NCBI RefSeq assembly: GCF_009709575.1
Contig: NZ_WIXO01000001.1
Coordinates: 3,908,001-3,972,000, forward strand
DNA from: Streptomyces taklimakanensis
GTDB lineage: Bacteria > Actinomycetota > Actinomycetes > Streptomycetales > Streptomycetaceae
DNA length: 64,000 nt
Reading direction: 5' to 3'
In this document: positions 1 to 64,000 of the stretch, in pieces
Layout of the letters: the number at the start of each line of letters is the position of its first letter
Position numbering within the stretch: the first letter of the stretch is position 1
The notes under the pieces: generated by a model
The model's input: only the letters and a program-made list of their open reading frames with translations
Told to the model about the DNA's origin: nothing
Databases searched by the model: none
Position numbers and translations under genes: made by a program

Positions 1-926
1 TCGGCGCCGCCGTCGTCGGAGCGCTCGGCATCGCGTACGGCGCCGGGTTGCTGCTGGACCACGCCGACGTCCCCAACGGCACCACCGTGCTCGGTGTGGA
101 GATCGGCGGCACCAGCAAGCAGGAGGCGGTGAACAAGCTCGAATCCGTCCTCGGCGAACGTGCCGAGCAGCCGCTGCTCCTCGACGTCGAGGGCGAACGG
201 AAGAAGCTCAAGCCGAGCGTCGCGGGCCTGACCTTCGACACCGAGACCACCGTGGACAGGGTCGCCGGGCGGGACTACAACCCCGTCTCCGTCATCGGAT
301 CCCTCTTCGGCGGCACCCGGGAGGCCGAGCCGGCCCTCACCGTCGACGAGGAGAAGCTCGCGGCGGCGCTGAAGGACCTGACCGCCCAGGAGGGCTCCGA
401 CGGGGCTCGGGAGGGCGCGGTCAGGTTCACCGGCGGAAAGGCCGTCGGCGTCCCCGGCGAGCCCTACGAGCAGGTGGACGTCGCCAAGAGCACCGACCTG
501 CTGGAGGACGCCTACCGCGAGCAGATCGCCACCGGCACGGAGGCCGCCGTCGCCCTGCCGGTCTCCGTGAAGCAGCCCCGGATCGACCGGGAGGAGATCG
601 ACCGGGCGATCCGGGAGTTCGGCGAGCCGGCGATGTCCGGCCTGGTCACGGTCCGGGCCGGGGACAGGTCGATCGCGTTCAGCCCCACGGGGACGCTGCC
701 GAAGTTCCTGTCCATGGAGCCGGTCGGGGACAAGCTCGTGGACACCTACGACCTGGAGGTGCTCCAGGAGCTGTACGGAGGGACCTTCGACGGAGTCCTG
801 GTCGCCCGCGGCAACGGCACCAAGACCCCGGTCACCCCGCAGGACGTCGCGGGCGCGCTGCGCGAGGCGCTGCGACAGACCGACCCGGCCAAGCGGGTCG
901 GCGTCATCGAACTCGACCCGCAGTAG
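1..926 (+). CDS. Membrane-anchored PG_binding_4 (VanW-associated) domain protein, 5' end missing
   Basis: The reading frame is open from the left edge, so the N-terminus lies outside the window. The first visible residues (VVGALGIAYGAGLLL) form the end of a membrane segment. The rest looks extracytoplasmic: GVEIGGTSKQEA near the start is typical of the putative peptidoglycan-binding PG_binding_4 fold found in YoaR/VanW-type proteins, and a second similar stretch follows near residue 190. The family is thought to bind cell wall; the exact role is unknown. It ends 53 bases before the convergent SirB1-like gene. Family call is moderate; catalytic function is not claimed. Confidence 0.7.
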   Translation, partial: GAAVVGALGIAYGAGLLLDHADVPNGTTVLGVEIGGTSKQEAVNKLESVLGERAEQPLLLDVEGERKKLKPSVAGLTFDTETTVDRVAGRDYNPVSVIGSLFGGTREAEPALTVDEEKLAAALKDLTAQEGSDGAREGAVRFTGGKAVGVPGEPYEQVDVAKSTDLLEDAYREQIATGTEAAVALPVSVKQPRIDREEIDRAIREFGEPAMSGLVTVRAGDRSIAFSPTGTLPKFLSMEPVGDKLVDTYDLEVLQELYGGTFDGVLVARGNGTKTPVTPQDVAGALREALRQTDPAKRVGVIELDPQ

Positions 927-978
927 GCGCGCGCCGCCCCGGGCACCGGGACGGCGCGACGTGCGGCCCGCGCCCGGC

Positions 979-1836
979 TCAGTTGAGCCGGGCGCGGGCC
1001 GCACGTGCCTCGCGGCGCACCGCCTCGGCCGCGTTGGGCTCCATCGCCGCCACCATGCCCGCGTACGCCTCCAACTCCCGGGCACCGCCCGCGAAGTCGC
1101 CGCGCTCGACCAGCAGCCGCGCCCGCTCGTGCCGGAGCCGGGCCGGGTGGTGCGGCAACAGCAGCGACAGTTCCACCGCCCACAGCCGGACGTCCGTGTG
1201 CTCGGGACGGGCCGCCGCCCACGCACGGATGTTGTTCAGCACGCGCAGCACGATCTCCAGCGGACCGGCGGGCTGCAGCATCGCCTCCGTCGGGGCCGCG
1301 CCCGTCGTGCCGGCCACCAGCAGGTCCACGTCCCGGTCGTCCAGGGGCAGTCCGCCCGCGAAGGGGTCGACCAGCACGTGCTCGCCCCGCGGATCACCGA
1401 GTCCCACCACGAAGTGCCCCGGCAGCGCCACCCCGTACACCGGCGCACCCGCACGGCGCGCCACCTCGATCCACACCACCGACAACAGGATCGGCAGCCC
1501 GCGCCGCCGCCGCAGCACCTCGCCCAGCAGCGAGGACTCCAGCCGCCGGTAGTCGGCGGGGGTGCCGTGGAAGCCGCACCGGTCGCCGAGGAGCTCCTCC
1601 AGGGCGCGCGCCCAGGAACGCGGGGAGCGTGCCGGTTCGTACGGCAGCAGGCCCGTCAGCCGGTCCAACTCGATCTGGGCCTCGTCCACGCCCTTCCCCG
1701 CCCACCCGGGGTCCGCCTCGGCGTTGATCAGCAGGCACAGCAGCGCGAGGTCGGGCCGTGCCGCCCGCGCGGCCTCGGCGAAGCGTTCCCGCACCGTCCC
1801 GTCGCCGTTCTCGTCGTCCGCAAACCCACCATCCAT
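979..1836 (-). CDS. SirB1 / Transglut_core2 family protein
   Basis: 285 residues. The central part, with RRGLPILLSVVWIEVARRAG and GVALPGHFVVGL, carries the transglutaminase-like core of the SirB1 family. The His of PGHFVVG and the Asp of LVDPFAGG are in the places of the papain-like His/Asp pair. A TPR-like C-terminal half (RLRHERARLLVERGDF) is also usual for this family. No enzymatic activity is established for most members; protease or peptide-crosslinking activity is only inferred from fold. It runs convergently to the cell-wall-binding gene and is upstream-adjacent to the GNAT gene on the same strand, 91 bases away. Confidence 0.8.
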   Translation of the reverse strand: MDGGFADDENGDGTVRERFAEAARAARPDLALLCLLINAEADPGWAGKGVDEAQIELDRLTGLLPYEPARSPRSWARALEELLGDRCGFHGTPADYRRLESSLLGEVLRRRRGLPILLSVVWIEVARRAGAPVYGVALPGHFVVGLGDPRGEHVLVDPFAGGLPLDDRDVDLLVAGTTGAAPTEAMLQPAGPLEIVLRVLNNIRAWAAARPEHTDVRLWAVELSLLLPHHPARLRHERARLLVERGDFAGGARELEAYAGMVAAMEPNAAEAVRREARAARARLN

Positions 1837-1927
1837 GGGACTCTCCTACCCGCTGTCACCGTGCCCGCGGTACCCGGCGCCCCGTTTCCGCGGTCCCGTC
1901 CCGTTCCGTCCCGGCGCCACCCGCGGA

Positions 1928-2938
1928 TCAGGCCCGGGGCGCGCGGCGGTAGTGGTAGGCGTGGTGGTCGACGAAGCCCAACCGGTCGTAGAGGGCCAGG
2001 GCCGCGGTGTTGTCCGACTCGACCTGGAGGTACGCGGCCGAGGCGCCCTCCGCCAGCGCCGCGCGGGCCAACTCGGCCATCACCGCCGTCGCCAGTCCCT
2101 CCCGCCGCCGTTCCGGGGCGACCTCCACGGCGGCGAACCCCGCCCACCGGCCGTCCACCACGCAGCGCCCGATGGCCGCGGGGTCGGCGTTCGGTCCCTC
2201 CCCGGGCACGGTGGCGAACCACACCGACGGGCCGCCGCCCAGCACCGTGAGCGCGGCCTCGGCCGAGGCCGTCCAGGCGCCGCGGCGGTAGGCGCCCAGC
2301 CAGCTCTCGTCGGGCCGGCGGGCGAGCCGCACCCGTGGGTCCGGCTCACGGTCGGCCAGCGGCGCGAGCGCTCCCGTGCGCGCGAGCGCGAAGCGTTCGG
2401 CCGTCCATCCGCGCCGCTCCAGCTCGGCGGCCAACATCTCGTCGCCGTCCCCGCCGCCGGTGGTGACCTGGACCAGGGCGGGCAGGCCGCGCTCGGCGTA
2501 CCAGCGCACCACCTCCGCCAGGGCCTCGTCCGGCTCCACCCCCGGATCGCCCAGGGGCAGGACGGAGTTGGCGCGGCCGGTGAAACCGCCGGACGCGCGC
2601 AGCGTCCACCCGCCCAGCCGGGCCGTCTCCACCGCAGGCCAGCCGCGGGCCGCCACCTCCGCCAGCTCCCGTACGCCCGCCGCCGGGCCCCTCCGGCGGG
2701 CCGGGGTGGCCGGCACGACCTTCCCCGCGACCAGGTCCGACTCCGCGAGCCGCACGCTCCGTCCGCCGCGCCGTGTGACGGACAGCACACCGTCCGTCCA
2801 TGATGTGAGAACGCCGACGGTGTCGGTGAAGGTCGGCCCTCCGTCGGCGGAATCGGTCAGACTGCGCACCGAGACACGTTTCCCCACGTCGTCGGCGCTG
2901 ATGCGAAGCTCGAGTCGTCCGCCCACGGTGAACTCCAC
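1928..2938 (-). CDS. GNAT acetyltransferase with N-terminal SH3-like domain (Rv0428c type)
   Basis: The N-terminal 90 residues (GGRLELRISADDVGKRVSVR) form a small beta domain seen in Rv0428c-like proteins. A degenerate region follows, then a C-terminal GNAT domain with the acetyl-CoA loop RRREGLATAVMAELA and the closing strand motif NTAALALYDRLGF. It should transfer an acetyl group from acetyl-CoA to an unknown amine. I chose the GTG at 2938 because a strong AGGAGGG lies 13 bases upstream of it; the longer frame starting at 2950 would place that ribosome site directly against the start codon. It is divergent from ferredoxin. Confidence 0.8.
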   Translation of the reverse strand: MEFTVGGRLELRISADDVGKRVSVRSLTDSADGGPTFTDTVGVLTSWTDGVLSVTRRGGRSVRLAESDLVAGKVVPATPARRRGPAAGVRELAEVAARGWPAVETARLGGWTLRASGGFTGRANSVLPLGDPGVEPDEALAEVVRWYAERGLPALVQVTTGGGDGDEMLAAELERRGWTAERFALARTGALAPLADREPDPRVRLARRPDESWLGAYRRGAWTASAEAALTVLGGGPSVWFATVPGEGPNADPAAIGRCVVDGRWAGFAAVEVAPERRREGLATAVMAELARAALAEGASAAYLQVESDNTAALALYDRLGFVDHHAYHYRRAPRA

Positions 2939-3081
2939 GGCTGTGACCACCCCTCCTGTTCGTCTCCTGCCCCGGAACGGAGATACTAGGGGCGGGCATC
3001 GACGACGCCGCGCTCCCGCGCGCCACGCGGCTCAGCCACAACCGGACCGGCTGCCGCGCCCTACCGAGGAGGAACGACAGC

Positions 3082-3408
3082 GTGACCTACGTCATCGCGC
3101 AGCCTTGTGTGGACCTGAAGGACAAGGCATGCATCGAGGAGTGCCCCGTCGACTGCATCTACGAGGGCCAGAGGTCCTTGTACATCCACCCGGACGAGTG
3201 CGTCGACTGCGGGGCCTGTGAACCGGTCTGCCCGGTCGAGGCGATCTTCTACGAGGACGACGTCCCGGAGGAGTGGAAGGACTACTACAAGGCCAACGTC
3301 GAGTTCTTCGACGAGCTGGGCTCGCCCGGCGGCGCCAGCAAGCTCGGCCTGATCGAGCGCGACCACCCGTTCGTCGCCGCGCTCCCGCCGCAGGAACACG
3401 ACGAGTGA
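3082..3408 (+). CDS. fdxA: 7Fe ferredoxin
   Basis: 108-residue soluble electron carrier. The cysteine pattern is that of seven-iron ferredoxins: C9, C17 and C50 for the 3Fe-4S cluster, C21, C40, C43 and C46 for the 4Fe-4S cluster, with C25 free, as in Azotobacter ferredoxin I. The acidic tail is normal for the actinobacterial FdxA/FdxC group. The GTG start is preceded by GAGGAGGAA. It sits next to dapC, the arrangement of mycobacterial fdxC and its neighbouring aminotransferase. The terminator hairpin that follows suggests it is expressed largely on its own. Redox partners cannot be read from the sequence. Confidence 0.96.
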   Translation: MTYVIAQPCVDLKDKACIEECPVDCIYEGQRSLYIHPDECVDCGACEPVCPVEAIFYEDDVPEEWKDYYKANVEFFDELGSPGGASKLGLIERDHPFVAALPPQEHDE

Positions 3409-3440
3409 CGCGGGAGTGATCCCGCTTCCCCAGCACTGAT

Positions 3441-3475
3441 CCGGTCCCGCACGGCCCCGCGCCGTGCGGGACCGG
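3441..3475. terminator. 15-bp hairpin terminator after fdxA
   Basis: A perfect 15-bp inverted repeat (arms 3441-3455 and 3461-3475) with a CCCGC loop, followed by GTCTTT. It lies between two genes read in the same direction and should separate ferredoxin from dapC transcription. Confidence 0.8.
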
Positions 3476-3504
3476 GTCTTTCCCGGAAAGAGAGCGAGCC
3501 AGCC

Positions 3505-4602
3505 GTGCCACCCCTGTCCATGCGTCTGCCGGTCTTCCCGTGGGACCGGTTGGAGCCGTACAAGAAGACCGCAGCCGAACACCCGGACGGCATCGTGGAC
3601 CTCTCCGTGGGCACTCCGGTCGATCCGGTGCCCGACGTGATCCGGGAGGCGCTCGCCCGGGCGAGCGACAGTCCCGGGTACCCGACGGTGTGGGGCACCA
3701 CCGAGCTGCGGGACGCGATCGTGGGGTGGAGCGAGCGGCGGCTGGGCGCGCGGGGGCTGGCGCACACCCACGTCCTGCCGGTCGTCGGCTCCAAGGAGCT
3801 GGTGGCCTGGCTGCCGATCCAGCTCGGCATCGGCGCCGGGGACAAGGTGGCGTACCCCCAGCCGGCCTACCCGACCTACGAGGTGGGGGCGCGGCTGGCC
3901 GGCGCCGAGCCGGTCGCCTACGACTCACCGCGCGAGGTGGACCCCGACGGCCTGCGGCTGCTGTGGCTGAACTCGCCCTCCAACCCCACCGGGCGGGTGC
4001 TGCCGAAGGAGGAGTTGAAGGCCACCGTCGCCTGGGCGCGCGAGCACGGGGTGCTGGTCTTCAGCGACGAGTGCTACCTGGAGCTGGGGTGGGAGGCCGA
4101 GCCGGTCTCCGTCCTCCACCCGGACGTCTGCGGCGGCAGCCACGAGGGCATCGTCGCCGTCCACTCGCTCTCCAAGCGCTCCAACCTGGCCGGCTACCGC
4201 GCCGCGTTCCTGGTGGGGGACGAGGCGATCCTGGCCGAGCTGCTGAGGGTGCGCAAGCACGGCGGGATGATGGTGCCCGCCCCGGTGCAGGCCGCCACGG
4301 TGGCGGCGCTCGGCGACGACGCGCACGTGGCCGAGCAGCGCGAGCGCTACGCGGCGCGGCGCTCGGCGCTGCGCGCCGCGCTGGAGGCCAACGGATTCCG
4401 CATCGAGCACAGCGAGGCGTCGCTGTACCTGTGGGCGACGCGGGACGAACCCTGCTGGGAGACGGTGGAGGAGCTGTCCCGGCGTGGCGTGCTGGTGGCG
4501 CCCGGCGACTTCTACGGCTCGGTGGGGGAGCGACACGTGCGGGTCGCCTTCACGGCCACGGACGAGCGCGTCGGCGAGGCGGTGCGACGGCTGACGGCCT
4601 GA
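3505..4602 (+). CDS. dapC: N-succinyldiaminopimelate aminotransferase
   Basis: 365 residues, class I/II PLP aminotransferase. It converts N-succinyl-2-amino-6-oxopimelate plus glutamate to N-succinyl-LL-diaminopimelate in lysine and peptidoglycan precursor synthesis; some homologues also act on prephenate. The SPSNPTG motif gives N160, followed by D188, Y191 and the PLP lysine K224 in SLSKRSN. The 'DapC of actinobacteria' assignment rests on position: just after ferredoxin and in the same window as dapE, two steps later in the pathway. The GTG start sits shortly after a weak GAAAGAGAG ribosome site. A 13-bp hairpin terminates it. Confidence 0.93.
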   Translation: MPPLSMRLPVFPWDRLEPYKKTAAEHPDGIVDLSVGTPVDPVPDVIREALARASDSPGYPTVWGTTELRDAIVGWSERRLGARGLAHTHVLPVVGSKELVAWLPIQLGIGAGDKVAYPQPAYPTYEVGARLAGAEPVAYDSPREVDPDGLRLLWLNSPSNPTGRVLPKEELKATVAWAREHGVLVFSDECYLELGWEAEPVSVLHPDVCGGSHEGIVAVHSLSKRSNLAGYRAAFLVGDEAILAELLRVRKHGGMMVPAPVQAATVAALGDDAHVAEQRERYAARRSALRAALEANGFRIEHSEASLYLWATRDEPCWETVEELSRRGVLVAPGDFYGSVGERHVRVAFTATDERVGEAVRRLTA

Positions 4603-4627
4603 TCGCCGCCGCCGGGACGGACGCGGC

Positions 4628-4658
4628 GGGCCCGGGGGCCGTTGCGGCCCCCGGGCCC
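4628..4658. terminator. Hairpin terminator between dapC and the secreted protein gene
   Basis: A 13-bp perfect GC-only inverted repeat (4628-4640 with 4646-4658, loop GTTGC). It lies between two genes that converge, so it can serve both directions. There is no T-run, as is common in streptomycetes. Confidence 0.75.
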
Positions 4659-4753
4659 CGATCCCCGGGCCCCGTGTCGCGGCGCGCGGCGGGCGCGACG
4701 GACCCGGAGGGGCTGGACAAGGCGCGGACGTCGCGCAGAGGCGCCCGTGCGCG

Positions 4754-5272
4754 TCAGATCAGCGGCAGGCCCTTGACCGGCAGCTTGTCGGCGGCCGGGA
4801 GGGAGTCCGTCAGCGAGCCGGCGGGCTTGGTCAGGTCCTTGGCGAGGGGCAGCTTGCCCTTGCCCTTGGCGGCCTTGCCCTTGGTGGCCTTGCCCTTGGC
4901 GATCTTGCCGGCGGCGGGCTTGGCGGTCTCGCCCACGAGGGAACCGGCGGTCCCCACCGCGTCGCCGGCGGTCTTCTCCACGGCCGGAACGGCGGTCTTG
5001 CCCGCCGAGCCCACGGTCTTGCCCGCGGCGGGAACGATGTCCTGGACGGCCTTGCCGCCGGTCCGGGCGATCTGGTTGCCGGTGCCGCGCGAGGTGTCGT
5101 CGATGGTGTCGCCCAGGTGCGCGCCGTCCAGGTTGCTCACGCCGCCCAGGGTCTTGTCGGTGGGCAGGAGCTCGGTGGCGTTCGCGGAACCGGTCGCACC
5201 GACCGCGGAGGCGGCTCCCGCTGCGACCAGCAGCGCGGTCCGTGCGATCCGGCGCGAGAGGGGGAGGGACAT
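4754..5272 (-). CDS. Small secreted Lys/Gly/Ala-rich protein
   Basis: 172 residues. A typical Sec signal peptide (SRRIARTALLVAAGAASA) ends near residue 31 at ANA. The mature protein has no recognisable domain. It is low-complexity, with periodic AGKT/VGSAGK units in the middle and a lysine-rich patch (GKATKGKAAKGKGK) near residue 125. The ATG at 5272 has AAGGAG six bases upstream. Similar proteins are found in many streptomycetes, sometimes under misleading 'ATP-binding' labels. An extracellular or cell-wall-associated structural role is plausible but unsupported by any motif. Confidence 0.8.
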   Translation of the reverse strand: MSLPLSRRIARTALLVAAGAASAVGATGSANATELLPTDKTLGGVSNLDGAHLGDTIDDTSRGTGNQIARTGGKAVQDIVPAAGKTVGSAGKTAVPAVEKTAGDAVGTAGSLVGETAKPAAGKIAKGKATKGKAAKGKGKLPLAKDLTKPAGSLTDSLPAADKLPVKGLPLI

Positions 5273-5652
5273 GTTGCTCCTTCGACGGAGAAAGGCTTGC
5301 TGGGAAGGCCCCGCGGACGGTGGGTCGGCGGAGCGTCGTTGCGCATCCGGCCGGGGCGGCGCCCCTCGGACGCTGTGCCTATCGCGCCGAACGCCCCGGA
5401 GGTTGCGGTCGTCCGGGTAAAGGATTGGCAATGCGCCCCCGGCCGCCGAGGGCGCGCCGGAGGCCCCGGGGAGTGGTTCGGGCCGGGACGGCGGAGTACC
5501 CGAACAGGGCGTGACCAGGAGTTCTCCCAAAGGCGGCGGAGGTCGCGCGCGGCACGGACCGCGCGGCACAGGGCGCCTCCGAGGCGAACGGAATACGCCC
5601 GTCCGGGTGACGTCGAACGGTGCGGCGTGATGACGCGCCGCGCCACCGGGGC
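5273..5652. other. 380-base intergenic region upstream of the secreted-protein gene
   Basis: No coding signal on either strand. It holds the promoter region of the leftward secreted-protein gene and a 7-bp GC hairpin at 5546-5565, which may end transcription of the leftward gene at 5653-6579. No convincing -35/-10 pair could be assigned. Confidence 0.6.
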
Positions 5653-6579
5653 CTACCGGACGGTGGAGATGACGACCTCGTCGCGGGACGTGCCCTCGGC
5701 CGGACGCCACCCCTCGGCCGCCCGTCCCGCCTCCCAGACCCGCTCGCCGTAGGAGACCCGCTCGATCCCCAATTCCAGGGAGTGGGCCACCGCCCAGTGC
5801 GCGACCTCCCAGCCGCGGCGCTCGGCCTCCTCGTCGGTGCCGCGCGCCGGCGAGTGGACGGGCACGGACACGACCGGATCGGGCGCGCTGCGGCCACCGC
5901 CCGTGCCGGCGGCCTCCGGCAGCACGTCCGCGCCGAACTCGCGGACCAGGCGCTGCCGCACCTGCCCCGGATCGCCCGCGTCGGCGGCGGAGCGCTGTCC
6001 GGGCACGCAGGTGAGCGCGGCGGCACGACGGCCGGTGAGGGCGGCGGTGAGCATCGCCGCGCGGGACTCGTGCTTGGCGTAGGCGTCGGGGAAACCGCTG
6101 CGCTGCACCCGTTGCGCGGCGACGGTCAGCGGCAGCCGCGAGTAGCCCGGGATCTCCACCAGGTGGTCGTAGAACTTCCCGGCCGAGTACACCGGGTCCA
6201 TGATCTGCTCCTCGGTGCCCCACCCCTGGGAGGGCCGTTGCTGGAACAGTCCCACGGAGTCCCGGTCGCCGTAGTCGATGTTGCGCAGCGCGGACTCCTG
6301 CATGGCGGTGGCCAGCGCGATGGTCACCGCCCGTTCGGGCAGACCCCGGGCGGAGGCCACGGCCTGGATGGTGGAGGCGTTGGCGGCCTGCTGGGGTTCG
6401 ATGACGTACGGCTCGCCGCTCCCCTCGGCGGTCACGGTGCAGCGCGCGACTCCGGGCCCACCGGGATCGTGACGCACGGACAGGTACCCGGCGAGCCCGA
6501 GCAGCACGGCACACGCCGCGGCGAGGCGCAGGGTTCTGCGACGGTGCGGGACTCGCGAAGACGGTGTTCGCTCGGACAC
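5653..6579 (-). CDS. Membrane-anchored extracytoplasmic protein with lysozyme-like features
   Basis: 308 residues from a GTG start. One membrane segment ([17 protein letters not shown], about residues 16-33) anchors a periplasm-side domain. The stretch [27 protein letters not shown] is split by ALRNIDYGD but otherwise resembles the Glu and Gly-Leu-Phe-Gln-Gln signature of lytic transglycosylase/lysozyme-like proteins; E in MQES would be the catalytic acid. Streptomyces homologues are often called 'heavy metal transporter', with no support visible here. The most likely role is peptidoglycan processing. It is divergent from dapE, with 91 bases between the starts. Confidence 0.75.
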
Positions 6580-6670
6580 GCGACAAAGGTACCGGTGTCC
6601 ACCGCGCCCGCGTCCCGAACGGGGGCCTCGACGGGTGGGCGACCACGGGACGGGGGGTAGGGTCGGCCCC

Positions 6671-7804
6671 ATGGAGCGAGCCCTGGAAGCCACCGACACC
6701 GAGAACGGCCCCACGGCCGGCAGCGGCCGGGACGCCGCCGACCTCGACCTGACCCTGGACGTGGTGCGGCTGACCGCGCGGCTGGTCGACATCCCCTCGG
6801 TGAGCGGCGACGAGAAACGGCTCGCGGACGCGATCGAGACCGCGCTGCGCGCCCTGCCGCACCTGCGCGTGGACCGGTACGGCAACAACGTCGTCGCCCG
6901 CACCGAACTCGGCCGGGCCGAACGGGTCGTCCTGGCCGGGCACATCGACACCGTACCGATCGCCGACAACGTGCCCTCCCGGATGGAGGGCGGCGAACTG
7001 TGGGGCTGCGGCACCTCCGACATGAAGGCGGGGGTCGCCGTCCAACTGCGCATCGCCGCCACCGTGCCGGAGCCGAACCGCGATCTGACCTTCGTCTTCT
7101 ACGACAACGAGGAGGTCGACGCGCACCTCAACGGCCTGGGCCGACTCGCGGACGCCCACCCCGACTGGCTGGCCGGGGACTTCGCGGTGCTGCTGGAGCC
7201 CTCCGAGGGGGAGGTCGAGGGCGGCTGCCAGGGCACGTTGCGGGTCAGGCTGCACACCGGTGGGCAGCGCGCGCACTCCGCGCGGAGCTGGATGGGGAGG
7301 AACGCGATCCACGCCGCCGCGCCGATCCTCGCCCGGCTGGCCGCGTACGAGCCCCGGCGGCCGGTGGTCGACGGGCTGGAGTTCCGCGAGGGGCTCAACG
7401 CGGTGGGGATCGAGGGCGGCGTGGCGGGCAACGTCATCCCGGACGCGTGCACCGTCACCGTCAACTACCGCTACGCGCCCGACCTCACCCAGGAGCAGGC
7501 GGTGGAGCACGTCCGCGAGGTGTTCGCGGACTGCGGGGTGGAGCGGATCGAGGTGGACGACAGCTCCGGCCCGGCCCGCCCCGGCCTGGACCACCCCGCC
7601 GCCGCGGCCTTCGTGGCGGCGGTGGGCGGCGAGGCGCGGCCGAAGTACGGCTGGACGGACGTCTCCCGGTTCAGCGCGCTGGGCGTGCCCGCCGTCAACT
7701 ACGGTCCGGGGAACCCCAACCTGGCCCACAAGCGGGACGAGCGCGTGGAGGTCGCGCTGATCCCGCACTGCGAGGAACGACTGCGCGCCTGGCTCACGGC
7801 CTGA
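6671..7804 (+). CDS. dapE: Succinyl-diaminopimelate desuccinylase
   Basis: 377 residues, M20 family metallo-amidohydrolase. It removes succinate from N-succinyl-LL-diaminopimelate on the way to meso-DAP and lysine. Metal-binding and catalytic motifs are in order: GHIDTVP, the Asp of GTSDMKAG, the Glu pair of [19 protein letters not shown] and the terminal His of NLAHKRDE. The mid-domain SSGPARPG and NYRYAP are dimerisation-lid features. I use the ATG at 6671; an upstream GTG at 6635 is also in frame, and neither has a strong ribosome site. Mycobacterial dapE (Rv1202) sits in the same order relative to the following genes. Confidence 0.93.
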
Positions 7805-7814
7805 CCGTTCCCCG

Positions 7815-7844
7815 TCCACCGGTGTCCACCGGTGTCCACCGGTA
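7815..7844. repeat. Three tandem 10-bp repeats (TCCACCGGTG)
   Basis: Three head-to-tail copies, the last with one changed base, directly after dapE. Each contains the palindrome ACCGGT. A nearby imperfect hairpin at about 7865-7892 reuses similar sequence and may be the dapE terminator. Confidence 0.8.
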
Positions 7845-8064
7845 TCGGACGTGCGGCCGCGGGCGGGTCCGTGTCGGTGGACACGGATCCCCGGGGCTTG
7901 TTCGTCGAGCGGCTGGGTATCGACTGATCCGCCGGGGTCCGTGCCGATGGCGCGGGCCCCGGCACGGGTCGGCTGCCGGCGCGCCCCGGAAAGTTCCGTT
8001 CCGCTTCATCCGGGCCTGCGTACCCTGGCGGCCTGTACATCAGCGTCGACAAGGGAGTCACACC

Positions 8065-8862
8065 ATGGCCAGTGCGGAGGAGTTCGAGCAGCGGCGGGCG
8101 CCGCAGGAGCAGCGTCTCGGACCGGTGGTGCGCCGCCGCGGCCAGGTCCAGAGCAGCACCACCGACCAACGGCTGCTGGACACGGCCGGTCCCTCGGAGT
8201 GGCTGCACCAGGACCCCTGGCGCGTCATGCGCATCCAGTCGGAGTTCGTCGAGGGCTTCGGCACCCTGGCCGAAATCGGACCGGCCATCAGCGTCTTCGG
8301 TTCGGCCCGCACCCCCGAGGGAACGCCCGAGTACGAGGCCGGGGTGAACATCGGCCGGGCGCTGGCCGAGAACGGGTTCACGGTGATCACCGGCGGTGGC
8401 CCGGGCGCCATGGAGGCCGCCAACCGGGGCGCGAGCGAGGCGGGCGGCACCTCGGTCGGTCTGGGCATCGAGCTGCCCTTCGAGCAGGGCCTGAACCCCT
8501 ACGTCGACATCGGCGTCAACTTCCGCTACTTCTTCGTGCGCAAGACGATGTTCGTCAAGTACGCGAGCGGCTTCGTCGTGCTCCCCGGCGGAATGGGCAC
8601 CATGGACGAGCTGTTCGAGGCGATCACCCTGGTGCAGACGCGGAAGGTCACCCGCTTCCCGATCGTGCTGTTCGGCACGGACTACTGGCGGGGACTGGTG
8701 GACTGGCTGCGCGACACCGTCGTGCCCAACGGCAAGGTGAGCCCGCACGACCTGGAGCTGTTCCACCTCACCGACGACGTGGACGAGACGATCGCGCTGG
8801 TCACCAAGGAGGCCGCCAAGGGATCGCCGGGCGAGCGCTTCCAGCCGGAGGACCCGGACTGA
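8065..8862 (+). CDS. LOG-family (TIGR00730) Rossmann-fold nucleotide phosphoribohydrolase
   Basis: 265 residues. It carries both signatures of the LOG family: GGGPGAMEAANRG and PGGMGTMDELFE. Family members cleave N6-substituted or plain AMP to base and ribose 5-phosphate, and some make cytokinins; the M. tuberculosis homologue Rv1205 is the best known in actinobacteria. About 60 extra N-terminal residues (QRRAPQEQRLGPVVRRR) are poorly conserved and charged. The ATG follows AAGGGAG. It is downstream of dapE by 260 bases and ends at a bidirectional terminator, so it is probably monocistronic. The physiological substrate in this organism is unknown. Confidence 0.92.
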   Translation: MASAEEFEQRRAPQEQRLGPVVRRRGQVQSSTTDQRLLDTAGPSEWLHQDPWRVMRIQSEFVEGFGTLAEIGPAISVFGSARTPEGTPEYEAGVNIGRALAENGFTVITGGGPGAMEAANRGASEAGGTSVGLGIELPFEQGLNPYVDIGVNFRYFFVRKTMFVKYASGFVVLPGGMGTMDELFEAITLVQTRKVTRFPIVLFGTDYWRGLVDWLRDTVVPNGKVSPHDLELFHLTDDVDETIALVTKEAAKGSPGERFQPEDPD

Positions 8863-8866
8863 CGCG

Positions 8867-8898
8867 CCGCACCGCCCCGGAGGTCCGGGGCGGTGCGG
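8867..8898. terminator. Bidirectional hairpin terminator between the LOG gene and folP
   Basis: A perfect 14-bp stem (8867-8880 with 8885-8898) and AGGT loop, starting five bases after the stop of the rightward gene and upstream of the end of the leftward folP homologue. Confidence 0.82.
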
Positions 8899-8946
8899 TC
8901 GTGCCCCGCGGAGCGCGGTACCGCCCCGGCTCGGGCCCGCTCCGGC

Positions 8947-9807
8947 TCAGGCCAGGCCCCGACGCGCCACGGCGGGGGGCCGGTGGCCCGCGATGGAGGC
9001 GACCATGTCGAGCACCTGACGGGTCTCGGCCACCTCGTGGACGCGGTAGACCCGCGCCCCCAGCCACGCGGAGACCGCGGTGGTGGCCAGGGTGCCGACC
9101 AGCCGCTCCTTCACCGGCCTGTCCAGGGTCTCCCCGACGAAGTCCTTGTTGGAGAGCGACACCAGCACGGGCCACCCGGTGGCCACCATCTCCTCCAGCC
9201 GTCGGGTCACCTCCAGCGAGTGCCGGGTGTTCTTGCCGAAGTCGTGGCCCGGGTCGATCAGGACGGCGTCCCGCCGCACCCCCGCCTGGACCGCCCGCTC
9301 GGCCAGGGCGACGGTGTCGCGCAGCACGTCGGCCAGCACGTCGTCGTAGGCCACCCGGTGCGGGCGGGTGCGCGGCACCGCGCCACCGGTGTGGGTGCAC
9401 ACCAGCCCGGCGCCGTACCGCGCCGCCACCTCGGCCAGCTTCGGGTCCACCCCGCCCCAGGCGTCGTTGAGCAGGTCGGCCCCCGCCTCGCAGACCGCCT
9501 CGCCGACCTCGTGCCGCCAGGTGTCCACGCTGATCACCACGTCCGGCCAGCGCCGTCGCACCTCGGCCACGAAACCGGCCGTGCGCCGTACCTCCTCCTC
9601 GGCCGAGACCTCCTCGCCGGGACCGGCCTTCACGCCCCCTATGTCGATGATGGCCGCGCCCTCCGACACCGCCTGCTCGACCCGATCCAGCGCGGGACCG
9701 TCGTGGAAGGTGGCGCCCCGGTCGTAGAAGGAGTCCGGAGTCCGGTTCACGATGGCCATGACCACCGCCTCGTGCTCGCCGAACTCGCGCCGTCCCAGCC
9801 GCAGCAT
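8947..9807 (-). CDS. folP2: FolP2-type dihydropteroate synthase homologue
   Basis: 286 residues with the TIM-barrel dihydropteroate synthase fold: NRTPDSF near residue 21, DxW strand motifs, LIDPGHDFGKN and SNKDF, and closing RVHEV. However, the pABA/sulfonamide loop that normally reads GGESTRPG is DIGGVKAGPG here (residues 55-64), so the conserved Ser-Thr-Arg is missing. This is the pattern of mycobacterial FolP2 (Rv1207), which does not act as a folate enzyme. It is placed as in that genome, next to the LOG, DivIVA-domain and tag genes, although on the opposite strand. A true FolP presumably exists elsewhere. Function unknown. Confidence 0.85.
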   Translation of the reverse strand: MLRLGRREFGEHEAVVMAIVNRTPDSFYDRGATFHDGPALDRVEQAVSEGAAIIDIGGVKAGPGEEVSAEEEVRRTAGFVAEVRRRWPDVVISVDTWRHEVGEAVCEAGADLLNDAWGGVDPKLAEVAARYGAGLVCTHTGGAVPRTRPHRVAYDDVLADVLRDTVALAERAVQAGVRRDAVLIDPGHDFGKNTRHSLEVTRRLEEMVATGWPVLVSLSNKDFVGETLDRPVKERLVGTLATTAVSAWLGARVYRVHEVAETRQVLDMVASIAGHRPPAVARRGLA

Positions 9808-10005
9808 CCGTCGTCCTCTCCTCGTGACCCGTCGACCCCGTGGTGCCTCGACCCGTGGTCCGCCGCCGACCCTAGCCGCCGGCGTCCCGTGACACGATCG
9901 GTGGAGAGCGGTACCTACCGTGTACCTGTCGGCGCGCCCCCGGGCGGGCGGCCGGCGCAGCAGCCGACGTATCCGTCGTCGGTGTGACGGACTCCGGGAG
10001 ATGGC

Positions 10006-10386
10006 GTGTTCTGGTTTCTGCTGATCGCGTTGGTCGTGGTGGTCACCGCGGTCGCGCTGGCCGTGGCGGGAGGCGGCGACGGGCCGGGCCGCACCGCGGA
10101 GGGCGGGCTGGCCGACGCCCCGCCGGACCGGCCCGTCGCCTGGCTGCCCCCCGACCGTCCCCTGAACCGTTCGGACCTGGAGGCCCTGCGGCTGCCGTCG
10201 GCCCTGCGCGGCTACCGGATGGAGGAGGTCGACGACGTCCTCGACCGCCTCGGCGCCGAACTGGCCGAACGCGACGCCAGAATCGCCGAGCTGGAGGCGT
10301 CGCTGGCGGGCGCCCAGGCGGTGGCCACCGGCCGCCACGACCTGTTCGAGAAGCCCGGTGACGACGCCCCGGAGGAGGCCGGATGA
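10006..10386 (+). CDS. Membrane-anchored DivIVA-domain protein
   Basis: 126 residues. One N-terminal membrane helix (FLLIALVVVVTAVALAVAG) is followed by a linker and a single DivIVA repeat (LRGYRMEEVDDVLDRLGAEL) running into a short coiled coil. The matching mycobacterial gene is Rv1209. DivIVA-type repeats bind curved membranes or other DivIVA proteins, so a polar or septal location is plausible; no partner is visible. The GTG start has GGGAG five bases upstream. Its stop overlaps the start of tag by ATGA, so the two are translationally coupled. Confidence 0.85.
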   Translation: MFWFLLIALVVVVTAVALAVAGGGDGPGRTAEGGLADAPPDRPVAWLPPDRPLNRSDLEALRLPSALRGYRMEEVDDVLDRLGAELAERDARIAELEASLAGAQAVATGRHDLFEKPGDDAPEEAG

Positions 10387-11060
10387 GCGCCGCCGGACCG
10401 GGAGCGCTGCCCGGCCCCGACGGCAGGCCGCGCTGCCCCTGGAGCCTGGCCGCCGAGGACTACACCGCGTACCACGACACCGAGTGGGGCCGCCCGGTGC
10501 ACGGAGACGACGCGCTGTTCGAGCGGTTGTCGTTGGAGGCGTTCCAGTCCGGACTGTCGTGGCTGACGATCCTCCGCCGGCGGGAGGGGTTCCGGACGGC
10601 GTTCGCGGGCTTCCGGATCGCCGAGGTGGCCCGGTTCACCGACGCCGACCGGGAGAGGCTGCTCGCCGACCCCGGCATCATCCGCAACCGGGCCAAGATC
10701 GACGCGACCCTCTCCAACGCCCGGGTGCTGGCCGGGTGGGCACCGGGGGAACTGGACGCCCTGGTGTGGTCCCACGCCCCCGACCCGACCGGCCGGCCCG
10801 TTCCGCGCACGCTCGCCGACGTCCCCGCGACCACACCGGAGTCGACGGCGCTGTCGAGGGCACTCAAAGGACGCGGGCTCCGCTTCACCGGGCCCACCAC
10901 GGCCTACGCCCTGATGCAGGCGTGCGGCCTGGTCGACGACCACCTCGCCGACTGCCACGTCCGTACCCCGTCCCCGCCCCACGCTCCGCGGGACGGAGAC
11001 GGGGACGGGGACGGACGTCGGGCCGGGAGCGGGGTGGCGGGGCGTCAGCGGCCGCGGTAG
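10383..11060 (+). CDS. tag: DNA-3-methyladenine glycosylase I
   Basis: 225 residues. It removes 3-methyladenine from alkylated DNA in base excision repair. The zinc-binding pair RCPW and YHDTEWG at the N-terminus and DHLADCHVR at the C-terminus supply the family's Cys-His-His-Cys site, and the Glu of LSLEAFQSGLSW is the catalytic acid. The extra C-terminal tail after CHVR is low-complexity (DGDGDGDG), encoded by a short GGGGAC repeat, and is probably non-essential. Coupled to the DivIVA-domain gene by ATGA. Its 3' end overlaps the convergent enoyl-CoA hydratase gene by 16 bases. Confidence 0.94.
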   Translation: MSAAGPGALPGPDGRPRCPWSLAAEDYTAYHDTEWGRPVHGDDALFERLSLEAFQSGLSWLTILRRREGFRTAFAGFRIAEVARFTDADRERLLADPGIIRNRAKIDATLSNARVLAGWAPGELDALVWSHAPDPTGRPVPRTLADVPATTPESTALSRALKGRGLRFTGPTTAYALMQACGLVDDHLADCHVRTPSPPHAPRDGDGDGDGRRAGSGVAGRQRPR

Positions 11061-11842
11061 ACGGGCTTCTCCTTGGCGACGAACGCCTCCACCGCCGTCC
11101 TGTGGTCCTCGGAGGCGCCCGCCCGGCCCTGGAGTTCGGCCTCCTTCTCCAACGTCTCGGCCAGGGAGTGCGACGAACCGTGGGCGAGGGACTCCTTGAG
11201 CGCCACGTAGGCGACCGTCGGTCCCTGGGCGAACCGGCGGGCCACGGCCTCGGCCTCCTCCGCCAGCCGGTCGGCCGGGACGACCCGGTTGGCGATGCCC
11301 AGCTCCAGCGCCTCGTCGGCCTTCACACTGCGCGGGAAGAACAGCAGGTCGGCGGCGCGGCTCGGGCCGATCAGCCGAGGGAGGGTCCAGGACACCCCGG
11401 AGTCCGCGGTCAGCGCCACCCCGGCGAAGGAGGTGTTGAAGGCGGCGGTGTCGGCGACCACGCGGTAGTCGGCGGCGAAGGCGAACCCCGCCCCGGCCCC
11501 GGCCGCGACGCCGTTGACGCCCGCCACGACCGGCTTGGGCATTCCCGCGATCGCCAGGGTGATGGGGTTGTAGTGCTCCCGCACGGTGTCCAGCGCGTCG
11601 CCGCCGGACCGCCGCAGCGTCTCGACGTGTTCCCTGAGGTCCTGCCCGACGCAGAACGCCCGCCCCCGCCCGGTCAGCAGCACCGCCCGTACGGCCGGAT
11701 CGTCGGCCGCCTCGCGCAGGACGTCCCGCAACCGTTCCTTGAGCGCGGTGTCGAGGGCGTTCATGGCGTCGGGGCGGTTGAGGACGACGGTCGCGAGACC
11801 TTCGGACACTTCGTAGACCACGTTGTCTGGGTTGTCTGGCAT
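11045..11842 (-). CDS. Enoyl-CoA hydratase/isomerase family protein (PaaG-like)
   Basis: 265 residues, crotonase superfamily. The oxyanion-hole segments GRGRAFCVGQDL and GVNGVAAGAGAGFAFAAD are clear. In the active-site helix the sequence is VALTADSGVSWTLPRLIG; an Asp stands where classic hydratases have Glu, as in PaaG-type epoxyphenylacetyl-CoA isomerases and related double-bond isomerases. It should act on an acyl-CoA in fatty or aromatic acid breakdown, but the substrate is not readable. Start could be 11842 or the ATG at 11854; neither has a good ribosome site. It is divergent from the DUF3117 gene. Confidence 0.88.
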   Translation of the reverse strand: MPDNPDNVVYEVSEGLATVVLNRPDAMNALDTALKERLRDVLREAADDPAVRAVLLTGRGRAFCVGQDLREHVETLRRSGGDALDTVREHYNPITLAIAGMPKPVVAGVNGVAAGAGAGFAFAADYRVVADTAAFNTSFAGVALTADSGVSWTLPRLIGPSRAADLLFFPRSVKADEALELGIANRVVPADRLAEEAEAVARRFAQGPTVAYVALKESLAHGSSHSLAETLEKEAELQGRAGASEDHRTAVEAFVAKEKPVYRGR

Positions 11843-12122
11843 GGGGCACAGCATGACAAGGGACGGCCGCCACCGACACACGGCCGGGGATGTGACCTGC
11901 GTCAAACTCTCCCGTGCCGGGGGGCTCGGGAGAAGGAGCGCAGTATCGCAGCTTGATCGCCGAATTGGGTGGTTTTGCGGATGCGCGTTGTGCAAGGGAT
12001 ACCGACCGATGTTGGTCACGGGGTCGTGTGATGCGGGATAATGGCGGAGAAGCAATGTGTTCGACGCCGGTGACACCTGGGTTGCCGGCCGAGATCAGCT
12101 GGTTTCAGGAAGGGGAACGAGC

Positions 12123-12290
12123 ATGGCGGCCATGAAGCCGCGGACGGGCGATGGCCCGCTCGAGGTGACCAAGGAGGGGCGGGGCATCATCATGCGCGTT
12201 CCGCTCGAAGGCGGTGGACGACTCGTCGTCGAGCTGACCCCTGACGAGGCGGATGCACTCGGCGAAGCTCTGAAGAAGGCCTGCGGCTGA
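12123..12290 (+). CDS. DUF3117 small protein
   Basis: 55 residues, single compact domain of unknown function (MAAMKPRTGDGPLEVTKEGR and the tail ELTPDEADALGEALKKAC). It matches the actinobacterial DUF3117 family, represented in M. tuberculosis by Rv1211, which occupies the same position. The ATG follows AGGAAGGGG. No membrane segment or catalytic motif; the pattern of short beta strands and a C-terminal helix suggests a small regulatory or accessory protein. A strong terminator follows. Confidence 0.93.
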   Translation: MAAMKPRTGDGPLEVTKEGRGIIMRVPLEGGGRLVVELTPDEADALGEALKKACG

Positions 12291-12330
12291 GGGGCCCTCG
12301 GACCACCCCCTGCCGGCACACCGCCTTTGC

Positions 12331-12370
12331 CGCCGCCGCCCCCGGAGCCCACACGCCGGGGGCGGCGGCG
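12331..12370. terminator. 15-bp bidirectional hairpin between DUF3117 and the O-methyltransferase gene
   Basis: Perfect GC-only inverted repeat (12331-12345 with 12356-12370) with a 10-base loop, between two convergent genes. Confidence 0.8.
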
Positions 12371-12492
12371 TACGCGGGCCCGGCCCCGCCGGGACGGCGC
12401 CCGAAGCCGGTGGACGGGAACGCGGGCCGCTCCCCTTCCGCGGACCCCGCTCCCCTCGGGGCCCGGAGGCCCGCGGCGGCGCCCCGCCCGGC

Positions 12493-13152
12493 TCACCGGC
12501 CCCGCTTCACCGCGCACAGCAGACCGTCCCCCACCGGGACCAGCGACGGCAGCAGGGCGGTGCTGTCCCGGACCGTGCGCAGCAACTCGCGCAGCCGGAG
12601 CACCTCGACGGGCTGCGCGGAGGTGTCGACGGTGCGGCCGTCGGCGAAGACGCCCTCGAAGCAGACCAGCCCGCCGGGCCGCAGCAGGCGCAACGATTCG
12701 CCGAGGTACTCCAGGCACTCCGTCCGGTCGCCGTCGCAGAACACCAGGTCGTAGCCGCCGTCGGCGAGCCTGGGCAGCACGTCCAGGGCCCGGCCGGGAA
12801 TGAAGCGGGCACGGTTGGGCGCGAAGCCCGCGGCGCGGAACGCCTGGCGGGCGATCTGCTGGCACTCCGGCTCGGTGTCCACGGTCGTCAGCACGCCGTC
12901 CGGCCGCATGCCGTCCAACAGGTGGATGCCCGAAACCCCGGTTCCGGTGCCGATCTCGGCCACCGCCTTGGCGTCCACGGCGGCCGCCAGCAGGCGCAGG
13001 GCCGAACCGGTGCCGCTCGACACCGGGCGCAGGCCGGCCTCCCGGGCCCGGTCGCGGGCCCAGCGCAGCGCCGTCGAGCGTTCGGCGTGCTCGGCGTGCT
13101 CGGCGCCGTACGCGTCGGCGAACGCCCAGCTCGTCTGCCGGTTGCCGGTAAT
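12493..13152 (-). CDS. SAM-dependent O-methyltransferase (probable ATT start)
   Basis: 219 residues from 13152. Rossmann methyltransferase of the catechol/caffeoyl-CoA type: SAM loop VAEIGTGTGVSG, acidic TTVDTEP and LVFCDGD. It matches Rv1220c, which also faces sigE. Start choice is unusual: the only ATG/GTG/TTG that keeps the whole domain is a TTG at 13182 with no ribosome site, whereas a clean GGAG lies six bases before ATT at 13152, where the conserved ITGNRQTSW begins. I recall relatives having GTG in the preceding codon, which is GCG here. The substrate is unknown, and control may be shared with the sigE unit. Confidence 0.85.
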   Translation of the reverse strand: MTGNRQTSWAFADAYGAEHAEHAERSTALRWARDRAREAGLRPVSSGTGSALRLLAAAVDAKAVAEIGTGTGVSGIHLLDGMRPDGVLTTVDTEPECQQIARQAFRAAGFAPNRARFIPGRALDVLPRLADGGYDLVFCDGDRTECLEYLGESLRLLRPGGLVCFEGVFADGRTVDTSAQPVEVLRLRELLRTVRDSTALLPSLVPVGDGLLCAVKRGR

Positions 13153-13205
13153 CGCCCTCTCCTGTCCCCGTGGTCCACGCAACGGTGACTGTATCCGCTG
13201 CCGTC

Positions 13206-13232
13206 GGGAACCCGCAGATGGGACCGCGCGTT
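13206..13232 (+). promoter_or_regulatory. Candidate ECF (SigE-type) promoter before sigE
   Basis: GGGAAC at 13206-13211 and CGTT at 13229-13232 are separated by 17 bases, the spacing of group ECF promoters in actinobacteria. Transcription would begin near 13239 and give a leader of about 95 bases to the sigE ATG, consistent with autoregulation. Confidence 0.65.
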
Positions 13233-13333
13233 GATTCAGGACGTGACCGTGCGCGCGACAAGCAGGGGCGTGACCGGCACCGGGCCGAAAGACGGCCAAA
13301 GAAGCTTATCCGGAGCTAACGGGCGAGGTGGCT

Positions 13334-14107
13334 ATGGTAGGGGCTCCACTGGACACCACCAGAGCCGACAGGGGAGGTGCGGCTGTCGCCGGTGACCGTC
13401 GGGGAGTGCTGAGGCGCTTCCGCAGGTCCTCCGGTGAGCCGAAATCCGTGAACGACACCGCTGACCACCGCCGCGCCGCCGACTCCGCGACCACCGCGAC
13501 CTTCGCCACCGACGCGGACGTCCCGGCGTGGACGCCTCCCACGTGGGAGGAGATCGTCAGCACCCACAGCGCACGGGTCTACCGGCTCGCCTACCGCCTG
13601 ACCGGCAACCAGCACGACGCGGAGGACCTGACGCAGGAGGTGTTCGTCCGGGTCTTCCGCTCGCTGTCCACCTACACCCCCGGCACCTTCGAGGGCTGGC
13701 TGCACCGCATCACCACCAACCTGTTCCTGGACATGGTGCGGCGCAAGCAGCGCATCCGCTTCGACGCGCTCGCCGACGACGCCGCCGAGCGGCTGCCCAG
13801 CCGCGAGCCCTCACCGCAGCAGCACTTCAACGACACCCACTTCGACGCGGACGTGCAGCAGGCCCTGGACACCCTCGCGCCGGAGTTCCGGGCGGCGGTG
13901 GTCCTCTGCGACATCGAGGGCCTGTCCTACGAGGAGATCGCCGCGACGCTGGGCGTGAAGCTCGGCACGGTCCGCAGCCGCATCCACCGCGGGCGCTCCC
14001 ACCTGCGCAAGGCACTGAGGCACCGCTCCCCCGAGGCGCGTGCCGAGCAGCGCGCGCTCGCCGGGGTCATGCCCGCGACCGCGGGCGGGGAGGGCGGCAC
14101 CGAGTGA
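13334..14107 (+). CDS. sigE: ECF RNA polymerase sigma factor, SigE type
   Basis: 257 residues. Region 2 (about 73-140: [21 protein letters not shown] and [20 protein letters not shown]) and region 4 (about 175-225: [32 protein letters not shown]) are nearly identical to mycobacterial SigE. It directs polymerase to envelope-stress genes and is held by the anti-sigma factor encoded next. ATG 13334 has GAGG five bases upstream; a GTG at 13328 and an internal GTG at 13448 give other possible starts, as seen with SigE in mycobacteria. The order sigma, anti-sigma, htrA, tatB equals Rv1221-1224. Note: this is not the S. coelicolor cell-wall sigma factor named SigE. Confidence 0.95.
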
Positions 14108-15087
14108 GCGGCACACACGACGGCGCCCCCGACCTCGAACCGACACCGGCCGAGCAGCACCTGGGGGACCGTCTCGCGGCCCTGGTGGACGGCGAGCTGG
14201 GCCACGAGACGCGTGAACGCGTCCTCGCGCACCTGGCCACCTGCCACTCCTGCAAGGCCGAGGCCGACGCCCAGCGGAGGCTGAAGAGCGTCTTCGCCGA
14301 CACCATGCCCCCACCGCCCTCGGAGAGTCTCCTGGCCAGGCTCCAGGGGCTGCCCGCAGGGCTGGAGGACGACTCGGGAGCGGGCGGGCCGACGGGCCCG
14401 TCCAAACCCGCGTGGGAGTTCGAGTACCTGCCCTCCTCCGGCAGCGTGCTCACCCCCGACCGCGGGTTCCGCATCCACGAGACGGACCGCTCCTCGTCGC
14501 GCGGCCGGCGCTTCGCCTTCGCCGCGGCCGGCGCCGTCTCCCTGGCGGCGTTCGCCCTGGGGGGCGCGCTGACCTCCACCACGACCGGCGGCGTCACGAC
14601 GGCCGCCGGCGAGCAGGGCGGCGCGACGGCCGAGCCGCTGCGCACGGCGGCGGCCGGCGCGGAGCGCGGGGGAGGGAGGCCCGGCGCACGCGGCACGCGG
14701 GAGACGGGGAGCGGCGTACCGAGCGGGGCGGCGGACGCGGACGCCCCGGCCCCGGCGCTCCCGTCCGCGCGCCCGACCCCGCTGTCGGCCGCGCGGCCCG
14801 TGCCCCAGCCGTCCCCCCTGGCGGAGGACGAGGTGGTGGCCCGGCAGCACGCGCTGATGGCGGTGCCGGTGCTCGACGTCGTCCAGACGCTGCACCCTCC
14901 GCTGACACCTCTGACGCAGTACCAGGCCCAACTGCCGACGACCGGGGCGCGGGAGCCGGAAGGGGGCGCGGCGCAGCCGTTCGTCGCCGTTCCGCCGCCC
15001 TCGCTCTCGCCGCCGCCCTCGCTCTCGCCGTCGCCCACGGTCGGGGCGACGGTCACCGCGGCGCCCGACATCCCGCCGAACCGCTGA
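14104..15087 (+). CDS. rseA: Membrane anti-sigma factor with ZAS zinc motif
   Basis: 327 residues. The N-terminal ZAS domain has H43-x3-C47-x2-C50, which coordinates zinc and binds the sigma factor in the cytoplasm. A membrane helix lies at about 136-157 ([18 protein letters not shown]), followed by an extracytoplasmic tail rich in Pro, Ala and Ser with no fold. The reading frame overlaps the sigma gene by GTGA, so the pair is made in fixed ratio. Release on stress probably involves proteolysis, for which HtrA downstream is a candidate, by analogy with mycobacteria. The symbol follows the mycobacterial homologue. Confidence 0.88.
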
Positions 15088-15266
15088 CGGCACGGGGTCC
15101 GCGACCGTCCCGTGCCCGGTGGGGGCGTCCGTACGCGGCCCTCGGGCCGGTGCGCACCACGGTGCTCCGGCGGGTCCGCCTGCGCCCGAGGGGGCCCGCC
15201 TGGTTCAATCGTGGTGATGCGGTGTGAGCCCGTGCGCGCTACGGCGCGGGTGTATCAGGGGAGAGC

Positions 15267-16880
15267 ATGGACGAGGGGAAGGCCACCGAGCCACAGCCGA
15301 CATGGTGGAGCCGTCCGCGCGGGACGTCCGCCGCCCCCCGCCCCGCGGGAGGGGGCCGGACGGAAGAGGCCGCGCCCCGTCCGCTCCACGGTGAGGACCC
15401 GTACGGCACGCCGCCCTACGGCGGCCCCGGCCCCTGGGCCCCGGCCCCGCTCGTCCAGCGCCCCGCGCCGGGCGGCATGCTCCCGCCGCAGCCGCAGCCG
15501 CAGCCGCAGCCGCAGCCGCAGCCGCAGACACCACCACCGGCACGGTCCCGGATCGAGCCGGCTTCCGGGGCACGGCCGGGGACTCGGGCCCCCGAGGCGC
15601 TCGAGCCGGCCCCCGAGCCGCCGTCCCCCGAGCCGGCCTCCCCGCCGAAGGGCCCGTACCCGGTGCCGCCCGCGGAGACGTTCGCGCGGTACGACCCGTG
15701 GGCCCCGCCGGCCGCGAGCCCGCCGGTCCCGGTCCCGTCGGAGCGGGTGTCCTCGGAGCCGCCCCCGCCCCCCGGCGGCCCCCGCCGGGGCTGGGCGGCC
15801 GCCGCGGCCGTCGTCCTGGCCCTGGTCGCCGGGACGATCGGCGGCGGGCTGGGGGTGTACCTGGAGCGACACGGCGCGATCGGCACCGTGGAGCTGTCCC
15901 AGGCGCCCGCCGAGGACACCGTCCGTTCCCCGGGGAGCGTGGCCGGAATCGCCGCACGAGCCCTGCCCGGTGTGGTGACCATCCACGTGAGCGGTGCGGG
16001 GGAGCAGGGCACCGGCACCGGTTTCGTCCTCGACGAACGCGGTCACGTCCTCACCAACCACCACGTGGTGGAGCCCGCTCGGGGCGGCGGTGACATCGGG
16101 GTGACCTTCCACGGCGGCGAGACGGTCGCCGCCGAGATCGTCGGCACCGACAGCGGCTACGACCTCGCCGTGCTGAGGGTCGACGGGGTGACCGGGCTGC
16201 GACCGCTGCCGCTGGGCAACTCCGACTCCGTCCGGGTGGGCGATCCGGTCGTGGCGATCGGCTCGCCGTACGACCTGGCGGGCACGGTCACCGCCGGGAT
16301 CATCAGCGCCAAGGAACGGCCCGTCATCGCGGGCGGCGACCACGACGGCAGCGACGTCAGCTACGTCGACGCCCTCCAGACGGACGCCCCGATCAACCCC
16401 GGCAACTCCGGCGGCCCCCTGATGGACGCCAAGGGCCGGGTGATCGGCATCAACAGCGCCATCCGTTCCGCCGGCGGTGGCCTGCCGGAGTCCGGCAGCG
16501 GCGGAAGCATCGGTCTGGGCTTCGCCATCCCCGTCAACCAGGCCAAGCGGGTGGCCGAGGAGCTGATCAACACGGGTCACGCCACCCATCCCGTGATCGG
16601 TGTCACGGTCGACATGGAGTACCCCGGCGACGGTGCCCGCGTGAGTGCCGGGACGGACGGGGAGGGCACGCCCGTCGTCCCCGGTGGACCGGCCGACCGG
16701 GCGGGCGTGCGGCCGGGTGACGTCATCACCGAGGTGGACGGCACCCGGGTGCGCAGCGGGGAGGAACTGATCGTGCGGATCCGCAGCCACCGCCCCGGCG
16801 ACCGTCTGGAACTGACCGTCGAACGCGACGGTCGGGAGCGGTCGATGACCGTCGTCCTGGGGTCGGCGAACGGTTCGTGA
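15267..16880 (+). CDS. htrA: HtrA-type membrane serine protease with PDZ domain
   Basis: 537 residues. A long Pro-rich cytoplasmic arm (1-170) contains a PQ hexanucleotide-repeat tract; one membrane helix is at about 175-197. The trypsin-like domain has His266 (TNHHVV), Asp299 (GYDLAVL) and Ser381 (NPGNSGGP). A single PDZ domain (about 435-530) has the carboxylate-binding and GVRPGDVI turns. It degrades misfolded envelope proteins on the outer face of the membrane. ATG follows AGGGGAGAGC. It is 179 bases after the anti-sigma gene, likely in the same stress regulon. Confidence 0.95.
   Translation: MDEGKATEPQPTWWSRPRGTSAAPRPAGGGRTEEAAPRPLHGEDPYGTPPYGGPGPWAPAPLVQRPAPGGMLPPQPQPQPQPQPQPQTPPPARSRIEPASGARPGTRAPEALEPAPEPPSPEPASPPKGPYPVPPAETFARYDPWAPPAASPPVPVPSERVSSEPPPPPGGPRRGWAAAAAVVLALVAGTIGGGLGVYLERHGAIGTVELSQAPAEDTVRSPGSVAGIAARALPGVVTIHVSGAGEQGTGTGFVLDERGHVLTNHHVVEPARGGGDIGVTFHGGETVAAEIVGTDSGYDLAVLRVDGVTGLRPLPLGNSDSVRVGDPVVAIGSPYDLAGTVTAGIISAKERPVIAGGDHDGSDVSYVDALQTDAPINPGNSGGPLMDAKGRVIGINSAIRSAGGGLPESGSGGSIGLGFAIPVNQAKRVAEELINTGHATHPVIGVTVDMEYPGDGARVSAGTDGEGTPVVPGGPADRAGVRPGDVITEVDGTRVRSGEELIVRIRSHRPGDRLELTVERDGRERSMTVVLGSANGS
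15486..15527. repeat. Seven tandem copies of CCGCAG inside htrA
   Basis: Hexanucleotide repeat encoding Pro-Gln pairs in the cytoplasmic arm. Copy-number changes stay in frame, so arm length could vary between strains without breaking the gene. Confidence 0.95.
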
Positions 16881-16977
16881 CGCCCGTTGTTCGCGTCGCC
16901 GACTCCCACCCGGTCGCCGCGCCGGGTACCGTGACTGTGGCCGCACGGGTCGTGGACGCACATGAGGGAGCTGAACG

Positions 16978-17445
16978 GTGTTCTTCGACATAGGACCCCT
17001 CGAGATGATCGCGCTCATCATCCTCGCGGTCCTCGTTTTCGGGCCGGAGAAGCTCCCGAAGGTGATCCAGGACACCGCGCGCTTCATCCGCAAGGTCCGC
17101 GAGTTCTCCGACAGCGCCCGGGAGGACATCCGCAAGGAGTTGGGTCCCGAGTTCAAGGACTTCGAGTTCGAGGACCTCAATCCCAAGAACTTCGCGCGCA
17201 AGCACCTGCTGGAGAACGAGGACCTGGGGCTGAAGGAGATCCGCAACGGATTCGACCTGCGCCAGGAGCTCGCCGAGGTCACGGACGCCGTCAACGGCAA
17301 GGAGATCACCTCCGGCTCCTCGGACTCCGCGGTCTCCGCTCCCAAGGAGCCGGGCGGCGACACCGCGGGCACCCCCGACCGGCTCCGCAAGACGGGCCGG
17401 ACGGCCGGGAGCGAGCCGCCGCCGTTCGACGCCGACGCCACCTGA
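16978..17445 (+). CDS. tatB: Sec-independent (Tat) translocase subunit TatB
   Basis: 155 residues. N-terminal membrane helix (FFDIGPLEMIALIILAVLVFG) with the conserved Glu at position 9 (LEMIA), then the FGPEKLPK hinge, an amphipathic helix (VIQDTARFIRKVREF) and a loose acidic tail. With TatC it forms the receptor for twin-arginine signal peptides of folded exported proteins. GTG start with GAGGGAG seven bases ahead. It is the last gene of the sigE, anti-sigma, htrA, tatB order. A GC hairpin at 17476-17495 probably ends the unit. Confidence 0.93.
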   Translation: MFFDIGPLEMIALIILAVLVFGPEKLPKVIQDTARFIRKVREFSDSAREDIRKELGPEFKDFEFEDLNPKNFARKHLLENEDLGLKEIRNGFDLRQELAEVTDAVNGKEITSGSSDSAVSAPKEPGGDTAGTPDRLRKTGRTAGSEPPPFDADAT

Positions 17446-17475
17446 GGCCGGTCCCGACCCATACCGGCCGGTGAA

Positions 17476-17495
17476 ACGGGAGGGCCACCTCCCGT
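17476..17495. terminator. Small hairpin terminator after tatB
   Basis: Perfect 8-bp stem (ACGGGAGG with CCTCCCGT) with a GCCA loop, 31 bases after the tatB stop. Confidence 0.6.
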
Positions 17496-17619
17496 ACCGC
17501 ACAGCCGGTCCTGTCCGGATAGGCGCACGAGGGTGGCTATCCTCCCTGTGTCCGGGGTCGGGCCGTCCGAGGGGGGCGGACCTCCCACCGCACAGGGCAC
17601 ACGAGGAGGCTGCGCGCAG

Positions 17620-18258
17620 ATGGAGACGACGGGCCGGGTAGGGCCGCAGGAGGCGCCCGCGTCCGGGGCGGACCGGGTGATCGACGGCTATCTGATGGCC
17701 GGCTTCCCCTGGTACGGCCTCGACGAGGCCTTCACCGGCCCGCGCTGGCTGATGCGGGTGGGAGCCGCCGCGGACGGCACGGTCGAGCACGGTTCGACCG
17801 GCCACGGGGACGAGCCGTCCTTCCGCGCCGAGGCGGGCCCGGACACCCAGCGCTTCGCCGTCGTCGTGACGGTCGTCGGCCGCCCGGTGCGCAGCAGCCC
17901 GGACGGCACGGGAGTGCTGGAGGCCACCTCGGTCTCGTCGGCCGCCTGGCTGGCGGGGGCGGGGCTGTTGTCGTGCACCTGGCCCGCCCGCATGGAACGC
18001 GGACTCCGACAGCAGTGGCTCGACCAGCAGACCGCGATCGCCTGGGAACTGGCGGACGACCTGGACGGTCCCGACTGGACCACCCTCTCGCTCCCGGTGG
18101 ACGGCACCCCGACGGACTTCCGCTACCGGGAGTCCGAGTACGGGTGGGTGCTGGCCGGGCCGACCACCGAAGGCGTCCACATCGGCGCGTACGGGCGGGG
18201 GATGAGCGCCTACGGGCTCGGCTTCGGGGTGATCAAGGACATCACCTCCTACCGCTGA
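17620..18258 (+). CDS. Conserved hypothetical protein
   Basis: 212 residues. Codon use is normal for the genome. I cannot assign a domain. It has no signal peptide or membrane helix; the composition is mixed, with aromatic-rich clusters (FPWYGLDEAFTGPRWLMRV, SEYGWVLAGP) that suggest a compact soluble fold. The ATG at 17620 has AGGAGG ten bases upstream; an in-frame GTG at 17533 would add 29 poorly conserved residues. Lies between tatB and the convergent mrp. A partner for the neighbouring stress or Fe-S genes cannot be inferred. Confidence 0.75.
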   Translation: METTGRVGPQEAPASGADRVIDGYLMAGFPWYGLDEAFTGPRWLMRVGAAADGTVEHGSTGHGDEPSFRAEAGPDTQRFAVVVTVVGRPVRSSPDGTGVLEATSVSSAAWLAGAGLLSCTWPARMERGLRQQWLDQQTAIAWELADDLDGPDWTTLSLPVDGTPTDFRYRESEYGWVLAGPTTEGVHIGAYGRGMSAYGLGFGVIKDITSYR

Positions 18259-18379
18259 CCGTCCCGTTCCCGGCTCCGGGCGGACGCGTGGGGGGCGCGC
18301 CCACCGGCACGCCGCCCCACGGAACGGTCCCCCGCCCCACTGGCCCCCGACCCCGCCCGCGGCGGGGCCGGTGCGCGGC

Positions 18380-19546
18380 TCAGAACTTGTTGCGGGGAGT
18401 GATCCCCAGCGACATCCCCGCCAGGCCGCGCTGCCGTCCGCCCAGCTTGCCCGCGACCGAGCGGATCGCCGAGCCGGCGGGGGAGTCCGGGTCGGTCAGC
18501 ACCACCGGCTTCCCCTCGTCGCCGCCCTCGCGCAGCCGTACGTCGATCGGGATGGAGCCGAGCACCGGAACGCTGGTGCCGGTGGTCCGGCTCAGCCCGT
18601 CGGCGACGCGCTGACCGCCGCCGGCGCCGAAGACGTCCACCATCTCGCCGCAGTGCGGGCAGGGGAGGCCGGACATGTTCTCCACGACGCCCACGATCTT
18701 CTGGTGGGTCTGCACCGCGATGGAGCCGGCGCGCTCGGCGACCTCGGCCGCCGCCTGCTGCGGGGTGGTCACCACCAGGATCTCGGCGTTCGGGATCAAC
18801 TGCGCCACCGAGATGGCGATGTCGCCCGTGCCCGGCGGCAGGTCCAGCAGCAGCACGTCCAGATCGCCCCAGTAGACGTCGGCGAGGAACTGCTGGAGCG
18901 CGCGGTGCAGCATCGGGCCCCGCCACACCACCGGGGCGTTGCCCGGGGTGAACATGCCGATCGAGATGACCTTCACGCCGTTCGCGGACGGCGGCATGAT
19001 CATGTTCTCGACCTGCGTGGGACGGCCGTCGGCGCCCAGCATGCGCGGCACCGAGTGGCCGTAGATGTCGGCGTCCACGACCCCGACCTTCAGCCCGTCG
19101 GCCGCCATCGCCGCCGCCAGGTTGACCGTCACCGAGGATTTGCCGACGCCGCCCTTGCCGGAGGCGATCGCGTACACCCGGGTCAGCGAGCCCGGCCTGG
19201 CGAACGGGATCTCGCGCTCGGTCTGGCCGCCGCGGAGGGAGGCCGCCAGCTCGCGGCGCTGCTCGTCGCTCATCACGTCCAGGGACACCGACACGTCCGT
19301 GACGCCCGCCACCCGGCGGACCGCCTCGGTCACGGACGAGGTGATGGTCTCGCGCATCGGGCAGCCCGCGACCGTCAGGTAGACGGTGACGGCGACCGAC
19401 CCGTCCGCGCCGATCTCCACCGACTTCACCATGCCGAGGTCGGTGATCGGGCGATGGATCTCCGGGTCGTCGACGGTCGCGAGCGCGGCGCGGACCGCCT
19501 CCTCGGTGGGGGCTCCGCCGGGAGTCGGTGACGTGTCAGTAGCCAT
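18380..19546 (-). CDS. mrp: Mrp/ApbC family Fe-S carrier ATPase
   Basis: 388 residues. An N-terminal MIP18/DUF59 domain (about 10-95, with GCPMRE) precedes a P-loop ATPase of the MinD/Mrp group: deviant Walker A SGKGGVGKSS (about 129-138), DADIYGHSVPR, LLLDLPPGTGD and the cluster-binding pair CPHC (about 285). It carries and transfers 4Fe-4S clusters to client proteins in the cytoplasm. Start ATG 19546. The matching gene Rv1229c also follows the sigE block. DUF1003 and MgtE-like genes lie upstream on the same strand. Confidence 0.95.
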   Translation of the reverse strand: MATDTSPTPGGAPTEEAVRAALATVDDPEIHRPITDLGMVKSVEIGADGSVAVTVYLTVAGCPMRETITSSVTEAVRRVAGVTDVSVSLDVMSDEQRRELAASLRGGQTEREIPFARPGSLTRVYAIASGKGGVGKSSVTVNLAAAMAADGLKVGVVDADIYGHSVPRMLGADGRPTQVENMIMPPSANGVKVISIGMFTPGNAPVVWRGPMLHRALQQFLADVYWGDLDVLLLDLPPGTGDIAISVAQLIPNAEILVVTTPQQAAAEVAERAGSIAVQTHQKIVGVVENMSGLPCPHCGEMVDVFGAGGGQRVADGLSRTTGTSVPVLGSIPIDVRLREGGDEGKPVVLTDPDSPAGSAIRSVAGKLGGRQRGLAGMSLGITPRNKF

Positions 19547-19602
19547 GCCCCGATGGTACGGCCCGCCGACGGTCGCGCCGAAGGCGGCGGACGAGACCCG
19601 GG

Positions 19603-20175
19603 TCACCGTTCCCGGTCGGGTGGGGGGCCCACGGCACCGCGCTGCTCCAGCTCCTTGAGGAGTTCCTGGAGCTCGGAGCGGATCCAGTCCCGGGTGGCGA
19701 CCTCCCCCAGGCCCATCCGCAGCGCGGCGACCTCCCGGGTGAGGTACTCGGTGTCGGCCATGGACCGCTCGTTCTGCTTGCGGTCCTGCTCCAGGTTGAC
19801 CCGGTCCCGGTCGGCCTGCCGGTTCTGGGCCAGCAGGATCAGCGGGGCGGCGTACGAGGCCTGGAGGGAGAGCGCCAGGGTCAGGAAGATGAACGGGTAC
19901 TCGTCGAAGCGCAGCGGCCGTGGCGCCACGGTGTTCCACACCACCCACGCGACGATGACGAACGTCATCCAGACGATGAACCGTCCCGTCCCCAGGAAGC
20001 GGGCGATCCGCTCCGACAGCCGCCCGAAGGCCTCCGGGTCGTACTCCGGCAGCGGACTGCGGCGCGGCACCATCGGCTGGTCCAGCCGCGTCCGGGCCGC
20101 CCGTCCGGTGGCCGGCGGAAGGCTGCGCTCGCGCTCCCTGCGGGTCATGCGCTCGTCCCGCTCCCTATCGACCAT
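19603..20175 (-). CDS. DUF1003 membrane protein
   Basis: 190 residues from the ATG. Two membrane helices with a short loop (FIVWMTFVIVAWVVWNTV and YPFIFLTLALSLQASYAAPLILLAQNR) are the DUF1003 core; the conserved LLAQNRQADRDR follows, then a charged helix. Function is unknown; in several bacteria members are linked to ion stress. The start overlaps the end of the upstream MgtE-N/CBS gene by 11 bases, so the two are probably co-translated. That pairing with a Mg-transporter-like protein is also seen in mycobacteria (Rv1231-1232 region). Confidence 0.9.
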   Translation of the reverse strand: MVDRERDERMTRRERERSLPPATGRAARTRLDQPMVPRRSPLPEYDPEAFGRLSERIARFLGTGRFIVWMTFVIVAWVVWNTVAPRPLRFDEYPFIFLTLALSLQASYAAPLILLAQNRQADRDRVNLEQDRKQNERSMADTEYLTREVAALRMGLGEVATRDWIRSELQELLKELEQRGAVGPPPDRER

Positions 20176-21613
20176 CAAAGGCCCCCCGTGTGGTCCGTGC
20201 GCCCCGCGCGCCCCGCGCGTCCCAGGCCCCCTGGACGGCGGCCCGCGCGCCCCGGGCGTCTCCCCCGCCCGTCGGGCCGTGCCCGCCGGGGGGCCCGTGC
20301 CGCGCCGCGAGCACCTCCTGGGCGGCCGCCTCGCGCCAGTCGTCCGGCAACAGGTGGTCCAGCACGTCGTCGACCGTGACGGCTCCCAGCAGCGATCCGC
20401 TCTCGTCGACCACCGGCGCCGACACGATGTTGTACGCGGCCAGGTAGCTGGTCAGGGTGGGCAGCGGGGTGTCGGGGGGCAGCGGCCGCAGGTCGGTGTC
20501 GACGATGGAGCCCACCAGGGTGCCCGGCGGCTCCCGCAGCAGCCGCTGGAAGTGCACCACCCCCAGGTACTTCCCGGTCGGGGTCTCCTCCGGCGGCCGG
20601 CACACGTACACCTGGGCGGCCAGCGGGGCGGGTTGGTCCGCCACGCGCACCCGGGCCAGGGCGTAGGCGACGGTGGCGTCGGGCCGCAGCACGATCGGCT
20701 CGGTCGTCATCATGCCGCCCGCGGTGCTCTCCTCGTACGTCAGCAGCCGCCGCACCGGGTCGGCGTCCCTCGGCTCCATCAGGCCCAGCAGCCGCTCCAT
20801 GTCCTTCTCGGGCAGCTCGGAGAGGAGGTCGGCGGCGTCGTCCGGGTCCATCGCCTCCAGGACGTCCGCGGCCCGCTCCTCCTTGAGCTTGCCGAGGATC
20901 TCCACCTGGTCGTCGTCGGGCAGCTCCTCCAACACGTCCGCCAGCCGGTCGTCGTCCAGCGCGGCGGCGACCTCGGCCCGGCGCTTGGGGGACAGGTGGT
21001 GCAGGACGTTGGCGAGGTCGGCCGGACGCAGCCGCTCGAAGGTGGCCAGCAGGTTGGCCGCTCCCTGGCCCTCCTCCTCCAGCGAGAAGCCGGTCACCGC
21101 CGACCACTCCACGGTGAGCGTCTCCCCCGCCCGCCGTCCGCCGCCCGTCGAGCGAGGCGCTTCGCGCCGTCCCCACCGGGGGCGCCGCAGGCCCCCACCG
21201 CCGCCGCGCCGTACGAAGACCTTGTCGATCAGCCAGTCCCGGCGGTCGACGAGCCGGGCCAGGCCGACGTCCAGGACGGTGACCGTCTCGCCCGTCTCGA
21301 CCAGCGTGACCTGCCGGTCCAGCAACTCGCCCAGGACCAGGGTCTCGGTGGGGCGCTGCTCGAAGCGCCGCATGTTGACCACGCCGGTGGTGATCACCTG
21401 ACCCGACTCGACCCCGGTCACCCGGGTCATGGGGAGGAAGACGCGCCGCCGGCTGACCACCTCGACGACCAGTCCGAGCACGCGGGGCGGAAGGCCGCCG
21501 ACGCGCAACATCGCCACCACGTCCCGTACGCGGCCGACCTGGTCCCCCACGGGGTCGAAGACGGCCACGCCGGACAGGTGCGAGACGAAGACCCGCGGGG
21601 CGCCCAGCGCCAT
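20165..21613 (-). CDS. MgtE N-domain and CBS-domain protein lacking the transport domain
   Basis: 482 residues. The N-terminal third has two PRC-barrel-like segments (VFDPVGDQVGRVRDVVAM; RRDWLIDKVFV), the middle is the MgtE_N superhelix (ADLANVLHHLSPKRRAEVAAALD), and the C-terminal third is a CBS pair (GGMMTTEPIVLRPDATVAYA; LTSYLAAYNIVSAPVVDES). The five-helix channel of true MgtE is absent; the protein ends in a low-complexity Gly-Ala-Arg tail. It is likely a Mg or nucleotide sensor rather than a channel. ATG with GGAGG upstream. Homologous to Rv1232c. Confidence 0.9.
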   Translation of the reverse strand: MALGAPRVFVSHLSGVAVFDPVGDQVGRVRDVVAMLRVGGLPPRVLGLVVEVVSRRRVFLPMTRVTGVESGQVITTGVVNMRRFEQRPTETLVLGELLDRQVTLVETGETVTVLDVGLARLVDRRDWLIDKVFVRRGGGGGLRRPRWGRREAPRSTGGGRRAGETLTVEWSAVTGFSLEEEGQGAANLLATFERLRPADLANVLHHLSPKRRAEVAAALDDDRLADVLEELPDDDQVEILGKLKEERAADVLEAMDPDDAADLLSELPEKDMERLLGLMEPRDADPVRRLLTYEESTAGGMMTTEPIVLRPDATVAYALARVRVADQPAPLAAQVYVCRPPEETPTGKYLGVVHFQRLLREPPGTLVGSIVDTDLRPLPPDTPLPTLTSYLAAYNIVSAPVVDESGSLLGAVTVDDVLDHLLPDDWREAAAQEVLAARHGPPGGHGPTGGGDARGARAAVQGAWDARGARGARTTRGAFDGR

Positions 21614-21929
21614 GCCTGCCCTCCGCTCCTCACTCGTGCGTGAACCACGCGTGACTCGTGCGTGTCGTGTGCTTCCGCGCGGTGCGCACCGCGCGTCGAG
21701 GTGCCGTGTACCCGCGCCGGCCGAGTGTTCGCACCCGGACCGTCCCAAACCCCGGAACCACCCCGACCGTGTCGAACACGGTCCGGGCACGGCCCGAACA
21801 GGGCTCTCAGGCTAACGCGGCGGGGTCCGGGCCGGTGCGCCGGCATCGGCCGTACGGCCGCCTTCCGCCCACGGTCCCCGCCCCCGGTAAGGTGCCCTCC
21901 TGCCCCCGACATCAGGAGGAAGAGCGGAC
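21614..21929. other. 316-base divergent intergenic region with a 20-bp palindrome
   Basis: No gene. It carries the promoters of the leftward MgtE-like gene and the rightward lipoprotein gene. Between them lies a perfect palindrome at 21676-21695 (core GGTGCGCACC, flanked by CGCGC/GCGCG). No convincing -10 was assigned. Confidence 0.6.
21676..21695. promoter_or_regulatory. Perfect 20-bp palindrome, candidate operator
   Basis: Every base of the half-sites pairs around the centre of GGTGC|GCACC. Location in a divergent promoter region makes it a candidate operator for a dimeric regulator; it could also be a chance GC palindrome. Confidence 0.5.
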
Positions 21930-22694
21930 GTGGCTGCGTGGGTCCTCGGTGTTCGTGCCCGGAGTGCGGCGGTGGTCGGGGCGGTCTGCGCGGTCCTGCT
22001 GACCGTGCTCACGGGATGTGCCTCGAAGGACCCGGACGAGGGGACCAACGGGGTCGGCAGGCTCTCCGCCGACAAGATCGAGGACCGGGCGCGCAAGGCC
22101 GCCGAGGCGGCGGGCTCCGTGCGGCTGTCGGGCAGCGTGGTCAGCGAGGGCCGCACCTACCGCCTGGACATGCGGCTGAGCGGGGACGGCGGCCTGGGCG
22201 AGGTCGCGGCCAAGGGCGGTTCCCGCTTCGAGCTGCTACGGGTGGACGACGACCTCTACCTCAAGGCCAACGCCGAGTTCTGGGGTCGGCAGGGGGAGGG
22301 CGACGAGGAGCCCTCCGAGACGGACCTGGCCGCGGCCCGCAAGCTGGAGGGCAAGTACGTCAAGGTGCCGCCCGGCGACCCCGCCTACGAACAGCTCAGC
22401 GGCTTCACCGACAAGGACGTGCTGCTGGACGGGTTGCTCAACCTCCAGGGCGAGCGGGAGACCGGCGACCGCGGCGAGGTCGAGGGCGTGCGGACGATCG
22501 AGGTGCGGGCCGCGGGCGGCGCCGGCGGGGTGCTCAGCGTGGCGCTGATCGGCAAGCCGTACCCGTTGCGCCTGGAGCGGGGCGGGGACGCGGGCGTGGT
22601 CCAGTTGACGGAGTGGGACAAGGAGTTCGCACTGCGGGCCCCGCAGAAGGACCAGATCGTCGACTACGGGAAGAAGATCTCGGCCGCGGAGTGA
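21930..22694 (+). CDS. Lipoprotein of the LppX/LprG-like fold
   Basis: 254 residues. Signal peptide ending in the lipobox LTGC with lipidated C30. The mature part follows a repeated beta pattern (SVRLSGSVVSEGRTYRLDMRLS; RFELLRVDDDLYLKANAEFW) that resembles the half-barrel of LppX/LprAFG lipid-binding lipoproteins. It is anchored on the outer face of the membrane. GTG start. A second lipoprotein at 52623-53486 shares the MYLKGDERFW-type strand and general layout, so the two are paralogues. Ligand and role are unknown. Confidence 0.8.
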   Translation: MAAWVLGVRARSAAVVGAVCAVLLTVLTGCASKDPDEGTNGVGRLSADKIEDRARKAAEAAGSVRLSGSVVSEGRTYRLDMRLSGDGGLGEVAAKGGSRFELLRVDDDLYLKANAEFWGRQGEGDEEPSETDLAAARKLEGKYVKVPPGDPAYEQLSGFTDKDVLLDGLLNLQGERETGDRGEVEGVRTIEVRAAGGAGGVLSVALIGKPYPLRLERGGDAGVVQLTEWDKEFALRAPQKDQIVDYGKKISAAE

Positions 22695-22736
22695 GCCGGG
22701 AGCGCTCGGGCGTGCCCGCTCGCCCCCGCGGCCGCC

Positions 22737-23321
22737 TCACTCGTTCCCCCGGGCTTCCCGGCCCTTCCGGTCCTTCCGGCGACCGCGGCCCAGCAGCAGC
22801 CTCGGCAGCCCGGCCGGAACGGGACGGCGCGTGGTCGCGGGCGTCGGCAGCGGCACGGCGGTGTGCGGCCCGTCCGGCACCGCGCCCGGCCCCTCCACCG
22901 GCGCCCCGGCGGGCTCCAGACGCAGCACCCGGCACTCGCGCGCCCAGCGGTCCGCGATCGTGCCGGTGTCCGGCGCGTTGAGCCGCTTGCCCGCCAACTC
23001 GGCCACCGTCTCCCGCCACTCCTCCCCGGCGGGGGGCAGCTCCGTCACCCGGGCGGGCCAGACCACCAACCGCCCGCCCTTGTCCTTGCTGCGCGCGGTG
23101 ACCGTGGCGGTGCCGCCGTCGACGAGCCCCAGGTCCTCCAGCGGCTGCTCCGTCGGGCCGTCGCCGACCAGGCGGACGGCGCCCTCGTACCAGACGTGCC
23201 ACAGGGGGCGCTCGGGCCCGCGCGGGCCGCGCACCCACACCAGGGCGGACTTCTTCGCCGACTCCTCGATCAGCGCCAGGTCGGGCGCCGGTACGGACGC
23301 GGGAACGGACGGGTTGGCCAT
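22737..23321 (-). CDS. Conserved hypothetical protein
   Basis: 194 residues. A compact N-terminal region (ALVWVRGPRGPERPLWHVWYEG, GGTATVTARSKDKGGRLVVW) resembles a small beta-barrel and could be a split-barrel fold, but I cannot confirm it. The C-terminal 60 residues are Pro/Arg-rich and probably disordered. Convergent with the lipoprotein gene and divergent from the EamA transporter. Similar proteins are common in streptomycetes. No function offered. Confidence 0.7.
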   Translation of the reverse strand: MANPSVPASVPAPDLALIEESAKKSALVWVRGPRGPERPLWHVWYEGAVRLVGDGPTEQPLEDLGLVDGGTATVTARSKDKGGRLVVWPARVTELPPAGEEWRETVAELAGKRLNAPDTGTIADRWARECRVLRLEPAGAPVEGPGAVPDGPHTAVPLPTPATTRRPVPAGLPRLLLGRGRRKDRKGREARGNE

Positions 23322-23381
23322 GACCGCGACCCTACCGCCGTACCGGCCGCCGCGCGGTCCTCGGGCGCCTCGACGGCGCCC

Positions 23382-23427
23382 GCCGCGCGGTCCCGCTCCC
23401 GCCCGCCGCGCGGTTCCGCTCCCGCCC
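23382..23427. repeat. Two tandem 23-bp repeats
   Basis: GCCGCGCGGTCCCGCTCCCG-type units at 23382-23404 and 23405-23427 with one mismatch; partial copies of the first 11 bases flank them on both sides. The stretch 23322-23616 holds only this repeat and the upstream region of the transporter gene. Confidence 0.85.
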
Positions 23428-23616
23428 GCCGCCCGGTCAGTACCGCGGTCGCCTCACGCGCCTTACGCTGGTGGGCGATGCCGGTGGGGCGGCGCGCGGT
23501 GGTGAGCGCCCCCGACGCCGGGCCCGAGAAGCCCCCGACAGCGGGGCCCGAAGGTCCCGGAGCCCCCGAGACCCGAGGACTCCGCGGCCCGTGGCCCGGA
23601 AGCAGAGAGGAGCACC

Positions 23617-24585
23617 GTGCGCGCCGTCAGGACGACATCCGCCGCCCCGAGCCGGACACCGGGCCCGTCCGCGCCGGACGGGCGGACGGGCCCCGGCCCG
23701 GATCTGTTCCTGCTGGCGGTGGCCGTCTCCGGCATCTCCCTGTCCGCGCCCCTTATAGCGGCCACTGTCGCCCCGGCCCTGGCCATCGCCTTCTGGCGCA
23801 ACGCGATGGCGGTCGGCGCGCTCACTTTGCCGGCCCTGCTCCGCCACCGGGCCGAACTGCGGGCCATGGGGCGCCGGAACATCCTGCTGGCCGCGGCCGC
23901 CGGAGCGCTGCTCGCGCTGCACTTCGCGCTCTGGCTGCCCAGTCTCCACATGACCTCGGTCGCCTCCTCGACCGCGCTGGTGACCACCACACCCATCTGG
24001 ACGACCCTGCTGCTGCGGCTGCGCGGGCGGAACTCGCCCGCGCTGGTGTGGGCGGGCACGGCCGTCGCCTTCGCCGGTGTGGTGCTCCTCACCGGTGTCG
24101 ATCTGACGCTCTCCCCGCGCGCCCTGGCCGGTGACGCGCTCGCGCTGGGCGGCGGCATGGCGGCGGCCGGGTACGTGCTCCTGGGCGCCGAGGTCCGCCG
24201 GACGGTCTCCACGATCGCGTACACCTACGTCTGCTACGCCACCACGGCCGTGTTGCTGCTGGTGGCGTGTCTGGTGGCGGGTGCCGACCTCGGCTCCGGG
24301 TACGACGCGGAGACCTGGGTCAAGCTGGCCGTGCTCACCCTCACCGCGCAGTTGCTGGGCCACTCGCTGATCAACCGGGTGGTGCGCGGGCTCGGCCCGT
24401 CGGTCACCTCGACCGCGATCCTGCTGGAGACTCCGGGTGCCGCCCTGATCGCGGCGCTCTGGCTGGGCCAGACCCCGCCCGCCGCCGTCTACGCGGCGTT
24501 GGTGGTCATCCTGGCGGGCCTGGCCCTGGTGGTGAGGGGCAACAGCGGGTCCGCCCCCCGCGGGAGCCGGACGGGGACGGTCTGA
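23617..24585 (+). CDS. EamA-family (DMT) permease
   Basis: 322 residues, ten predicted membrane helices in two five-helix halves with the internal EamA repeat (IAFWRNAMAVGALTLPALL and its counterpart in the second half, GAALIAALWLGQTPPAAVYAALVVILAG). Such carriers export amino acids or other metabolites; substrate is not predictable. Cytosolic N-tail of about 28 low-complexity residues. GTG start with AGAGAGGAG six bases upstream. Convergent to corA. Confidence 0.9.
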   Translation: MRAVRTTSAAPSRTPGPSAPDGRTGPGPDLFLLAVAVSGISLSAPLIAATVAPALAIAFWRNAMAVGALTLPALLRHRAELRAMGRRNILLAAAAGALLALHFALWLPSLHMTSVASSTALVTTTPIWTTLLLRLRGRNSPALVWAGTAVAFAGVVLLTGVDLTLSPRALAGDALALGGGMAAAGYVLLGAEVRRTVSTIAYTYVCYATTAVLLLVACLVAGADLGSGYDAETWVKLAVLTLTAQLLGHSLINRVVRGLGPSVTSTAILLETPGAALIAALWLGQTPPAAVYAALVVILAGLALVVRGNSGSAPRGSRTGTV

Positions 24586-24635
24586 CGGAGCGTCGGCGGA
24601 GCGGTCCGTGCCCCGTCAGGCCTGGGGCTCCGGCC

Positions 24636-25769
24636 CTACAGCCAGCCGTTGCGCTTGAAGCCGCGGTGGATGGCGTAGCAGATGCCGACGATCACGGCCA
24701 TGACGGTCGGGTAGCCGTACTTCCACTGGAGCTCGGGCATGTAGTCGAAGTTCATGCCGTAGATTCCGGCGATCATCGTCGGGACGGCGAAGATCGCCGC
24801 CCATGAGGTGATCTTCCGCATGTCCTCGTTCTGCGCCACCGTCGCCTGGGCGAGGTTCGCCTGGAGGATGGAGTTGAGCAGGTCGTCGAAGGAGAGGACC
24901 TGCTCGTTCACGCGCGTCAGGTGGTCGGCGACGTCCCGGAAGTACTTCTGGATGTCGGGGTCGATCAGCCGCATCGGGCGCTCGCTCAGCAACTGCATGG
25001 GCCGCAGCAGCGGCGAGACCGCCCGCTTGAACTCCAGCACCTCGCGCTTGAGCTGGTAGATCCGGCCCGCCTCGCGGCCGCGGCGCCCCCGCCCGGCGTT
25101 CTCGGAGAAGACCTGGATCTCCACCTCGTCGATGTCGTCCTGCACCGCGCCCGCGACGGCCAGGTAACCGTCCACCACCTGGTCGGCGATGGCGTGCAGC
25201 ACCGCCGAGGGGCCCTTGGCCAGCGACTCGGGGTCGTCCTCCAGCCGGTGGCGCAGGGAGCGCAGCGAACCCTGACCGCCGTGCCGGACGGTGATGATGT
25301 AGTCCCGACCGGTGAAGCACATCACCTCGCCGGTCTCCACGACCTCGCTGGTGTCGGTGAGTTCGGCGTGCTCGACGTAGTGGATGGTCTTGAAGACGGT
25401 GAAGAGCGAGTCGTCGTACCGCTCCAGCTTCGGACGCTGGTGCGCGTGGACGGCGTCCTCGACGGCGAGCGGGTGGAGGCCGAACTCCCGGGCGATTCCC
25501 GCGAACTCCCGTTCGGTGGGCTCGTGCAGGCCGATCCACACGAACGCCCCGTCACCGCCGCCCTCCTCGGAGCGCAGGGCGCGCAGGGCCTCGGCGGGCG
25601 AGACGCGCCGGGTCTCGCGGCGGCCGTCCCGGTAGACGGCGCAGTCCACCACGGCGCTGGTCTCGGTGGCGTCCCCGGCGGCGCCGTCGGAGGCGTAGGG
25701 GAAGGGGGTACGGCCGCCCCGGCGCAGGGCGGGGCGGACCGCGGCGCGCAGGTCACGGATCATCGACAT
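24636..25769 (-). CDS. corA: CorA-family magnesium/cobalt channel
   Basis: 377 residues. A large cytoplasmic funnel domain (VDCAVYRDGRRETRRVSP to the helix RKITSWAAIFA) precedes two membrane helices. The selectivity motif GMN is at 338-340 (YGMNFDYMPE). It lets Mg2+ (and Co2+) into the cell as a pentamer. The ATG at 25769 has AAGGAG six bases upstream. Homologous to Rv1239c and in the same order. Unusually, about 490 bases separate it from the next gene; this space may carry a leader with a short ORF (26035-26100). Confidence 0.95.
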   Translation of the reverse strand: MSMIRDLRAAVRPALRRGGRTPFPYASDGAAGDATETSAVVDCAVYRDGRRETRRVSPAEALRALRSEEGGGDGAFVWIGLHEPTEREFAGIAREFGLHPLAVEDAVHAHQRPKLERYDDSLFTVFKTIHYVEHAELTDTSEVVETGEVMCFTGRDYIITVRHGGQGSLRSLRHRLEDDPESLAKGPSAVLHAIADQVVDGYLAVAGAVQDDIDEVEIQVFSENAGRGRRGREAGRIYQLKREVLEFKRAVSPLLRPMQLLSERPMRLIDPDIQKYFRDVADHLTRVNEQVLSFDDLLNSILQANLAQATVAQNEDMRKITSWAAIFAVPTMIAGIYGMNFDYMPELQWKYGYPTVMAVIVGICYAIHRGFKRNGWL

Positions 25770-26034
25770 GCTGGGCTCCTTCGCGTGCCGAGCCGCAGCC
25801 CGACGGGCGCAGCGCTGCCCGGAATGGGGACCTACGGGCGTCAGCCGGCGGAGGTCTGCAAAGCGGGCACCACGCGAGCCGTGCGGGCGTGCGGCGTTCG
25901 CTGAGAACGTCGGTCGAGCAAGACGAGCAAGAGAGGCTCACGCGCTCTTCCGCGAAGCCGGTCCGCAGGGAGGAAAAGAAAGGGGCTTCCGATGTTTCGT
26001 CGCCGGAAGGCGAGGGGAGGAAGGCGGAAGGCCC

Positions 26035-26100
26035 TCAGGAGCGGGGACGTGGCTGCCGGGCGGAAGAGCGGCTGGTACTGCACGGTCGACTCGGATCCAT
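26035..26100 (-). CDS. Possible 21-residue leader peptide upstream of corA
   Basis: Starts ATG at 26100, preceded by GGAGGAGG with a 10-base gap, and encodes a peptide with five Arg, three Pro and six Ser (begins MDPSRPCST, ends RQPRPRS). It ends 266 bases before the corA start. Proline-rich leaders regulate Mg transporter genes in enterobacteria, which makes a regulatory role possible. It may also be a chance ORF in GC-rich DNA. Confidence 0.35.
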   Translation of the reverse strand: MDPSRPCSTSRSSARQPRPRS

Positions 26101-26153
26101 CGCAGTCCCACCTCCTCCGGCCGGTCCCCCTCGGGGGAAGATGTGTACACGCC

Positions 26154-26168
26154 TTGACCAGCAGTCAA
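26154..26168. promoter_or_regulatory. TTGAC-CAGCA-GTCAA inverted repeat
   Basis: Perfect 5-5-5 palindrome between the divergent corA and SUFU genes. It offers a -35-like TTGAC(T/C) on both strands, but no good -10 follows at the right distance, so operator use is at least as likely. Confidence 0.4.
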
Positions 26169-26222
26169 CGGTAGCACCCGTGGAACCCCCTCGGTTCCGT
26201 CCGGGGCCTTCCGTGTGCCCTC

Positions 26223-26250
26223 TTTGCCTGATCAATACACGATCTATGCT
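26223..26250 (+). promoter_or_regulatory. Candidate leaderless promoter of the SUFU gene
   Basis: TTTGCC at 26223-26228 and TATGCT at 26245-26250 with 16 bases between. The ATG of the gene is seven bases after the -10 and has no ribosome site, so transcript and translation start would coincide. Confidence 0.55.
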
Positions 26251-26256
26251 CGCCGT

Positions 26257-26859
26257 ATGGCACACGTTCTGGAACTGGTCGAGACCCGGCTGCTCGGATC
26301 CCTGGGAGAACCCGACGCGCGGGCCGCGGTGACGTTCCTCGGCACGGACCGGATCGAGGTGCTGCGCTTCCCCGCCTCCGACGGCGACGGCGGCGTCCTG
26401 GTCAGGTACGTCACCCTGGGCATGTCCGCCGCCCCCATGACCGACCCCTCCGCCGTCCTGGCCGACCCCGAGCGGGGCCCGCGCGCCGAGCTGGTGCTGA
26501 CGGTGCGGGCCGGGGAGGCCGACACCGACAAGGTGCTGCGCCCGCTCGCCGTGCTCGCCGCGTCCCCACAGGTCGAGGGCGTGGTCGTGGCACCCGGGGC
26601 CTCCCTGGACCTGGGCGGTCCGCTGTGGCCGGGGGCGCCGTTCACCTCCGTGCTGGTCGCCGAGTCCGGCGGCCTGGTGGAGGACCTGGAGCTGGACGCG
26701 CCGATGGACCCGGTGCGCTTCCTGCCCCTGCTGCCGATGACGCCCAACGAGGCCGCCTGGAAGCGGGTGCACGGCGCCGCGGCGCTCCAGGAGCGCTGGC
26801 TGGCACACGGCACGGACCTGCGCGACCCCCGGCGCACGTCCGTGCCCCTGGCGGACTGA
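26257..26859 (+). CDS. Suppressor-of-fused (SUFU) domain protein
   Basis: 200 residues consisting of one SUFU-like domain (VLRFPASDGDGGVLVRYVTLGMSAAPM; FLPLLPMTPNEAAWKRVHGA). The domain occurs in bacteria in immunity proteins of polymorphic toxin systems and as stand-alone housekeeping proteins; no toxin gene is near, so the second is more likely. Soluble, no signal peptide. The start lacks a ribosome site and follows a -10 box by seven bases. A zinc-ribbon protein of unknown function follows 88 bases later. Confidence 0.85.
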   Translation: MAHVLELVETRLLGSLGEPDARAAVTFLGTDRIEVLRFPASDGDGGVLVRYVTLGMSAAPMTDPSAVLADPERGPRAELVLTVRAGEADTDKVLRPLAVLAASPQVEGVVVAPGASLDLGGPLWPGAPFTSVLVAESGGLVEDLELDAPMDPVRFLPLLPMTPNEAAWKRVHGAAALQERWLAHGTDLRDPRRTSVPLAD

Positions 26860-26947
26860 ACCGCGGGACGTCCGCGCGGCCCGCGCGGACGATCCGTACG
26901 AGTGATCGTCCTTGACGGGGAAGCGCCCGGAAGGGGACCGTGGCCCC

Positions 26948-27598
26948 ATGAGGGGCGAACCCAGTTGCCCGAAGTGCGGTGGCCGTGTCAGGGCGCCCGG
27001 TCTCTTCTCCGACTCCTGGCAGTGCGACGTCCACGGTCCGGTGCCCCCGCTGCAGCCGGTCCTCCCACCGAGCGTCGAGGCGCTCGGTGTGGTGCTCCAC
27101 CGTGCCCAGGTGCCCGTGTGGATGCCCTGGCCGCTGCCGGTCGGCTGGCTGTTCACCGGGATCGCCCACGCGGGCGACGACCGCACCGGCGGCCGGGCCA
27201 CCGCCGTCGCCTGCTCCGGACCCGGCCCCCTCGGCGGTCCCGGCGAGCTGCTGCTGGTCGCCGAGGAGCTGGGCGTCGGTCTCGGGGCGCGCTACGCCGG
27301 TGTCCCCGGCCCCGATCCCGGCCCGCTGATCGACGTGGACCGTCCCCCGCACGCCAAGGTCCTGGCCGCCGGACGGCCCACCCCGCTGTGGCTGGTCGAG
27401 GACGCTCCCGAGGACCGCGCGGTGTTCGCGGGCGAGGCCCGGGGACTGTGGCTGTGGGCGATCGTCTGGCCCGAGCGGTCCGGGATGTTGATGTACGACG
27501 AACTGGTCCTCACGGACCTGCGGGAGGCGGGGGCGGAGGTGGAGCTGGTGCCCTGCGGGGCGCTCTCCCCCCAACTCCTGGGCGACCCCCGGGGGTGA
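26948..27598 (+). CDS. DUF6758-type zinc-ribbon protein
   Basis: 216 residues. N-terminal zinc-binding motif CPKCGGRVRAPG with a second Cys-His pair in WQCDVHG. A long middle section (VPVWMPWPLPVGWLFTGIAHAGDD) is very conserved, as I recall, in streptomycetes and matches the family I know as DUF6758. No catalytic residues can be named. Start at ATG 26948 right before MRGEPSCPKC; an upstream in-frame GTG at 26912 would add 12 residues. A 9-bp hairpin terminates it. Confidence 0.75.
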   Translation: MRGEPSCPKCGGRVRAPGLFSDSWQCDVHGPVPPLQPVLPPSVEALGVVLHRAQVPVWMPWPLPVGWLFTGIAHAGDDRTGGRATAVACSGPGPLGGPGELLLVAEELGVGLGARYAGVPGPDPGPLIDVDRPPHAKVLAAGRPTPLWLVEDAPEDRAVFAGEARGLWLWAIVWPERSGMLMYDELVLTDLREAGAEVELVPCGALSPQLLGDPRG

Positions 27599-27613
27599 GG
27601 CCGCGCCGCGCCG

Positions 27614-27635
27614 CCGGGACGGTCGGCCGTCCCGG
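27614..27635. terminator. Hairpin terminator after the zinc-ribbon gene
   Basis: Perfect 9-bp stem (CCGGGACGG with CCGTCCCGG) and TCGG loop, 16 bases after the stop codon. It is followed by three GGACCGG-type direct repeats to about 27675. Confidence 0.65.
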
Positions 27636-27751
27636 TCGGCCCCGGACCGGCGGACCGGTGGACCGGTGGACCGCGGGCAGGGCGTGCCCGGGACTGTTCT
27701 ACTCTGGAGTGTCCGTCCGAGCCGTCCGTCGTGGGAGTAGGAGTACTCGCC

Positions 27752-28597
27752 GTGCGCATCGACCTGCACACCCACTCCACCGCGTCGGACGGCACCGACA
27801 CCCCCGCCGAGCTGGTACGGGCCGCCGCGGCCGCCGGTCTGGACGTGGTGGCGCTCACCGACCACGACACGGTCGCCGGCCACGCCGAGGCGATCGCCGC
27901 CCTCCCCGCCGGCCTCACCCTCGTCCCCGGCGCCGAACTCTCCTGCCGTCTGGACGGTGTGAGCCTGCACATGCTGGCCTACCTGTTCGACCCGGCCGAG
28001 CCGGAGCTGGCGCGCGAGCGCGAACTCGTCCGCGACGACCGGGTGCCGCGCGCCCGGGGCATGGTGGCCAAGCTCCGCGAACTGGGCGTGCCCGTCACCT
28101 GGGAACGGGTCGCCGAGATCGCCGGGGACGGCTCCGTCGGCCGCCCGCACATCGCGACCGCGATGGTGGAGCTGGGCGTCGTCGAGACGGTCTCCGACGC
28201 CTTCACCCCCGAGTGGATCGCCGACGACGGACGGGCCTACGTGCAGAAGCACGAGCTGGACCCCTTCACGGCGATCCGGCTGATCAAGGGCGCCGGCGGG
28301 GTCGCGGTCTTCGCGCACCCCCAGGCGGTCAAGCGAGGGCAGTGCGTGCCGGAGAGCGCCATCGCCGAGCTGGCCACCGCGGGTCTGGACGGCATCGAAG
28401 TGGACCACATGGACCACGACGCCGCCACCCGCGACCGGCTGCGCGGCCTCGCCCGCGACCTCGGCCTGCTGGCCACCGGGTCCAGCGACTACCACGGCAC
28501 CCGCAAGACGTGCCGGCTCGGCGAGCACACCACCGACCCGGACGTCTACGCCGAGATCGCCGCCCGGGGCTCAGGCGCGCGGCCCGTCCCGGCCTGA
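27752..28597 (+). CDS. PHP-domain phosphoesterase (YciV/RNase AM type)
   Basis: 281 residues. It has all metal ligands of the PHP fold: IDLHTHSTASDG at the N-terminus, ALTDHDTV, VPGAELSC, VFAHPQ, the Asp of EVDHMDHD and SSDYHG near the C-terminus. The YciV group acts as 3',5'-nucleoside bisphosphatase and 5'-3' exonuclease on short RNA; this gene is of that size and layout. GTG start with GGAG nine bases before it. Followed by marC on the same strand, 84 bases later. Confidence 0.9.
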   Translation: MRIDLHTHSTASDGTDTPAELVRAAAAAGLDVVALTDHDTVAGHAEAIAALPAGLTLVPGAELSCRLDGVSLHMLAYLFDPAEPELARERELVRDDRVPRARGMVAKLRELGVPVTWERVAEIAGDGSVGRPHIATAMVELGVVETVSDAFTPEWIADDGRAYVQKHELDPFTAIRLIKGAGGVAVFAHPQAVKRGQCVPESAIAELATAGLDGIEVDHMDHDAATRDRLRGLARDLGLLATGSSDYHGTRKTCRLGEHTTDPDVYAEIAARGSGARPVPA

Positions 28598-28681
28598 CCC
28601 GGCGCCGGGCCTCCGCCCCGGCGCCCGTTGCCCCCTCTTCCCGACCCCCACACCGTCCCGAGACCCACGCAAGGCACCACC

Positions 28682-29287
28682 GTGTTCGACTTCGCTGTCT
28701 TCGGGTCCGTCTTTGTCACGCTTTTTGTGATCATGGACCCGCCCGGCATCATCCCGATCTTCCTCGCCCTCTCCTCCGGCCGCCCGGTGAAGGTGCAGCG
28801 GAGGATGGCCCTCCAGGCCACCGCCGTCGCCTTCGGGGTGATCGCCGTCTTCGGCCTCCTCGGTCGGCAGATCCTCGCCTACCTGCACGTGTCGATCCCC
28901 GCGCTGATGGTCGCGGGTGGCCTCCTGCTGTTGCTGGTCGCCCTGGACCTGCTCACCGGCAGGGCCGACGAACCGACGCAGACCAAGGACGTCAACGCGG
29001 CGCTCGTGCCCCTGGGCATGCCCCTGCTGGCCGGCCCCGGTGCGATCGTCTCCGTCATCCTGGCCGTGCAGCGCGCCGACGGGCCGGCCGACCACGTCTC
29101 GGTGTGGACGGCCATCGCCGCGCTGCACGTGGTGCTCTGGCTGGTGATGCGGTACTCGCTGCTGATCATCCGGGTCATCAAGGACGGCGGTGTGGTGCTG
29201 GTGACCAGGCTGTCGGGCATGTTGCTGTCGGCGATCGCCGTCCAGCAGATCGCCAACGGTGTCACGCAGTTCATCCGGGGCGGTTAG
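28682..29287 (+). CDS. MarC family integral membrane protein
   Basis: 201 residues with six membrane helices. The family signature FVIMDPPGIIPIFLAL at residues 12-27 and the central LVPLGMPLLAGPGAIVSVIL are clear. The family was once linked to multiple antibiotic resistance, a claim since withdrawn; transport function is unknown. GTG start. Its last 17 bases overlap the convergent hydrolase gene. Confidence 0.9.
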   Translation: MFDFAVFGSVFVTLFVIMDPPGIIPIFLALSSGRPVKVQRRMALQATAVAFGVIAVFGLLGRQILAYLHVSIPALMVAGGLLLLLVALDLLTGRADEPTQTKDVNAALVPLGMPLLAGPGAIVSVILAVQRADGPADHVSVWTAIAALHVVLWLVMRYSLLIIRVIKDGGVVLVTRLSGMLLSAIAVQQIANGVTQFIRGG

Positions 29288-30167
29288 CCGGGGTGCCCGG
29301 AGCCGTCCCGGCCGCGCGGCCGGGGCAGTCGTGCCAGAAGGCCGCCATCGCCGCGGCCGTCTCCTCGGGACGCTCGGCGCCGGGGGAGTGCTCGGCACCC
29401 TCGACGACCGTGCGCCGGGCCTCCAGCCGCCGTGCCATCTCGTCCATCAGCGGCACCGGCCAGGCGTAGTCGACCTCCCCGGAGAGCACGTGCTTGGGCA
29501 GGGGCACGGCGGCCAGCGCGTCCACCCGGTCCGGCTCGATCAGCAGCCGTCGGCCGGTGACGACCACCTGCTCGGGGACGTTGGCCAGCCAGCGGCGGTG
29601 CAGGAACTCCCGCACGGCGGGTGGGGTGCCCTCGTCGTCGGCCTCCGGCGGGTCCAGTTCGCGCATCGCGCGCCAGACCGTCTCCATGTCCAGGACCGCC
29701 AGCGCCTCGATCAGCCGGCGGGTGCGGACGTGCTGGGCGGGGGCGATGGCGGCGGGGCCGGAACTCATGATCGTCAGCGAGGCGAAGGGGGAGGCGTCCT
29801 CCAGCACGGCGGCGCGGGCCACCAGCCCGCCCATGGAGTGCCCCACCAGATGGATCCTCCCGCCCAACGCCGCCGCCTGGGCCAGCAGGTCCCGGGCCAA
29901 CTCCTCCTGGGCGTAGGCGGCCTCGTCGCGCGGGCCCCCGGTCTCGTGCTGGCCCCGGCCGTCCACGGCCACCACCCGGAACCCCCGCCGCGCCAGGGGG
30001 GCGAGCAGGGCGATGAAGTCCTCCTTGCTGCCGGTGAACCCCGGTACCAGCAGCGCCGTCCCGGCGCGGGGCTCGCCCGCGTCGTGCACGGCGAAGTCGC
30101 CGCGGGAGGTGGCCAGGCGGTACGCGCGCGCACCGGGGGGCAGGGTCAGGAACGGCGGCTTGCTCAT
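29271..30167 (-). CDS. Alpha/beta hydrolase
   Basis: 298 residues. Ser nucleophile in GHSMGG, an oxyanion HG-type loop in LVPGFTGSKEDF, a catalytic His near the end in VEGAEHSPGAERP, with Asp on GEVDYAWP as the likely third member. Cytoplasmic; no lid or signal peptide that would define the substrate. It is the leftward neighbour downstream of the DEAD-box helicase but is separated from it by two strong terminator hairpins, so it has its own promoter within about 40 bases. Confidence 0.88.
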   Translation of the reverse strand: MSKPPFLTLPPGARAYRLATSRGDFAVHDAGEPRAGTALLVPGFTGSKEDFIALLAPLARRGFRVVAVDGRGQHETGGPRDEAAYAQEELARDLLAQAAALGGRIHLVGHSMGGLVARAAVLEDASPFASLTIMSSGPAAIAPAQHVRTRRLIEALAVLDMETVWRAMRELDPPEADDEGTPPAVREFLHRRWLANVPEQVVVTGRRLLIEPDRVDALAAVPLPKHVLSGEVDYAWPVPLMDEMARRLEARRTVVEGAEHSPGAERPEETAAAMAAFWHDCPGRAAGTAPGTPANRPG

Positions 30168-30204
30168 GCGGTGAGGCTAGCGACCGGGTCCGGTGGCCCG
30201 CGCA

Positions 30205-30280
30205 CCGGCGTGGCGGGGAGGTCGCTCCCCGCCACGCCGGAACGGGAACGTCCCCGCCGAGTGCGGCGGGGACGTTCCCG
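30205..30280. terminator. Two adjacent perfect hairpins after the DEAD-box helicase gene
   Basis: The first stem is 15 bp (30205-30219 with 30226-30240, loop GGTCGC), the second is 16 bp (30243-30258 with 30265-30280, loop GAGTGC), only two bases apart. Both are perfect. They lie between the helicase stop (30315) and the start of the hydrolase and should insulate the two leftward genes. Confidence 0.85.
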
Positions 30281-30314
30281 ATCGTCGCGCGCCGAAGGGG
30301 CGCGCGGCGGATGA

Positions 30315-32006
30315 TCAGTTCTCCCGAACGGATTCCGGCGTCGCCGTGGCGGCGCCCCCGCGGGTGCGGCGGCGCCGGCGCGGCCTGCGCGGCTCGGCGG
30401 AGTCACCGGCGGGTGCCGCCCCGTCGGACCCACCGGCCGGGGCGTCCGCCCGCGACGCCTGCGCGGCGTGTGAGGACTGCGCCGCCTGCACGGGCGCGCC
30501 CGCGCGGGTGCGGCGGCGCCGGCGCGGCCTGCGGGCCTCACCGGCCGCCCGCTCGCCGGTCCGGGCGGTCGGAGCCGCGGAGGCGTCGGTGTCGGAGCCG
30601 GCCGAACCGTCCGAGCCCGCGCCCTCCACCGGGGCGCCCCCGCGGGTGCGGCGGCGCCGGCGCGGCGCGGGGGTACGAGGGGCGCTCTCCTCGGGGGCGC
30701 TCCGGCCGCGGCCGCGGCCGCCGGTCTCGCCCAGGTCCTCGACCTCTTCGGCGGCGAGCCCGGCGCGGGTGCGCTCCGCGCGCGGCAGGATCCCCTTGGT
30801 GCCCTCGGGGATGTCCAGCGCCTCGTACAGGTGCGGGGAGGTGGAGTACGTCTCCTGCGGGTCGGGGAAGTCCAGTCCCAGCGCCTTGTTGATCAACTGC
30901 CAGCGGGGGATGTCGTCCCAGTCGACGAGGGTGACGGCGATGCCCGTGCGGCCCGCGCGGCCGGTGCGGCCGATGCGGTGCAGGTAGGTCTTCTCGTCCT
31001 CCGGCGTCTGGTAGTTGATCACGTGCGTGACGCCGTCGACGTCGATGCCGCGGGCGGCCACGTCGGTGCAGACGAGCACGTCGATCTTGCCGTTCCGAAA
31101 GGCGCGCAGCGCCTGCTCGCGCGCCCCCTGGCCGAGGTCGCCGTGGACCGCGCCGGCGGCGAAGCCGCGGCGGGAGAGCTGGTCGGCGACGTCGGCGGCG
31201 GTCCGCTTGGTGCGGCAGAAGATCATCGCCAGTCCGCGGCCATCGGCCTGCAGGATCCGGGAGACCATCTCCACCTTGTCCAGGGAGTGGGCGCGGAAGA
31301 CGTGCTGCGTGGTGTTGGCGACCGTCGCGCCCTCGTCGTCCGGCGCGGTGGCGCGGATGTGGGTGGGCTGCGACATGTAGCGACGGGCGAGGGAGATCAC
31401 CTGGCCCGGCATGGTCGCGGAGAACAGCATCGTCTGCCGCTTGACGGGCAGCTTCTGGATGATCTTCTCGACGTCCGGCAGGAAGCCCAGGTCGAGCATC
31501 TCGTCCGCCTCGTCCAGCACCAGGGCGCGGATGTGCGACAGGTCGAGCTTCCGCTGGCCCGCCAGGTCCAGCAGCCGGCCCGGGGTGCCGACGATCACGT
31601 CGACACCCTTCTTCAGGGCCTCGACCTGGGGCTCGTAGGCACGGCCGCCGTAGATCGACAGCACGCGGACGTTGCGGACCTTGCCCGCGGTGAGGAGGTC
31701 GTTGGTGACCTGCTGGCACAGCTCGCGGGTGGGGACGACCACGAGTGCCTGCGGGGCGTCGGTGAGCTGCTCGGGCGTGGCCCGGCCCGCCTCGACGTCG
31801 GCGGGGACGACGACGGATTCCAGGAGCGGCAGCCCGAAGCCGAGCGTCTTGCCGGTGCCGGTCTTGGCCTGCCCGATGACATCGGCGCCGGAGAGGGCGA
31901 CCGGCAGGGTCATCTCCTGGATGGGGAACGGGGACGTGATGCCGACGGCTTCCAGGGCTTCGGCGGTCTCGGGGAGAATCCCGAGATCTCGGAATGTGGT
32001 GGTCAG
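30315..32006 (-). CDS. rhlE: DEAD-box RNA helicase with Arg-rich tail (apparent CTG start)
   Basis: 563 residues. All helicase motifs are present: Q motif FPIQEM (28-33), motif I AKTGTGKT (about 47-54), DEAD 165-168, SAT 196-198, HRIGRTGR 343-350. The tail has three copies of a PRRRRRTRGGAP-like block that should bind RNA. Matches Rv3211 in position. No ATG, GTG or TTG is in frame between 32195 and the start of homology; CTG at 32006 lies eight bases after GGAAGAGG and begins the family's TTTFRDLGI, so I take it. It unwinds structured RNA, probably in ribosome assembly or mRNA decay. Confidence 0.92.
   Translation of the reverse strand: MTTTFRDLGILPETAEALEAVGITSPFPIQEMTLPVALSGADVIGQAKTGTGKTLGFGLPLLESVVVPADVEAGRATPEQLTDAPQALVVVPTRELCQQVTNDLLTAGKVRNVRVLSIYGGRAYEPQVEALKKGVDVIVGTPGRLLDLAGQRKLDLSHIRALVLDEADEMLDLGFLPDVEKIIQKLPVKRQTMLFSATMPGQVISLARRYMSQPTHIRATAPDDEGATVANTTQHVFRAHSLDKVEMVSRILQADGRGLAMIFCRTKRTAADVADQLSRRGFAAGAVHGDLGQGAREQALRAFRNGKIDVLVCTDVAARGIDVDGVTHVINYQTPEDEKTYLHRIGRTGRAGRTGIAVTLVDWDDIPRWQLINKALGLDFPDPQETYSTSPHLYEALDIPEGTKGILPRAERTRAGLAAEEVEDLGETGGRGRGRSAPEESAPRTPAPRRRRRTRGGAPVEGAGSDGSAGSDTDASAAPTARTGERAAGEARRPRRRRRTRAGAPVQAAQSSHAAQASRADAPAGGSDGAAPAGDSAEPRRPRRRRRTRGGAATATPESVREN
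30359..30666. repeat. Three copies of a 26-bp direct repeat in the helicase tail
   Basis: Identical 26-base units at 30359-30384, 30503-30528 and 30641-30666, about 140 bases apart, each encoding the RRRRRTR block. They offer sites for in-frame loss by recombination. Confidence 0.9.
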
Positions 32007-32490
32007 GATGCTTGCCTCTTCCGTGAGACGCGGACGGGGGAGCGAGAGCGCACCCCGGCGGAGCGGGGTGGGTCGTACCGTGCCGGACGTCGGCTGCCGT
32101 CTTCGGCGGCCTCGCCCCGCGGCGCGGGACCACGGCCCTCGCTCAAGCGCTCGTACCGCGCGAGCGGGCCCCTCACCGCGGCCCGGGCGGAACACACGGC
32201 CTCACCTGTCGGAAGCCATCGCTCCGCATACGGTCCGCGCGGAGGGCGGTCGTGTCGGAGCCGATCGGGCCACCGACCGGGCATCCGCTGTGGGCTCGGG
32301 GAACGCCCCCGAGAACCCGGACAACACAGTATGCGTCGAACCCGCTGTCAGGAAGCGGGCCCAATATCACTGTACCCCCTAACCGCGCATACGCACCGGG
32401 TCGATCTCGGTCACGAGGGGGCGCGCGAGGGGCGTACGGCGTGGTCCGAGGGGCTCCCGGGCAGGTGGGAGGCGCCGTCGGAGGGCTATT
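32007..32490. other. 484-base divergent intergenic region upstream of the helicase
   Basis: No gene. On the leftward strand TTCCTG and TACTGT (32354-32326) are spaced by 17 bases, which would give the helicase transcript a leader of about 310 bases. Long leaders are usual for cold-inducible DEAD-box genes. The right end holds the start region of the ferritin-like gene. Confidence 0.5.
32326..32354 (-). promoter_or_regulatory. Candidate promoter for the DEAD-box helicase
   Basis: On the minus strand, TTCCTG (32354-32349), 17 bases, TACTGT (32331-32326). The -35 is weak; the -10 is reasonable. Confidence 0.4.
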
Positions 32491-33252
32491 GTGCGGGACA
32501 TGGAGACCTCTGACACATCCCCCGCCGGAACCGAGGAGCCCAGGGACGGAGCGCCGGTGGACATCGCCGCGCGGGACTGGGCCGGGGCCGGCGCGGACCC
32601 GCAGTACCGGGCGGCGGTCGTGGACCTGCTGGGCGCGCTGGCCTACGGCGAGCTGGCCGCGTTCGAGAGGCTCGCGGAGGACGCCAAGCTGGCCCCGACC
32701 CTCGCGGACAAGGCGCAGTTGGCCTCGATGGCGTCGGCGGAGTTCCAGCACTTCGAGCGGTTGCGCGGTCGGCTGGCGGAGATCGGCGAGGACCCCACGG
32801 CGGCGATGGAGCCGTTCGCCGCGGCGCTGGACGAGTTCCACCGCCAGACCGCGCCGTCGGACTGGCTGGAGGGGCTGATCAAGGCGTACGTCGGCGACTC
32901 GATCGCCTCGGACTTCTACCGCGAGGTCGCCGTCCACCTCGACTCCGACACCCGCGCCCTGGTGCTGGCGGTGCTGGACGACACCGGGCACTCCGGTTTC
33001 GCGGTGGAGAAGGTGCGCGCGGCCATCGAGGCCGATCCCCGGGTCGGCGGCCGGCTCGCCCTGTGGGCCCGCAGGCTGATGGGCGAGGCGCTGTCGCAGG
33101 CCCAGCGCGTGGTCGCCGAGCGCGACGCGCTGTCGATGATGTTGGTCGGCGGAGTCACGGTGGGCTTCGACCTGGCGGAGGTCGGTCGGATGTTCTCCCG
33201 CATCACCGAGGCGCACACCAAGCGGATGGCGGCGCTGGGGCTGGCGGCCTGA
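32491..33252 (+). CDS. Ferritin-like-fold protein (Rv3210c type)
   Basis: 253 residues, all helical. The first helices contain ELAAFERLAED and ASAEFQHFERLRGRL, resembling the EXXH/E pattern of ferritin-like di-iron proteins (E...EFQHFE), then a second helix pair with AYVGDSIASDFYREVA. It may bind iron, but full conservation of ligands cannot be checked. Start: GTG 32491 is five bases from GGAGGG; ATG 32500 is a second option. Placed right after the helicase, as in mycobacteria. Metabolic role is unknown. Confidence 0.8.
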   Translation: MRDMETSDTSPAGTEEPRDGAPVDIAARDWAGAGADPQYRAAVVDLLGALAYGELAAFERLAEDAKLAPTLADKAQLASMASAEFQHFERLRGRLAEIGEDPTAAMEPFAAALDEFHRQTAPSDWLEGLIKAYVGDSIASDFYREVAVHLDSDTRALVLAVLDDTGHSGFAVEKVRAAIEADPRVGGRLALWARRLMGEALSQAQRVVAERDALSMMLVGGVTVGFDLAEVGRMFSRITEAHTKRMAALGLAA

Positions 33253-33291
33253 GGGCCGGAACGCCCCGGCCCGGTGGCCCGGCCGGGACCG

Positions 33292-33573
33292 TCAGGCCGC
33301 GCCCACGCGCGGACGGCCGCGGGGCGGCGCCTCGCCACCGGGCCGGACCAGCAACGACAGCAGGGCCGCCGAGACCGGTACGGCGACCGCGAGGGTGGGG
33401 AGCGGGTGGCCGGGACCGAGGACGACACGGGTGACCATGCCGCCGACGAAGGCGGCCGCCGGCCCGGTGGCCAGCACCAACGCCCGGTCGCGGAACCGGT
33501 CGGGAAAGCGGTGGGCGGCGACGACGGCGACGACGAGGCCGAGCAGCGCGGAACCGAGCACTTCCCAGGGCAT
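33292..33573 (-). CDS. Small integral membrane protein
   Basis: 93 residues with three predicted helices (VLGSALLGLVVAVVAAHRF; VLATGPAAAFVGGMVTRVVL; LPTLAVAVPVSAALLSLLV) and a short basic tail. No known family. Similar small genes are common at this place in streptomycetes. Lies between the ferritin-like and DUF3107 genes, converging on the former. Confidence 0.65.
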   Translation of the reverse strand: MPWEVLGSALLGLVVAVVAAHRFPDRFRDRALVLATGPAAAFVGGMVTRVVLGPGHPLPTLAVAVPVSAALLSLLVRPGGEAPPRGRPRVGAA

Positions 33574-33654
33574 GGGGCCTCCCGCGGACCGGTGGTGGGG
33601 CGCGCGGGACGCGCCCGTCGGGTTACTCGGTTCTACCCGGTGGCTCCCGAGGGC

Positions 33655-33713
33655 GAAACGGCGGAACGGCGACCGGGCGAGGTTTTCTCGCCCGGTCGCC
33701 GTTCCGCCGTTTC
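33655..33713. terminator. 27-bp perfect hairpin (exceptional) after DUF3107
   Basis: Arms 33655-33681 and 33687-33713 are perfect reverse complements, with a five-base GTTTT loop. It starts 17 bases after the leftward DUF3107 stop, in the right place for a terminator, but is about twice the usual length. Confidence 0.85.
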
Positions 33714-33730
33714 ACCGCGCGTCCGCGGGC

Positions 33731-33958
33731 TCAGATCGCCCCGAACCCCACCTTGCGGCCGCTCGGCTCGCCGATGTCGACGTAGGCCAGTCGGTCGGCC
33801 GGGACGACGACCCGGCGGCCGTGCTCGTCCACGAGGCTGAGCAGCTGCGCCTTGCCGGTCAGCGCCTCGGCCACGGCCTTCTCGATCTCCTCGGCCGTCT
33901 GCGCGCTCTCCAGAACGATCTCGCGGGGCGCGTGCTGCACGCCGATCTTGACCTCCAC
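33731..33958 (-). CDS. DUF3107 small protein (TB9.4 type)
   Basis: 75 residues with one domain (VEVKIGVQHAPREIVLES to the conserved end DIGEPSGRKVGFG). It matches the actinobacterial DUF3107 family, Rv3208A in M. tuberculosis. No catalytic motif. GTG 33958 has GGAGGG eight bases upstream. The neighbouring TetR regulator on the same strand ends 190 bases ahead. A long hairpin follows. Confidence 0.92.
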   Translation of the reverse strand: MEVKIGVQHAPREIVLESAQTAEEIEKAVAEALTGKAQLLSLVDEHGRRVVVPADRLAYVDIGEPSGRKVGFGAI

Positions 33959-34147
33959 GGCTATGTCCCTCCGAACGGTTCGGTGTTTCCCCTGGCTCAG
34001 CCGGGGCGGAGTGCGCGGCCGGGCCGTTACGTCAGCAACATTAGCCCGCGGCGGGGCGCCGGACCGTCCGGCACCGCACGCCGTCAGCGAACAGCCGGCG
34101 AGCACCGACCACCGCCGCCGTCCGCCGCCCGCCGCTCCGCCCGGACG

Positions 34148-34774
34148 TCAGCCGTGCATCGGGAAGCCCGCGATGCCCCGCCAGGACAGCGACGAGATGA
34201 GCCGGGCCGCGGCGTCGCGCGGAATCCGCTGTCCGTCGCTCAGCCAGTACCGGGCGGTGATCTGTGCCATTCCGCACAGCCCGACGGCCAGCAGCATCGC
34301 CTCGTCCCGGGGCAGGTCGGTGTCCTCGGAGATCACCTCGCTGACCGCCTCGGCACAGTCCAGGCTGACCTTGTCCACCCGTTCGCGCACGGCCGGCTCG
34401 TTGGTCAGGTCGGACTCGAAGACGAGGCGGAAGGCACCGCCCTCGTCCTCCACGTACGCGAAGTAGGCGTCCATGGTCGCCGCGACCCGCTGCTTGTTGT
34501 CGCTGGTCGAGGCGAGGGCCGCGCGCACCGACCGGACCAGCGCCTCGCAGTGCTGGTCCAGCAGCGCCAGGTACAGGTCGAGCTTGCCGGGGAAGTGCTG
34601 GTACAGCACCGGTTTGCTGACCCCCGCCCGCTCCGCGATGTCGTCCATGGCCGCGGCGTGGTAGCCCTGCGCGACGAACACCTCCTGCGCGGCACCGAGC
34701 AACTGGTTGCGTCGGGCCCGGCGCGGCAGGCGGGTGCCACGCGGACGTGCCTCGGTCTGCTCGACGGCTGTCAC
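34148..34774 (-). CDS. TetR-family transcriptional regulator
   Basis: 208 residues. Classic helix-turn-helix: LLGAAQEVFVAQGYHAAAMDDIAERAGVSKPVLYQHFPGK. The C-terminal ligand domain (YFAYVEDEGGAFRLVFESD) is unassigned. GTG start with AGGAGG five bases upstream. Homologous to Rv3208, whose order (next to the DUF3107 gene and DUF3152) is the same. Target genes are probably among the neighbours, but no operator could be picked out. Confidence 0.9.
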   Translation of the reverse strand: MTAVEQTEARPRGTRLPRRARRNQLLGAAQEVFVAQGYHAAAMDDIAERAGVSKPVLYQHFPGKLDLYLALLDQHCEALVRSVRAALASTSDNKQRVAATMDAYFAYVEDEGGAFRLVFESDLTNEPAVRERVDKVSLDCAEAVSEVISEDTDLPRDEAMLLAVGLCGMAQITARYWLSDGQRIPRDAAARLISSLSWRGIAGFPMHG

Positions 34775-34947
34775 GCTCGCCTCCTGTGGTCTCCCTGGAA
34801 CGACTCCCGGGCAGGGACCCGGAAGGGGACCGGGGAAGGGGTCGTTCCGCGCGATGTGCGCTTGCGCACGCCATCGTACTTTTGGGTAAACCTCCTGTGC
34901 GTGTCGCGGGCGCGGAAATCCGTTCCCGGAACGTGTGATGTGTCGTT

Positions 34948-35184
34948 TCAGCGGTAATCGTCCTCGTCGAGTTCGACCACGCGCGCCTGCTCGGCGGCGT
35001 CCGCGGGGTCCACCTCCGGGGACCGGGAGCCGAGCAGGGGGGTGTCCCGGCGGGGCAGGACGTCCGCCTGCTGCTCGGCGGCGTCCGCCTCGGGCGCCTC
35101 GACGCCGAACCGGTCGGTCGACGGGGCGTTCTCGGAATCCTCGAAGTCGTCGAAGGTCTCGGGGTCGGTGGGGTCAACAGGCAT
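34948..35184 (-). CDS. Small acidic hypothetical protein
   Basis: 78 residues, rich in Asp and Glu (DPTDPETFDDFEDSEN and VVELDEDDY) and without hydrophobic core, so probably disordered. ATG 35184 with AAGAGG at a suitable distance. Lies 174 bases upstream of the TetR gene on the same strand. Conserved small acidic genes here are seen in related genomes; no function. Confidence 0.55.
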   Translation of the reverse strand: MPVDPTDPETFDDFEDSENAPSTDRFGVEAPEADAAEQQADVLPRRDTPLLGSRSPEVDPADAAEQARVVELDEDDYR

Positions 35185-35304
35185 GACGATCCTCTTTCCA
35201 GGCGGAGGGGGTCCCACACGAATCCGGAGGAGAATTCCCGAGGCCAAAACGGTGTGACCCCGAACACGTGAGGGCGTCAGTGATCGTCTCGTAACATTGC
35301 CCCC

Positions 35305-36276
35305 ATGTCATCGACCGAGCAGCCGGGGCCGCGCACGGCGGCCCCGTTCGAGGTGCCGCCCCACGGCCGTCCGCGGGCCGAGGAGGGCGAGGACCTCAGA
35401 TCCGTGGCGCTGCCCGGCCTGACGCTGTCGGTGCGCGGCCGCCCGGCCACCCGCGTGGGGCTGCCTCCGGCGCTGTACGTCCACGGGTTGGGCGGTTCCT
35501 CGCAGAACTGGTCGCCGCTGATGCGGGAGCTGGCCGACACGGTCGACGGCGAGGCCCTCGACCTGCCGGGCTTCGGACACTCCCCGCCCCCCGACGACGG
35601 CGACTACTCCGTCTCCGGGCACGCGCGGGCCGTCATCCGCCACCTCGACGCCTCCGGGCGCGGACCGGTGCACCTGTTCGGGAACTCCCTGGGCGGGGCG
35701 ATCGCCACCCGGGTCGCGGCCGTCCGTCCCGACCTGGTGCGCACCCTCACCCTCGTCTCGCCGGCCCTGCCCGAACTGCGCCCGCAGCGCACCGCCGTCC
35801 CCACCGCCCTGCTGGCGGCGCCGGGGGCGGTCGCCCTCTACAACCGGATGACCGGGCACTGGACCGCGGAGCGGCGCACCCGGGAGGTGCTGGCGCTGTG
35901 CTACGGCGACCCGACCTCGGTCTCGGCACAGGACTTCCGGGCCGCGGTGGAGGAGTACGAGCGGCGGCTGACGCTGCCGTACTTCTGGGACTCGCTCGCC
36001 CGGTCCGCGCGGGGATTGGTCAACGCCTACACCCTCGGCGGCCGGCACGGGCTGTGGAGCCAGGCCGGGCGGGTGTCGGCGCCGACGCTCCTGGTGTACG
36101 GCGGTCGCGACCGACTCGTCTCGTTCCGCATGGCGCGCAGGGCGGCCAGGACCTTCCGCGACTCCCGTCTGCTGGCGCTCCCGGACGCCGGCCACGTCGC
36201 GATGATGGAGTACCCGGAGGCGGTGGCGGGCGCCTTCCGGGATCTGCTGGGAGACATCGACACGGGCAGGGGTTGA
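35305..36276 (+). CDS. Alpha/beta hydrolase
   Basis: 323 residues. Motifs: oxyanion loop VHGLGGSSQNW, nucleophile GNSLGG, acid GGRDRLV and terminal His in PDAGHVAMMEYP. Resembles epoxide hydrolase/haloalkane-type hydrolases with a helical cap between residues 155 and 225. Cytosolic, unknown substrate. ATG 35305 is eight bases after a TAACAT box at 35292-35297 and has no ribosome site, which points to a leaderless transcript. DUF3152 follows six bases after the stop, so they form an operon. Confidence 0.88.
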   Translation: MSSTEQPGPRTAAPFEVPPHGRPRAEEGEDLRSVALPGLTLSVRGRPATRVGLPPALYVHGLGGSSQNWSPLMRELADTVDGEALDLPGFGHSPPPDDGDYSVSGHARAVIRHLDASGRGPVHLFGNSLGGAIATRVAAVRPDLVRTLTLVSPALPELRPQRTAVPTALLAAPGAVALYNRMTGHWTAERRTREVLALCYGDPTSVSAQDFRAAVEEYERRLTLPYFWDSLARSARGLVNAYTLGGRHGLWSQAGRVSAPTLLVYGGRDRLVSFRMARRAARTFRDSRLLALPDAGHVAMMEYPEAVAGAFRDLLGDIDTGRG

Positions 36277-36282
36277 CCAGGC

Positions 36283-37659
36283 GTGGGACGTCACAGCCGC
36301 CGGGGCAGGCCGGGCACGGCCAAGCCGACCACCGCGGCCGGGGAGCGACGGCCCGCGCCGCGCGCACCGCACGAGGAGGCCCCCAGGCCCCACCCGGCGC
36401 AGACCCCGCCGCACGGCGTTCCGCGCCGGACCGGCCCGGCCGGGGCCGCGGAGGCCGGGCCCGGGCACGTCCCCGCCGACTCCCGGGCCGACACCCCGCG
36501 CGGCGAGCCACGGGTGCGCGGCGGACACCCCGAGCACCGCGAGCCGGGCGGCGCCTGGGGGGTTCCGCCGCAGCGCCTCGGGGACGCCGGTCCGCTCGGG
36601 GACGTCGCGCCCGGCACGGGGCGGACGCCCCGCCAGGAGTACGTCGACGCCTTCGACGACGACGTCTTCGGCGCGGCCCCGCCGAAGGCGCCCGCATCCG
36701 ACGGGTCCGGTGGGTCCGGCGCGTCCGCTCCGGCCGGCGGGGACGGCGAGGACGGCGGGGAGACCGGGGACGGGGCCGGGGCCGGTGGCGCGGGCCGGGG
36801 CGTCCGAGCCGCCCGGGGGACCCGGGGAGGGAGACGGGGCGGCTGGGTACGCACCCTCACCGGGGTCGCCGCCGCGGCCGTGACCGCCGTGCTCGCCGTC
36901 GTGGTGGCCGGACAGGTGGCCGACGGGCAGGGCGCCGTCGGGAGCCGGGCCGGGGTCCGGGAGGACGGGGCGGGCGTGGGCGCCCCGGACGCCCCGCGCT
37001 CCGACGGCGGCCCGACGCCGTCGGCTCCGCCCGGGGCCACGCCGTCGGACCCGCCCTCCTACGACGAGTCGATGGGCCGGTTGTTCGACCTCGAACCGGA
37101 CCACCAGGGCTCGGGAAAGCTCGTCACCGTCCCCGGCCGGGACGAGGCGCCCGGATCCGGGCCGCGGGTCCGCTACCGGGTGGACGTCGAGGAGGGGCTG
37201 CCGCTGGACGGCGAACTCTTCGCCGAGGCCGTCCACCGCACGCTCAACGACGAGCGGAGCTGGAGCCACGGTGGGGCCCGCACCTTCGAGCGGGTCACCG
37301 CGGAGGACGAGGCCGATTTCGTGATCACGCTGGCCAGTCCGGCCACCACCGCCGAGTGGTGCGCCAGGTCGGGGCTGGACACCACGGTCGACAACGTGTC
37401 GTGCGACGCGGCCTCGACCGAGCGCGTCATGATCAACGCCTACCGGTGGGCGCGGGGTTCGGAGACCTTCGGGCCGGACCGGATCCGGGAGTACCGGGAG
37501 ATGCTCGTCAACCACGAGGTGGGCCACCGGCTGGGCAAGGGGCACGTCGTCTGCCCGAAGGAGGGCGCCCTGGCTCCGGTGATGATGCAGCAGACCAAGT
37601 ACCTGACGGTGGGCGGGGCGACGTGCCGCCCCAACGCCTGGCCCTTCCCGGACGCGTGA
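36283..37659 (+). CDS. DUF3152 membrane-anchored protein with metzincin-like motif
   Basis: 458 residues. The first 190 are low-complexity (Gly, Pro, Arg). One membrane helix at about 198-212 (VAAAAVTAVLAVVVAG) leaves the C-terminal domain outside. That domain carries HEVGHRLGKGH (411-421), which fits the HExxHxxGxxH zinc site of metzincins, and MM (434-435) in the place of a Met-turn, with three Cys around it. The family is annotated only as DUF3152; a zinc protease is a strong inference but untested. Gene overlaps in order with Rv3207c. GTG start right after the hydrolase. Confidence 0.82.
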   Translation: MGRHSRRGRPGTAKPTTAAGERRPAPRAPHEEAPRPHPAQTPPHGVPRRTGPAGAAEAGPGHVPADSRADTPRGEPRVRGGHPEHREPGGAWGVPPQRLGDAGPLGDVAPGTGRTPRQEYVDAFDDDVFGAAPPKAPASDGSGGSGASAPAGGDGEDGGETGDGAGAGGAGRGVRAARGTRGGRRGGWVRTLTGVAAAAVTAVLAVVVAGQVADGQGAVGSRAGVREDGAGVGAPDAPRSDGGPTPSAPPGATPSDPPSYDESMGRLFDLEPDHQGSGKLVTVPGRDEAPGSGPRVRYRVDVEEGLPLDGELFAEAVHRTLNDERSWSHGGARTFERVTAEDEADFVITLASPATTAEWCARSGLDTTVDNVSCDAASTERVMINAYRWARGSETFGPDRIREYREMLVNHEVGHRLGKGHVVCPKEGALAPVMMQQTKYLTVGGATCRPNAWPFPDA

Positions 37660-37865
37660 GGGCGGGAGCGCGGAGGCCCGACGAGCACGTGGCCGCGGTC
37701 GCCCCTAAGCGATCGAACGCGCAACCACGCCGGAAGTCACGGTAGTTCACCCCTTCCGGTGGTGCGGCGGACAACCGTCCGTCGCGCCGCCCCGCCCCGC
37801 GCATAACGTCTTCCCTCGGCGCCACGGGACGGCCGGTGGCCAGGAGGACGAGCGGGGGTGAACGC

Positions 37866-39623
37866 GTGCGCATCGCACTGCTCACGGAGGGTGGCTATCC
37901 GTATCCGGGAGGTGACTCGGTCGCGTGGTGCGACCGGCTGGTGCGCGGGTTGGCCGGTCAGGAGTTCGAGGTCTACGCGCTCGGCCGTGACGAACGGCAG
38001 CGTGACGGAGCCTGGCCGACGCCGCCGGCGAACGTCGTCGGGGTGCGCACCGTACCGCTGTGGGGCCCCCCGCCCGCCGTCGGGAGCCGCCGCCGCGGGC
38101 GGTACGGGCGGCGGGAGAGGCGGCTGTTCGACGGGTGTTTCACGGAGCTGGTCCGGGCCGTCTGCGCGGCACCGGACGGCGGGCCGTGGGGGGCCGCCGC
38201 CGAGGCGGACCGTTTCGCCGACGGACTCCACGGCCTGGCCGAACTCGCCCGCGAGCACGGTGGGCTCGCCGACGCGCTCCGCTCCGAGCGGGCGCTGCGG
38301 CTGTTGGAGGACGCCTGTCGCGCCCCCGGCGCGCTGCACGCCGCGCGCGCCGCCGGTGTGATCGACCTGCTCACCGTCGCCGATCGACTGGAACGGGTGT
38401 TGCGGCCGCTGTCACCCGACTGGTACGGCGAGGACGGGCTGGCCGCGGCCGACGTCTGCCACGCGGTCGGCGGCGGACCCGCCGCGCTGCCCGGACTGCT
38501 GGCCGGCCGCCGGTACGGCACACCGCTGCTGGTCACCGAGTACGGGGTGCGGCTGCGCGAGCACTACCTCACCAGCGCGGCCAGCGCGGCCGGCGCGGCC
38601 GGCGCGTCGGCCGCCGCGGGCCTCCCCGTGCGCGCCCTGCTCGCCTCGTTCCACCGGCGGCTGGCGCACGAGGCGTACCGCCGGGCCGCACTGGTCACCT
38701 CCGGCAACGCACACGCCCGTCGCTGGCAGCTCGGCTGCGGTGCGGAGCGGAACCGGCTGCGCACGGTCCACCCGGGGATGGACGCGTCGGAGTTGACGGA
38801 GATCGACGAGGACACCGGGCAGCGGCGGACCGATCCGCTCCTGCTGTGGGTGGGGCGGGTGGAGCCCGCCAGGGACCTGGTCGGGCTGCTGCACGCTGTC
38901 GCCGAACTCCGTCGGGCCGTGCCCGGTGCCCGGCTGCTGGTCGCCGAGCGCCCCGACGCGTCCGGCGCCGCGGGCGGACGTTCCCCAAAGGCGGCGGAGT
39001 ACCTCGCGCACTGCCGGGCGCTGGCCGCGCAGCTCTTCCCCGACGAGGCGGCCGACCTCCTCGGGGTGGGCGACAACCCCGTCCGTTTCGTGCGGATCGG
39101 TGAGCCCGAGGCGCCCCGGCTCGCCGACGCGTACGCCGCGGCCGACGTCGTCGTGCTCTCCAGTGTGGTGGAGGGCTTTCCGGTCTCCCTCGTCGAGGCG
39201 ATGTTCGCCGGCCGGGCCACGGTCGCCACGGACGTCGGGGCGGTTCACGAAGCCGTCGGCGGCACGGGGTTGGTGGTGCCGCCCCGCAACCCCCGTGCCC
39301 TGGCGAACGCCTGTGCCGCCCTGCTGGGCGACCCCGCCCGCCGGGCCCGGCTGGGTGCCGCGGCCCGGGCCCGTGCCGTCGAGCTGTTCACCGTCGAGCA
39401 GAACCTCACGGCGTTCCGCGGCATCTACCTGGAGCTGCTCTCGCGTCGCTCCCGGGCGGCCGGGACGTTCCACGGGACGCGGCCCTTCGCGCTTCCGCCG
39501 GAGGCACACCTCTTCGGTCACCGGGAGGGCCCCGCCTCCGCGCCGCCCGGCCGGCGCCCCGTCCGCACGCCGAGTTGGGCACGGGCGGCCGCGACCGCCG
39601 CGGTGGGGGAGGGGGCACGGTGA
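37866..39623 (+). CDS. GT4 glycosyltransferase with DUF3492 domain (PelF-like)
   Basis: 585 residues. The first 330 begin with VRIALLTEGGYPYPGGDSVA and contain the DUF3492 domain that precedes the GT4 domain in PelF, the cytosolic transferase of Pel polysaccharide synthesis. The C-terminal half has the nucleotide-sugar signature EGFPVSLVEAMFAG (E...E seven apart). It should transfer an N-acetylhexosamine from UDP. GTG start after GGGGGTGAAC. Stop overlaps the next gene by GTGA. Confidence 0.8.
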   Translation: MRIALLTEGGYPYPGGDSVAWCDRLVRGLAGQEFEVYALGRDERQRDGAWPTPPANVVGVRTVPLWGPPPAVGSRRRGRYGRRERRLFDGCFTELVRAVCAAPDGGPWGAAAEADRFADGLHGLAELAREHGGLADALRSERALRLLEDACRAPGALHAARAAGVIDLLTVADRLERVLRPLSPDWYGEDGLAAADVCHAVGGGPAALPGLLAGRRYGTPLLVTEYGVRLREHYLTSAASAAGAAGASAAAGLPVRALLASFHRRLAHEAYRRAALVTSGNAHARRWQLGCGAERNRLRTVHPGMDASELTEIDEDTGQRRTDPLLLWVGRVEPARDLVGLLHAVAELRRAVPGARLLVAERPDASGAAGGRSPKAAEYLAHCRALAAQLFPDEAADLLGVGDNPVRFVRIGEPEAPRLADAYAAADVVVLSSVVEGFPVSLVEAMFAGRATVATDVGAVHEAVGGTGLVVPPRNPRALANACAALLGDPARRARLGAAARARAVELFTVEQNLTAFRGIYLELLSRRSRAAGTFHGTRPFALPPEAHLFGHREGPASAPPGRRPVRTPSWARAAATAAVGEGAR

Positions 39624-40837
39624 GCGGCACGACGAGCGGCACGACGAGCGGCACGACGGGCCCCGTCCGGTCGGCCGATCCGGTGCGCCCCCTGCTGCAC
39701 CGCCACCGGGAGCTGTGCGAGAGGGCCGTGGACCCGTTGGAGATCGCCGCGGTCCTGGAGACGCACGGAATCACCGACCGCGTCGCGGCGCGCTTCCGCC
39801 ACCGGGACGTCTTCTCGCTGGCCGAGGAGCTGTACGTCCGGACGTCCCGCGTCGACGAGCGGCGGCCCGCGGCGGCACCGGCCGCGGCGGCACGGGGAGC
39901 GACCGGCACCGGCGAGCGCCCCGCCCGCCGCGGGAGGCGGTGGGTGGCCGCGACCCGGACCGTCCTGCTGCCCCTGCTGCCAGGCGGACTGTGCGCGGTC
40001 ACGCCGGCCGCCTCGGCCCTGGCCGGGGACCTTCCGACACCGGTGGCGACCGCCCTCGTGCTGTCGGGGGCCGTGTCGGTGCCGGCGGCCGTGTGGCTGT
40101 GCCTGCGCGGCACCCGGCCGACCCCGGCCGCCGTGCTCGGCTGCTGCTGGCTGATCGGCTACGCCCTCGTCGGCGACCGGCTGCTGACCGCGGCCCTGGC
40201 CGGAAGGCCCGGGACACCGGCGCCGTTCTCCGCCGAGACGATCGAGGCGCTGTCGTCCGGGCCGCTGTCGTCCGAGCGGTGCGTCCCGTTGGGCCTGGCC
40301 CTGGCCGTCGCGCCGTGCGTGTGGTGCGCGCGCTGGTTCGCCGCGCGGGCCCGGCGGCAGTTGGACGCCTGCCGCGGTCCGGCGGAGTTCGCCGCCCGCG
40401 TCCGACCGGCGCTGACCGTCGCCGTCGTGGCGTTCGCCGTCGCGCTGCCGGCCGTGCTGGCCGTCGCCCACGCGGTCGTGGACGGTGGGACGGGTGTCCC
40501 GGTGGCCTTCGACGGCTCCGTCCCCCCTCTCGTCGCGACGGCCGCGCTGGGCATGCTGGTGTTCACCGCCGTGCTGCTGTCCGCCCACGGTTTCCGCCGC
40601 GCCGCGGCGCGGGGCCTCGTCGCGGCCTGTGCCCTCCAGATCGCGGCGCTCGCCACCGCCCTGGCCGCCCGCCGGCCGGCACTGGAGCCGTTGGGCCGTC
40701 CCGTCCGGGCGCTGGTGGAGGCCTGGGGACCGGCCGCCGTACCCGCCGCGGCCTGTGCCTGCGCGGCCCTCGTCCTGCTCGCCGTCGCCGCCGGAACCCT
40801 CACCGGAGCCGTCGCCCACCACCGGGGCGGGCCCTGA
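39620..40837 (+). CDS. Multi-span membrane protein coupled to the glycosyltransferase
   Basis: 405 residues with eight to nine predicted helices. The cytosolic N-part has a helical domain (LLHRHRELCERAVDPLEIAAVL) preceded by three SGTT repeats encoded by a 12-bp tandem repeat (39623-39658). No sequence family recognised; length and layout are shorter than PelG. Translational coupling to the glycosyltransferase suggests export or polymer-assembly partnership. Codon use is normal for the genome. Confidence 0.7.
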   Translation: MSGTTSGTTSGTTGPVRSADPVRPLLHRHRELCERAVDPLEIAAVLETHGITDRVAARFRHRDVFSLAEELYVRTSRVDERRPAAAPAAAARGATGTGERPARRGRRWVAATRTVLLPLLPGGLCAVTPAASALAGDLPTPVATALVLSGAVSVPAAVWLCLRGTRPTPAAVLGCCWLIGYALVGDRLLTAALAGRPGTPAPFSAETIEALSSGPLSSERCVPLGLALAVAPCVWCARWFAARARRQLDACRGPAEFAARVRPALTVAVVAFAVALPAVLAVAHAVVDGGTGVPVAFDGSVPPLVATAALGMLVFTAVLLSAHGFRRAAARGLVAACALQIAALATALAARRPALEPLGRPVRALVEAWGPAAVPAAACACAALVLLAVAAGTLTGAVAHHRGGP

Positions 40838-40984
40838 GACCACGACCGGTGCCGCCCGGTGCCGGTCCCGGAACCCGCCGGCGCACGCCCTCTCGTGCAC
40901 GGCGCACCACCGATGAAGGAGCACACCCCACATGACCGTTCCGCGTGTCACCGGCGTCACCGCACCAGCGCGGGAGGACGCCCG

Positions 40985-41902
40985 ATGAGAGTGCTGCTGA
41001 TCGGGGCCAACGGACACCTGGGCCGCCACGTCGCCGACCGGCTGCTCGCCGACCCCGCCGTGCAGCTCACCGCGCTCGGCCGGGGCGACGACGCCGACGT
41101 CCGCTTCGACCTGTCCAGCGGCAGTCCCGGGGCCCTCACCCGTTTCCTGGACGCCGTCCACCCCGGCGTCGTCGTCAACTGCGCCGGTGCCGTCCGGGGC
41201 GGCGCCCGCGACCTGATCCGGCACAACACCGTGGCCACCGCCACGGTCTGCGAGTCCCTGCGTCGCAGCGGGTGCGGGGCGCGGCTGGTCCACGTCGGTT
41301 GCGCGGCCGAGTACGGGCCCTCCCAGCCGGGGTCCTCCACCGGGGAGGACGCGGTGCCGCGTCCCGGCAGCCCGTACGGCGTCAGCAAGCTCGCCGCCAG
41401 CGAGCTGGTCCTGGGCTCCGGACTGGACGCCATCGTGCTGCGCGTGTTCTCGCCGACCGGCCCCGGCACCCCCACCGGCTCGCCCCTGGGGCGGTTGGCG
41501 GAGGCGATGCGCAGGGTGATGCAGCAGGGCGAGGGCGAGCTGCGACTCGCCGGCCTGGGGGTCCAGCGCGACTTCGTGGACGTCCGGGACGTGGCCCGCG
41601 CGGTGCACGCCGCCGCGCTCTCGGCGGCCCAGGGCGTGGTCAACATCGGCACCGGGCGCGCGGTGCGGCTGCGCGAGGTGGTCTCCGTGCTGGCCAGGGT
41701 CGCCGGCTACACCGGCCCGGTGCACGAGGTGGACGAGCACCACCCGGGCGGCGCTTCCCCGACGCCCCCCTACCCCGACGGCTGCGGCCCCTGGCAGCAG
41801 GCGGACGTCCGCAGCGCGCGGGACCGGCTCGGCTGGCGGCCCCGGATCGGTCTGGAGGAGTCGTTGGCGGACATCTGGATGGAGGCGGCGTGCCGTATCT
41901 GA
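40985..41902 (+). CDS. NAD-dependent epimerase/dehydratase (extended SDR)
   Basis: 305 residues. Rossmann NAD motif GANGHLG near the N-terminus, catalytic YGVSK, and Arg/Asp contacts typical of extended SDRs. Likely works on a nucleotide sugar, for instance producing UDP-GalNAc-type donors for the adjacent transferase. Starts 147 bases after the membrane-protein stop. The next 239 bases to moeZ contain no good gene. Confidence 0.85.
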   Translation: MRVLLIGANGHLGRHVADRLLADPAVQLTALGRGDDADVRFDLSSGSPGALTRFLDAVHPGVVVNCAGAVRGGARDLIRHNTVATATVCESLRRSGCGARLVHVGCAAEYGPSQPGSSTGEDAVPRPGSPYGVSKLAASELVLGSGLDAIVLRVFSPTGPGTPTGSPLGRLAEAMRRVMQQGEGELRLAGLGVQRDFVDVRDVARAVHAAALSAAQGVVNIGTGRAVRLREVVSVLARVAGYTGPVHEVDEHHPGGASPTPPYPDGCGPWQQADVRSARDRLGWRPRIGLEESLADIWMEAACRI

Positions 41903-42141
41903 ATCCGCCCGGTTCCCGAGGGCGCCGCCCGGCGGCCGGGGCCCCGATCCGCACCGCCCGGCCACCCGGAGGCGGCCGGGCGACCGGCGTCGTCCACCGG
42001 CCCGTGGACCACCGGAAGGCGGTGCCCGGCCACTGGGACGGCGTCGTCTCGCGCCTCGGACCTGGTGTCTCGGAATGAGATCGGGCGTGGCAGTGTTACG
42101 AGAGGAACAACCGTCCACCGACCAACCCTGTTGAGGTCTCC

Positions 42142-43320
42142 GTGTCGCTGCCACCCCTGGTCGAGCCGGCCTCCGAACTCACTGTCGACGAGGTCCGCAG
42201 ATACTCTCGCCACCTGATCATCCCGGACGTCGGGATGGACGGGCAGAAGCGGCTGAAGAACGCCAAGGTGCTGTGCGTGGGCGCGGGCGGTCTCGGTTCG
42301 CCGACCCTGATGTACCTGGCCGCCGCGGGCGTGGGCACGCTCGGCATCATCGAGTTCGACGAGGTCGACGAGTCCAACCTCCAGCGCCAGATCATCCACA
42401 GCCAGTCGGACATCGGCCGCCCCAAGGCCGAGTCCGCACGGGACACGGTGCTCGGGATCAACCCGTACGTGAAGGTCAACCTCCACCAGGAGCGGCTGGA
42501 CTCCTCCAACGTGATGGAGATCTTCGGCCAGTACGACCTGATCGTGGACGGCACCGACAACTTCGCCACCCGCTACCTGGTCAACGACGCGTGCGTGCTG
42601 CTGAACAAGCCGTACGTGTGGGGCTCGATCTACCGCTTCGACGGGCAGGCGTCGGTCTTCTGGAGCGAGCACGGTCCGTGCTACCGCTGCCTGTACCCCG
42701 AGCCCCCGCCGCCCGGCATGGTTCCGAGCTGCGCCGAGGGCGGTGTGCTGGGCGTGCTGTGCGCGTCCATCGGCTCCATCCAGGCCACCGAGGCGATCAA
42801 GCTGCTGGCGGGCATCGGCGACCCGCTGGTCGGACGTCTGACCATCTACGACGCCCTGGAGATGAGCTACCGGCAGGTCAAGATCCGCAAGGACCCGGAG
42901 TGCGCGGTCTGCGGCAAGAACCCGACGGTCACCGAGCTGATCGACTACGAGGCGTTCTGCGGCGTGGTCTCCGAGGAAGCCCAGGAGGCCGCGGCGGGGG
43001 CGACCATCACCCCGCAGCAGCTCAAGCAGTGGATCGACGAGGGCGAGAACATCGACATCATCGACGTTCGCGAGCCCAACGAGCACGAGATCGTCGCCAT
43101 CCCGGGCGCCCGGCTCATCCCGAAGAACGACTTCCTGATGGGCAACGCCCTGGGCGAGCTGCCGCAGGACAGGCGGATCGTCTTGCACTGCAAGACGGGT
43201 GTCCGCAGTGCGGAAGTTCTCGCGGTGCTGAAGAACGCGGGCTTCTCGGACGCCGTCCACGTCGGCGGCGGCGTCATCGGCTGGGTCACCCAGATCGAGC
43301 CGGAGAAGCCGGTCTACTGA
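42142..43320 (+). CDS. moeZ: Adenylyltransferase/sulfurtransferase MoeZ
   Basis: 392 residues. An E1/ThiF domain (nucleotide loop GAGGLGSP 47-54, Arg finger QRQ, DGTDNF, zinc Cys pairs CYRC and CAVC) is fused to a rhodanese domain with active Cys350 in LHCKTGVR. It activates the C-terminus of ubiquitin-like sulfur carriers (MoaD, ThiS, CysO) and transfers sulfur to them for cofactors and cysteine. GTG start with GAGG. Homologous to Rv3206c (moeB1). Adjacency to a molybdate operon may reflect cofactor biosynthesis. Confidence 0.95.
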   Translation: MSLPPLVEPASELTVDEVRRYSRHLIIPDVGMDGQKRLKNAKVLCVGAGGLGSPTLMYLAAAGVGTLGIIEFDEVDESNLQRQIIHSQSDIGRPKAESARDTVLGINPYVKVNLHQERLDSSNVMEIFGQYDLIVDGTDNFATRYLVNDACVLLNKPYVWGSIYRFDGQASVFWSEHGPCYRCLYPEPPPPGMVPSCAEGGVLGVLCASIGSIQATEAIKLLAGIGDPLVGRLTIYDALEMSYRQVKIRKDPECAVCGKNPTVTELIDYEAFCGVVSEEAQEAAAGATITPQQLKQWIDEGENIDIIDVREPNEHEIVAIPGARLIPKNDFLMGNALGELPQDRRIVLHCKTGVRSAEVLAVLKNAGFSDAVHVGGGVIGWVTQIEPEKPVY

Positions 43321-43350
43321 TCGTCGGCCCGGCCGACCAGCGGGCCTGAA

Positions 43351-43390
43351 GAAGCCCACGGCTCCGACCCGTTCGGATGCCGTGGGCTTC
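43351..43390. terminator. Strong bidirectional hairpin between moeZ and modB
   Basis: Stem of 12 plus 5 bp with one bulged T (43351-43367 with 43373-43390) and a CCCGT loop, between convergent genes. Confidence 0.85.
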
Positions 43391-43428
43391 CGTCGTTGTC
43401 GGTCGGCGTCGGTCGGATCGCGGACCTC

Positions 43429-44241
43429 TCACCGGGAGTGGCCCAGCCAGCGGCCGCGCAGGGCGAGCAGGACGGCCGCCGCCACGGCGAGCAGCACCAG
43501 GGAGACCGAGGTCGCGGCGGCCGGGTCGTGCTGGAGGAGCAGGTAGACCTGGAGCGGCAGGGTCTGGGTGACCCCGGGCAGATTCCCCGCGAAGGTGATC
43601 GTGGCGCCGAACTCGCCCAACGCCCGCGCCCAGCACAGCGCGGCGCCCGCCACCAGGGACGGCATGGCCATGGGCAGGGTGACGTACCGCAGCGTCTGGG
43701 GGAGCGTCGCGCCCATGGTGGCGGCCGCCTCCTCGTAGCGCGGATGGATCCCGGCCAGCGCCCCCTCCAGACTGATGACCAGGAACGGCATCGACACGAA
43801 CGCGGCGGCGACCACCGCGCCCACCGTGGAGAACGGCAGCACCACCCCCAGCGCCTCCAGCGGACCGCCCAGCAGCCCGTTCCGTCCGAAGCCGCGCAGC
43901 AGGGCGACGCCCGCGACGGTCGGTGGGAGCACCATCGGCAGCAGCACCAGACCGCGCACCAGCGCCCTGCCGGGGAAGTCGGTGCGGGCCAGCAGCCACG
44001 CCAGCGGGACGCCCAGGAGGAGGGAGAGCAGCAGGGCCCAGCCGGAGACCAGCAGGGAGAGGCCCAGCGCGCGGACCACATCCGGGGAGGCGAGCCGTCC
44101 GGTGAGGTCCGGCCAGGGAGTGTGGGCCAGCACGCCGGCCAGGGGCACGGCCAGGAAGGCCAGGGCGAGCGCGGCGGGCAGGACCAGGGCGGCGGGCGGA
44201 CGCCTCCGGGACCGCGTACGGCGTTCGGCGCGTCGGTTCAC
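43429..44241 (-). CDS. modB: Molybdate ABC transporter permease
   Basis: 270 residues, six membrane helices. The EAA loop is [27 protein letters not shown], which contacts an ATPase. The beginning of the fold ([24 protein letters not shown]) is of the ModB type. It passes molybdate from the binding protein through the membrane. GTG start overlaps the modA stop by GTGA. No modC follows; a terminator is placed directly after the gene, so the ATPase must come from elsewhere. Confidence 0.9.
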
Positions 44242-45101
44242 GGCAGGGGGAAGCCGGCGTCCCGCAGGATGCGGCGGGCCGGTTCGGTGCCGAGCCAGGC
44301 GACGAGGTCGGCGGCCCGCCCGGGGTGCGGGGCGTCGGTCAACGGGGCCGCCGGGTAGCGCACGGTCGTGCCCTCGTCACCGGGGAGGGGGACGGAGTGG
44401 ACCTTTCCGCCGACCGCGTCCGTGACGTACACCAGCCCCGCGTCCGCCTCACCCAGCTCCACCTTGCTCAGTACGGCCCGCACGCTCGGCTCCCGGGAGG
44501 CCGGACGCACGGTGACGCCCTCCTCGTCCAGCAGCCGCTGCCCGTACCGGCCGGCGGGCACCTCGGGGGCGGCGAGCACGACCGTCAGGTCCCGGCGGGC
44601 GAGGTCCGCGAGCGAGTCGACGTCCAGGGGGTTGCCGGGGGCGGTGGCGATGGCGAGCCGGTTGCGGGCGATCACGGTGGACGGGCCCACCGCGTCCCCC
44701 AGCCCGTCCATGGTCTCGGTGTCGGCGGTGACGATCACGTCGGCGGGCGCTCCCTGCCGCACCTGTGCCGCCAGTTCCTGGGAGCCGGCGAAGGAGAGGC
44801 GCAGCCGTACGTCGGGGTGTTCTTCCTCGTACGCGGTGCCGGCCTCGGTGAGGACGTCGGTGAGGGAGGACGCGGCCAGCACCGTCACGGTCGTCCGGTC
44901 GCCACCGGTGCTGCCGAGGGCACCGCCCCCGCAGCCGGACGCCAGGAGGAGCGGTAGAGCCACCAGGGCGGCGGCGAGCCGGCGACGGACAGAGCCACGG
45001 ACGGAGCCACGGACGGAGCCACGGACGGAGCGACGGAGGGAACGCCGGGGGGCGCCGGGGCGCGCGGGGGGCACGGTCGTCGTCACGGCGGCCCGCCTCA
45101 C
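44238..45101 (-). CDS. modA: Molybdate-binding lipoprotein
   Basis: 287 residues. Lipobox LASGC places the lipid on Cys at about residue 58; ahead is an unusually long, basic N-tail with four RGSV-type repeats from a 12-bp tandem repeat. The mature part is Mod[16 protein letters not shown] with the oxyanion-binding Ser-Ser, [19 protein letters not shown], and YVTDAVGG. It captures molybdate (possibly tungstate). GTG start overlaps the upstream regulator by GTGA, which supports the long N-terminus. Confidence 0.9.
44989..45036. repeat. Four tandem 12-bp repeats in the modA 5' end
   Basis: Units ACGGAGCCACGG (first and last copy with a single change) encode the basic tail before the ModA signal peptide. 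Confidence 0.9.
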
Positions 45102-45496
45102 GCCCGGTCGACGTGCACGTTGGTGGCCTTCACCCGGGCCACGGCCTCCATGCCCACCGTCAGCCCCAGCTCCTCCACGGCCTCCCGGGTGACCAGGGAG
45201 ACCAGCCGGTGGGGGCCGGCCTGGATCTCGACCTGGGCCGCGACGTCGCCGAGCCTGACGGCGGTGACGATGCCGGGGAAGGAGTTGCGGACGCTGGTGT
45301 GCGACTCGCCGTCCTCGTCGCCCTCCCCGCCCGCGGCGAGCGCGACGGCGAAGGCCGCCAGGTCGTCTCCCGCCACCAGCCGCCTGCCGCCCTCGTCCCG
45401 GCGGGTGGGTAGCCGTCCGGCGTCCGCCCAGCGGCGCACCGTGTCGGCGCTGACACCGAGCAGCCGGGCGGCCCGGCCCATCGAATAGGAGCGCAT
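45098..45496 (-). CDS. HTH-TOBE molybdate-responsive regulator
   Basis: 132 residues. A MerR/excisionase-like DNA-binding region ([33 protein letters not shown]) is followed by one TOBE/Mop domain ([47 protein letters not shown]), which binds molybdate. It heads the operon regulator-modA-modB, with GTGA overlap. Likely represses or tunes molybdate uptake when cofactor is plentiful. ATG 45496 has no ribosome site and lies seven bases after a -10 box, consistent with a leaderless message. Confidence 0.88.
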
Positions 45497-45503
45497 GTGC
45501 GAA

Positions 45504-45533
45504 ACGCTACGGTTCCACGGTTGGCAGACGCAA
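45504..45533 (-). promoter_or_regulatory. Candidate promoter of the mod operon
   Basis: On the minus strand TTGCGT (45533-45528), 18 bases, TAGCGT (45509-45504), then seven bases to the ATG. Consistent with a leaderless transcript. Confidence 0.5.
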
Positions 45534-45588
45534 GGCCGACCGCCCGGTTCGTGCCGCATCCGCGAGGCTCAAGGGGGCGGGCCCGTTC

Positions 45589-48294
45589 TCAGAGCGCCTT
45601 CCTGCGGGTCAGATGCGTGAAGGACAACCAGCCGGGCAGGACCGGCAGCCAGAACGTCATCAGCCGGAAGAGCAGGACCGCCGGGGTGGCGATCTCCTTC
45701 TCCAGCCCGAAGGCGATCAGCCCCGCGATCAGGGCCGCCTCCACCGCTCCCAGACCGCCCGGGGTGGGAGCGGCCGACCCCAGGGCGTTGCCCGCGAGGA
45801 AGACCACCGCGATGCTCGCGTAGCTCAGCTCGCCGCCGAACGCGCGCACCGACGCGTCCAGGCACAACACGAACGAGACCGTCAGCAGCAGCATCCCCCC
45901 GATGCCGCTGAGCAGCTTCTGCGGCCGCTGGACGACGTCCAGCATCCGCGGCACGACCCCCGCGAACAGCGCCCGCACCCGGTTCACCACGAACTTCCGC
46001 AGCGCCGGGACCGCCGTCACGATCAGGGACAGCACGGCCGCGGTCAGCAGTCCCGCGATGACCGTCCGGGACGGGGAGAGGGTCGGGGTGTGCTCGGTCC
46101 CCGTCAGGTAGCCGAAGGTCAGCAGCAGCACGATGTGGCTGCCCAGGCCGAAGAGCTGGGACGCGCCGACGCTGGCGACCGCGTGGCCGGGACGGACGCC
46201 GGCGCGCTGCAGGAAGCGGGTGTTGAGAGCGACGCCGCCGACCGCGGCGGGAGCCACCAGCTTGACGAAGGAGCCGGCCACCTGGGCGGCCACCGTGCGC
46301 GGGAACGACACCTTCTCGGGCACGAAGCCCAGCAGGCTCAGCGCCGCCGCGACGTAGGTCAGGGCGGAGAAGAGCAGCGAGGCGGTCACCCAGCCCCAGT
46401 TCGCGCCGCCGATGACGTGCCGGAAGTCGACGTGGGTGAGCTGCGACAGCAGGAAGTAGGCGGCGAAGGCGCCGGCGATGAAGCTGACCAGCGTGCGCGG
46501 CCTGACCCGCTCCAACCGGGCCGGCTGCATCGGCGCCTGCGGACGGATCAGCAGCACCTGCCGGCGGATCTGCGAGAGCAGGTCCTCCTCGCGCGCCTCC
46601 TCCAGCGCCTCCATGACGGCCTGCTTCTCGGCGTTCTTCTCCGCCCGCAGCGACCGACGGTCGCCCGGCCGGCCCCGGCCCTCGGGATGGCGCAGCTCCC
46701 GGCTGTGGCGGGAGGCCTCGATGGCCGCCTCCCGCTCGTGCCGCGCCCGCTCCTTGCCCAGCTTGCGCAGGGTGGCGCGGGTGCCGCGGCTGAGGGCGAT
46801 CGGCTGGAGGAGGGGGAGACTGTCGGCCACCGCGTCCGGGCCGAGCACCTCCACCGCCGCCGCCACCGAGCGTTCGGCACCGACGCGCAACCCGAAGGTG
46901 GTCAGCAACTGGGCCACGTCCATCCGCAGCACCAGGTCGCCCGCCGCGATCTCGCCGCCGCTGAGGTCGGTGAGGAAGACCGCGCCGGAACGGTCCACCA
47001 GCAGGGCGTCGTCCTCCAGCCGTCGGTGGGCGATCCGCCGCGACTGGATGGCCCTGACCTGTTCCCAGGCCGCGCGCATCAGCTCGTCGGTGATCTCCCG
47101 GTCCGACAGGGTGTTCAGACAGCGCCCGTCGATGTGCTCGTAGACGAGCATCACCGCGTCGGGGCCCAGCTCGGAGGTGGCGATCAACCGGGGAGCGTTG
47201 GCCCCGGCGGCGATGGCCGCGTACGCCAGCAGCGCCTCCTGCTCCAGGGCCTGGCGCAGCGACTGGAGGCTGCGGCGCTGGGTGATGCCGCGCAGCGCCA
47301 GTCGGCGCCAGGCGCGGTAGAAGTAGCCGTGCGCCTGTTGTTCGCGGTCCACCACGGTGACGTCCAGCGGCGGACCGTCCTCCAGGGTGACCAGGTAGCG
47401 GCGGCTGCGCTCGGTCTGGTCGCTCCGCTCGGCCTCGGGCGGGTCCTCGCGCAGCGCCCGTACGGGGGCGAAGCCGACGCGCCGCAGCCCGGCCATCAGG
47501 GTCTGGCCGGTGGGGCGGACGTTGGGGGAGCCGACCGCGTAGAGCGTGCCGTAGGCGACCGTCCAGCCGATCAGCACGGTGACCAGGATCGAGAACGGCG
47601 TGGTGTAGCCGCCGACCAGCACCGCGAAGGCGTCCAGCAGCAGCACGACCCACAGCAGGACGCGCCAGCGGGGGCGGCGGGCCATGCCGACGGCCGTCAT
47701 GTAGGCGATGACGGGGGCGAGGTAGCCGTGCACCGGATCGGTGAGCCCACCGCCGGGGGCCGGGTTGATCAGGGCGTCCCGGACGGAGGAGGGGGCCGCC
47801 TCGGCCACCCACAGATCGGTGACGAGCGACACACCGTGCGCCAACACGGCGGCGAGCACGCCGTCGGCGATGCGCAGTCCGTCCCGTTTGACCAACCGCT
47901 CGATGGCGAAGGCGACCGGCACGATCAGCACGGCGACGCTGGAGGCGAACCCGGCGAAGCGGATCAGCAGCAGCGGGGCCTGGCCGGCGCCCTTGTCGAT
48001 GTCCTGTTCCAGGCCCGCGGTGGTGCCGTGGGCGAAGGCGGCGATGGTCAGTACGACGGCGATGCCGAGGACGCCGAGCAGCAGCCGCACCAGATCGGAG
48101 GGGCGGTGCACCCGGGCGGGGAGGATCGGCTCGTCACCCTCCAGGTGCTCCGGTCCCGGAGCGGCCGGGGTGGCCGGCGGCTTTCCGAAGTCGCCTGTTC
48201 CGCCCGGTCGGCGCAAGGGGGCGGTGGAGCGGGGCCCCTCCCTCGGGGGGCCGTCGCCCTGCTGTTCCTCGGTCTCTCTTCGGTCCCGTATCAC
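45589..48294 (-). CDS. Large membrane protein: kinase-like domain fused to LPG-synthase-type flippase domain
   Basis: 901 residues. The N-terminal third has several membrane helices (residues 65-260). A soluble kinase-like region (about 330-560) reads LVYEHIDGRCLNT and IAHRRLEDDALLV, TDLSGGE: the catalytic Asp of HxD and the Asn are missing, so this looks like a pseudokinase. A basic helical linker leads to the LPG-synthase TM/flippase domain (about 625-895, with PAAVGGVALNTRFLQRAGV and PTPGGLGAVEAAL). It may flip a lipid-linked precursor. No ATG; GTG start. Mod operon follows on the same strand. Confidence 0.85.
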   Translation of the reverse strand: MIRDRRETEEQQGDGPPREGPRSTAPLRRPGGTGDFGKPPATPAAPGPEHLEGDEPILPARVHRPSDLVRLLLGVLGIAVVLTIAAFAHGTTAGLEQDIDKGAGQAPLLLIRFAGFASSVAVLIVPVAFAIERLVKRDGLRIADGVLAAVLAHGVSLVTDLWVAEAAPSSVRDALINPAPGGGLTDPVHGYLAPVIAYMTAVGMARRPRWRVLLWVVLLLDAFAVLVGGYTTPFSILVTVLIGWTVAYGTLYAVGSPNVRPTGQTLMAGLRRVGFAPVRALREDPPEAERSDQTERSRRYLVTLEDGPPLDVTVVDREQQAHGYFYRAWRRLALRGITQRRSLQSLRQALEQEALLAYAAIAAGANAPRLIATSELGPDAVMLVYEHIDGRCLNTLSDREITDELMRAAWEQVRAIQSRRIAHRRLEDDALLVDRSGAVFLTDLSGGEIAAGDLVLRMDVAQLLTTFGLRVGAERSVAAAVEVLGPDAVADSLPLLQPIALSRGTRATLRKLGKERARHEREAAIEASRHSRELRHPEGRGRPGDRRSLRAEKNAEKQAVMEALEEAREEDLLSQIRRQVLLIRPQAPMQPARLERVRPRTLVSFIAGAFAAYFLLSQLTHVDFRHVIGGANWGWVTASLLFSALTYVAAALSLLGFVPEKVSFPRTVAAQVAGSFVKLVAPAAVGGVALNTRFLQRAGVRPGHAVASVGASQLFGLGSHIVLLLTFGYLTGTEHTPTLSPSRTVIAGLLTAAVLSLIVTAVPALRKFVVNRVRALFAGVVPRMLDVVQRPQKLLSGIGGMLLLTVSFVLCLDASVRAFGGELSYASIAVVFLAGNALGSAAPTPGGLGAVEAALIAGLIAFGLEKEIATPAVLLFRLMTFWLPVLPGWLSFTHLTRRKAL

Positions 48295-48506
48295 CTGTCA
48301 CCGCCGGGACGATGGTGGCACGAGGGGGTGGCGGGCCGGTGTGCGAGGTCGCTTTTCTCCGTGGAAAGCGGGCTTTGAGCGTGTCGTGGGCATCTTTGCG
48401 CGCCGGGGCGTGACGTCCCCGGCGAATCCGCCGGCGAACCCGCCGGCGGGGACGTCGGGCGCGGGGGCGCCGACCCCGGAGCGGGGCGCCGGCGGCATGG
48501 GGCACC

Positions 48507-48860
48507 ATGGCCGCCATGAGCGGTCCCGTCGGCGAGTTGCCGGAGTACGCGGAGAAGGTGCTGACCGTGGTGGAGCGCATCCCACCGGGCCGGGTGATGA
48601 CGTACGGCGACATCGCCGAGTGGCTGGAGGAGGGCGGTCCGCGGCAGGTGGGCCGGGTGATGGCGCTCTACGGCGGCACGGTCCCCTGGTGGCGCGTGGT
48701 GCGGGCCGGTGGACTGCCACCGGTCTGCCACGAGGGGCGCGCGCTGACCCACTACCGCCGGGAGGGCACCCCGTTGCGCGGCGGCGCGACGGAGGGTGAC
48801 CCGCGCTCCGTGCGGATCGACATGCGCCGGGCCCGCTGGGACGGGGCCGGGAACGACTGA
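48507..48860 (+). CDS. Alkyltransferase-like protein (MGMT paralogue lacking the active Cys)
   Basis: 117 residues. It has the MGMT DNA-binding fold (PPGRVMTYGDIAEWL, Arg finger, VGRVMA), but the active-site PCHR is PWWR (residues 60-63), so Trp replaces the alkyl-accepting Cys. Such ATL proteins bind alkylated bases and hand them to nucleotide-excision repair. Homologous in place to Rv3204. It precedes adnA by 269 bases on the same strand. Alternative start ATG 48516. Confidence 0.88.
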   Translation: MAAMSGPVGELPEYAEKVLTVVERIPPGRVMTYGDIAEWLEEGGPRQVGRVMALYGGTVPWWRVVRAGGLPPVCHEGRALTHYRREGTPLRGGATEGDPRSVRIDMRRARWDGAGND

Positions 48861-49129
48861 CGCGCCCCCCGGCACGCCTCCCGGCGCACCCCCCGACGAG
48901 CCGCCGGCCGCGCGGACGGCCGATCCGGCGGACGGGGGCGCGTACGGCACACCGGGCGTCCTCGGCGCCCCGGACACAGGAATCCTCACATTCACCAGCT
49001 TCCGTCATGCCGGTACCGTCCGTGCGACGCACCGTCCGAAAGGGGCACGAAGGGGACGGGCTGCGTCCCGGCAGTCGACTGGCGTACCGTCTGCACCATC
49101 CAGCACAGCGACCAGGACCGGCGATCCAC

Positions 49130-52100
49130 GTGAGCTCCTCCCTCGAATCCGACACGTACCGACTGGTGCGCGACCTGCCCGGTCCGGTGTGCCCCCCTGC
49201 ACTGGACGCACACCAGCGCGCGGTGGTTGAGCACACCGACGGGCCGCTGCTGGTCCTCGCGGGCCCCGGCACCGGCAAGACCACCACGCTGGTGGAGTCC
49301 GTCGTCGAGAGGCTGCGGCGCGGCACCGACCCGGAACGCGTCCTCGTGCTCACCTTCGGGCGCAGGGCCGCGGTCGAGCTGCGGGACCGGATGGCCACCC
49401 GGTTGACGGGCGCCGCCCCGCGGGCCCCCCAGATCACGACGTTCCACTCGTACTGCTACGCACTGGTCCGCGCCCACCAGGACGCCGACCTGTTCGCCGA
49501 GCCGCTGCGCCTGCTGTCCGGCCCCGAGCAGGACCTGCGCATCCGCGAGCTGCTGGCCGGGCAGGCCGCCCTGGAGGACTCCGGACGCGGCCGGGCCGGA
49601 TGGCCCGACGAGCTGCGCGCCTGCCTGACCACCCGCGGCTTCGCCGACGAGCTGCGGGCGGTGCTGGCCCGCAGCCGGGAACTGGGCCTGGAGCCGGACG
49701 CCCTGGCCGCCTTCGCCCGCCGCGCCGGCCGCCCCGACTGGCGGGCCGCCGCGGCCTTCATGGCCGAGTACCTGGACGTCCTGGACCTCCAGGGCGTCCT
49801 CGACTACGCCGAGCTGGTGCACCGGGCCGTGCTGCTCGCCGAACGCGACGAGGTCGGGGCGCGGCTGGCCGCCCGGTACGACGCGATCTACGTCGACGAG
49901 TACCAGGACACCGACCCGGCGCAGGTGCGGCTGCTGCGCGCGCTGGCCGGCGACGGGCGCACCCTGGTCGTCTTCGGCGACCCCGACCAGTCGATCTACG
50001 CGTTCCGCGGTTCGGACGTGAACGGCATCCTCGACTTCCCGCAGCGGTTCCGGCGCCGCGACGGCGCGCCCGCGCCGGTCGCGGTGCTGCGCACCAGCCG
50101 TCGTTCCGCCTCGACCGTTCTGGAGGCCACCCGGCGGCTGACCACCCGCATGCCGCTCACCCGGCTTCCGGCCGAGGCCGTCCGCGCCCACCGCGAGTTG
50201 TCCGCTGTGCGGGAGGGCGGCCGGGTGGAGGTGTACACCTACCCGACCCCGGGCGTGGAGCTGGACAACATCGCCGACCTGCTGCGCCGTGCCCACCTGG
50301 AGGAGGGCGTCCCGTGGCGGGAGATGGCGGTGCTGGTGCGGGCCGGTCACCGCACGCTCCCCTCGGTGCGGCGCGCGCTGACCTCGGCGGGCGTCCCCGT
50401 GGAGTCGGACGGCGACGACGTGCCGCTGCGCCACGAGCCGGCCGTCGCACCGCTGCTGACGGCGCTGCGCGTGGTGGCGCGGGCCGCCGCGCTCGACACC
50501 TCCGGCGCCCCGGACACGTCCGACACCGCGACCGAGGAGTCCGACGGCCGCTGGATCGACGTGGAGACCGCGCTCACCCTGCTGACCTCACCGCTGGGCG
50601 GCATGGACGGAGCCGCCCTGCGCCGGCTGGGCCGCGCCCTGCGCGAGGAGGAGCGCGCCGCGGGTCGCGCCGTCCCTCGCCCCTCGGACGAACTGCTCGC
50701 CGAGGCGCTGGCCGAGCCCGAGCGGCTGGCGGCGCACGATCCCTCCCACGCGCGTGGTGCCCGGGAACTCGGCCTGTTGCTGCGCAGGACGCGCGAGGCA
50801 CTGGTGGAGGGCGCCACGGCCGAGGAAGCGCTGTGGACGCTGTGGAACGGCACCTCCTGGCCGGACCGGCTGGAGCGGGCCGCCCTGCGCGGCGGACCGG
50901 CCGGCCGCAACGCCGACCGCGACCTGGACGCCGTCTGCGCGCTGTTCGCCGCCGCCGCCCGGGCCGAGGAACGCGTCGGCGGGCGCGGCGCCCTCAACTT
51001 CCTGGAGGAGTTGGACGCCCAGGACATCGCCGGCGACACCATCGCCCCCCGCGCGCTGCGCCCCGACGCCGTGCGGCTGATGACCGCGCACCGTTCCAAG
51101 GGACTCCAGCGGCGACTGGTGGTCGTCGCCGGGGTGCAGGAGGGGCTCTGGCCGGACCTGCGACGCCGCGGTTCCCTGCTGGAGCCCGACCGCATAGGCC
51201 GCGACGGGCTGGCCGAACCGCTCACACCGGGCGCGATGCTGGCCGAGGAGCGCCGGTTGTTCTACGTGGCGGCCACCCGCGCCGCCGACCGTCTGGTCGT
51301 CACCGCCGTCCGGGCCGCCGCGGAGGACGGCGACCAGCCCTCACGCTTCCTGACCGAACTCGGCGTCGAGCCCAGGGACGTCACCGGACGGCCGCCCCGC
51401 CCGCTGTCGGCGGCCGCCCTGGTCGCCGAGCTGCGCGCCACCACCGTCGACCCCGACGCCTCCCCGGCGCTGCGCGAGGCCGCCGCCCGCCGGCTGGCCC
51501 GGCTGGCCGCGCTGCGCGACGACGACGGGGGTGTCCTCGTCCCCGCCGCCCACCCACAGCGCTGGTGGGGGTTGTACGAGCCGACCCGCTCGGCGGTGCC
51601 GCTGCGCGACCGGGACAAACCCGTCACCCTCTCGGGCAGCGCCCTGCACCAACTGTCCGAGGCCTGTTCGCTCCAGTGGTTCCTGGGCCGTGAGGTGAAG
51701 GCCGAGCCGCCCTCCTCCGCCGCCCAGGGCTTCGGCAACGTGGTGCACGTGCTGGCCGACGAGGTCGCCTCCGGAGGTACCCCGGCCGACCTGTCCGTGC
51801 TGCTGGAGCGGCTGGACACGGTGTGGGACTCGCTCGCCTTCGAGGCGCCCTGGAAGTCGCGGCAGGAGAGGGAGAACGCGCGCGCCGCGCTGGAGCGCTT
51901 CCTGCGCTGGCACGTGATGGAGCGTGACCTCGGACGCGAGACGATCGCCACCGAGCACGGCTTCGACGTGACGCTGGAGGCGGGTGGCCACCGGGTCCGC
52001 GTCCGCGGCACCGTGGACCGCGTCGAGCGCGGGCCCGACGGTCGGGCGTACGTCGTCGACTTCAAGACCGGGAAGAACAAGCCGACCGCCGCCGAGGTCG

Positions 52101-52453
52101 AGCGCCATCCCCAACTGGCCGTCTACCAACTCGCGGTCCGCGAGGGCGCCCTCGACGACGTGGACGCCCCCGAGGGCGCTGGGGGAGGCCGGCTGGAGCC
52201 GGGGGGCGCGGAACTGGTCCAGTTGCGGATCGGGGCGCCGAAGAAGGAGGGCGGCGACGCGCTCCCGGCCGTGCAGCGGCAACGGGCCCTGGGCGAGGAC
52301 GGGAACGGCGAGTGGGTCGGGGAGTTGCTGGCCGACGCCGCCGGTCGCGTCCTGGACGAGCGGTTCACACCCTCCCCGGGACGGCACTGCGGCACCTGCT
52401 CCTTCCGCGGGGCGTGCAGCGCGCGGCCCGAGGGGCGCCACGTCGTGGAGTGA
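49130..52453 (+). CDS. adnA: AdnA: helicase-nuclease subunit of the AdnAB complex
   Basis: 1107 residues. A UvrD-like SF1 motor: Walker A AGPGTGKTT (44-52), VDEYQDTDPAQ, GDPDQSIYAFRG, and motif VI VAATRAADRLV. The C-terminal RecB-like nuclease has VDFKTGK (976-982) and iron-sulfur cysteines C846, C1087, C1090 and C1096. AdnA and AdnB together resect double-strand breaks in actinobacteria in place of RecBCD/AddAB. Start at GTG 49130; the frame is open further upstream to 49007 but the extra 41 residues are composition-biased. The partner gene is separated by a lipoprotein gene. Confidence 0.93.
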   Translation: MSSSLESDTYRLVRDLPGPVCPPALDAHQRAVVEHTDGPLLVLAGPGTGKTTTLVESVVERLRRGTDPERVLVLTFGRRAAVELRDRMATRLTGAAPRAPQITTFHSYCYALVRAHQDADLFAEPLRLLSGPEQDLRIRELLAGQAALEDSGRGRAGWPDELRACLTTRGFADELRAVLARSRELGLEPDALAAFARRAGRPDWRAAAAFMAEYLDVLDLQGVLDYAELVHRAVLLAERDEVGARLAARYDAIYVDEYQDTDPAQVRLLRALAGDGRTLVVFGDPDQSIYAFRGSDVNGILDFPQRFRRRDGAPAPVAVLRTSRRSASTVLEATRRLTTRMPLTRLPAEAVRAHRELSAVREGGRVEVYTYPTPGVELDNIADLLRRAHLEEGVPWREMAVLVRAGHRTLPSVRRALTSAGVPVESDGDDVPLRHEPAVAPLLTALRVVARAAALDTSGAPDTSDTATEESDGRWIDVETALTLLTSPLGGMDGAALRRLGRALREEERAAGRAVPRPSDELLAEALAEPERLAAHDPSHARGARELGLLLRRTREALVEGATAEEALWTLWNGTSWPDRLERAALRGGPAGRNADRDLDAVCALFAAAARAEERVGGRGALNFLEELDAQDIAGDTIAPRALRPDAVRLMTAHRSKGLQRRLVVVAGVQEGLWPDLRRRGSLLEPDRIGRDGLAEPLTPGAMLAEERRLFYVAATRAADRLVVTAVRAAAEDGDQPSRFLTELGVEPRDVTGRPPRPLSAAALVAELRATTVDPDASPALREAAARRLARLAALRDDDGGVLVPAAHPQRWWGLYEPTRSAVPLRDRDKPVTLSGSALHQLSEACSLQWFLGREVKAEPPSSAAQGFGNVVHVLADEVASGGTPADLSVLLERLDTVWDSLAFEAPWKSRQERENARAALERFLRWHVMERDLGRETIATEHGFDVTLEAGGHRVRVRGTVDRVERGPDGRAYVVDFKTGKNKPTAAEVERHPQLAVYQLAVREGALDDVDAPEGAGGGRLEPGGAELVQLRIGAPKKEGGDALPAVQRQRALGEDGNGEWVGELLADAAGRVLDERFTPSPGRHCGTCSFRGACSARPEGRHVVE

Positions 52454-52460
52454 GGAGCGG

Positions 52461-52520
52461 GGCCGGGCGGAACCGGGCGGGGCCGGACGGAGCCGGACGG
52501 AGCCGGGCGGGGCCGGGGAA
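52461..52520. repeat. Tandem 10-bp repeat, six copies
   Basis: Consecutive units GGCCGGGCGG / AACCGGGCGG / GGCCGGACGG / AGCCGGACGG / AGCCGGGCGG / GGCCGGGGAA directly after the adnA stop. No coding role; marks the left edge of the lipoprotein insert. Confidence 0.9.
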
Positions 52521-52622
52521 CCGGCTGTCGGTGCCCTGTGGTCCCATGGTGCGACGGCACCGCGGGGAAGGCGCGGGGAGAGCGCGGGCAAGGCGCGGAG
52601 CACGGGGAGGCGGGGAGTGGTC

Positions 52623-53486
52623 GTGAGGAAGGGCGCCCTGGCGGCGTTGACGGCGCTGGCGGTCTGCGCGTCGGTCGCGGGAGTGACGGGCTGTTCGAAC
52701 GGCGGTGTGCCACGGCCGGACGGGGAGCTCCCGCTGGGGCTCGGCGGGACGCCTTCGGCGAAGGCCCCGGACACCGGCGACGGCGGTACGGACACGGCGG
52801 ACCTCCCGGACGGCGGGAGCGGCCCCACCGCGCCGGCGGACCGCTCCGCGGCCGAGATAGCCGAGGCGATGTCCGAGGCGATGGACGGCCTGCGGTCGCT
52901 GCGGATCACCGGGAGCCTCACCGACGGCGGCGAGCGGATGGGCGTCGACATGGTGCTCACCGACGACGGCCGGTGCTCCGGGTCGATGACGGTGAACGGC
53001 GGCACCGTCGAGATCGTCGGCACGGACGAGCGGATGTACCTGAAGGGCGACGAGCGGTTCTGGAAGGGCCTCGACGGCGGAGCCCCCGGGGGGCAGGGCG
53101 CCGTCGAGATCCTGGAGGGCCGGTGGATCGACGCCGGGGACCGCGGGTCCGACGGCGACTTCGAGGGGTTCTGCGACCTCGCCGGTTTCCTGGAGGCGAC
53201 GGGCGTCTCCGACACCTCCAGGGTGACCAAGGGCGAACCGACGCGGATCAACGGTCGGGAGACGGTCCCGCTGATCGAGCGGAACGGCCGTGAGACCACC
53301 ACCGGCTACGTCGCCAACGACCCCGACGAGCCGTACCTGCTGCGGATGGAGAACGAGGGCGGGGACGAGCCCGGTGTGATGGACTTCACCGATCACGACG
53401 AGGAGGTCGAGATAGAGGGGCCCGATCCCTCCGAGGTCCTGGATCCGGGCGACATGGGGAACCGAGGGCCGACGGAGAACGTCTGA
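52623..53486 (+). CDS. Lipoprotein between adnA and adnB
   Basis: 287 residues. Short signal peptide with lipobox VTGC (lipid on C24). After a Gly/Pro/Asp-rich spacer to about residue 75, the domain repeats a beta pattern (RSLRITGSLTDGGERMGVDMVL; MYLKGDERFWKGL) as in the lipoprotein at 21930-22694, with two Cys (GRCSG, GFCDL) that could form a disulfide. Acidic C-tail. GTG 52623 has GGGGAG five bases upstream. No link to DNA repair is evident. Confidence 0.8.
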   Translation: MRKGALAALTALAVCASVAGVTGCSNGGVPRPDGELPLGLGGTPSAKAPDTGDGGTDTADLPDGGSGPTAPADRSAAEIAEAMSEAMDGLRSLRITGSLTDGGERMGVDMVLTDDGRCSGSMTVNGGTVEIVGTDERMYLKGDERFWKGLDGGAPGGQGAVEILEGRWIDAGDRGSDGDFEGFCDLAGFLEATGVSDTSRVTKGEPTRINGRETVPLIERNGRETTTGYVANDPDEPYLLRMENEGGDEPGVMDFTDHDEEVEIEGPDPSEVLDPGDMGNRGPTENV

Positions 53487-53639
53487 CCCGGCACCGCCGC
53501 CCGCCGGCACCGGAGTTGACGGGGCGTCGCCCTCCCGGAACGGCCGCTCCCGGCGGTCGGTCCGGGGCCCGTCGGCGCCGCCCGGCGCGGTCCGCCGTCC
53601 ACCGCGCCGCGACGACTGTCGGCGCGGCGCGCTAGCGTC

Positions 53640-56600
53640 GTGCGGGTGCCCGCACAGCTCACCGATCCCGACGACCTCCGGCGCCTCCTCGGCATCCCCT
53701 TCACCGCCGAGCAGTTGGAGTGCATCACCGCACCTCCGGCGCCGCAGGTCATCGTGGCCGGAGCCGGGTCGGGCAAGACGACGGTGATGGCCGCCCGCGT
53801 CGTCTGGCTGGTGGGCACCGGCCAGGTCGCCCCCGAACGGGTGCTCGGCCTGACCTTCACCAACAAGGCGGCCGGCGAACTGGCCGACCGGGTGCGCAAG
53901 GCCCTGCACCGCGCCGGCGTGTCGGAGCCGGACCCGGTCGACCCCGACCACGCCCCCGGCGAGCCGCGGATCTCCACCTACCACGCCTTCGCCGGGCAGT
54001 TGTTGACCGAGCACGGGCTGCGACTGGGCATCGAGCCCTCGGCCCGGTTGCTCGCCGACGCCACCCGCTACCAGCTCGCCGCCTCCGTGCTGCGCACCGC
54101 CTCCGGACCCTTCACGGCCCTGACCAAGTCCGTCGGCGAACTCGTCCGCGATCTGCTGGCGCTCGACGGCGAACTCTCCGAACACCTGGTGGAACCCGAG
54201 AGGCTGCGGCGGTACGACACCGACCTGCTCGACCTGTTGGAGAGCGGCGAGGTGAAGCTCACCAACGCCGCCCTGCGCCGGGTCCCCGAGACGGCACGGG
54301 GCCGGTTGGAACTGCTGGGCCTGGTGGAGGAGTACCGCCGCCGCAAGCGGGAGCGCGAACTGATCGACTTCGGCGACCAGATGGCCCTGTCGGCGACGCT
54401 GGCCCGGGACGTCCCCGAGGTCGGACGGATCCTGCGCGAGGAGTACGCCGTGGTGCTGCTCGACGAGTACCAGGACACCTCCGTCGCCCAACGCGTCCTG
54501 CTGGCGGGGCTCTTCGGATCGGGAACCGGCCACGCCGTCACCGCCGTCGGCGACCCCTGCCAGGCCATCTACGGCTGGCGCGGCGCGTCCGTGGCCAACC
54601 TCGACGACTTCCCCGAGCACTTCCCCCACGCCGACGGCACCCCCGCCCGCCGGCACGCCCTGAGCGAGAACCGCCGCAGCGGCGGGCGGCTGCTGGAGCT
54701 GGCCAACGGCCTGGCCGCCCCGCTGCGCGCCCGCCACGCCGGGGTGGAGGCGCTGCGCCCCGCCCCCGGCGCCGAACGCGACGGCCTGGTGCGCTGCGCC
54801 CTGCTGCGCACCCACGCCGAGGAGATCGCCTGGCTGGCCGACTCCGTCGCCCACCTGGTGAGGACCGGCACCCCGCCCGGCGAGATCGCCGTGCTGTGCC
54901 GCACCGCCGCCGACTTCGCCGAGATCCAGGGCGCGTTGGTGGCCCGTGACGTGCCGGTCGAGGTCGTCGGCCTGTCCGGGCTGCTGCACCTGCCGGAGAT
55001 CGCCGACCTGGTCGCCATGTGCGAGGTCCTCCAGGACCCGACGGCCAACGCCTCCCTGGTACGGCTGCTCACCGGCCCCCGCTGGCGCATCGGCCCGCGC
55101 GACCTGGCCCTGCTGGGGCGGCGCGCCCGGCTGCTGGTCCCCGGCGGGCCGTGCACCCCGGACGGCTCCGTGGACGTCGAGGCGCGGCTGGCCGCGGCCG
55201 TGGAGGGCACCGACCCGGCCGAGGTGGTCTCCCTCGCCGACGCCCTGGACACCTTCCTGGAACCGGGTGGCCACGAGGACTCGCTGCCGTTCTCGGCCGA
55301 GGCCCGGGTGCGGTTCGCCCGGCTGGCCGCCGAGATAAGGGAGTTGCGTCGCTCGCTCGCCGATCCGCTGATGGACGTCCTGCACCGGGTGCTGTCCGTC
55401 ACCGGCCTGGAGATCGAGCTCTCCGCCTCCCCGCACGCCCTGGCCGCCCGCCGCCGCGAGACCCTGGGCACCTTCCTGGACGTGGCCGCCGGCTTCGCCT
55501 CCCTGGACGGACAGTCCACCCTGATGGCCTTCCTGGGCTTCCTGCGCACCGCCGTCGAGTACGAGAAGGGACTGGACGGCTCGCTGCCCGGCGGCGAGAA
55601 CACCGTCAAGGTGCTCACCGCGCACAAGTCCAAGGGGCTGGAGTGGGACGTGGTGGCCGTACCCGGACTGGTGCGGAAGAACTTCCCCAGCGAGCAGGCG
55701 CGCGAGTCCTGGCTCGCCCAACCCCGGGTGCTCCCGCCCGACCTGCGCGGCGACGCGGCCACCCTGCCGCGGTTGGAGGGCTGGACGGCGAAGGACCGGA
55801 AGAACTACGACGAGGCGGTCAAGGAGCACCAGCACACCGAGGAGCTGCGCCTGGGGTACGTCACCTTCACCCGTCCCCGTTCCCTGCTGCTGGGCTCGGG
55901 CCACTGGTGGGGGCCGAGCCAGAAGACGCCGCGCGGCCCCTCGGCCTTCCTGACGGCCCTGCGCGAACACTGCGAGGCCGACCCCCGGCACGGCGAGGTC
56001 GAGCACTGGGCCGAGGAACCGGCGGAGGGCGAGGAGAACCCGGCCCTGGAGGAGGCGGCCGAGGAACGTGCCTGGCCGCTGCCCCTGGACGAGGAGGCGC
56101 TGACGCGCCGCCGTCGCGCCGCCGCCCGGGTCGTCGCCCACCTGGACGGCCGGACGCTGCCCCGGCCCCGTACGGAACCGGTCGACGGGGCGGGCGACGA
56201 CGGACCGGAGGCGGCGGAAGCCGCGGAAGCCGCCGAGCTGACCCCCCAGGAGGCACGGCTCGTCGCCTCCTGGGACCGCGACCTGGGTACTCTCGCCGCC
56301 GAACTGCGCCGGGCGCGGTCGGGGGTGCGCGAGGTGCCGCTGCCCGCCTCCCTGTCGGCCACCCAGCTCGTCCGCCTGGCCACCGACCCCGACGGTTTCG
56401 CGCGGGACCTGGCCCGCCCCATGCCACGGCCGCCGCGGTCCGCGGCGGCCCGGCGCGGTACCCGCTTCCACGCCTGGGTGGAGTCCCGCTTCGAGGAGCT
56501 GGAACTGCCCCTGCTCTACCCCGAGGAGCTGCCGGGCGGCGAGGACGGGGAGGACGGCGAGGACGGCGAGGAGAACGCGCCGCGCGGCGCGGCCGGCGCG

Positions 56601-57092
56601 GCCCGCCCGTCGGCCGCGGAGATCGACGACGAGAAGGACCTGGCCGAACTGAAGGAGGCCTTCGCCCGCACGCCCTACGCGCACCGCACCCCCCACCGGG
56701 TCGAGGAACCCTTCCAGCTCACGCTCGCGGGGCGGGTGGTCCGCGGCCGGATCGACGCGGTGTACCGGGACGAGGACGGCGGGGGCTTCGAGATCGTCGA
56801 CTGGAAGACCGGGCGGTCCCAACGGGCCGATCCCCTCCAGTTGGCCGTCTACCGCCTCGCCTGGGCCGAACGGCACGGACTGCCGCTGTCGGCCGTCCGC
56901 GCCGCCTTCCTCCACGTCCGCAGCGGCGAGCTGGTCCGGCCCGCCCGGCTGCCCGGCCGTGCCGAACTGGAACGGCTGCTGTCACACGGTCCGGGGGAGG
57001 GGGAGGCGCCGGGCGAGCCGGACGGGGCCGGGATCCCGGAGGCCCGGCGGGGCACGGCGGCCGATTCCGGTACGGGTGGGGCGTCCGGATAG
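53640..57092 (+). CDS. adnB: AdnB: helicase-nuclease subunit of the AdnAB complex
   Basis: 1150 residues. UvrD-like motor: Walker A AGAGSGKTT (40-48), LDEYQDTSVAQR, GDPCQAIYGWRG, TAHKSKGLEWD, FTRPRSLLL as motif VI. Unlike in AdnA, the C-terminal nuclease (GRIDAVY and VDWKTGR, 1053-1059, QLAVYRLA) has no Cys cluster. In mycobacteria the AdnB motor leads translocation along DNA. No ribosome site precedes the GTG start; a TAGCGT at 53633-53638 would place a leaderless start at the second GTG, 53646. Confidence 0.93.
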   Translation: MRVPAQLTDPDDLRRLLGIPFTAEQLECITAPPAPQVIVAGAGSGKTTVMAARVVWLVGTGQVAPERVLGLTFTNKAAGELADRVRKALHRAGVSEPDPVDPDHAPGEPRISTYHAFAGQLLTEHGLRLGIEPSARLLADATRYQLAASVLRTASGPFTALTKSVGELVRDLLALDGELSEHLVEPERLRRYDTDLLDLLESGEVKLTNAALRRVPETARGRLELLGLVEEYRRRKRERELIDFGDQMALSATLARDVPEVGRILREEYAVVLLDEYQDTSVAQRVLLAGLFGSGTGHAVTAVGDPCQAIYGWRGASVANLDDFPEHFPHADGTPARRHALSENRRSGGRLLELANGLAAPLRARHAGVEALRPAPGAERDGLVRCALLRTHAEEIAWLADSVAHLVRTGTPPGEIAVLCRTAADFAEIQGALVARDVPVEVVGLSGLLHLPEIADLVAMCEVLQDPTANASLVRLLTGPRWRIGPRDLALLGRRARLLVPGGPCTPDGSVDVEARLAAAVEGTDPAEVVSLADALDTFLEPGGHEDSLPFSAEARVRFARLAAEIRELRRSLADPLMDVLHRVLSVTGLEIELSASPHALAARRRETLGTFLDVAAGFASLDGQSTLMAFLGFLRTAVEYEKGLDGSLPGGENTVKVLTAHKSKGLEWDVVAVPGLVRKNFPSEQARESWLAQPRVLPPDLRGDAATLPRLEGWTAKDRKNYDEAVKEHQHTEELRLGYVTFTRPRSLLLGSGHWWGPSQKTPRGPSAFLTALREHCEADPRHGEVEHWAEEPAEGEENPALEEAAEERAWPLPLDEEALTRRRRAAARVVAHLDGRTLPRPRTEPVDGAGDDGPEAAEAAEAAELTPQEARLVASWDRDLGTLAAELRRARSGVREVPLPASLSATQLVRLATDPDGFARDLARPMPRPPRSAAARRGTRFHAWVESRFEELELPLLYPEELPGGEDGEDGEDGEENAPRGAAGAARPSAAEIDDEKDLAELKEAFARTPYAHRTPHRVEEPFQLTLAGRVVRGRIDAVYRDEDGGGFEIVDWKTGRSQRADPLQLAVYRLAWAERHGLPLSAVRAAFLHVRSGELVRPARLPGRAELERLLSHGPGEGEAPGEPDGAGIPEARRGTAADSGTGGASG

Positions 57093-57287
57093 GCTCGGGG
57101 GTATGAGCGCCACCTCGGCCGCTCGTGGACGACGCCGTCCTCGCGCACACCCCGGGCCGGCCCGCCCTCCGTACGGAAGGCGGGCGACCCGACCTTCCCG
57201 GAGCGGGGGAGCGGACGCGGGACGGCCCGACGACCGCCGAACGCGCACGAACCACCGCTCACGTCCCAGGGGAAGTTGGAAGCAGCC

Positions 57288-58226
57288 GTGATCACCTGGC
57301 CCGACCACACCACCGACCACCGCCCGATCGCGCTCACCGCCACCGGTGGCATCGACCGCGCGGCCCACCACCGGCTGGACGAGGCGTGGCTCGGGGCGGC
57401 CTGGAGCCACCCGACGACCCGCTGCTTCGTGGTGTCCGGCGGGCAGGTGCTGATCGAGGACACCGAGGACGGCCGCACCGAATTGGTGACCATGCCGTCC
57501 TTCGACGCGCCCCTGACCGAGGCGCACCGTTACTTCCTGGGCGTGGACGAGGACGGCGTGCGCTACTTCGCGCTCCAGAAGGACTCGTTGCCGGGACGGA
57601 TGGACGGCGCGGCCCGTCCGGCGGGGCTGCGGGAGGCGGGCGCGCTGCTCTCCGAGCGCGACGCCCAGCTGATGGTGCACGCCGTGGCGCTGGAGAACTG
57701 GCAGCGGATGCACCGCTTCTGCTCGCGCTGCGGCGAGCGGACGGCCATCGTCGCGGCCGGCCACGTCCGCCGCTGCCCGGCCTGCGGCGCCGAGCACTAC
57801 CCGCGCACCGATCCCGCCGTGATCATGCTGGTGACGGATCCCGAGGGGCGGGCCCTGCTCGGTCGCCAGGTGCACTGGCCCAAGGGCCGCTTCTCCACGC
57901 TCGCGGGCTTCGTCGAGCCCGGCGAGTCGCTGGAGCAGGCGGTCGTGCGGGAGGCGGGTGAGGAGGCCGGGGTCGCGATCGACCGGGTCGAGTACGTCGC
58001 CAGCCAGCCGTGGCCCTTTCCGTCCAGCCTGATGCTGGGCTTCGTGGCGCACGCCACCTCCGCCGAGATCCGGGTGGACGGCGAGGAGATCGAGGAGGCC
58101 CGCTGGTTCTCCCGCGAGGAACTGCGCGACGCGTTCGCCTCCGGCGAGGTGCTGCCGCCGGCGGGCATCTCGATCGCGGCCCGGCTGATCGAGCTGTGGT
58201 ACGGGGAGCCGCTGCCGCTGCCGTGA
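57288..58226 (+). CDS. nudC: NAD(H) pyrophosphatase / RNA-decapping hydrolase NudC
   Basis: 312 residues. Zinc ribbon C145-C148-C163-C166; Nudix box GFVEPGESLEQAVVREAGEEAG (207-229 area); the family signature SQPWPFPSS (239-247). It hydrolyses NADH to NMNH and AMP and removes NAD caps from RNA. GTG 57288 follows GGAAG by five bases. Homologous to Rv3199c and in the same order between adnB and the mycoredoxin. Confidence 0.95.
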   Translation: MITWPDHTTDHRPIALTATGGIDRAAHHRLDEAWLGAAWSHPTTRCFVVSGGQVLIEDTEDGRTELVTMPSFDAPLTEAHRYFLGVDEDGVRYFALQKDSLPGRMDGAARPAGLREAGALLSERDAQLMVHAVALENWQRMHRFCSRCGERTAIVAAGHVRRCPACGAEHYPRTDPAVIMLVTDPEGRALLGRQVHWPKGRFSTLAGFVEPGESLEQAVVREAGEEAGVAIDRVEYVASQPWPFPSSLMLGFVAHATSAEIRVDGEEIEEARWFSREELRDAFASGEVLPPAGISIAARLIELWYGEPLPLP

Positions 58227-58347
58227 CCCGGGCGGGACACGGCGGACCGGGCACCGCACAGCCGGAGTGAGACGCGGGTCACAGGAGTCGCCGGGAGAGG
58301 TGACGGGGTTTCGGGGCCGGCCGGCGGCCGGGCGCGGGCCGACGCGC

Positions 58348-58402
58348 GGAGGGGGCGGTCCTGCGGCGTCCGTGCGGACGACGTCACAGGACCGCCCCCT
58401 CC
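58348..58402. terminator. 16-bp hairpin terminator after the mycoredoxin gene
   Basis: Perfect stem (58348-58363 with 58387-58402) whose loop contains a second hairpin (CGTCCG-TG-CGGACG). Lies just downstream of the leftward gene. Confidence 0.85.
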
Positions 58403-58409
58403 TGGTGGG

Positions 58410-58652
58410 TCAGGCGCCGACCTTCTCCCTGACCTGCGCTATCGACGGGTTGGGGAGGGCCGAGCCGTCGGGGAAGAGCACGGTCGGAACGAGCTGGTTG
58501 CCGTTGTTGACCTTCTCCACGAAGGCCGCGGCCTCCGGGTCGTGCTCGATGTTGACCTCGGTGTACGCGATTCCCTCGCGGTCCATCTGCCCCTTGAGTC
58601 GGCGGCAGTAGCCGCACCAGGTGGTGCTGTACATGGTCACCGTTCCCGCCAT
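58410..58652 (-). CDS. mrx1: Mycoredoxin / glutaredoxin-like protein
   Basis: 80 residues, one thioredoxin fold. Active site CGYC (C13, C16), cis-Pro in LVPTV and the C-terminal PNPSIAQVR. In actinobacteria it reduces mycothiol-mixed disulfides on proteins. ATG 58652 with GAGGAGCG upstream. Between nudC and uvrD2, as in M. tuberculosis (Rv3198A), but on the opposite strand from both. Confidence 0.93.
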   Translation of the reverse strand: MAGTVTMYSTTWCGYCRRLKGQMDREGIAYTEVNIEHDPEAAAFVEKVNNGNQLVPTVLFPDGSALPNPSIAQVREKVGA

Positions 58653-58905
58653 GGGTTCGCGCTCCTCGGTCTCGATTCCGGATGGTCCTGGAAGTTGCCT
58701 GGCGTTCGGCCCGGGCCCCGGTGGTCCGGGGCCCGTCGGCATCGGTGGAACGTCCGGCACCCGGAAGCCATTCCCGGCCCCCGACCGCCGGACGCGTGAG
58801 TTCCCGCACGCTTCCCCGGCGTTCCGCGCCCCATTCCTGTGAGGAATCCCGGCCGCCTGTGGACGGCGGTTGGGTGCCCCTCCACCGGCCTGGCAGCATG
58901 GCGGG

Positions 58906-61167
58906 GTGACAGCAGCGACGCCCCCCTCCCCCTTCCCGAACGTTCCCGAATCGCCGGACGCGGTACTCGAGGGACTCGATCCGGAGCAACGCGAGGTGGC
59001 GACGGCGCTGCACGGCCCGGTGTGCGTGCTGGCGGGGGCCGGCACGGGCAAGACGCGAGCCATCACGCACCGGATCGCGTACGGGGTGCGGGCGGGGATC
59101 CTCCCGCCCGCGAGCGTGCTGGCCGTCACGTTCACCAACCGCGCGGCGGGCGAGATGAGGGGACGTCTGCGCCAACTCGGCGCCGGCGGTGTGCAGGCCC
59201 GCACCTTCCACTCCGCCGCCCTGCGGCAGTTGCAGTACTTCTGGCCGAAGGCGGTCGGCGGCGAGCTGCCCCGGCTGCTGGAGCGCAAGGTCCAACTCGT
59301 CGCGGAGGCCGCCGCCCGCTGTCGCATCCGGCTCGACCGCAACGAACTGCGCGATGTGACGGGCGAGATCGAGTGGGCCAAGGTCACCCAGACGGTGCCG
59401 GAGGACTACCCGGCCGTGGTGGCGAAGTCGTCACGGGAGGCCCCGCGCGATCCGGCCGAGATCAGCCGGATCTACGGGCTCTACGAACAGCTCAAACGCG
59501 AGCGGTCGACGATCGACTTCGAGGACGTGCTCCTGCTCACGGTCGGCATCCTCCAGGAACGGCCCGACGTCGCCGACACCGTGCGCCGGCAGTACCAGCA
59601 CTTCGTCGTGGACGAGTACCAGGACGTCAGCCCGCTCCAGCAGCGACTGTTGGAGCTGTGGCTGGGGGACCGCGACTCGATCTGCGTGGTCGGCGACGCG
59701 AGCCAGACGATCTACTCCTTCACCGGCGCCACCCCCGACCACCTGTTGAACTTCCGGCTCCGTCATCCGGACGCCACGGTGGTGAAGCTGGTGCGCGACT
59801 ACCGTTCCACACCCCAGGTGGTGCACCTGGCCAACGGACTGCTGGCCCAGGCGAAGGGGCGGACGGCCGAGCACCGGCTCGAACTGGTCTCCCAGCGCGA
59901 TCCCGGCCCCGAGCCCGTCTACACCGAGTACGCCGACGAGCCCGCCGAGGCCGAGGGCGTCGCCCGCCGCATCCGGGAACTGCTGGACGCGGGGGTCTCC
60001 GCGAGCGAGATCGCGGTGCTCTACCGGGTCAACGCCCAGTCCGAGGTGTACGAGCAGGCTCTCGCCGACGCGGGCGTGCCCTACCAGCTCCGCGGTGCCG
60101 AGCGGTTCTTCGAACGGCCGGAGGTGCGCGAGGCGGGCCTCGCGCTGCGCGGCGCGGCCCGTGCCGGGGGCAACGACACGCTGTTGGCCGACGCCGTGGA
60201 CCTCCCTTCCCAGGTGCGCGCGGTCCTCGGGGGCACCGGTTGGACGCCGCAGCCTCCGGCCGGCTCGGGCGCGGTGCGCGATCGCTGGGAGTCGCTGGCC
60301 GCACTGGTCCGGCTCGCCGAGGACTTCGGCCGGGCCCGGCCGCGGGCGGAGCTGGCCGACTTCGTGGCCGAGCTGGACGAGCGGGCGAACGCCCAGCACG
60401 CCCCGACCGTCGAGGGCGTCACGCTCGCCTCGCTGCACGCGGCCAAGGGACTGGAGTGGGACGCGGTCTTCCTGGTCGGGCTGGCCGACGGGACGCTCCC
60501 GATCACCTACGCCAGGACCGACGAGCAGATCGAGGAGGAACGTCGACTGCTCTACGTGGGCGTCACCCGGGCCCGACGCCACCTGTCGCTGTCCTGGGCG
60601 CTGTCGCGTTCGCCGGGTGGTCGGGGCGGGCGCCGTCCGAGCCGTTTCCTGGCCGGGTTGCGGCCCGGCTCGTCGACGGAGAGGGAACGGGCGGGCGGTG
60701 CCGGCGGCGTGGAGCGGGGCACGGGCCGTTCGCGCAGACGGCGCGGACCGGTGCGGTGCCGGGTCTGCGGTCGCACCCTCACCGACGCCGGCGAGATCAA
60801 GCTGATGCGGTGCGAGGGCTGTCCCTCCGATCTGGACGAGCAACTGTACGAGCGACTGCGTGAGTGGCGTTCGGTACAGGCCCGGCGGCTCGGCCAGCCG
60901 GCGTACTGCGTCTTCACCGACAAGACGCTCATGGCCATCGCCGAGGCCCTCCCCGGCGACGAGGCCGAGCTGTCACGGATCCCGGGCGTGGGCAGGCGCA
61001 AGCTCGACCGGTTCGGCGCCGATGTGCTGGCGCTGTGCGCGGGTGAGGAGATCGGCGAGGAGGTCGGTGAGGGGAGCGACGAGGGGAACGCCGGAGGGAG
61101 CGGCGCGGACACCGATGGAGCCCCGGGGCGGGTGGGGAATTCGGCGGGTGGATCCGCGCCCGAATAA
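58906..61167 (+). CDS. uvrD2: ATP-dependent DNA helicase UvrD2
   Basis: 753 residues. SF1A motor: Walker A AGAGTGKT (43-50), VDEYQDVSPLQ, GDASQTIYSFTG, HAAKGLEWDAV and VGVTRARRHL. Then a four-cysteine zinc module (C618, C621, C636, C639) and an HRDC domain (about 648-712, KTLMAIAEALPGDEAELSRIPGVG), followed by an acidic tail. This three-part design defines UvrD2, essential in mycobacteria. GTG 58906; CAGCAT at 58893-58898 could be the -10 of a leaderless transcript. Confidence 0.95.
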   Translation: MTAATPPSPFPNVPESPDAVLEGLDPEQREVATALHGPVCVLAGAGTGKTRAITHRIAYGVRAGILPPASVLAVTFTNRAAGEMRGRLRQLGAGGVQARTFHSAALRQLQYFWPKAVGGELPRLLERKVQLVAEAAARCRIRLDRNELRDVTGEIEWAKVTQTVPEDYPAVVAKSSREAPRDPAEISRIYGLYEQLKRERSTIDFEDVLLLTVGILQERPDVADTVRRQYQHFVVDEYQDVSPLQQRLLELWLGDRDSICVVGDASQTIYSFTGATPDHLLNFRLRHPDATVVKLVRDYRSTPQVVHLANGLLAQAKGRTAEHRLELVSQRDPGPEPVYTEYADEPAEAEGVARRIRELLDAGVSASEIAVLYRVNAQSEVYEQALADAGVPYQLRGAERFFERPEVREAGLALRGAARAGGNDTLLADAVDLPSQVRAVLGGTGWTPQPPAGSGAVRDRWESLAALVRLAEDFGRARPRAELADFVAELDERANAQHAPTVEGVTLASLHAAKGLEWDAVFLVGLADGTLPITYARTDEQIEEERRLLYVGVTRARRHLSLSWALSRSPGGRGGRRPSRFLAGLRPGSSTERERAGGAGGVERGTGRSRRRRGPVRCRVCGRTLTDAGEIKLMRCEGCPSDLDEQLYERLREWRSVQARRLGQPAYCVFTDKTLMAIAEALPGDEAELSRIPGVGRRKLDRFGADVLALCAGEEIGEEVGEGSDEGNAGGSGADTDGAPGRVGNSAGGSAPE

Positions 61168-61220
61168 ACGGAATGAATCGCTCCGGAGGTCTTCGCGGAG
61201 ACTGTTGCGAACCTGCCGGA

Positions 61221-61259
61221 AAAATAGTTTGCGCGCGCCGTGCGAACCCCCATAGCCTT
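61221..61259 (+). promoter_or_regulatory. Candidate WhiB7-type promoter of the whiB7 leader
   Basis: AT-rich AAAAATA (61221-61227) directly before the -35 TTGCGC (61230-61235), then CATAGC/TAGCCT -10 at 61252-61259. An AT-rich patch next to the -35 is the known binding feature of WhiB7 with its AT-hook. It implies self-activation, with a leader of about 550 bases. Confidence 0.6.
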
Positions 61260-61264
61260 CCGGA

Positions 61265-61303
61265 CATGGAAGAGCGGGGCCTGGTGGCTCCACCACTTCC
61301 ATG
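61265..61303 (+). ncRNA. 5'-terminal stem-loop of the whiB7 leader
   Basis: CATGGAAG pairs with CTTCCATG (61265-61272, 61296-61303), with an inner GGTGG/CCACC helix. It would lie at the very 5' end of the transcript. Confidence 0.55.
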
Positions 61304-61376
61304 CTGTACTGAACCCCGAACGCCCGGATCGACACACCGATCGATCCGACGAGACGCCGAGAGGAGGCGAGCTTCG

Positions 61377-61685
61377 ATGACCACCATGATCACGACGGAA
61401 CCGGTCGGCCGCGACGGCTTCGCCTCCTGCCTGTTCGACACCGGTGTCTTTGGGGCCGACGCCTTTGGCGCCGTGTCCGCGCGTCCGAGCCTCTGCTCGA
61501 CCCTGCCGATCCGGGAGCGCGTCAGCGAGCGACCGACCCAGGCACCTGCGGTAGCGACCGTGGCACAGGCGGACACCTATGCCCTTGCCGGCATCGCGGC
61601 CAATGGTGCCGACAACGGACAGAAGCAGGCACAGCACCACATGTGGGCCTTCCGTGGGCTCGAACCCTGGAGAGATCCAGCCTGA
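61377..61685 (+). CDS. Upstream ORF (102 codons) in the whiB7 leader
   Basis: ATG with AGGAGG nine bases ahead. Sequence: MTTMITTEPVGRDGFAS at the start, HHMWAFRGLEPWRDPA at the end. No domain, no signal. First half shows high GC in third positions; later codons are constrained by the hairpins they form. Its stop (61683-61685) lies within the attenuator and its last codons are the antiterminator strand. Likely a regulatory ORF sensing ribosome speed; it may still make a stable peptide. Confidence 0.65.
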   Translation: MTTMITTEPVGRDGFASCLFDTGVFGADAFGAVSARPSLCSTLPIRERVSERPTQAPAVATVAQADTYALAGIAANGADNGQKQAQHHMWAFRGLEPWRDPA

Positions 61686-61754
61686 TCGGCACGATCAGGT
61701 CGGCACCTTCCAGGGCCGCGGAACCCACACCGGGATCCGCGGCCCTTCTGTTTT
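61665..61754 (+). promoter_or_regulatory. Transcription attenuator before whiB7
   Basis: Three successive hairpins: 61667-61680 (GAGA loop), 61681-61699, and the terminator stem 61713-61722/61736-61745 followed by TTCTGTTTT. CCCTGGA at 61665-61671 can instead pair with TCCAGGG at 61709-61715, which takes three bases from the terminator. Such a switch matches ribosome-mediated attenuation of whiB7/wblC. Confidence 0.75.
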
Positions 61755-61817
61755 CCACAAGCGGCCCGGCCACCAGCCGGGCCGAAGAGACGACGCACAG
61801 ACGAGGAATTCACCGCC

Positions 61818-62180
61818 GTGCACATCCAGACGCACGCCCCGTCCGTACAGCCCGACCCGATCCGACCGTCCGATTCCACGGAGGACTCCTTGACCGCCCT
61901 CACCACGCTCACCGAGCTGGACGACGCCATCGAGCGTCTCGGTGTGGCCGTGCCCTGCCGCAGCTACGACCCGGAGGTCTTCTTCGCCGAGTCGCCCGCC
62001 GACGTGGAGTACGCCAAGTCCCTCTGCCGAACCTGCCCGCTGCGCGAGGCCTGCCTCGCCGGCGCCAAGGACCGCCGTGAGCCCTGGGGGGTCTGGGGCG
62101 GTGAGCTGTTCGTCCAGGGGGTCGTCGTTCCCCGCAAGCGGCCGCGTGGCCGTCCGCGCAAGAACCCGGTCACGGCATGA
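61818..62180 (+). CDS. whiB7: WhiB7/WblC redox-sensitive transcriptional activator
   Basis: 120 residues. Fe-S cysteines C47, C70, C73, C79; the WhiB turn GVWGG (91-95); C-terminal AT-hook RPRGRPRK (108-115). With the main sigma factor it turns on resistance and ribosome-protection genes under translation-targeting antibiotics. GTG start with GAGGAA nine bases ahead; a second start, TTG at 61888 with GGAGG, would remove the first 23 residues. Stop overlaps the next gene by ATGA. Confidence 0.96.
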   Translation: MHIQTHAPSVQPDPIRPSDSTEDSLTALTTLTELDDAIERLGVAVPCRSYDPEVFFAESPADVEYAKSLCRTCPLREACLAGAKDRREPWGVWGGELFVQGVVVPRKRPRGRPRKNPVTA

Positions 62181-62500
62181 ACACCACCGGCACGATCGAT
62201 CGTCCCGCGGCACACGGACCCGTGCCGCGCCCCCTCCGGAAGGCGGAACCCGCCATGGCCCTTCGCTCCGAGAACCACGCGAGCACACAGCCCGACATGG
62301 CCGCCTCATGCCAGAACAGGACCCGAGACATGCAACTCATCCCAGAAGCCATGGCCCGCGCTCATATGCACGAACGCATGAGGGAGGCCGAGGCAGAGCG
62401 ACCCGGCCGACGGGTGGTCGTCGCCCGCCGCATGCAGCGCCGCGCCGAACGGGCCTCGATGCGGGCCCGTCGGGCGCTGGCCCTGGCCGTCATGCAGTGA
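62177..62500 (+). CDS. Small basic protein coupled to whiB7
   Basis: 107 residues from the overlapped ATG. Its C-terminal half, from MQLIPEAMARAHMHERMREAE (internal ATG 62330), is a charged helix rich in Arg, with ARRMQRRAERASMRARRALAL near the end; I recall the same helix in other streptomycetes right after wblC. No domain known. An ATGA coupling to whiB7 suggests joint induction by antibiotics. Start may be either ATG. Confidence 0.7.
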   Translation: MNTTGTIDRPAAHGPVPRPLRKAEPAMALRSENHASTQPDMAASCQNRTRDMQLIPEAMARAHMHERMREAEAERPGRRVVVARRMQRRAERASMRARRALALAVMQ

Positions 62501-62537
62501 CGGACGGCGACGGCCGACCGACGACACACGACCGGAC

Positions 62538-62567
62538 CGGGGCCGGGGCGGTACCGCCCCGGCCCCG
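62538..62567. terminator. 30-bp perfect palindrome, terminator for whiB7 unit and ABC1 gene
   Basis: Both 15-base arms are exact complements around GTAC (centre 62552/62553). It lies between two convergent genes. Confidence 0.8.
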
Positions 62568-62630
62568 CGGCCGTTCCGCTCCGGGCTCGGGAGCGGGGCG
62601 AAGCGACGGGTGCCCGGCCGGCCGGGAGCG

Positions 62631-64000
62631 TCAGGCCGAGGTCTCGGCCGGCTCGGCGCCACCGTCGAAGTCCGCGTCCGCCCCGGCCTCCTCCTCCGGA
62701 ACGAAGCCCGGCACCCAGGCCTCCATTTCATCGCGCATCCGGACCCGCGCGTTGAGCTGGCACAGCACCCCGATCGTGGAGAGCGTCACCCGGTGGATCA
62801 GCAGGTAGGACGGTGGCAGGTTGAGCCGCTTGCCCAACTGGTACGCGGGAGAACGAGGATCCCCCACTCGGGTCGCCTGTCCCCGCATCCAGTCACGGGA
62901 GAAGACGAACTCCTCCACCTGTGCCGGCTCGATGATGGGCACGAGGTACTCCAGCACCCCCTCCGGGTCCAGTTCGACCGTCGGCCTGACGAAGCCCTCC
63001 TCGCACAGCAGCTCGTACACGGACTCCGCGTCGCCGTCGAGGGCCATTCGCAGCGCCGTGCCGATCGTCGGAGGCAATCCGCCCGGCAGCCGGTCGACCG
63101 TGCCGAAGTCCATCACGCCCAGCCGCCACCGCTCCGGCGGGCCGTCGGGGTCACCATCGGTCAGCAGCCGGAAGTTCCCCGGGTGCGGATCGGCGTGCAG
63201 CAGGCCCGTGCGGGCCGTGCCGGAGAAGAGGAAACGCGCCAGCAACTGTCCGGCCCGATCGCGCTCCTCGTCCGTGCCGTCCTTGATCACCTCCGCGAGC
63301 GGCACTCCCTCCAGCCACTCGGTGATCAGCACCTGGTCGCACTGGTACACCACGTCCGGCACCCGTACGTCCGGGTCGTCGGCGAACTCCGCGGCGTACG
63401 TCCGCTGGGCGTCCGCCTCCAGTTCGTAGTCGAGTTCCTCACTGATCCGGTCACGCAGCTCCGACACCAGCGGCTTGAAGTCCATGCCCGGGACGAGCGG
63501 CCCCAGAAGTCGGACGAAGCGTCCCAACTGGTTCAAGTCCGACAGCAGTGCCTCGCCGGCGCCCGGGTACTGCACCTTCACCGCCACCGGACGGCCGTCG
63601 TGCCAGACGCCGCGGTGCACCTGGCCTATCGAGGCCGCCGCCGAGGGCTTGTCGTCGAACTCCTCGAACAGCTCCCGCCAGTCCTCGCCCATCCGCTCGG
63701 CCAGCGCGGCGTGCACGGAGGCCACGGGCATCGGCGGTGCCGCGTCCTGGAGTCTGGTCAGCGCCGCCCGGTAGGGGCCGGCCACCTCCTCGGGGAGCGC
63801 CGACTCGAAGACCGACAGCACCTGGCCGAACTTCATGGCACCCCCCTTCAGCTCTCCCAGGACCTTGAAGAGCTGCTCGGCGGTGCGCTGCTGCATCTCC
63901 TGGCCGACCAGCTCCGCGGAGTACCCCCCGATGCGCTTGCCCAGCCCCCAGGTCGCGCGTCCCGCCACACCCAGCGGCAGCGCGGCCAGCTTGGCGGTAC
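62631..64000 (-). CDS. ABC1/UbiB family kinase-like protein, N-terminus beyond the window
   Basis: Frame is open to the right edge; the visible start is TAKLAALPLGVAGRATWGLGKR, so only a short N-terminus is missing. Features: the KxGQ motif (LKGGAMKFGQVLS), AAASIGQVHRG (Ala-rich loop), VAVKVQYPG lysine, HADPHPGNF catalytic loop and DFG in VMDFGTVDR. These UbiB-like atypical kinases act on isoprenoid lipids or quinone metabolism as ATPases. Homologous to Rv3197, which follows whiB7 in M. tuberculosis, where the same protein is linked to drug tolerance. Confidence 0.9.
   Translation of the reverse strand, partial: TAKLAALPLGVAGRATWGLGKRIGGYSAELVGQEMQQRTAEQLFKVLGELKGGAMKFGQVLSVFESALPEEVAGPYRAALTRLQDAAPPMPVASVHAALAERMGEDWRELFEEFDDKPSAAASIGQVHRGVWHDGRPVAVKVQYPGAGEALLSDLNQLGRFVRLLGPLVPGMDFKPLVSELRDRISEELDYELEADAQRTYAAEFADDPDVRVPDVVYQCDQVLITEWLEGVPLAEVIKDGTDEERDRAGQLLARFLFSGTARTGLLHADPHPGNFRLLTDGDPDGPPERWRLGVMDFGTVDRLPGGLPPTIGTALRMALDGDAESVYELLCEEGFVRPTVELDPEGVLEYLVPIIEPAQVEEFVFSRDWMRGQATRVGDPRSPAYQLGKRLNLPPSYLLIHRVTLSTIGVLCQLNARVRMRDEMEAWVPGFVPEEEAGADADFDGGAEPAETSA

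Follow-up and report, generated by a model that had tools for sequence, protein, structure and literature searches.

Published accounts of the actinobacterial whiB7/wblC leaders, which cite Lee, Lee and Roe 2022 and Burian and Thompson 2018, describe an upstream open reading frame (uORF) whose translation promotes a transcription terminator, and an antiterminator that forms from sequences common to the uORF and the terminator when ribosomes are stalled by antibiotics or amino-acid shortage (PMC11550727, PMC10727445, PMC13393426). For mycobacterial whiB7 leaders, RNA-seq, SEnd-seq and Term-seq place attenuation at the end of the uORF (PMC4128351; PMC13236596). The attenuation mechanism is thus already known for whiB7/wblC, and an earlier note on the DNA studied here was right to call whiB7 attenuation known in actinobacteria (PMC11550727, PMC10727445, PMC13393426). 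The attenuators of trp and ilv operons likewise let the position of a ribosome choose between antiterminator and terminator, but they depend on a run of regulatory codons, whereas the whiB7 uORF considered here is long and general and has no conserved run. The uORF attenuators of Streptomyces ARE-ABCF genes also combine a uORF, a premature terminator and an antiterminator with a response to ribosome-targeting drugs; their uORFs, however, have 3-9 codons and serve one drug group (PMC12421871), compared with 102 codons here.

We analysed the whiB7 leader of Streptomyces taklimakanensis within a window of 64,000 nt (the whole stretch of DNA under study) and compared it with more than 200 relatives. 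The region is almost certainly a translation-sensing transcription attenuator of whiB7/wblC. In accounts of the system of Lee, Lee and Roe 2022, the gene, the uORF, the Rho-independent terminator and the antiterminator that shares uORF and terminator sequences are the same as here, and the response is to ribosome stalling, as we propose for this leader. What is documented here for the whiB7 leader is the extent of the antiterminator (about 21 bp), a triple covariation and a candidate element in the middle of the uORF. As in mycobacterial leaders, a stem-loop bearing a T-rich tail lies beyond the uORF; this likeness in layout contrasts with the uORF peptides of other genera, which are unrelated to the Streptomyces peptide.

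Organisation of the whiB7 leader

The leader takes up about 550 nt of the interval that separates whiB7 from a UvrD/PcrA-like helicase gene, and all of its features described below lie on the + strand. The downstream gene (61818-62180, +; GTG start, 120 aa) is of the whiB7 type, its product having a Pfam Whib match (6.3e-15) and an AT-hook-like C-terminus, RGRPRK, and matching best to named Streptomyces records; whiB7 is present in 199 of 199 genomes of the order. Its flanks here are the helicase gene and a MABP-1-like kinase gene, an arrangement that we take to resemble the gene order of M. tuberculosis. The kinase gene, of the ABC1/AarF type, adjoins whiB7 at 62631-63968 on the - strand, and against NCBIfam it scores highest with the macrolide-binding ATPase MABP-1, at 432.9 bits where the cut-off is 800. 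A 107-aa basic ORF (62177-62500, +) overlaps the whiB7 stop codon (ATGA) and is conserved directly after whiB7 in Streptomyces, with which it is possibly co-transcribed; Pfam and NCBIfam gave no family for it, but a search of 148 class genomes with its C-terminal half (MQLIPEALARAHMHERMREAEAERR...RRMQRRAERASLRARRALA) found relatives in 53, often adjoining whiB7.

A putative whiB7-type promoter at 61219-61258 consists of an A/T-rich GAAAAATA directly 5' of the -35 hexamer (TTGCGC) and a -10-like CATAGCCT. Its sequence, AAAATAGTTTGCGC-N16-CATAG, is nearly identical in an alignment of all 30 leaders from the genus. The position of the A/T-rich block agrees with that of the WblC motif 5' of the -35 element (PMC7157823), and the conserved sequence may correspond to the A/T-rich element adjoining -35 of an autoregulated WhiB7 promoter. 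A consensus scanner called neither promoter nor terminator in the leader, the former because its thresholds are unsuited to such a promoter type and the latter because the T tail is interrupted relative to what this simple scanner demands.

Downstream of the promoter come, in order, a 5' hairpin, a Shine-Dalgarno (SD) block, the uORF, three hairpins and a T-rich tail. The 5' hairpin (CATGGA:TCCATG, 61265-61303) is a covarying helix, with double changes at three pairs among 64 Streptomyces leaders. Toward its 3' end the leader is nearly identical among 29 relatives from the genus. The uORF (61377-61685) has an ATG start, 102 codons and the SD sequence GAGAGGAGG. The SD block GACGCCGAGAGGAGGCGA (61353-61370) is almost invariant within the genus, with an exact match in 72 of 80 named Streptomyces loci. 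All 37 same-genus genomes searched have the uORF, in keeping with the earlier description of a 102-codon ORF with a strong ribosome site, and its orthologues are 88-133 codons long in 143 Streptomyces leaders. Among the 100 class loci examined, 96 have a uORF of 52-198 codons (two of these not being whiB7 leaders), and the stop codon lies 18-44 nt, mostly 20-33 nt, 5' of the terminator. A uORF with a ribosome site is therefore kept in the orthologues, and from the SD sequence and this conservation we infer that it is translated.

A predicted terminator and antiterminator share one strand

The last of the three hairpins is predicted to be an intrinsic terminator (61713-61754), with a stem of 10 bp plus 3 bp formed by GGGCCGCGGA/TCCGCGGCCC (61713-61744) and followed by the T-rich tail TTCTGTTTT. 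It folds with -30.6 kcal/mol (z -6.3), unmatched by any shuffle, and both structure and conservation indicate that a Rho-independent terminator lies between the uORF and whiB7. Across the class, the sequence of its 5' arm, (A/G)GGCCGCGGA, hardly varies, which is unusual for an intrinsic terminator. Hairpin 1 (61667-61680), at the end of the uORF, has a GNRA-type loop that reads GTGA, GAGA or GCGA in 74 of 79 Streptomyces, and hairpin 2 (61681-61699) holds the uORF stop codon and covaries both in the genus and in the class. Fold and covariation thus bear out the earlier proposal of a three-hairpin set ending in a T-tailed terminator at 61713-61754. Within the genus most terminator pairs are invariant, and so give no covariation signal there.

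The RNA that ends just short of the terminator 3' arm folds differently, as one long three-part helix that encloses hairpin 2 (61640-61735: -50.9 kcal/mol, z -3.9; all shuffles weaker). In the outer part, TGTGGG (61642-61647) pairs with CCCACA (61724-61729); in the middle part, TTCCGTGG (61650-61657) pairs with CCGCGGAA (61716-61723); and in the inner part, CCCTGGAG (61665-61672) pairs with a strand ending in TCCAGGG at 61715. The 3' strand of this antiterminator (61707-61729) contains the whole 5' arm of the terminator and part of its loop. The elements listed in the earlier note (the ORF, the strands CCCTGGA and TCCAGGG, and the terminator) were all found again where it had put them, and the pairing that it proposed between CCCTGGA (61665-61671) and TCCAGGG (61709-61715) exists and covaries. 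An extent of 7 bp was too small, however, and the claim that three bases are taken from the terminator understated the effect, since in our folding the three-part helix of about 21 bp sequesters the entire 5' arm.

Comparison with relatives supports both structures. In folds of this kind, which stop short of the 3' arm, at least 7 of the 10 bases of the terminator 5' arm are paired upstream in 91 of 100 class loci, four of the 100 being matches other than whiB7 leaders. When inner-helix strands were swapped among 88 non-Streptomyces leaders, own partners paired with -11.7 kcal/mol vs -9.4 kcal/mol for foreign ones (z -9.4), a set that included one wrong-strand match (L064), which can solely weaken the result; with each 3' strand counted once, the z value was -5.0 (n=31). 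This test replaced a first version, whose window lacked the inner helix and gave little signal. The inner helices in these leaders are as diverse as CCUGGAG:CUCCAGG, CUUUGAG:CUCAAAG and CCACGGGG:CCCCGUGG. Double-change cells numbered 74 for the terminator and hairpin 2 (21 in controls) and 90 for hairpin 2 together with the inner helix (46 in shuffles). These counts come from related sequences and so give support and not probabilities; slid controls are well under the observed values. Counts by column over the class are blurred, since Streptomyces and the other leaders are out of register by one base. One Streptomyces leader, L002, carries a linked triple change: C15T in the uORF strand, G84A in the shared arm and C100T in the terminator 3' arm (A1 columns). 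The shared base 84 therefore still pairs with both of its partners, 15 in the antiterminator and 100 in the terminator. The two alternative pairings, whose conservation in relatives the earlier note had made its test, are both conserved and covarying. Folds, covariation and L002 thus agree on an antiterminator that joins the last part of the uORF to the 5' arm of the terminator, as in whiB7/wblC.

Distribution of the attenuator

A covariance model built from 25 leaders detected the attenuator in at least 157 of 297 class genomes and at least 72 of 114 genera, counts that are lower bounds given the stricter filters of the large search. A closer search covered 25 genomes, including 16 that belong to other genera within the family and order, and found a match in every one. 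Among 100 aligned full-length matches from the class, 96 precede a WhiB7-type ORF; of the remaining four, one (L115) is followed by a whiB7 ORF broken up by masked bases; the other three look like plain terminators. The idea that the same attenuator also stands before other genes was dropped, as the matches in question (L133, L134, L138, L139, L140, L163 and L166) resemble ordinary gene-end terminators. A further match, L168, is the genuine leader of whiB7 in its genome. None of the 4227 Rfam models matches the attenuator. The comparison points to a single attenuator, its terminator stem hardly varying, that has been kept across the class while the uORF peptide changed completely.

Constraint on the uORF and alternative explanations

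The C-terminus of the uORF product, MWAFRGxEPW(S/R)DP, is nearly invariant within Streptomyces, and it is this feature that suggests a drug-dependent arrest peptide of the erm/cat type, in which the nascent motif would stall the ribosome in the presence of drug. The codons behave otherwise. At codon 61650-61652, which contributes to the middle part of the antiterminator, 142 of 143 Streptomyces have C at the wobble base (61652), although the first two positions vary (TTC, TAC, CAC, ATC, CTC and ACC), giving F, Y, H, I, L or T; the sole exception is TCT in the compensated L002. This pattern is the reverse of protein-level constraint and is what constraint on the RNA would produce. The Ser/Arg swap at codon 99 likewise retains the GNRA loop of hairpin 1. 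Among the 100 class loci sampled, the uORF peptides have no similarity between genera or families, and the C-terminal motif is absent outside the family. On these codon patterns, the invariance of the Streptomyces C-terminus is best read as following RNA pairing and not the peptide, and we consider an arrest peptide very unlikely. Since the peptide is unconserved between genera, the sensor is therefore taken to be the progress of the ribosome.

An amino-acid-specific attenuator of the trp/ilv type, with starvation stalling ribosomes at regulatory codons of the uORF, has somewhat more in its favour. The uORF is rich in Ala, and responses of whiB7 are described both to amino-acid starvation (PMC11550727) and, in mycobacteria, to alanine starvation (PMC10727445). 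Against this, no run of a single amino acid occupies a fixed place, the peptides are unrelated between families and range over 52-198 codons, and many uORF residues are free to vary among Streptomyces. We regard such specificity as improbable; amino-acid starvation is likely to be one among several inputs. The strong sequence conservation and stable structure could suit a ligand-binding riboswitch or a protein-binding attenuator that merely overlaps the ORF, and the lack of an Rfam match makes an undescribed aptamer conceivable. A ribosome-independent switch, however, needs neither a strong-SD uORF nor a stop codon near the terminator, and nearly all class loci keep both; published work on orthologues also indicates translation. 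This explanation, too, has very little probability in our judgement.

A tentative second element within the uORF

Codons 52-53 of the uORF, CGA-CCG (61530-61535), are identical in 142 of 143 Streptomyces leaders (64 of 64 in one set and 78 of 79 in another), while adjacent synonymous positions vary freely. With the genes of the 64,000-nt window as the reference for codon usage, CGA makes up 4% of Arg codons and CGACCG 2 of 106 Arg-Pro pairs; rare codons account for 17% of the uORF vs 6% of other genes, and A/T third positions for 21% vs 7%. CGA-CCG belongs to the inhibitory codon pairs of yeast. Five nucleotides past it begins a helix between GGCACC (61541-61546) and GGTGCC (61605-61610). All six pairs are intact in 61 of 64 leaders, vs at most 59 in 2000 shuffles, and in 72 of 78 leaders of a second set, with compensatory replacements of A-U by G-C and of C-G by U-A. 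This helix accounts for GCA (56) and GGT (77), two rare codons that are conserved.

It is conceivable, although on balance doubtful, that CGA-CCG and the adjacent helix (61541-61546/61605-61610) form a second regulatory RNA element within the uORF, one that is possibly new and may pace the first ribosome or determine in what order the leader folds. CGA-CCG also has a pairing partner near the 5' end of the uORF (-14.5 kcal/mol for its own sequence vs -11.0 for codon-shuffled ones; better in 55 of 64 species). The presence of this partner in many species weakens the case for a pure pausing signal, and what keeps CGA-CCG may instead be its pairing with the 5' end of the uORF. A longer full-length fold further suggested an anti-antiterminator, GGTGCCGAC (61604-61612) with GTCGGCACC (61699-61707); we rejected it, as species that alter GGTGCC have co-changed at 61541-61546 and not at 61702-61707.

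A proposed ribosome-position switch

In the model that we favour, RNA polymerase would start at the WhiB7-type promoter and transcribe the uORF, which ribosomes would translate. Ribosomes reaching the last 16 or so codons would mask the 5' strand of the antiterminator (61642-61672) and leave the terminator 5' arm free, so that the hairpin 61713-61744 could form and transcription would end near 61754. If ribosomes were stalled, slowed or absent, the 5' strand would capture the whole terminator 5' arm ahead of synthesis of the 3' arm, and RNA polymerase would continue into whiB7. The signal would be ribosome progress along a long uORF with no conserved peptide.

We calculated the effect of ribosome position for five leaders by removing all RNA up to the front edge of the ribosome and folding the remainder to equilibrium, as naked RNA. 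Sequestration of the terminator 5' arm is about 0.8-1.0 without a ribosome or with one at least 17 codons from the uORF end, and drops to 0.2-0.3 with a ribosome ten codons from the end, which puts the predicted switch zone in the last 16 or so codons. With a ribosome nine codons or fewer from the end, about 0.6 of the arm is still paired, with other upstream bases, and because of this pairing OFF is probably a partial or a kinetic state. Equilibrium folding of the full-length RNA gives the terminator even in the absence of ribosomes, and the ON state therefore depends on co-transcriptional order. The earlier note had held that a ribosome finishing the ORF gives termination and one stalled earlier gives read-through; translation-sensing attenuation of this kind is supported, but a leader free of ribosomes favours the antiterminator too, and failure of initiation should therefore switch whiB7 on just as stalling does. 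Read-through in response to drugs is known for orthologues and, by analogy, would be expected in S. taklimakanensis.

Significance for whiB7 regulation

In actinobacteria, intrinsic multidrug resistance is under the control of WhiB7, and the attenuator decides when WhiB7 is made. The comparison maps this switch to base resolution, and its helices and single positions can be tested by compensatory mutation. Being widespread yet without an Rfam entry, the attenuator is a natural candidate for a new family. The mid-uORF element, if real, would keep ribosome and RNA polymerase in step, and the switch would then answer partial inhibition. Finally, a constant attenuator combined with a changing peptide supports a general sensor of ribosome progress over a drug-specific one.
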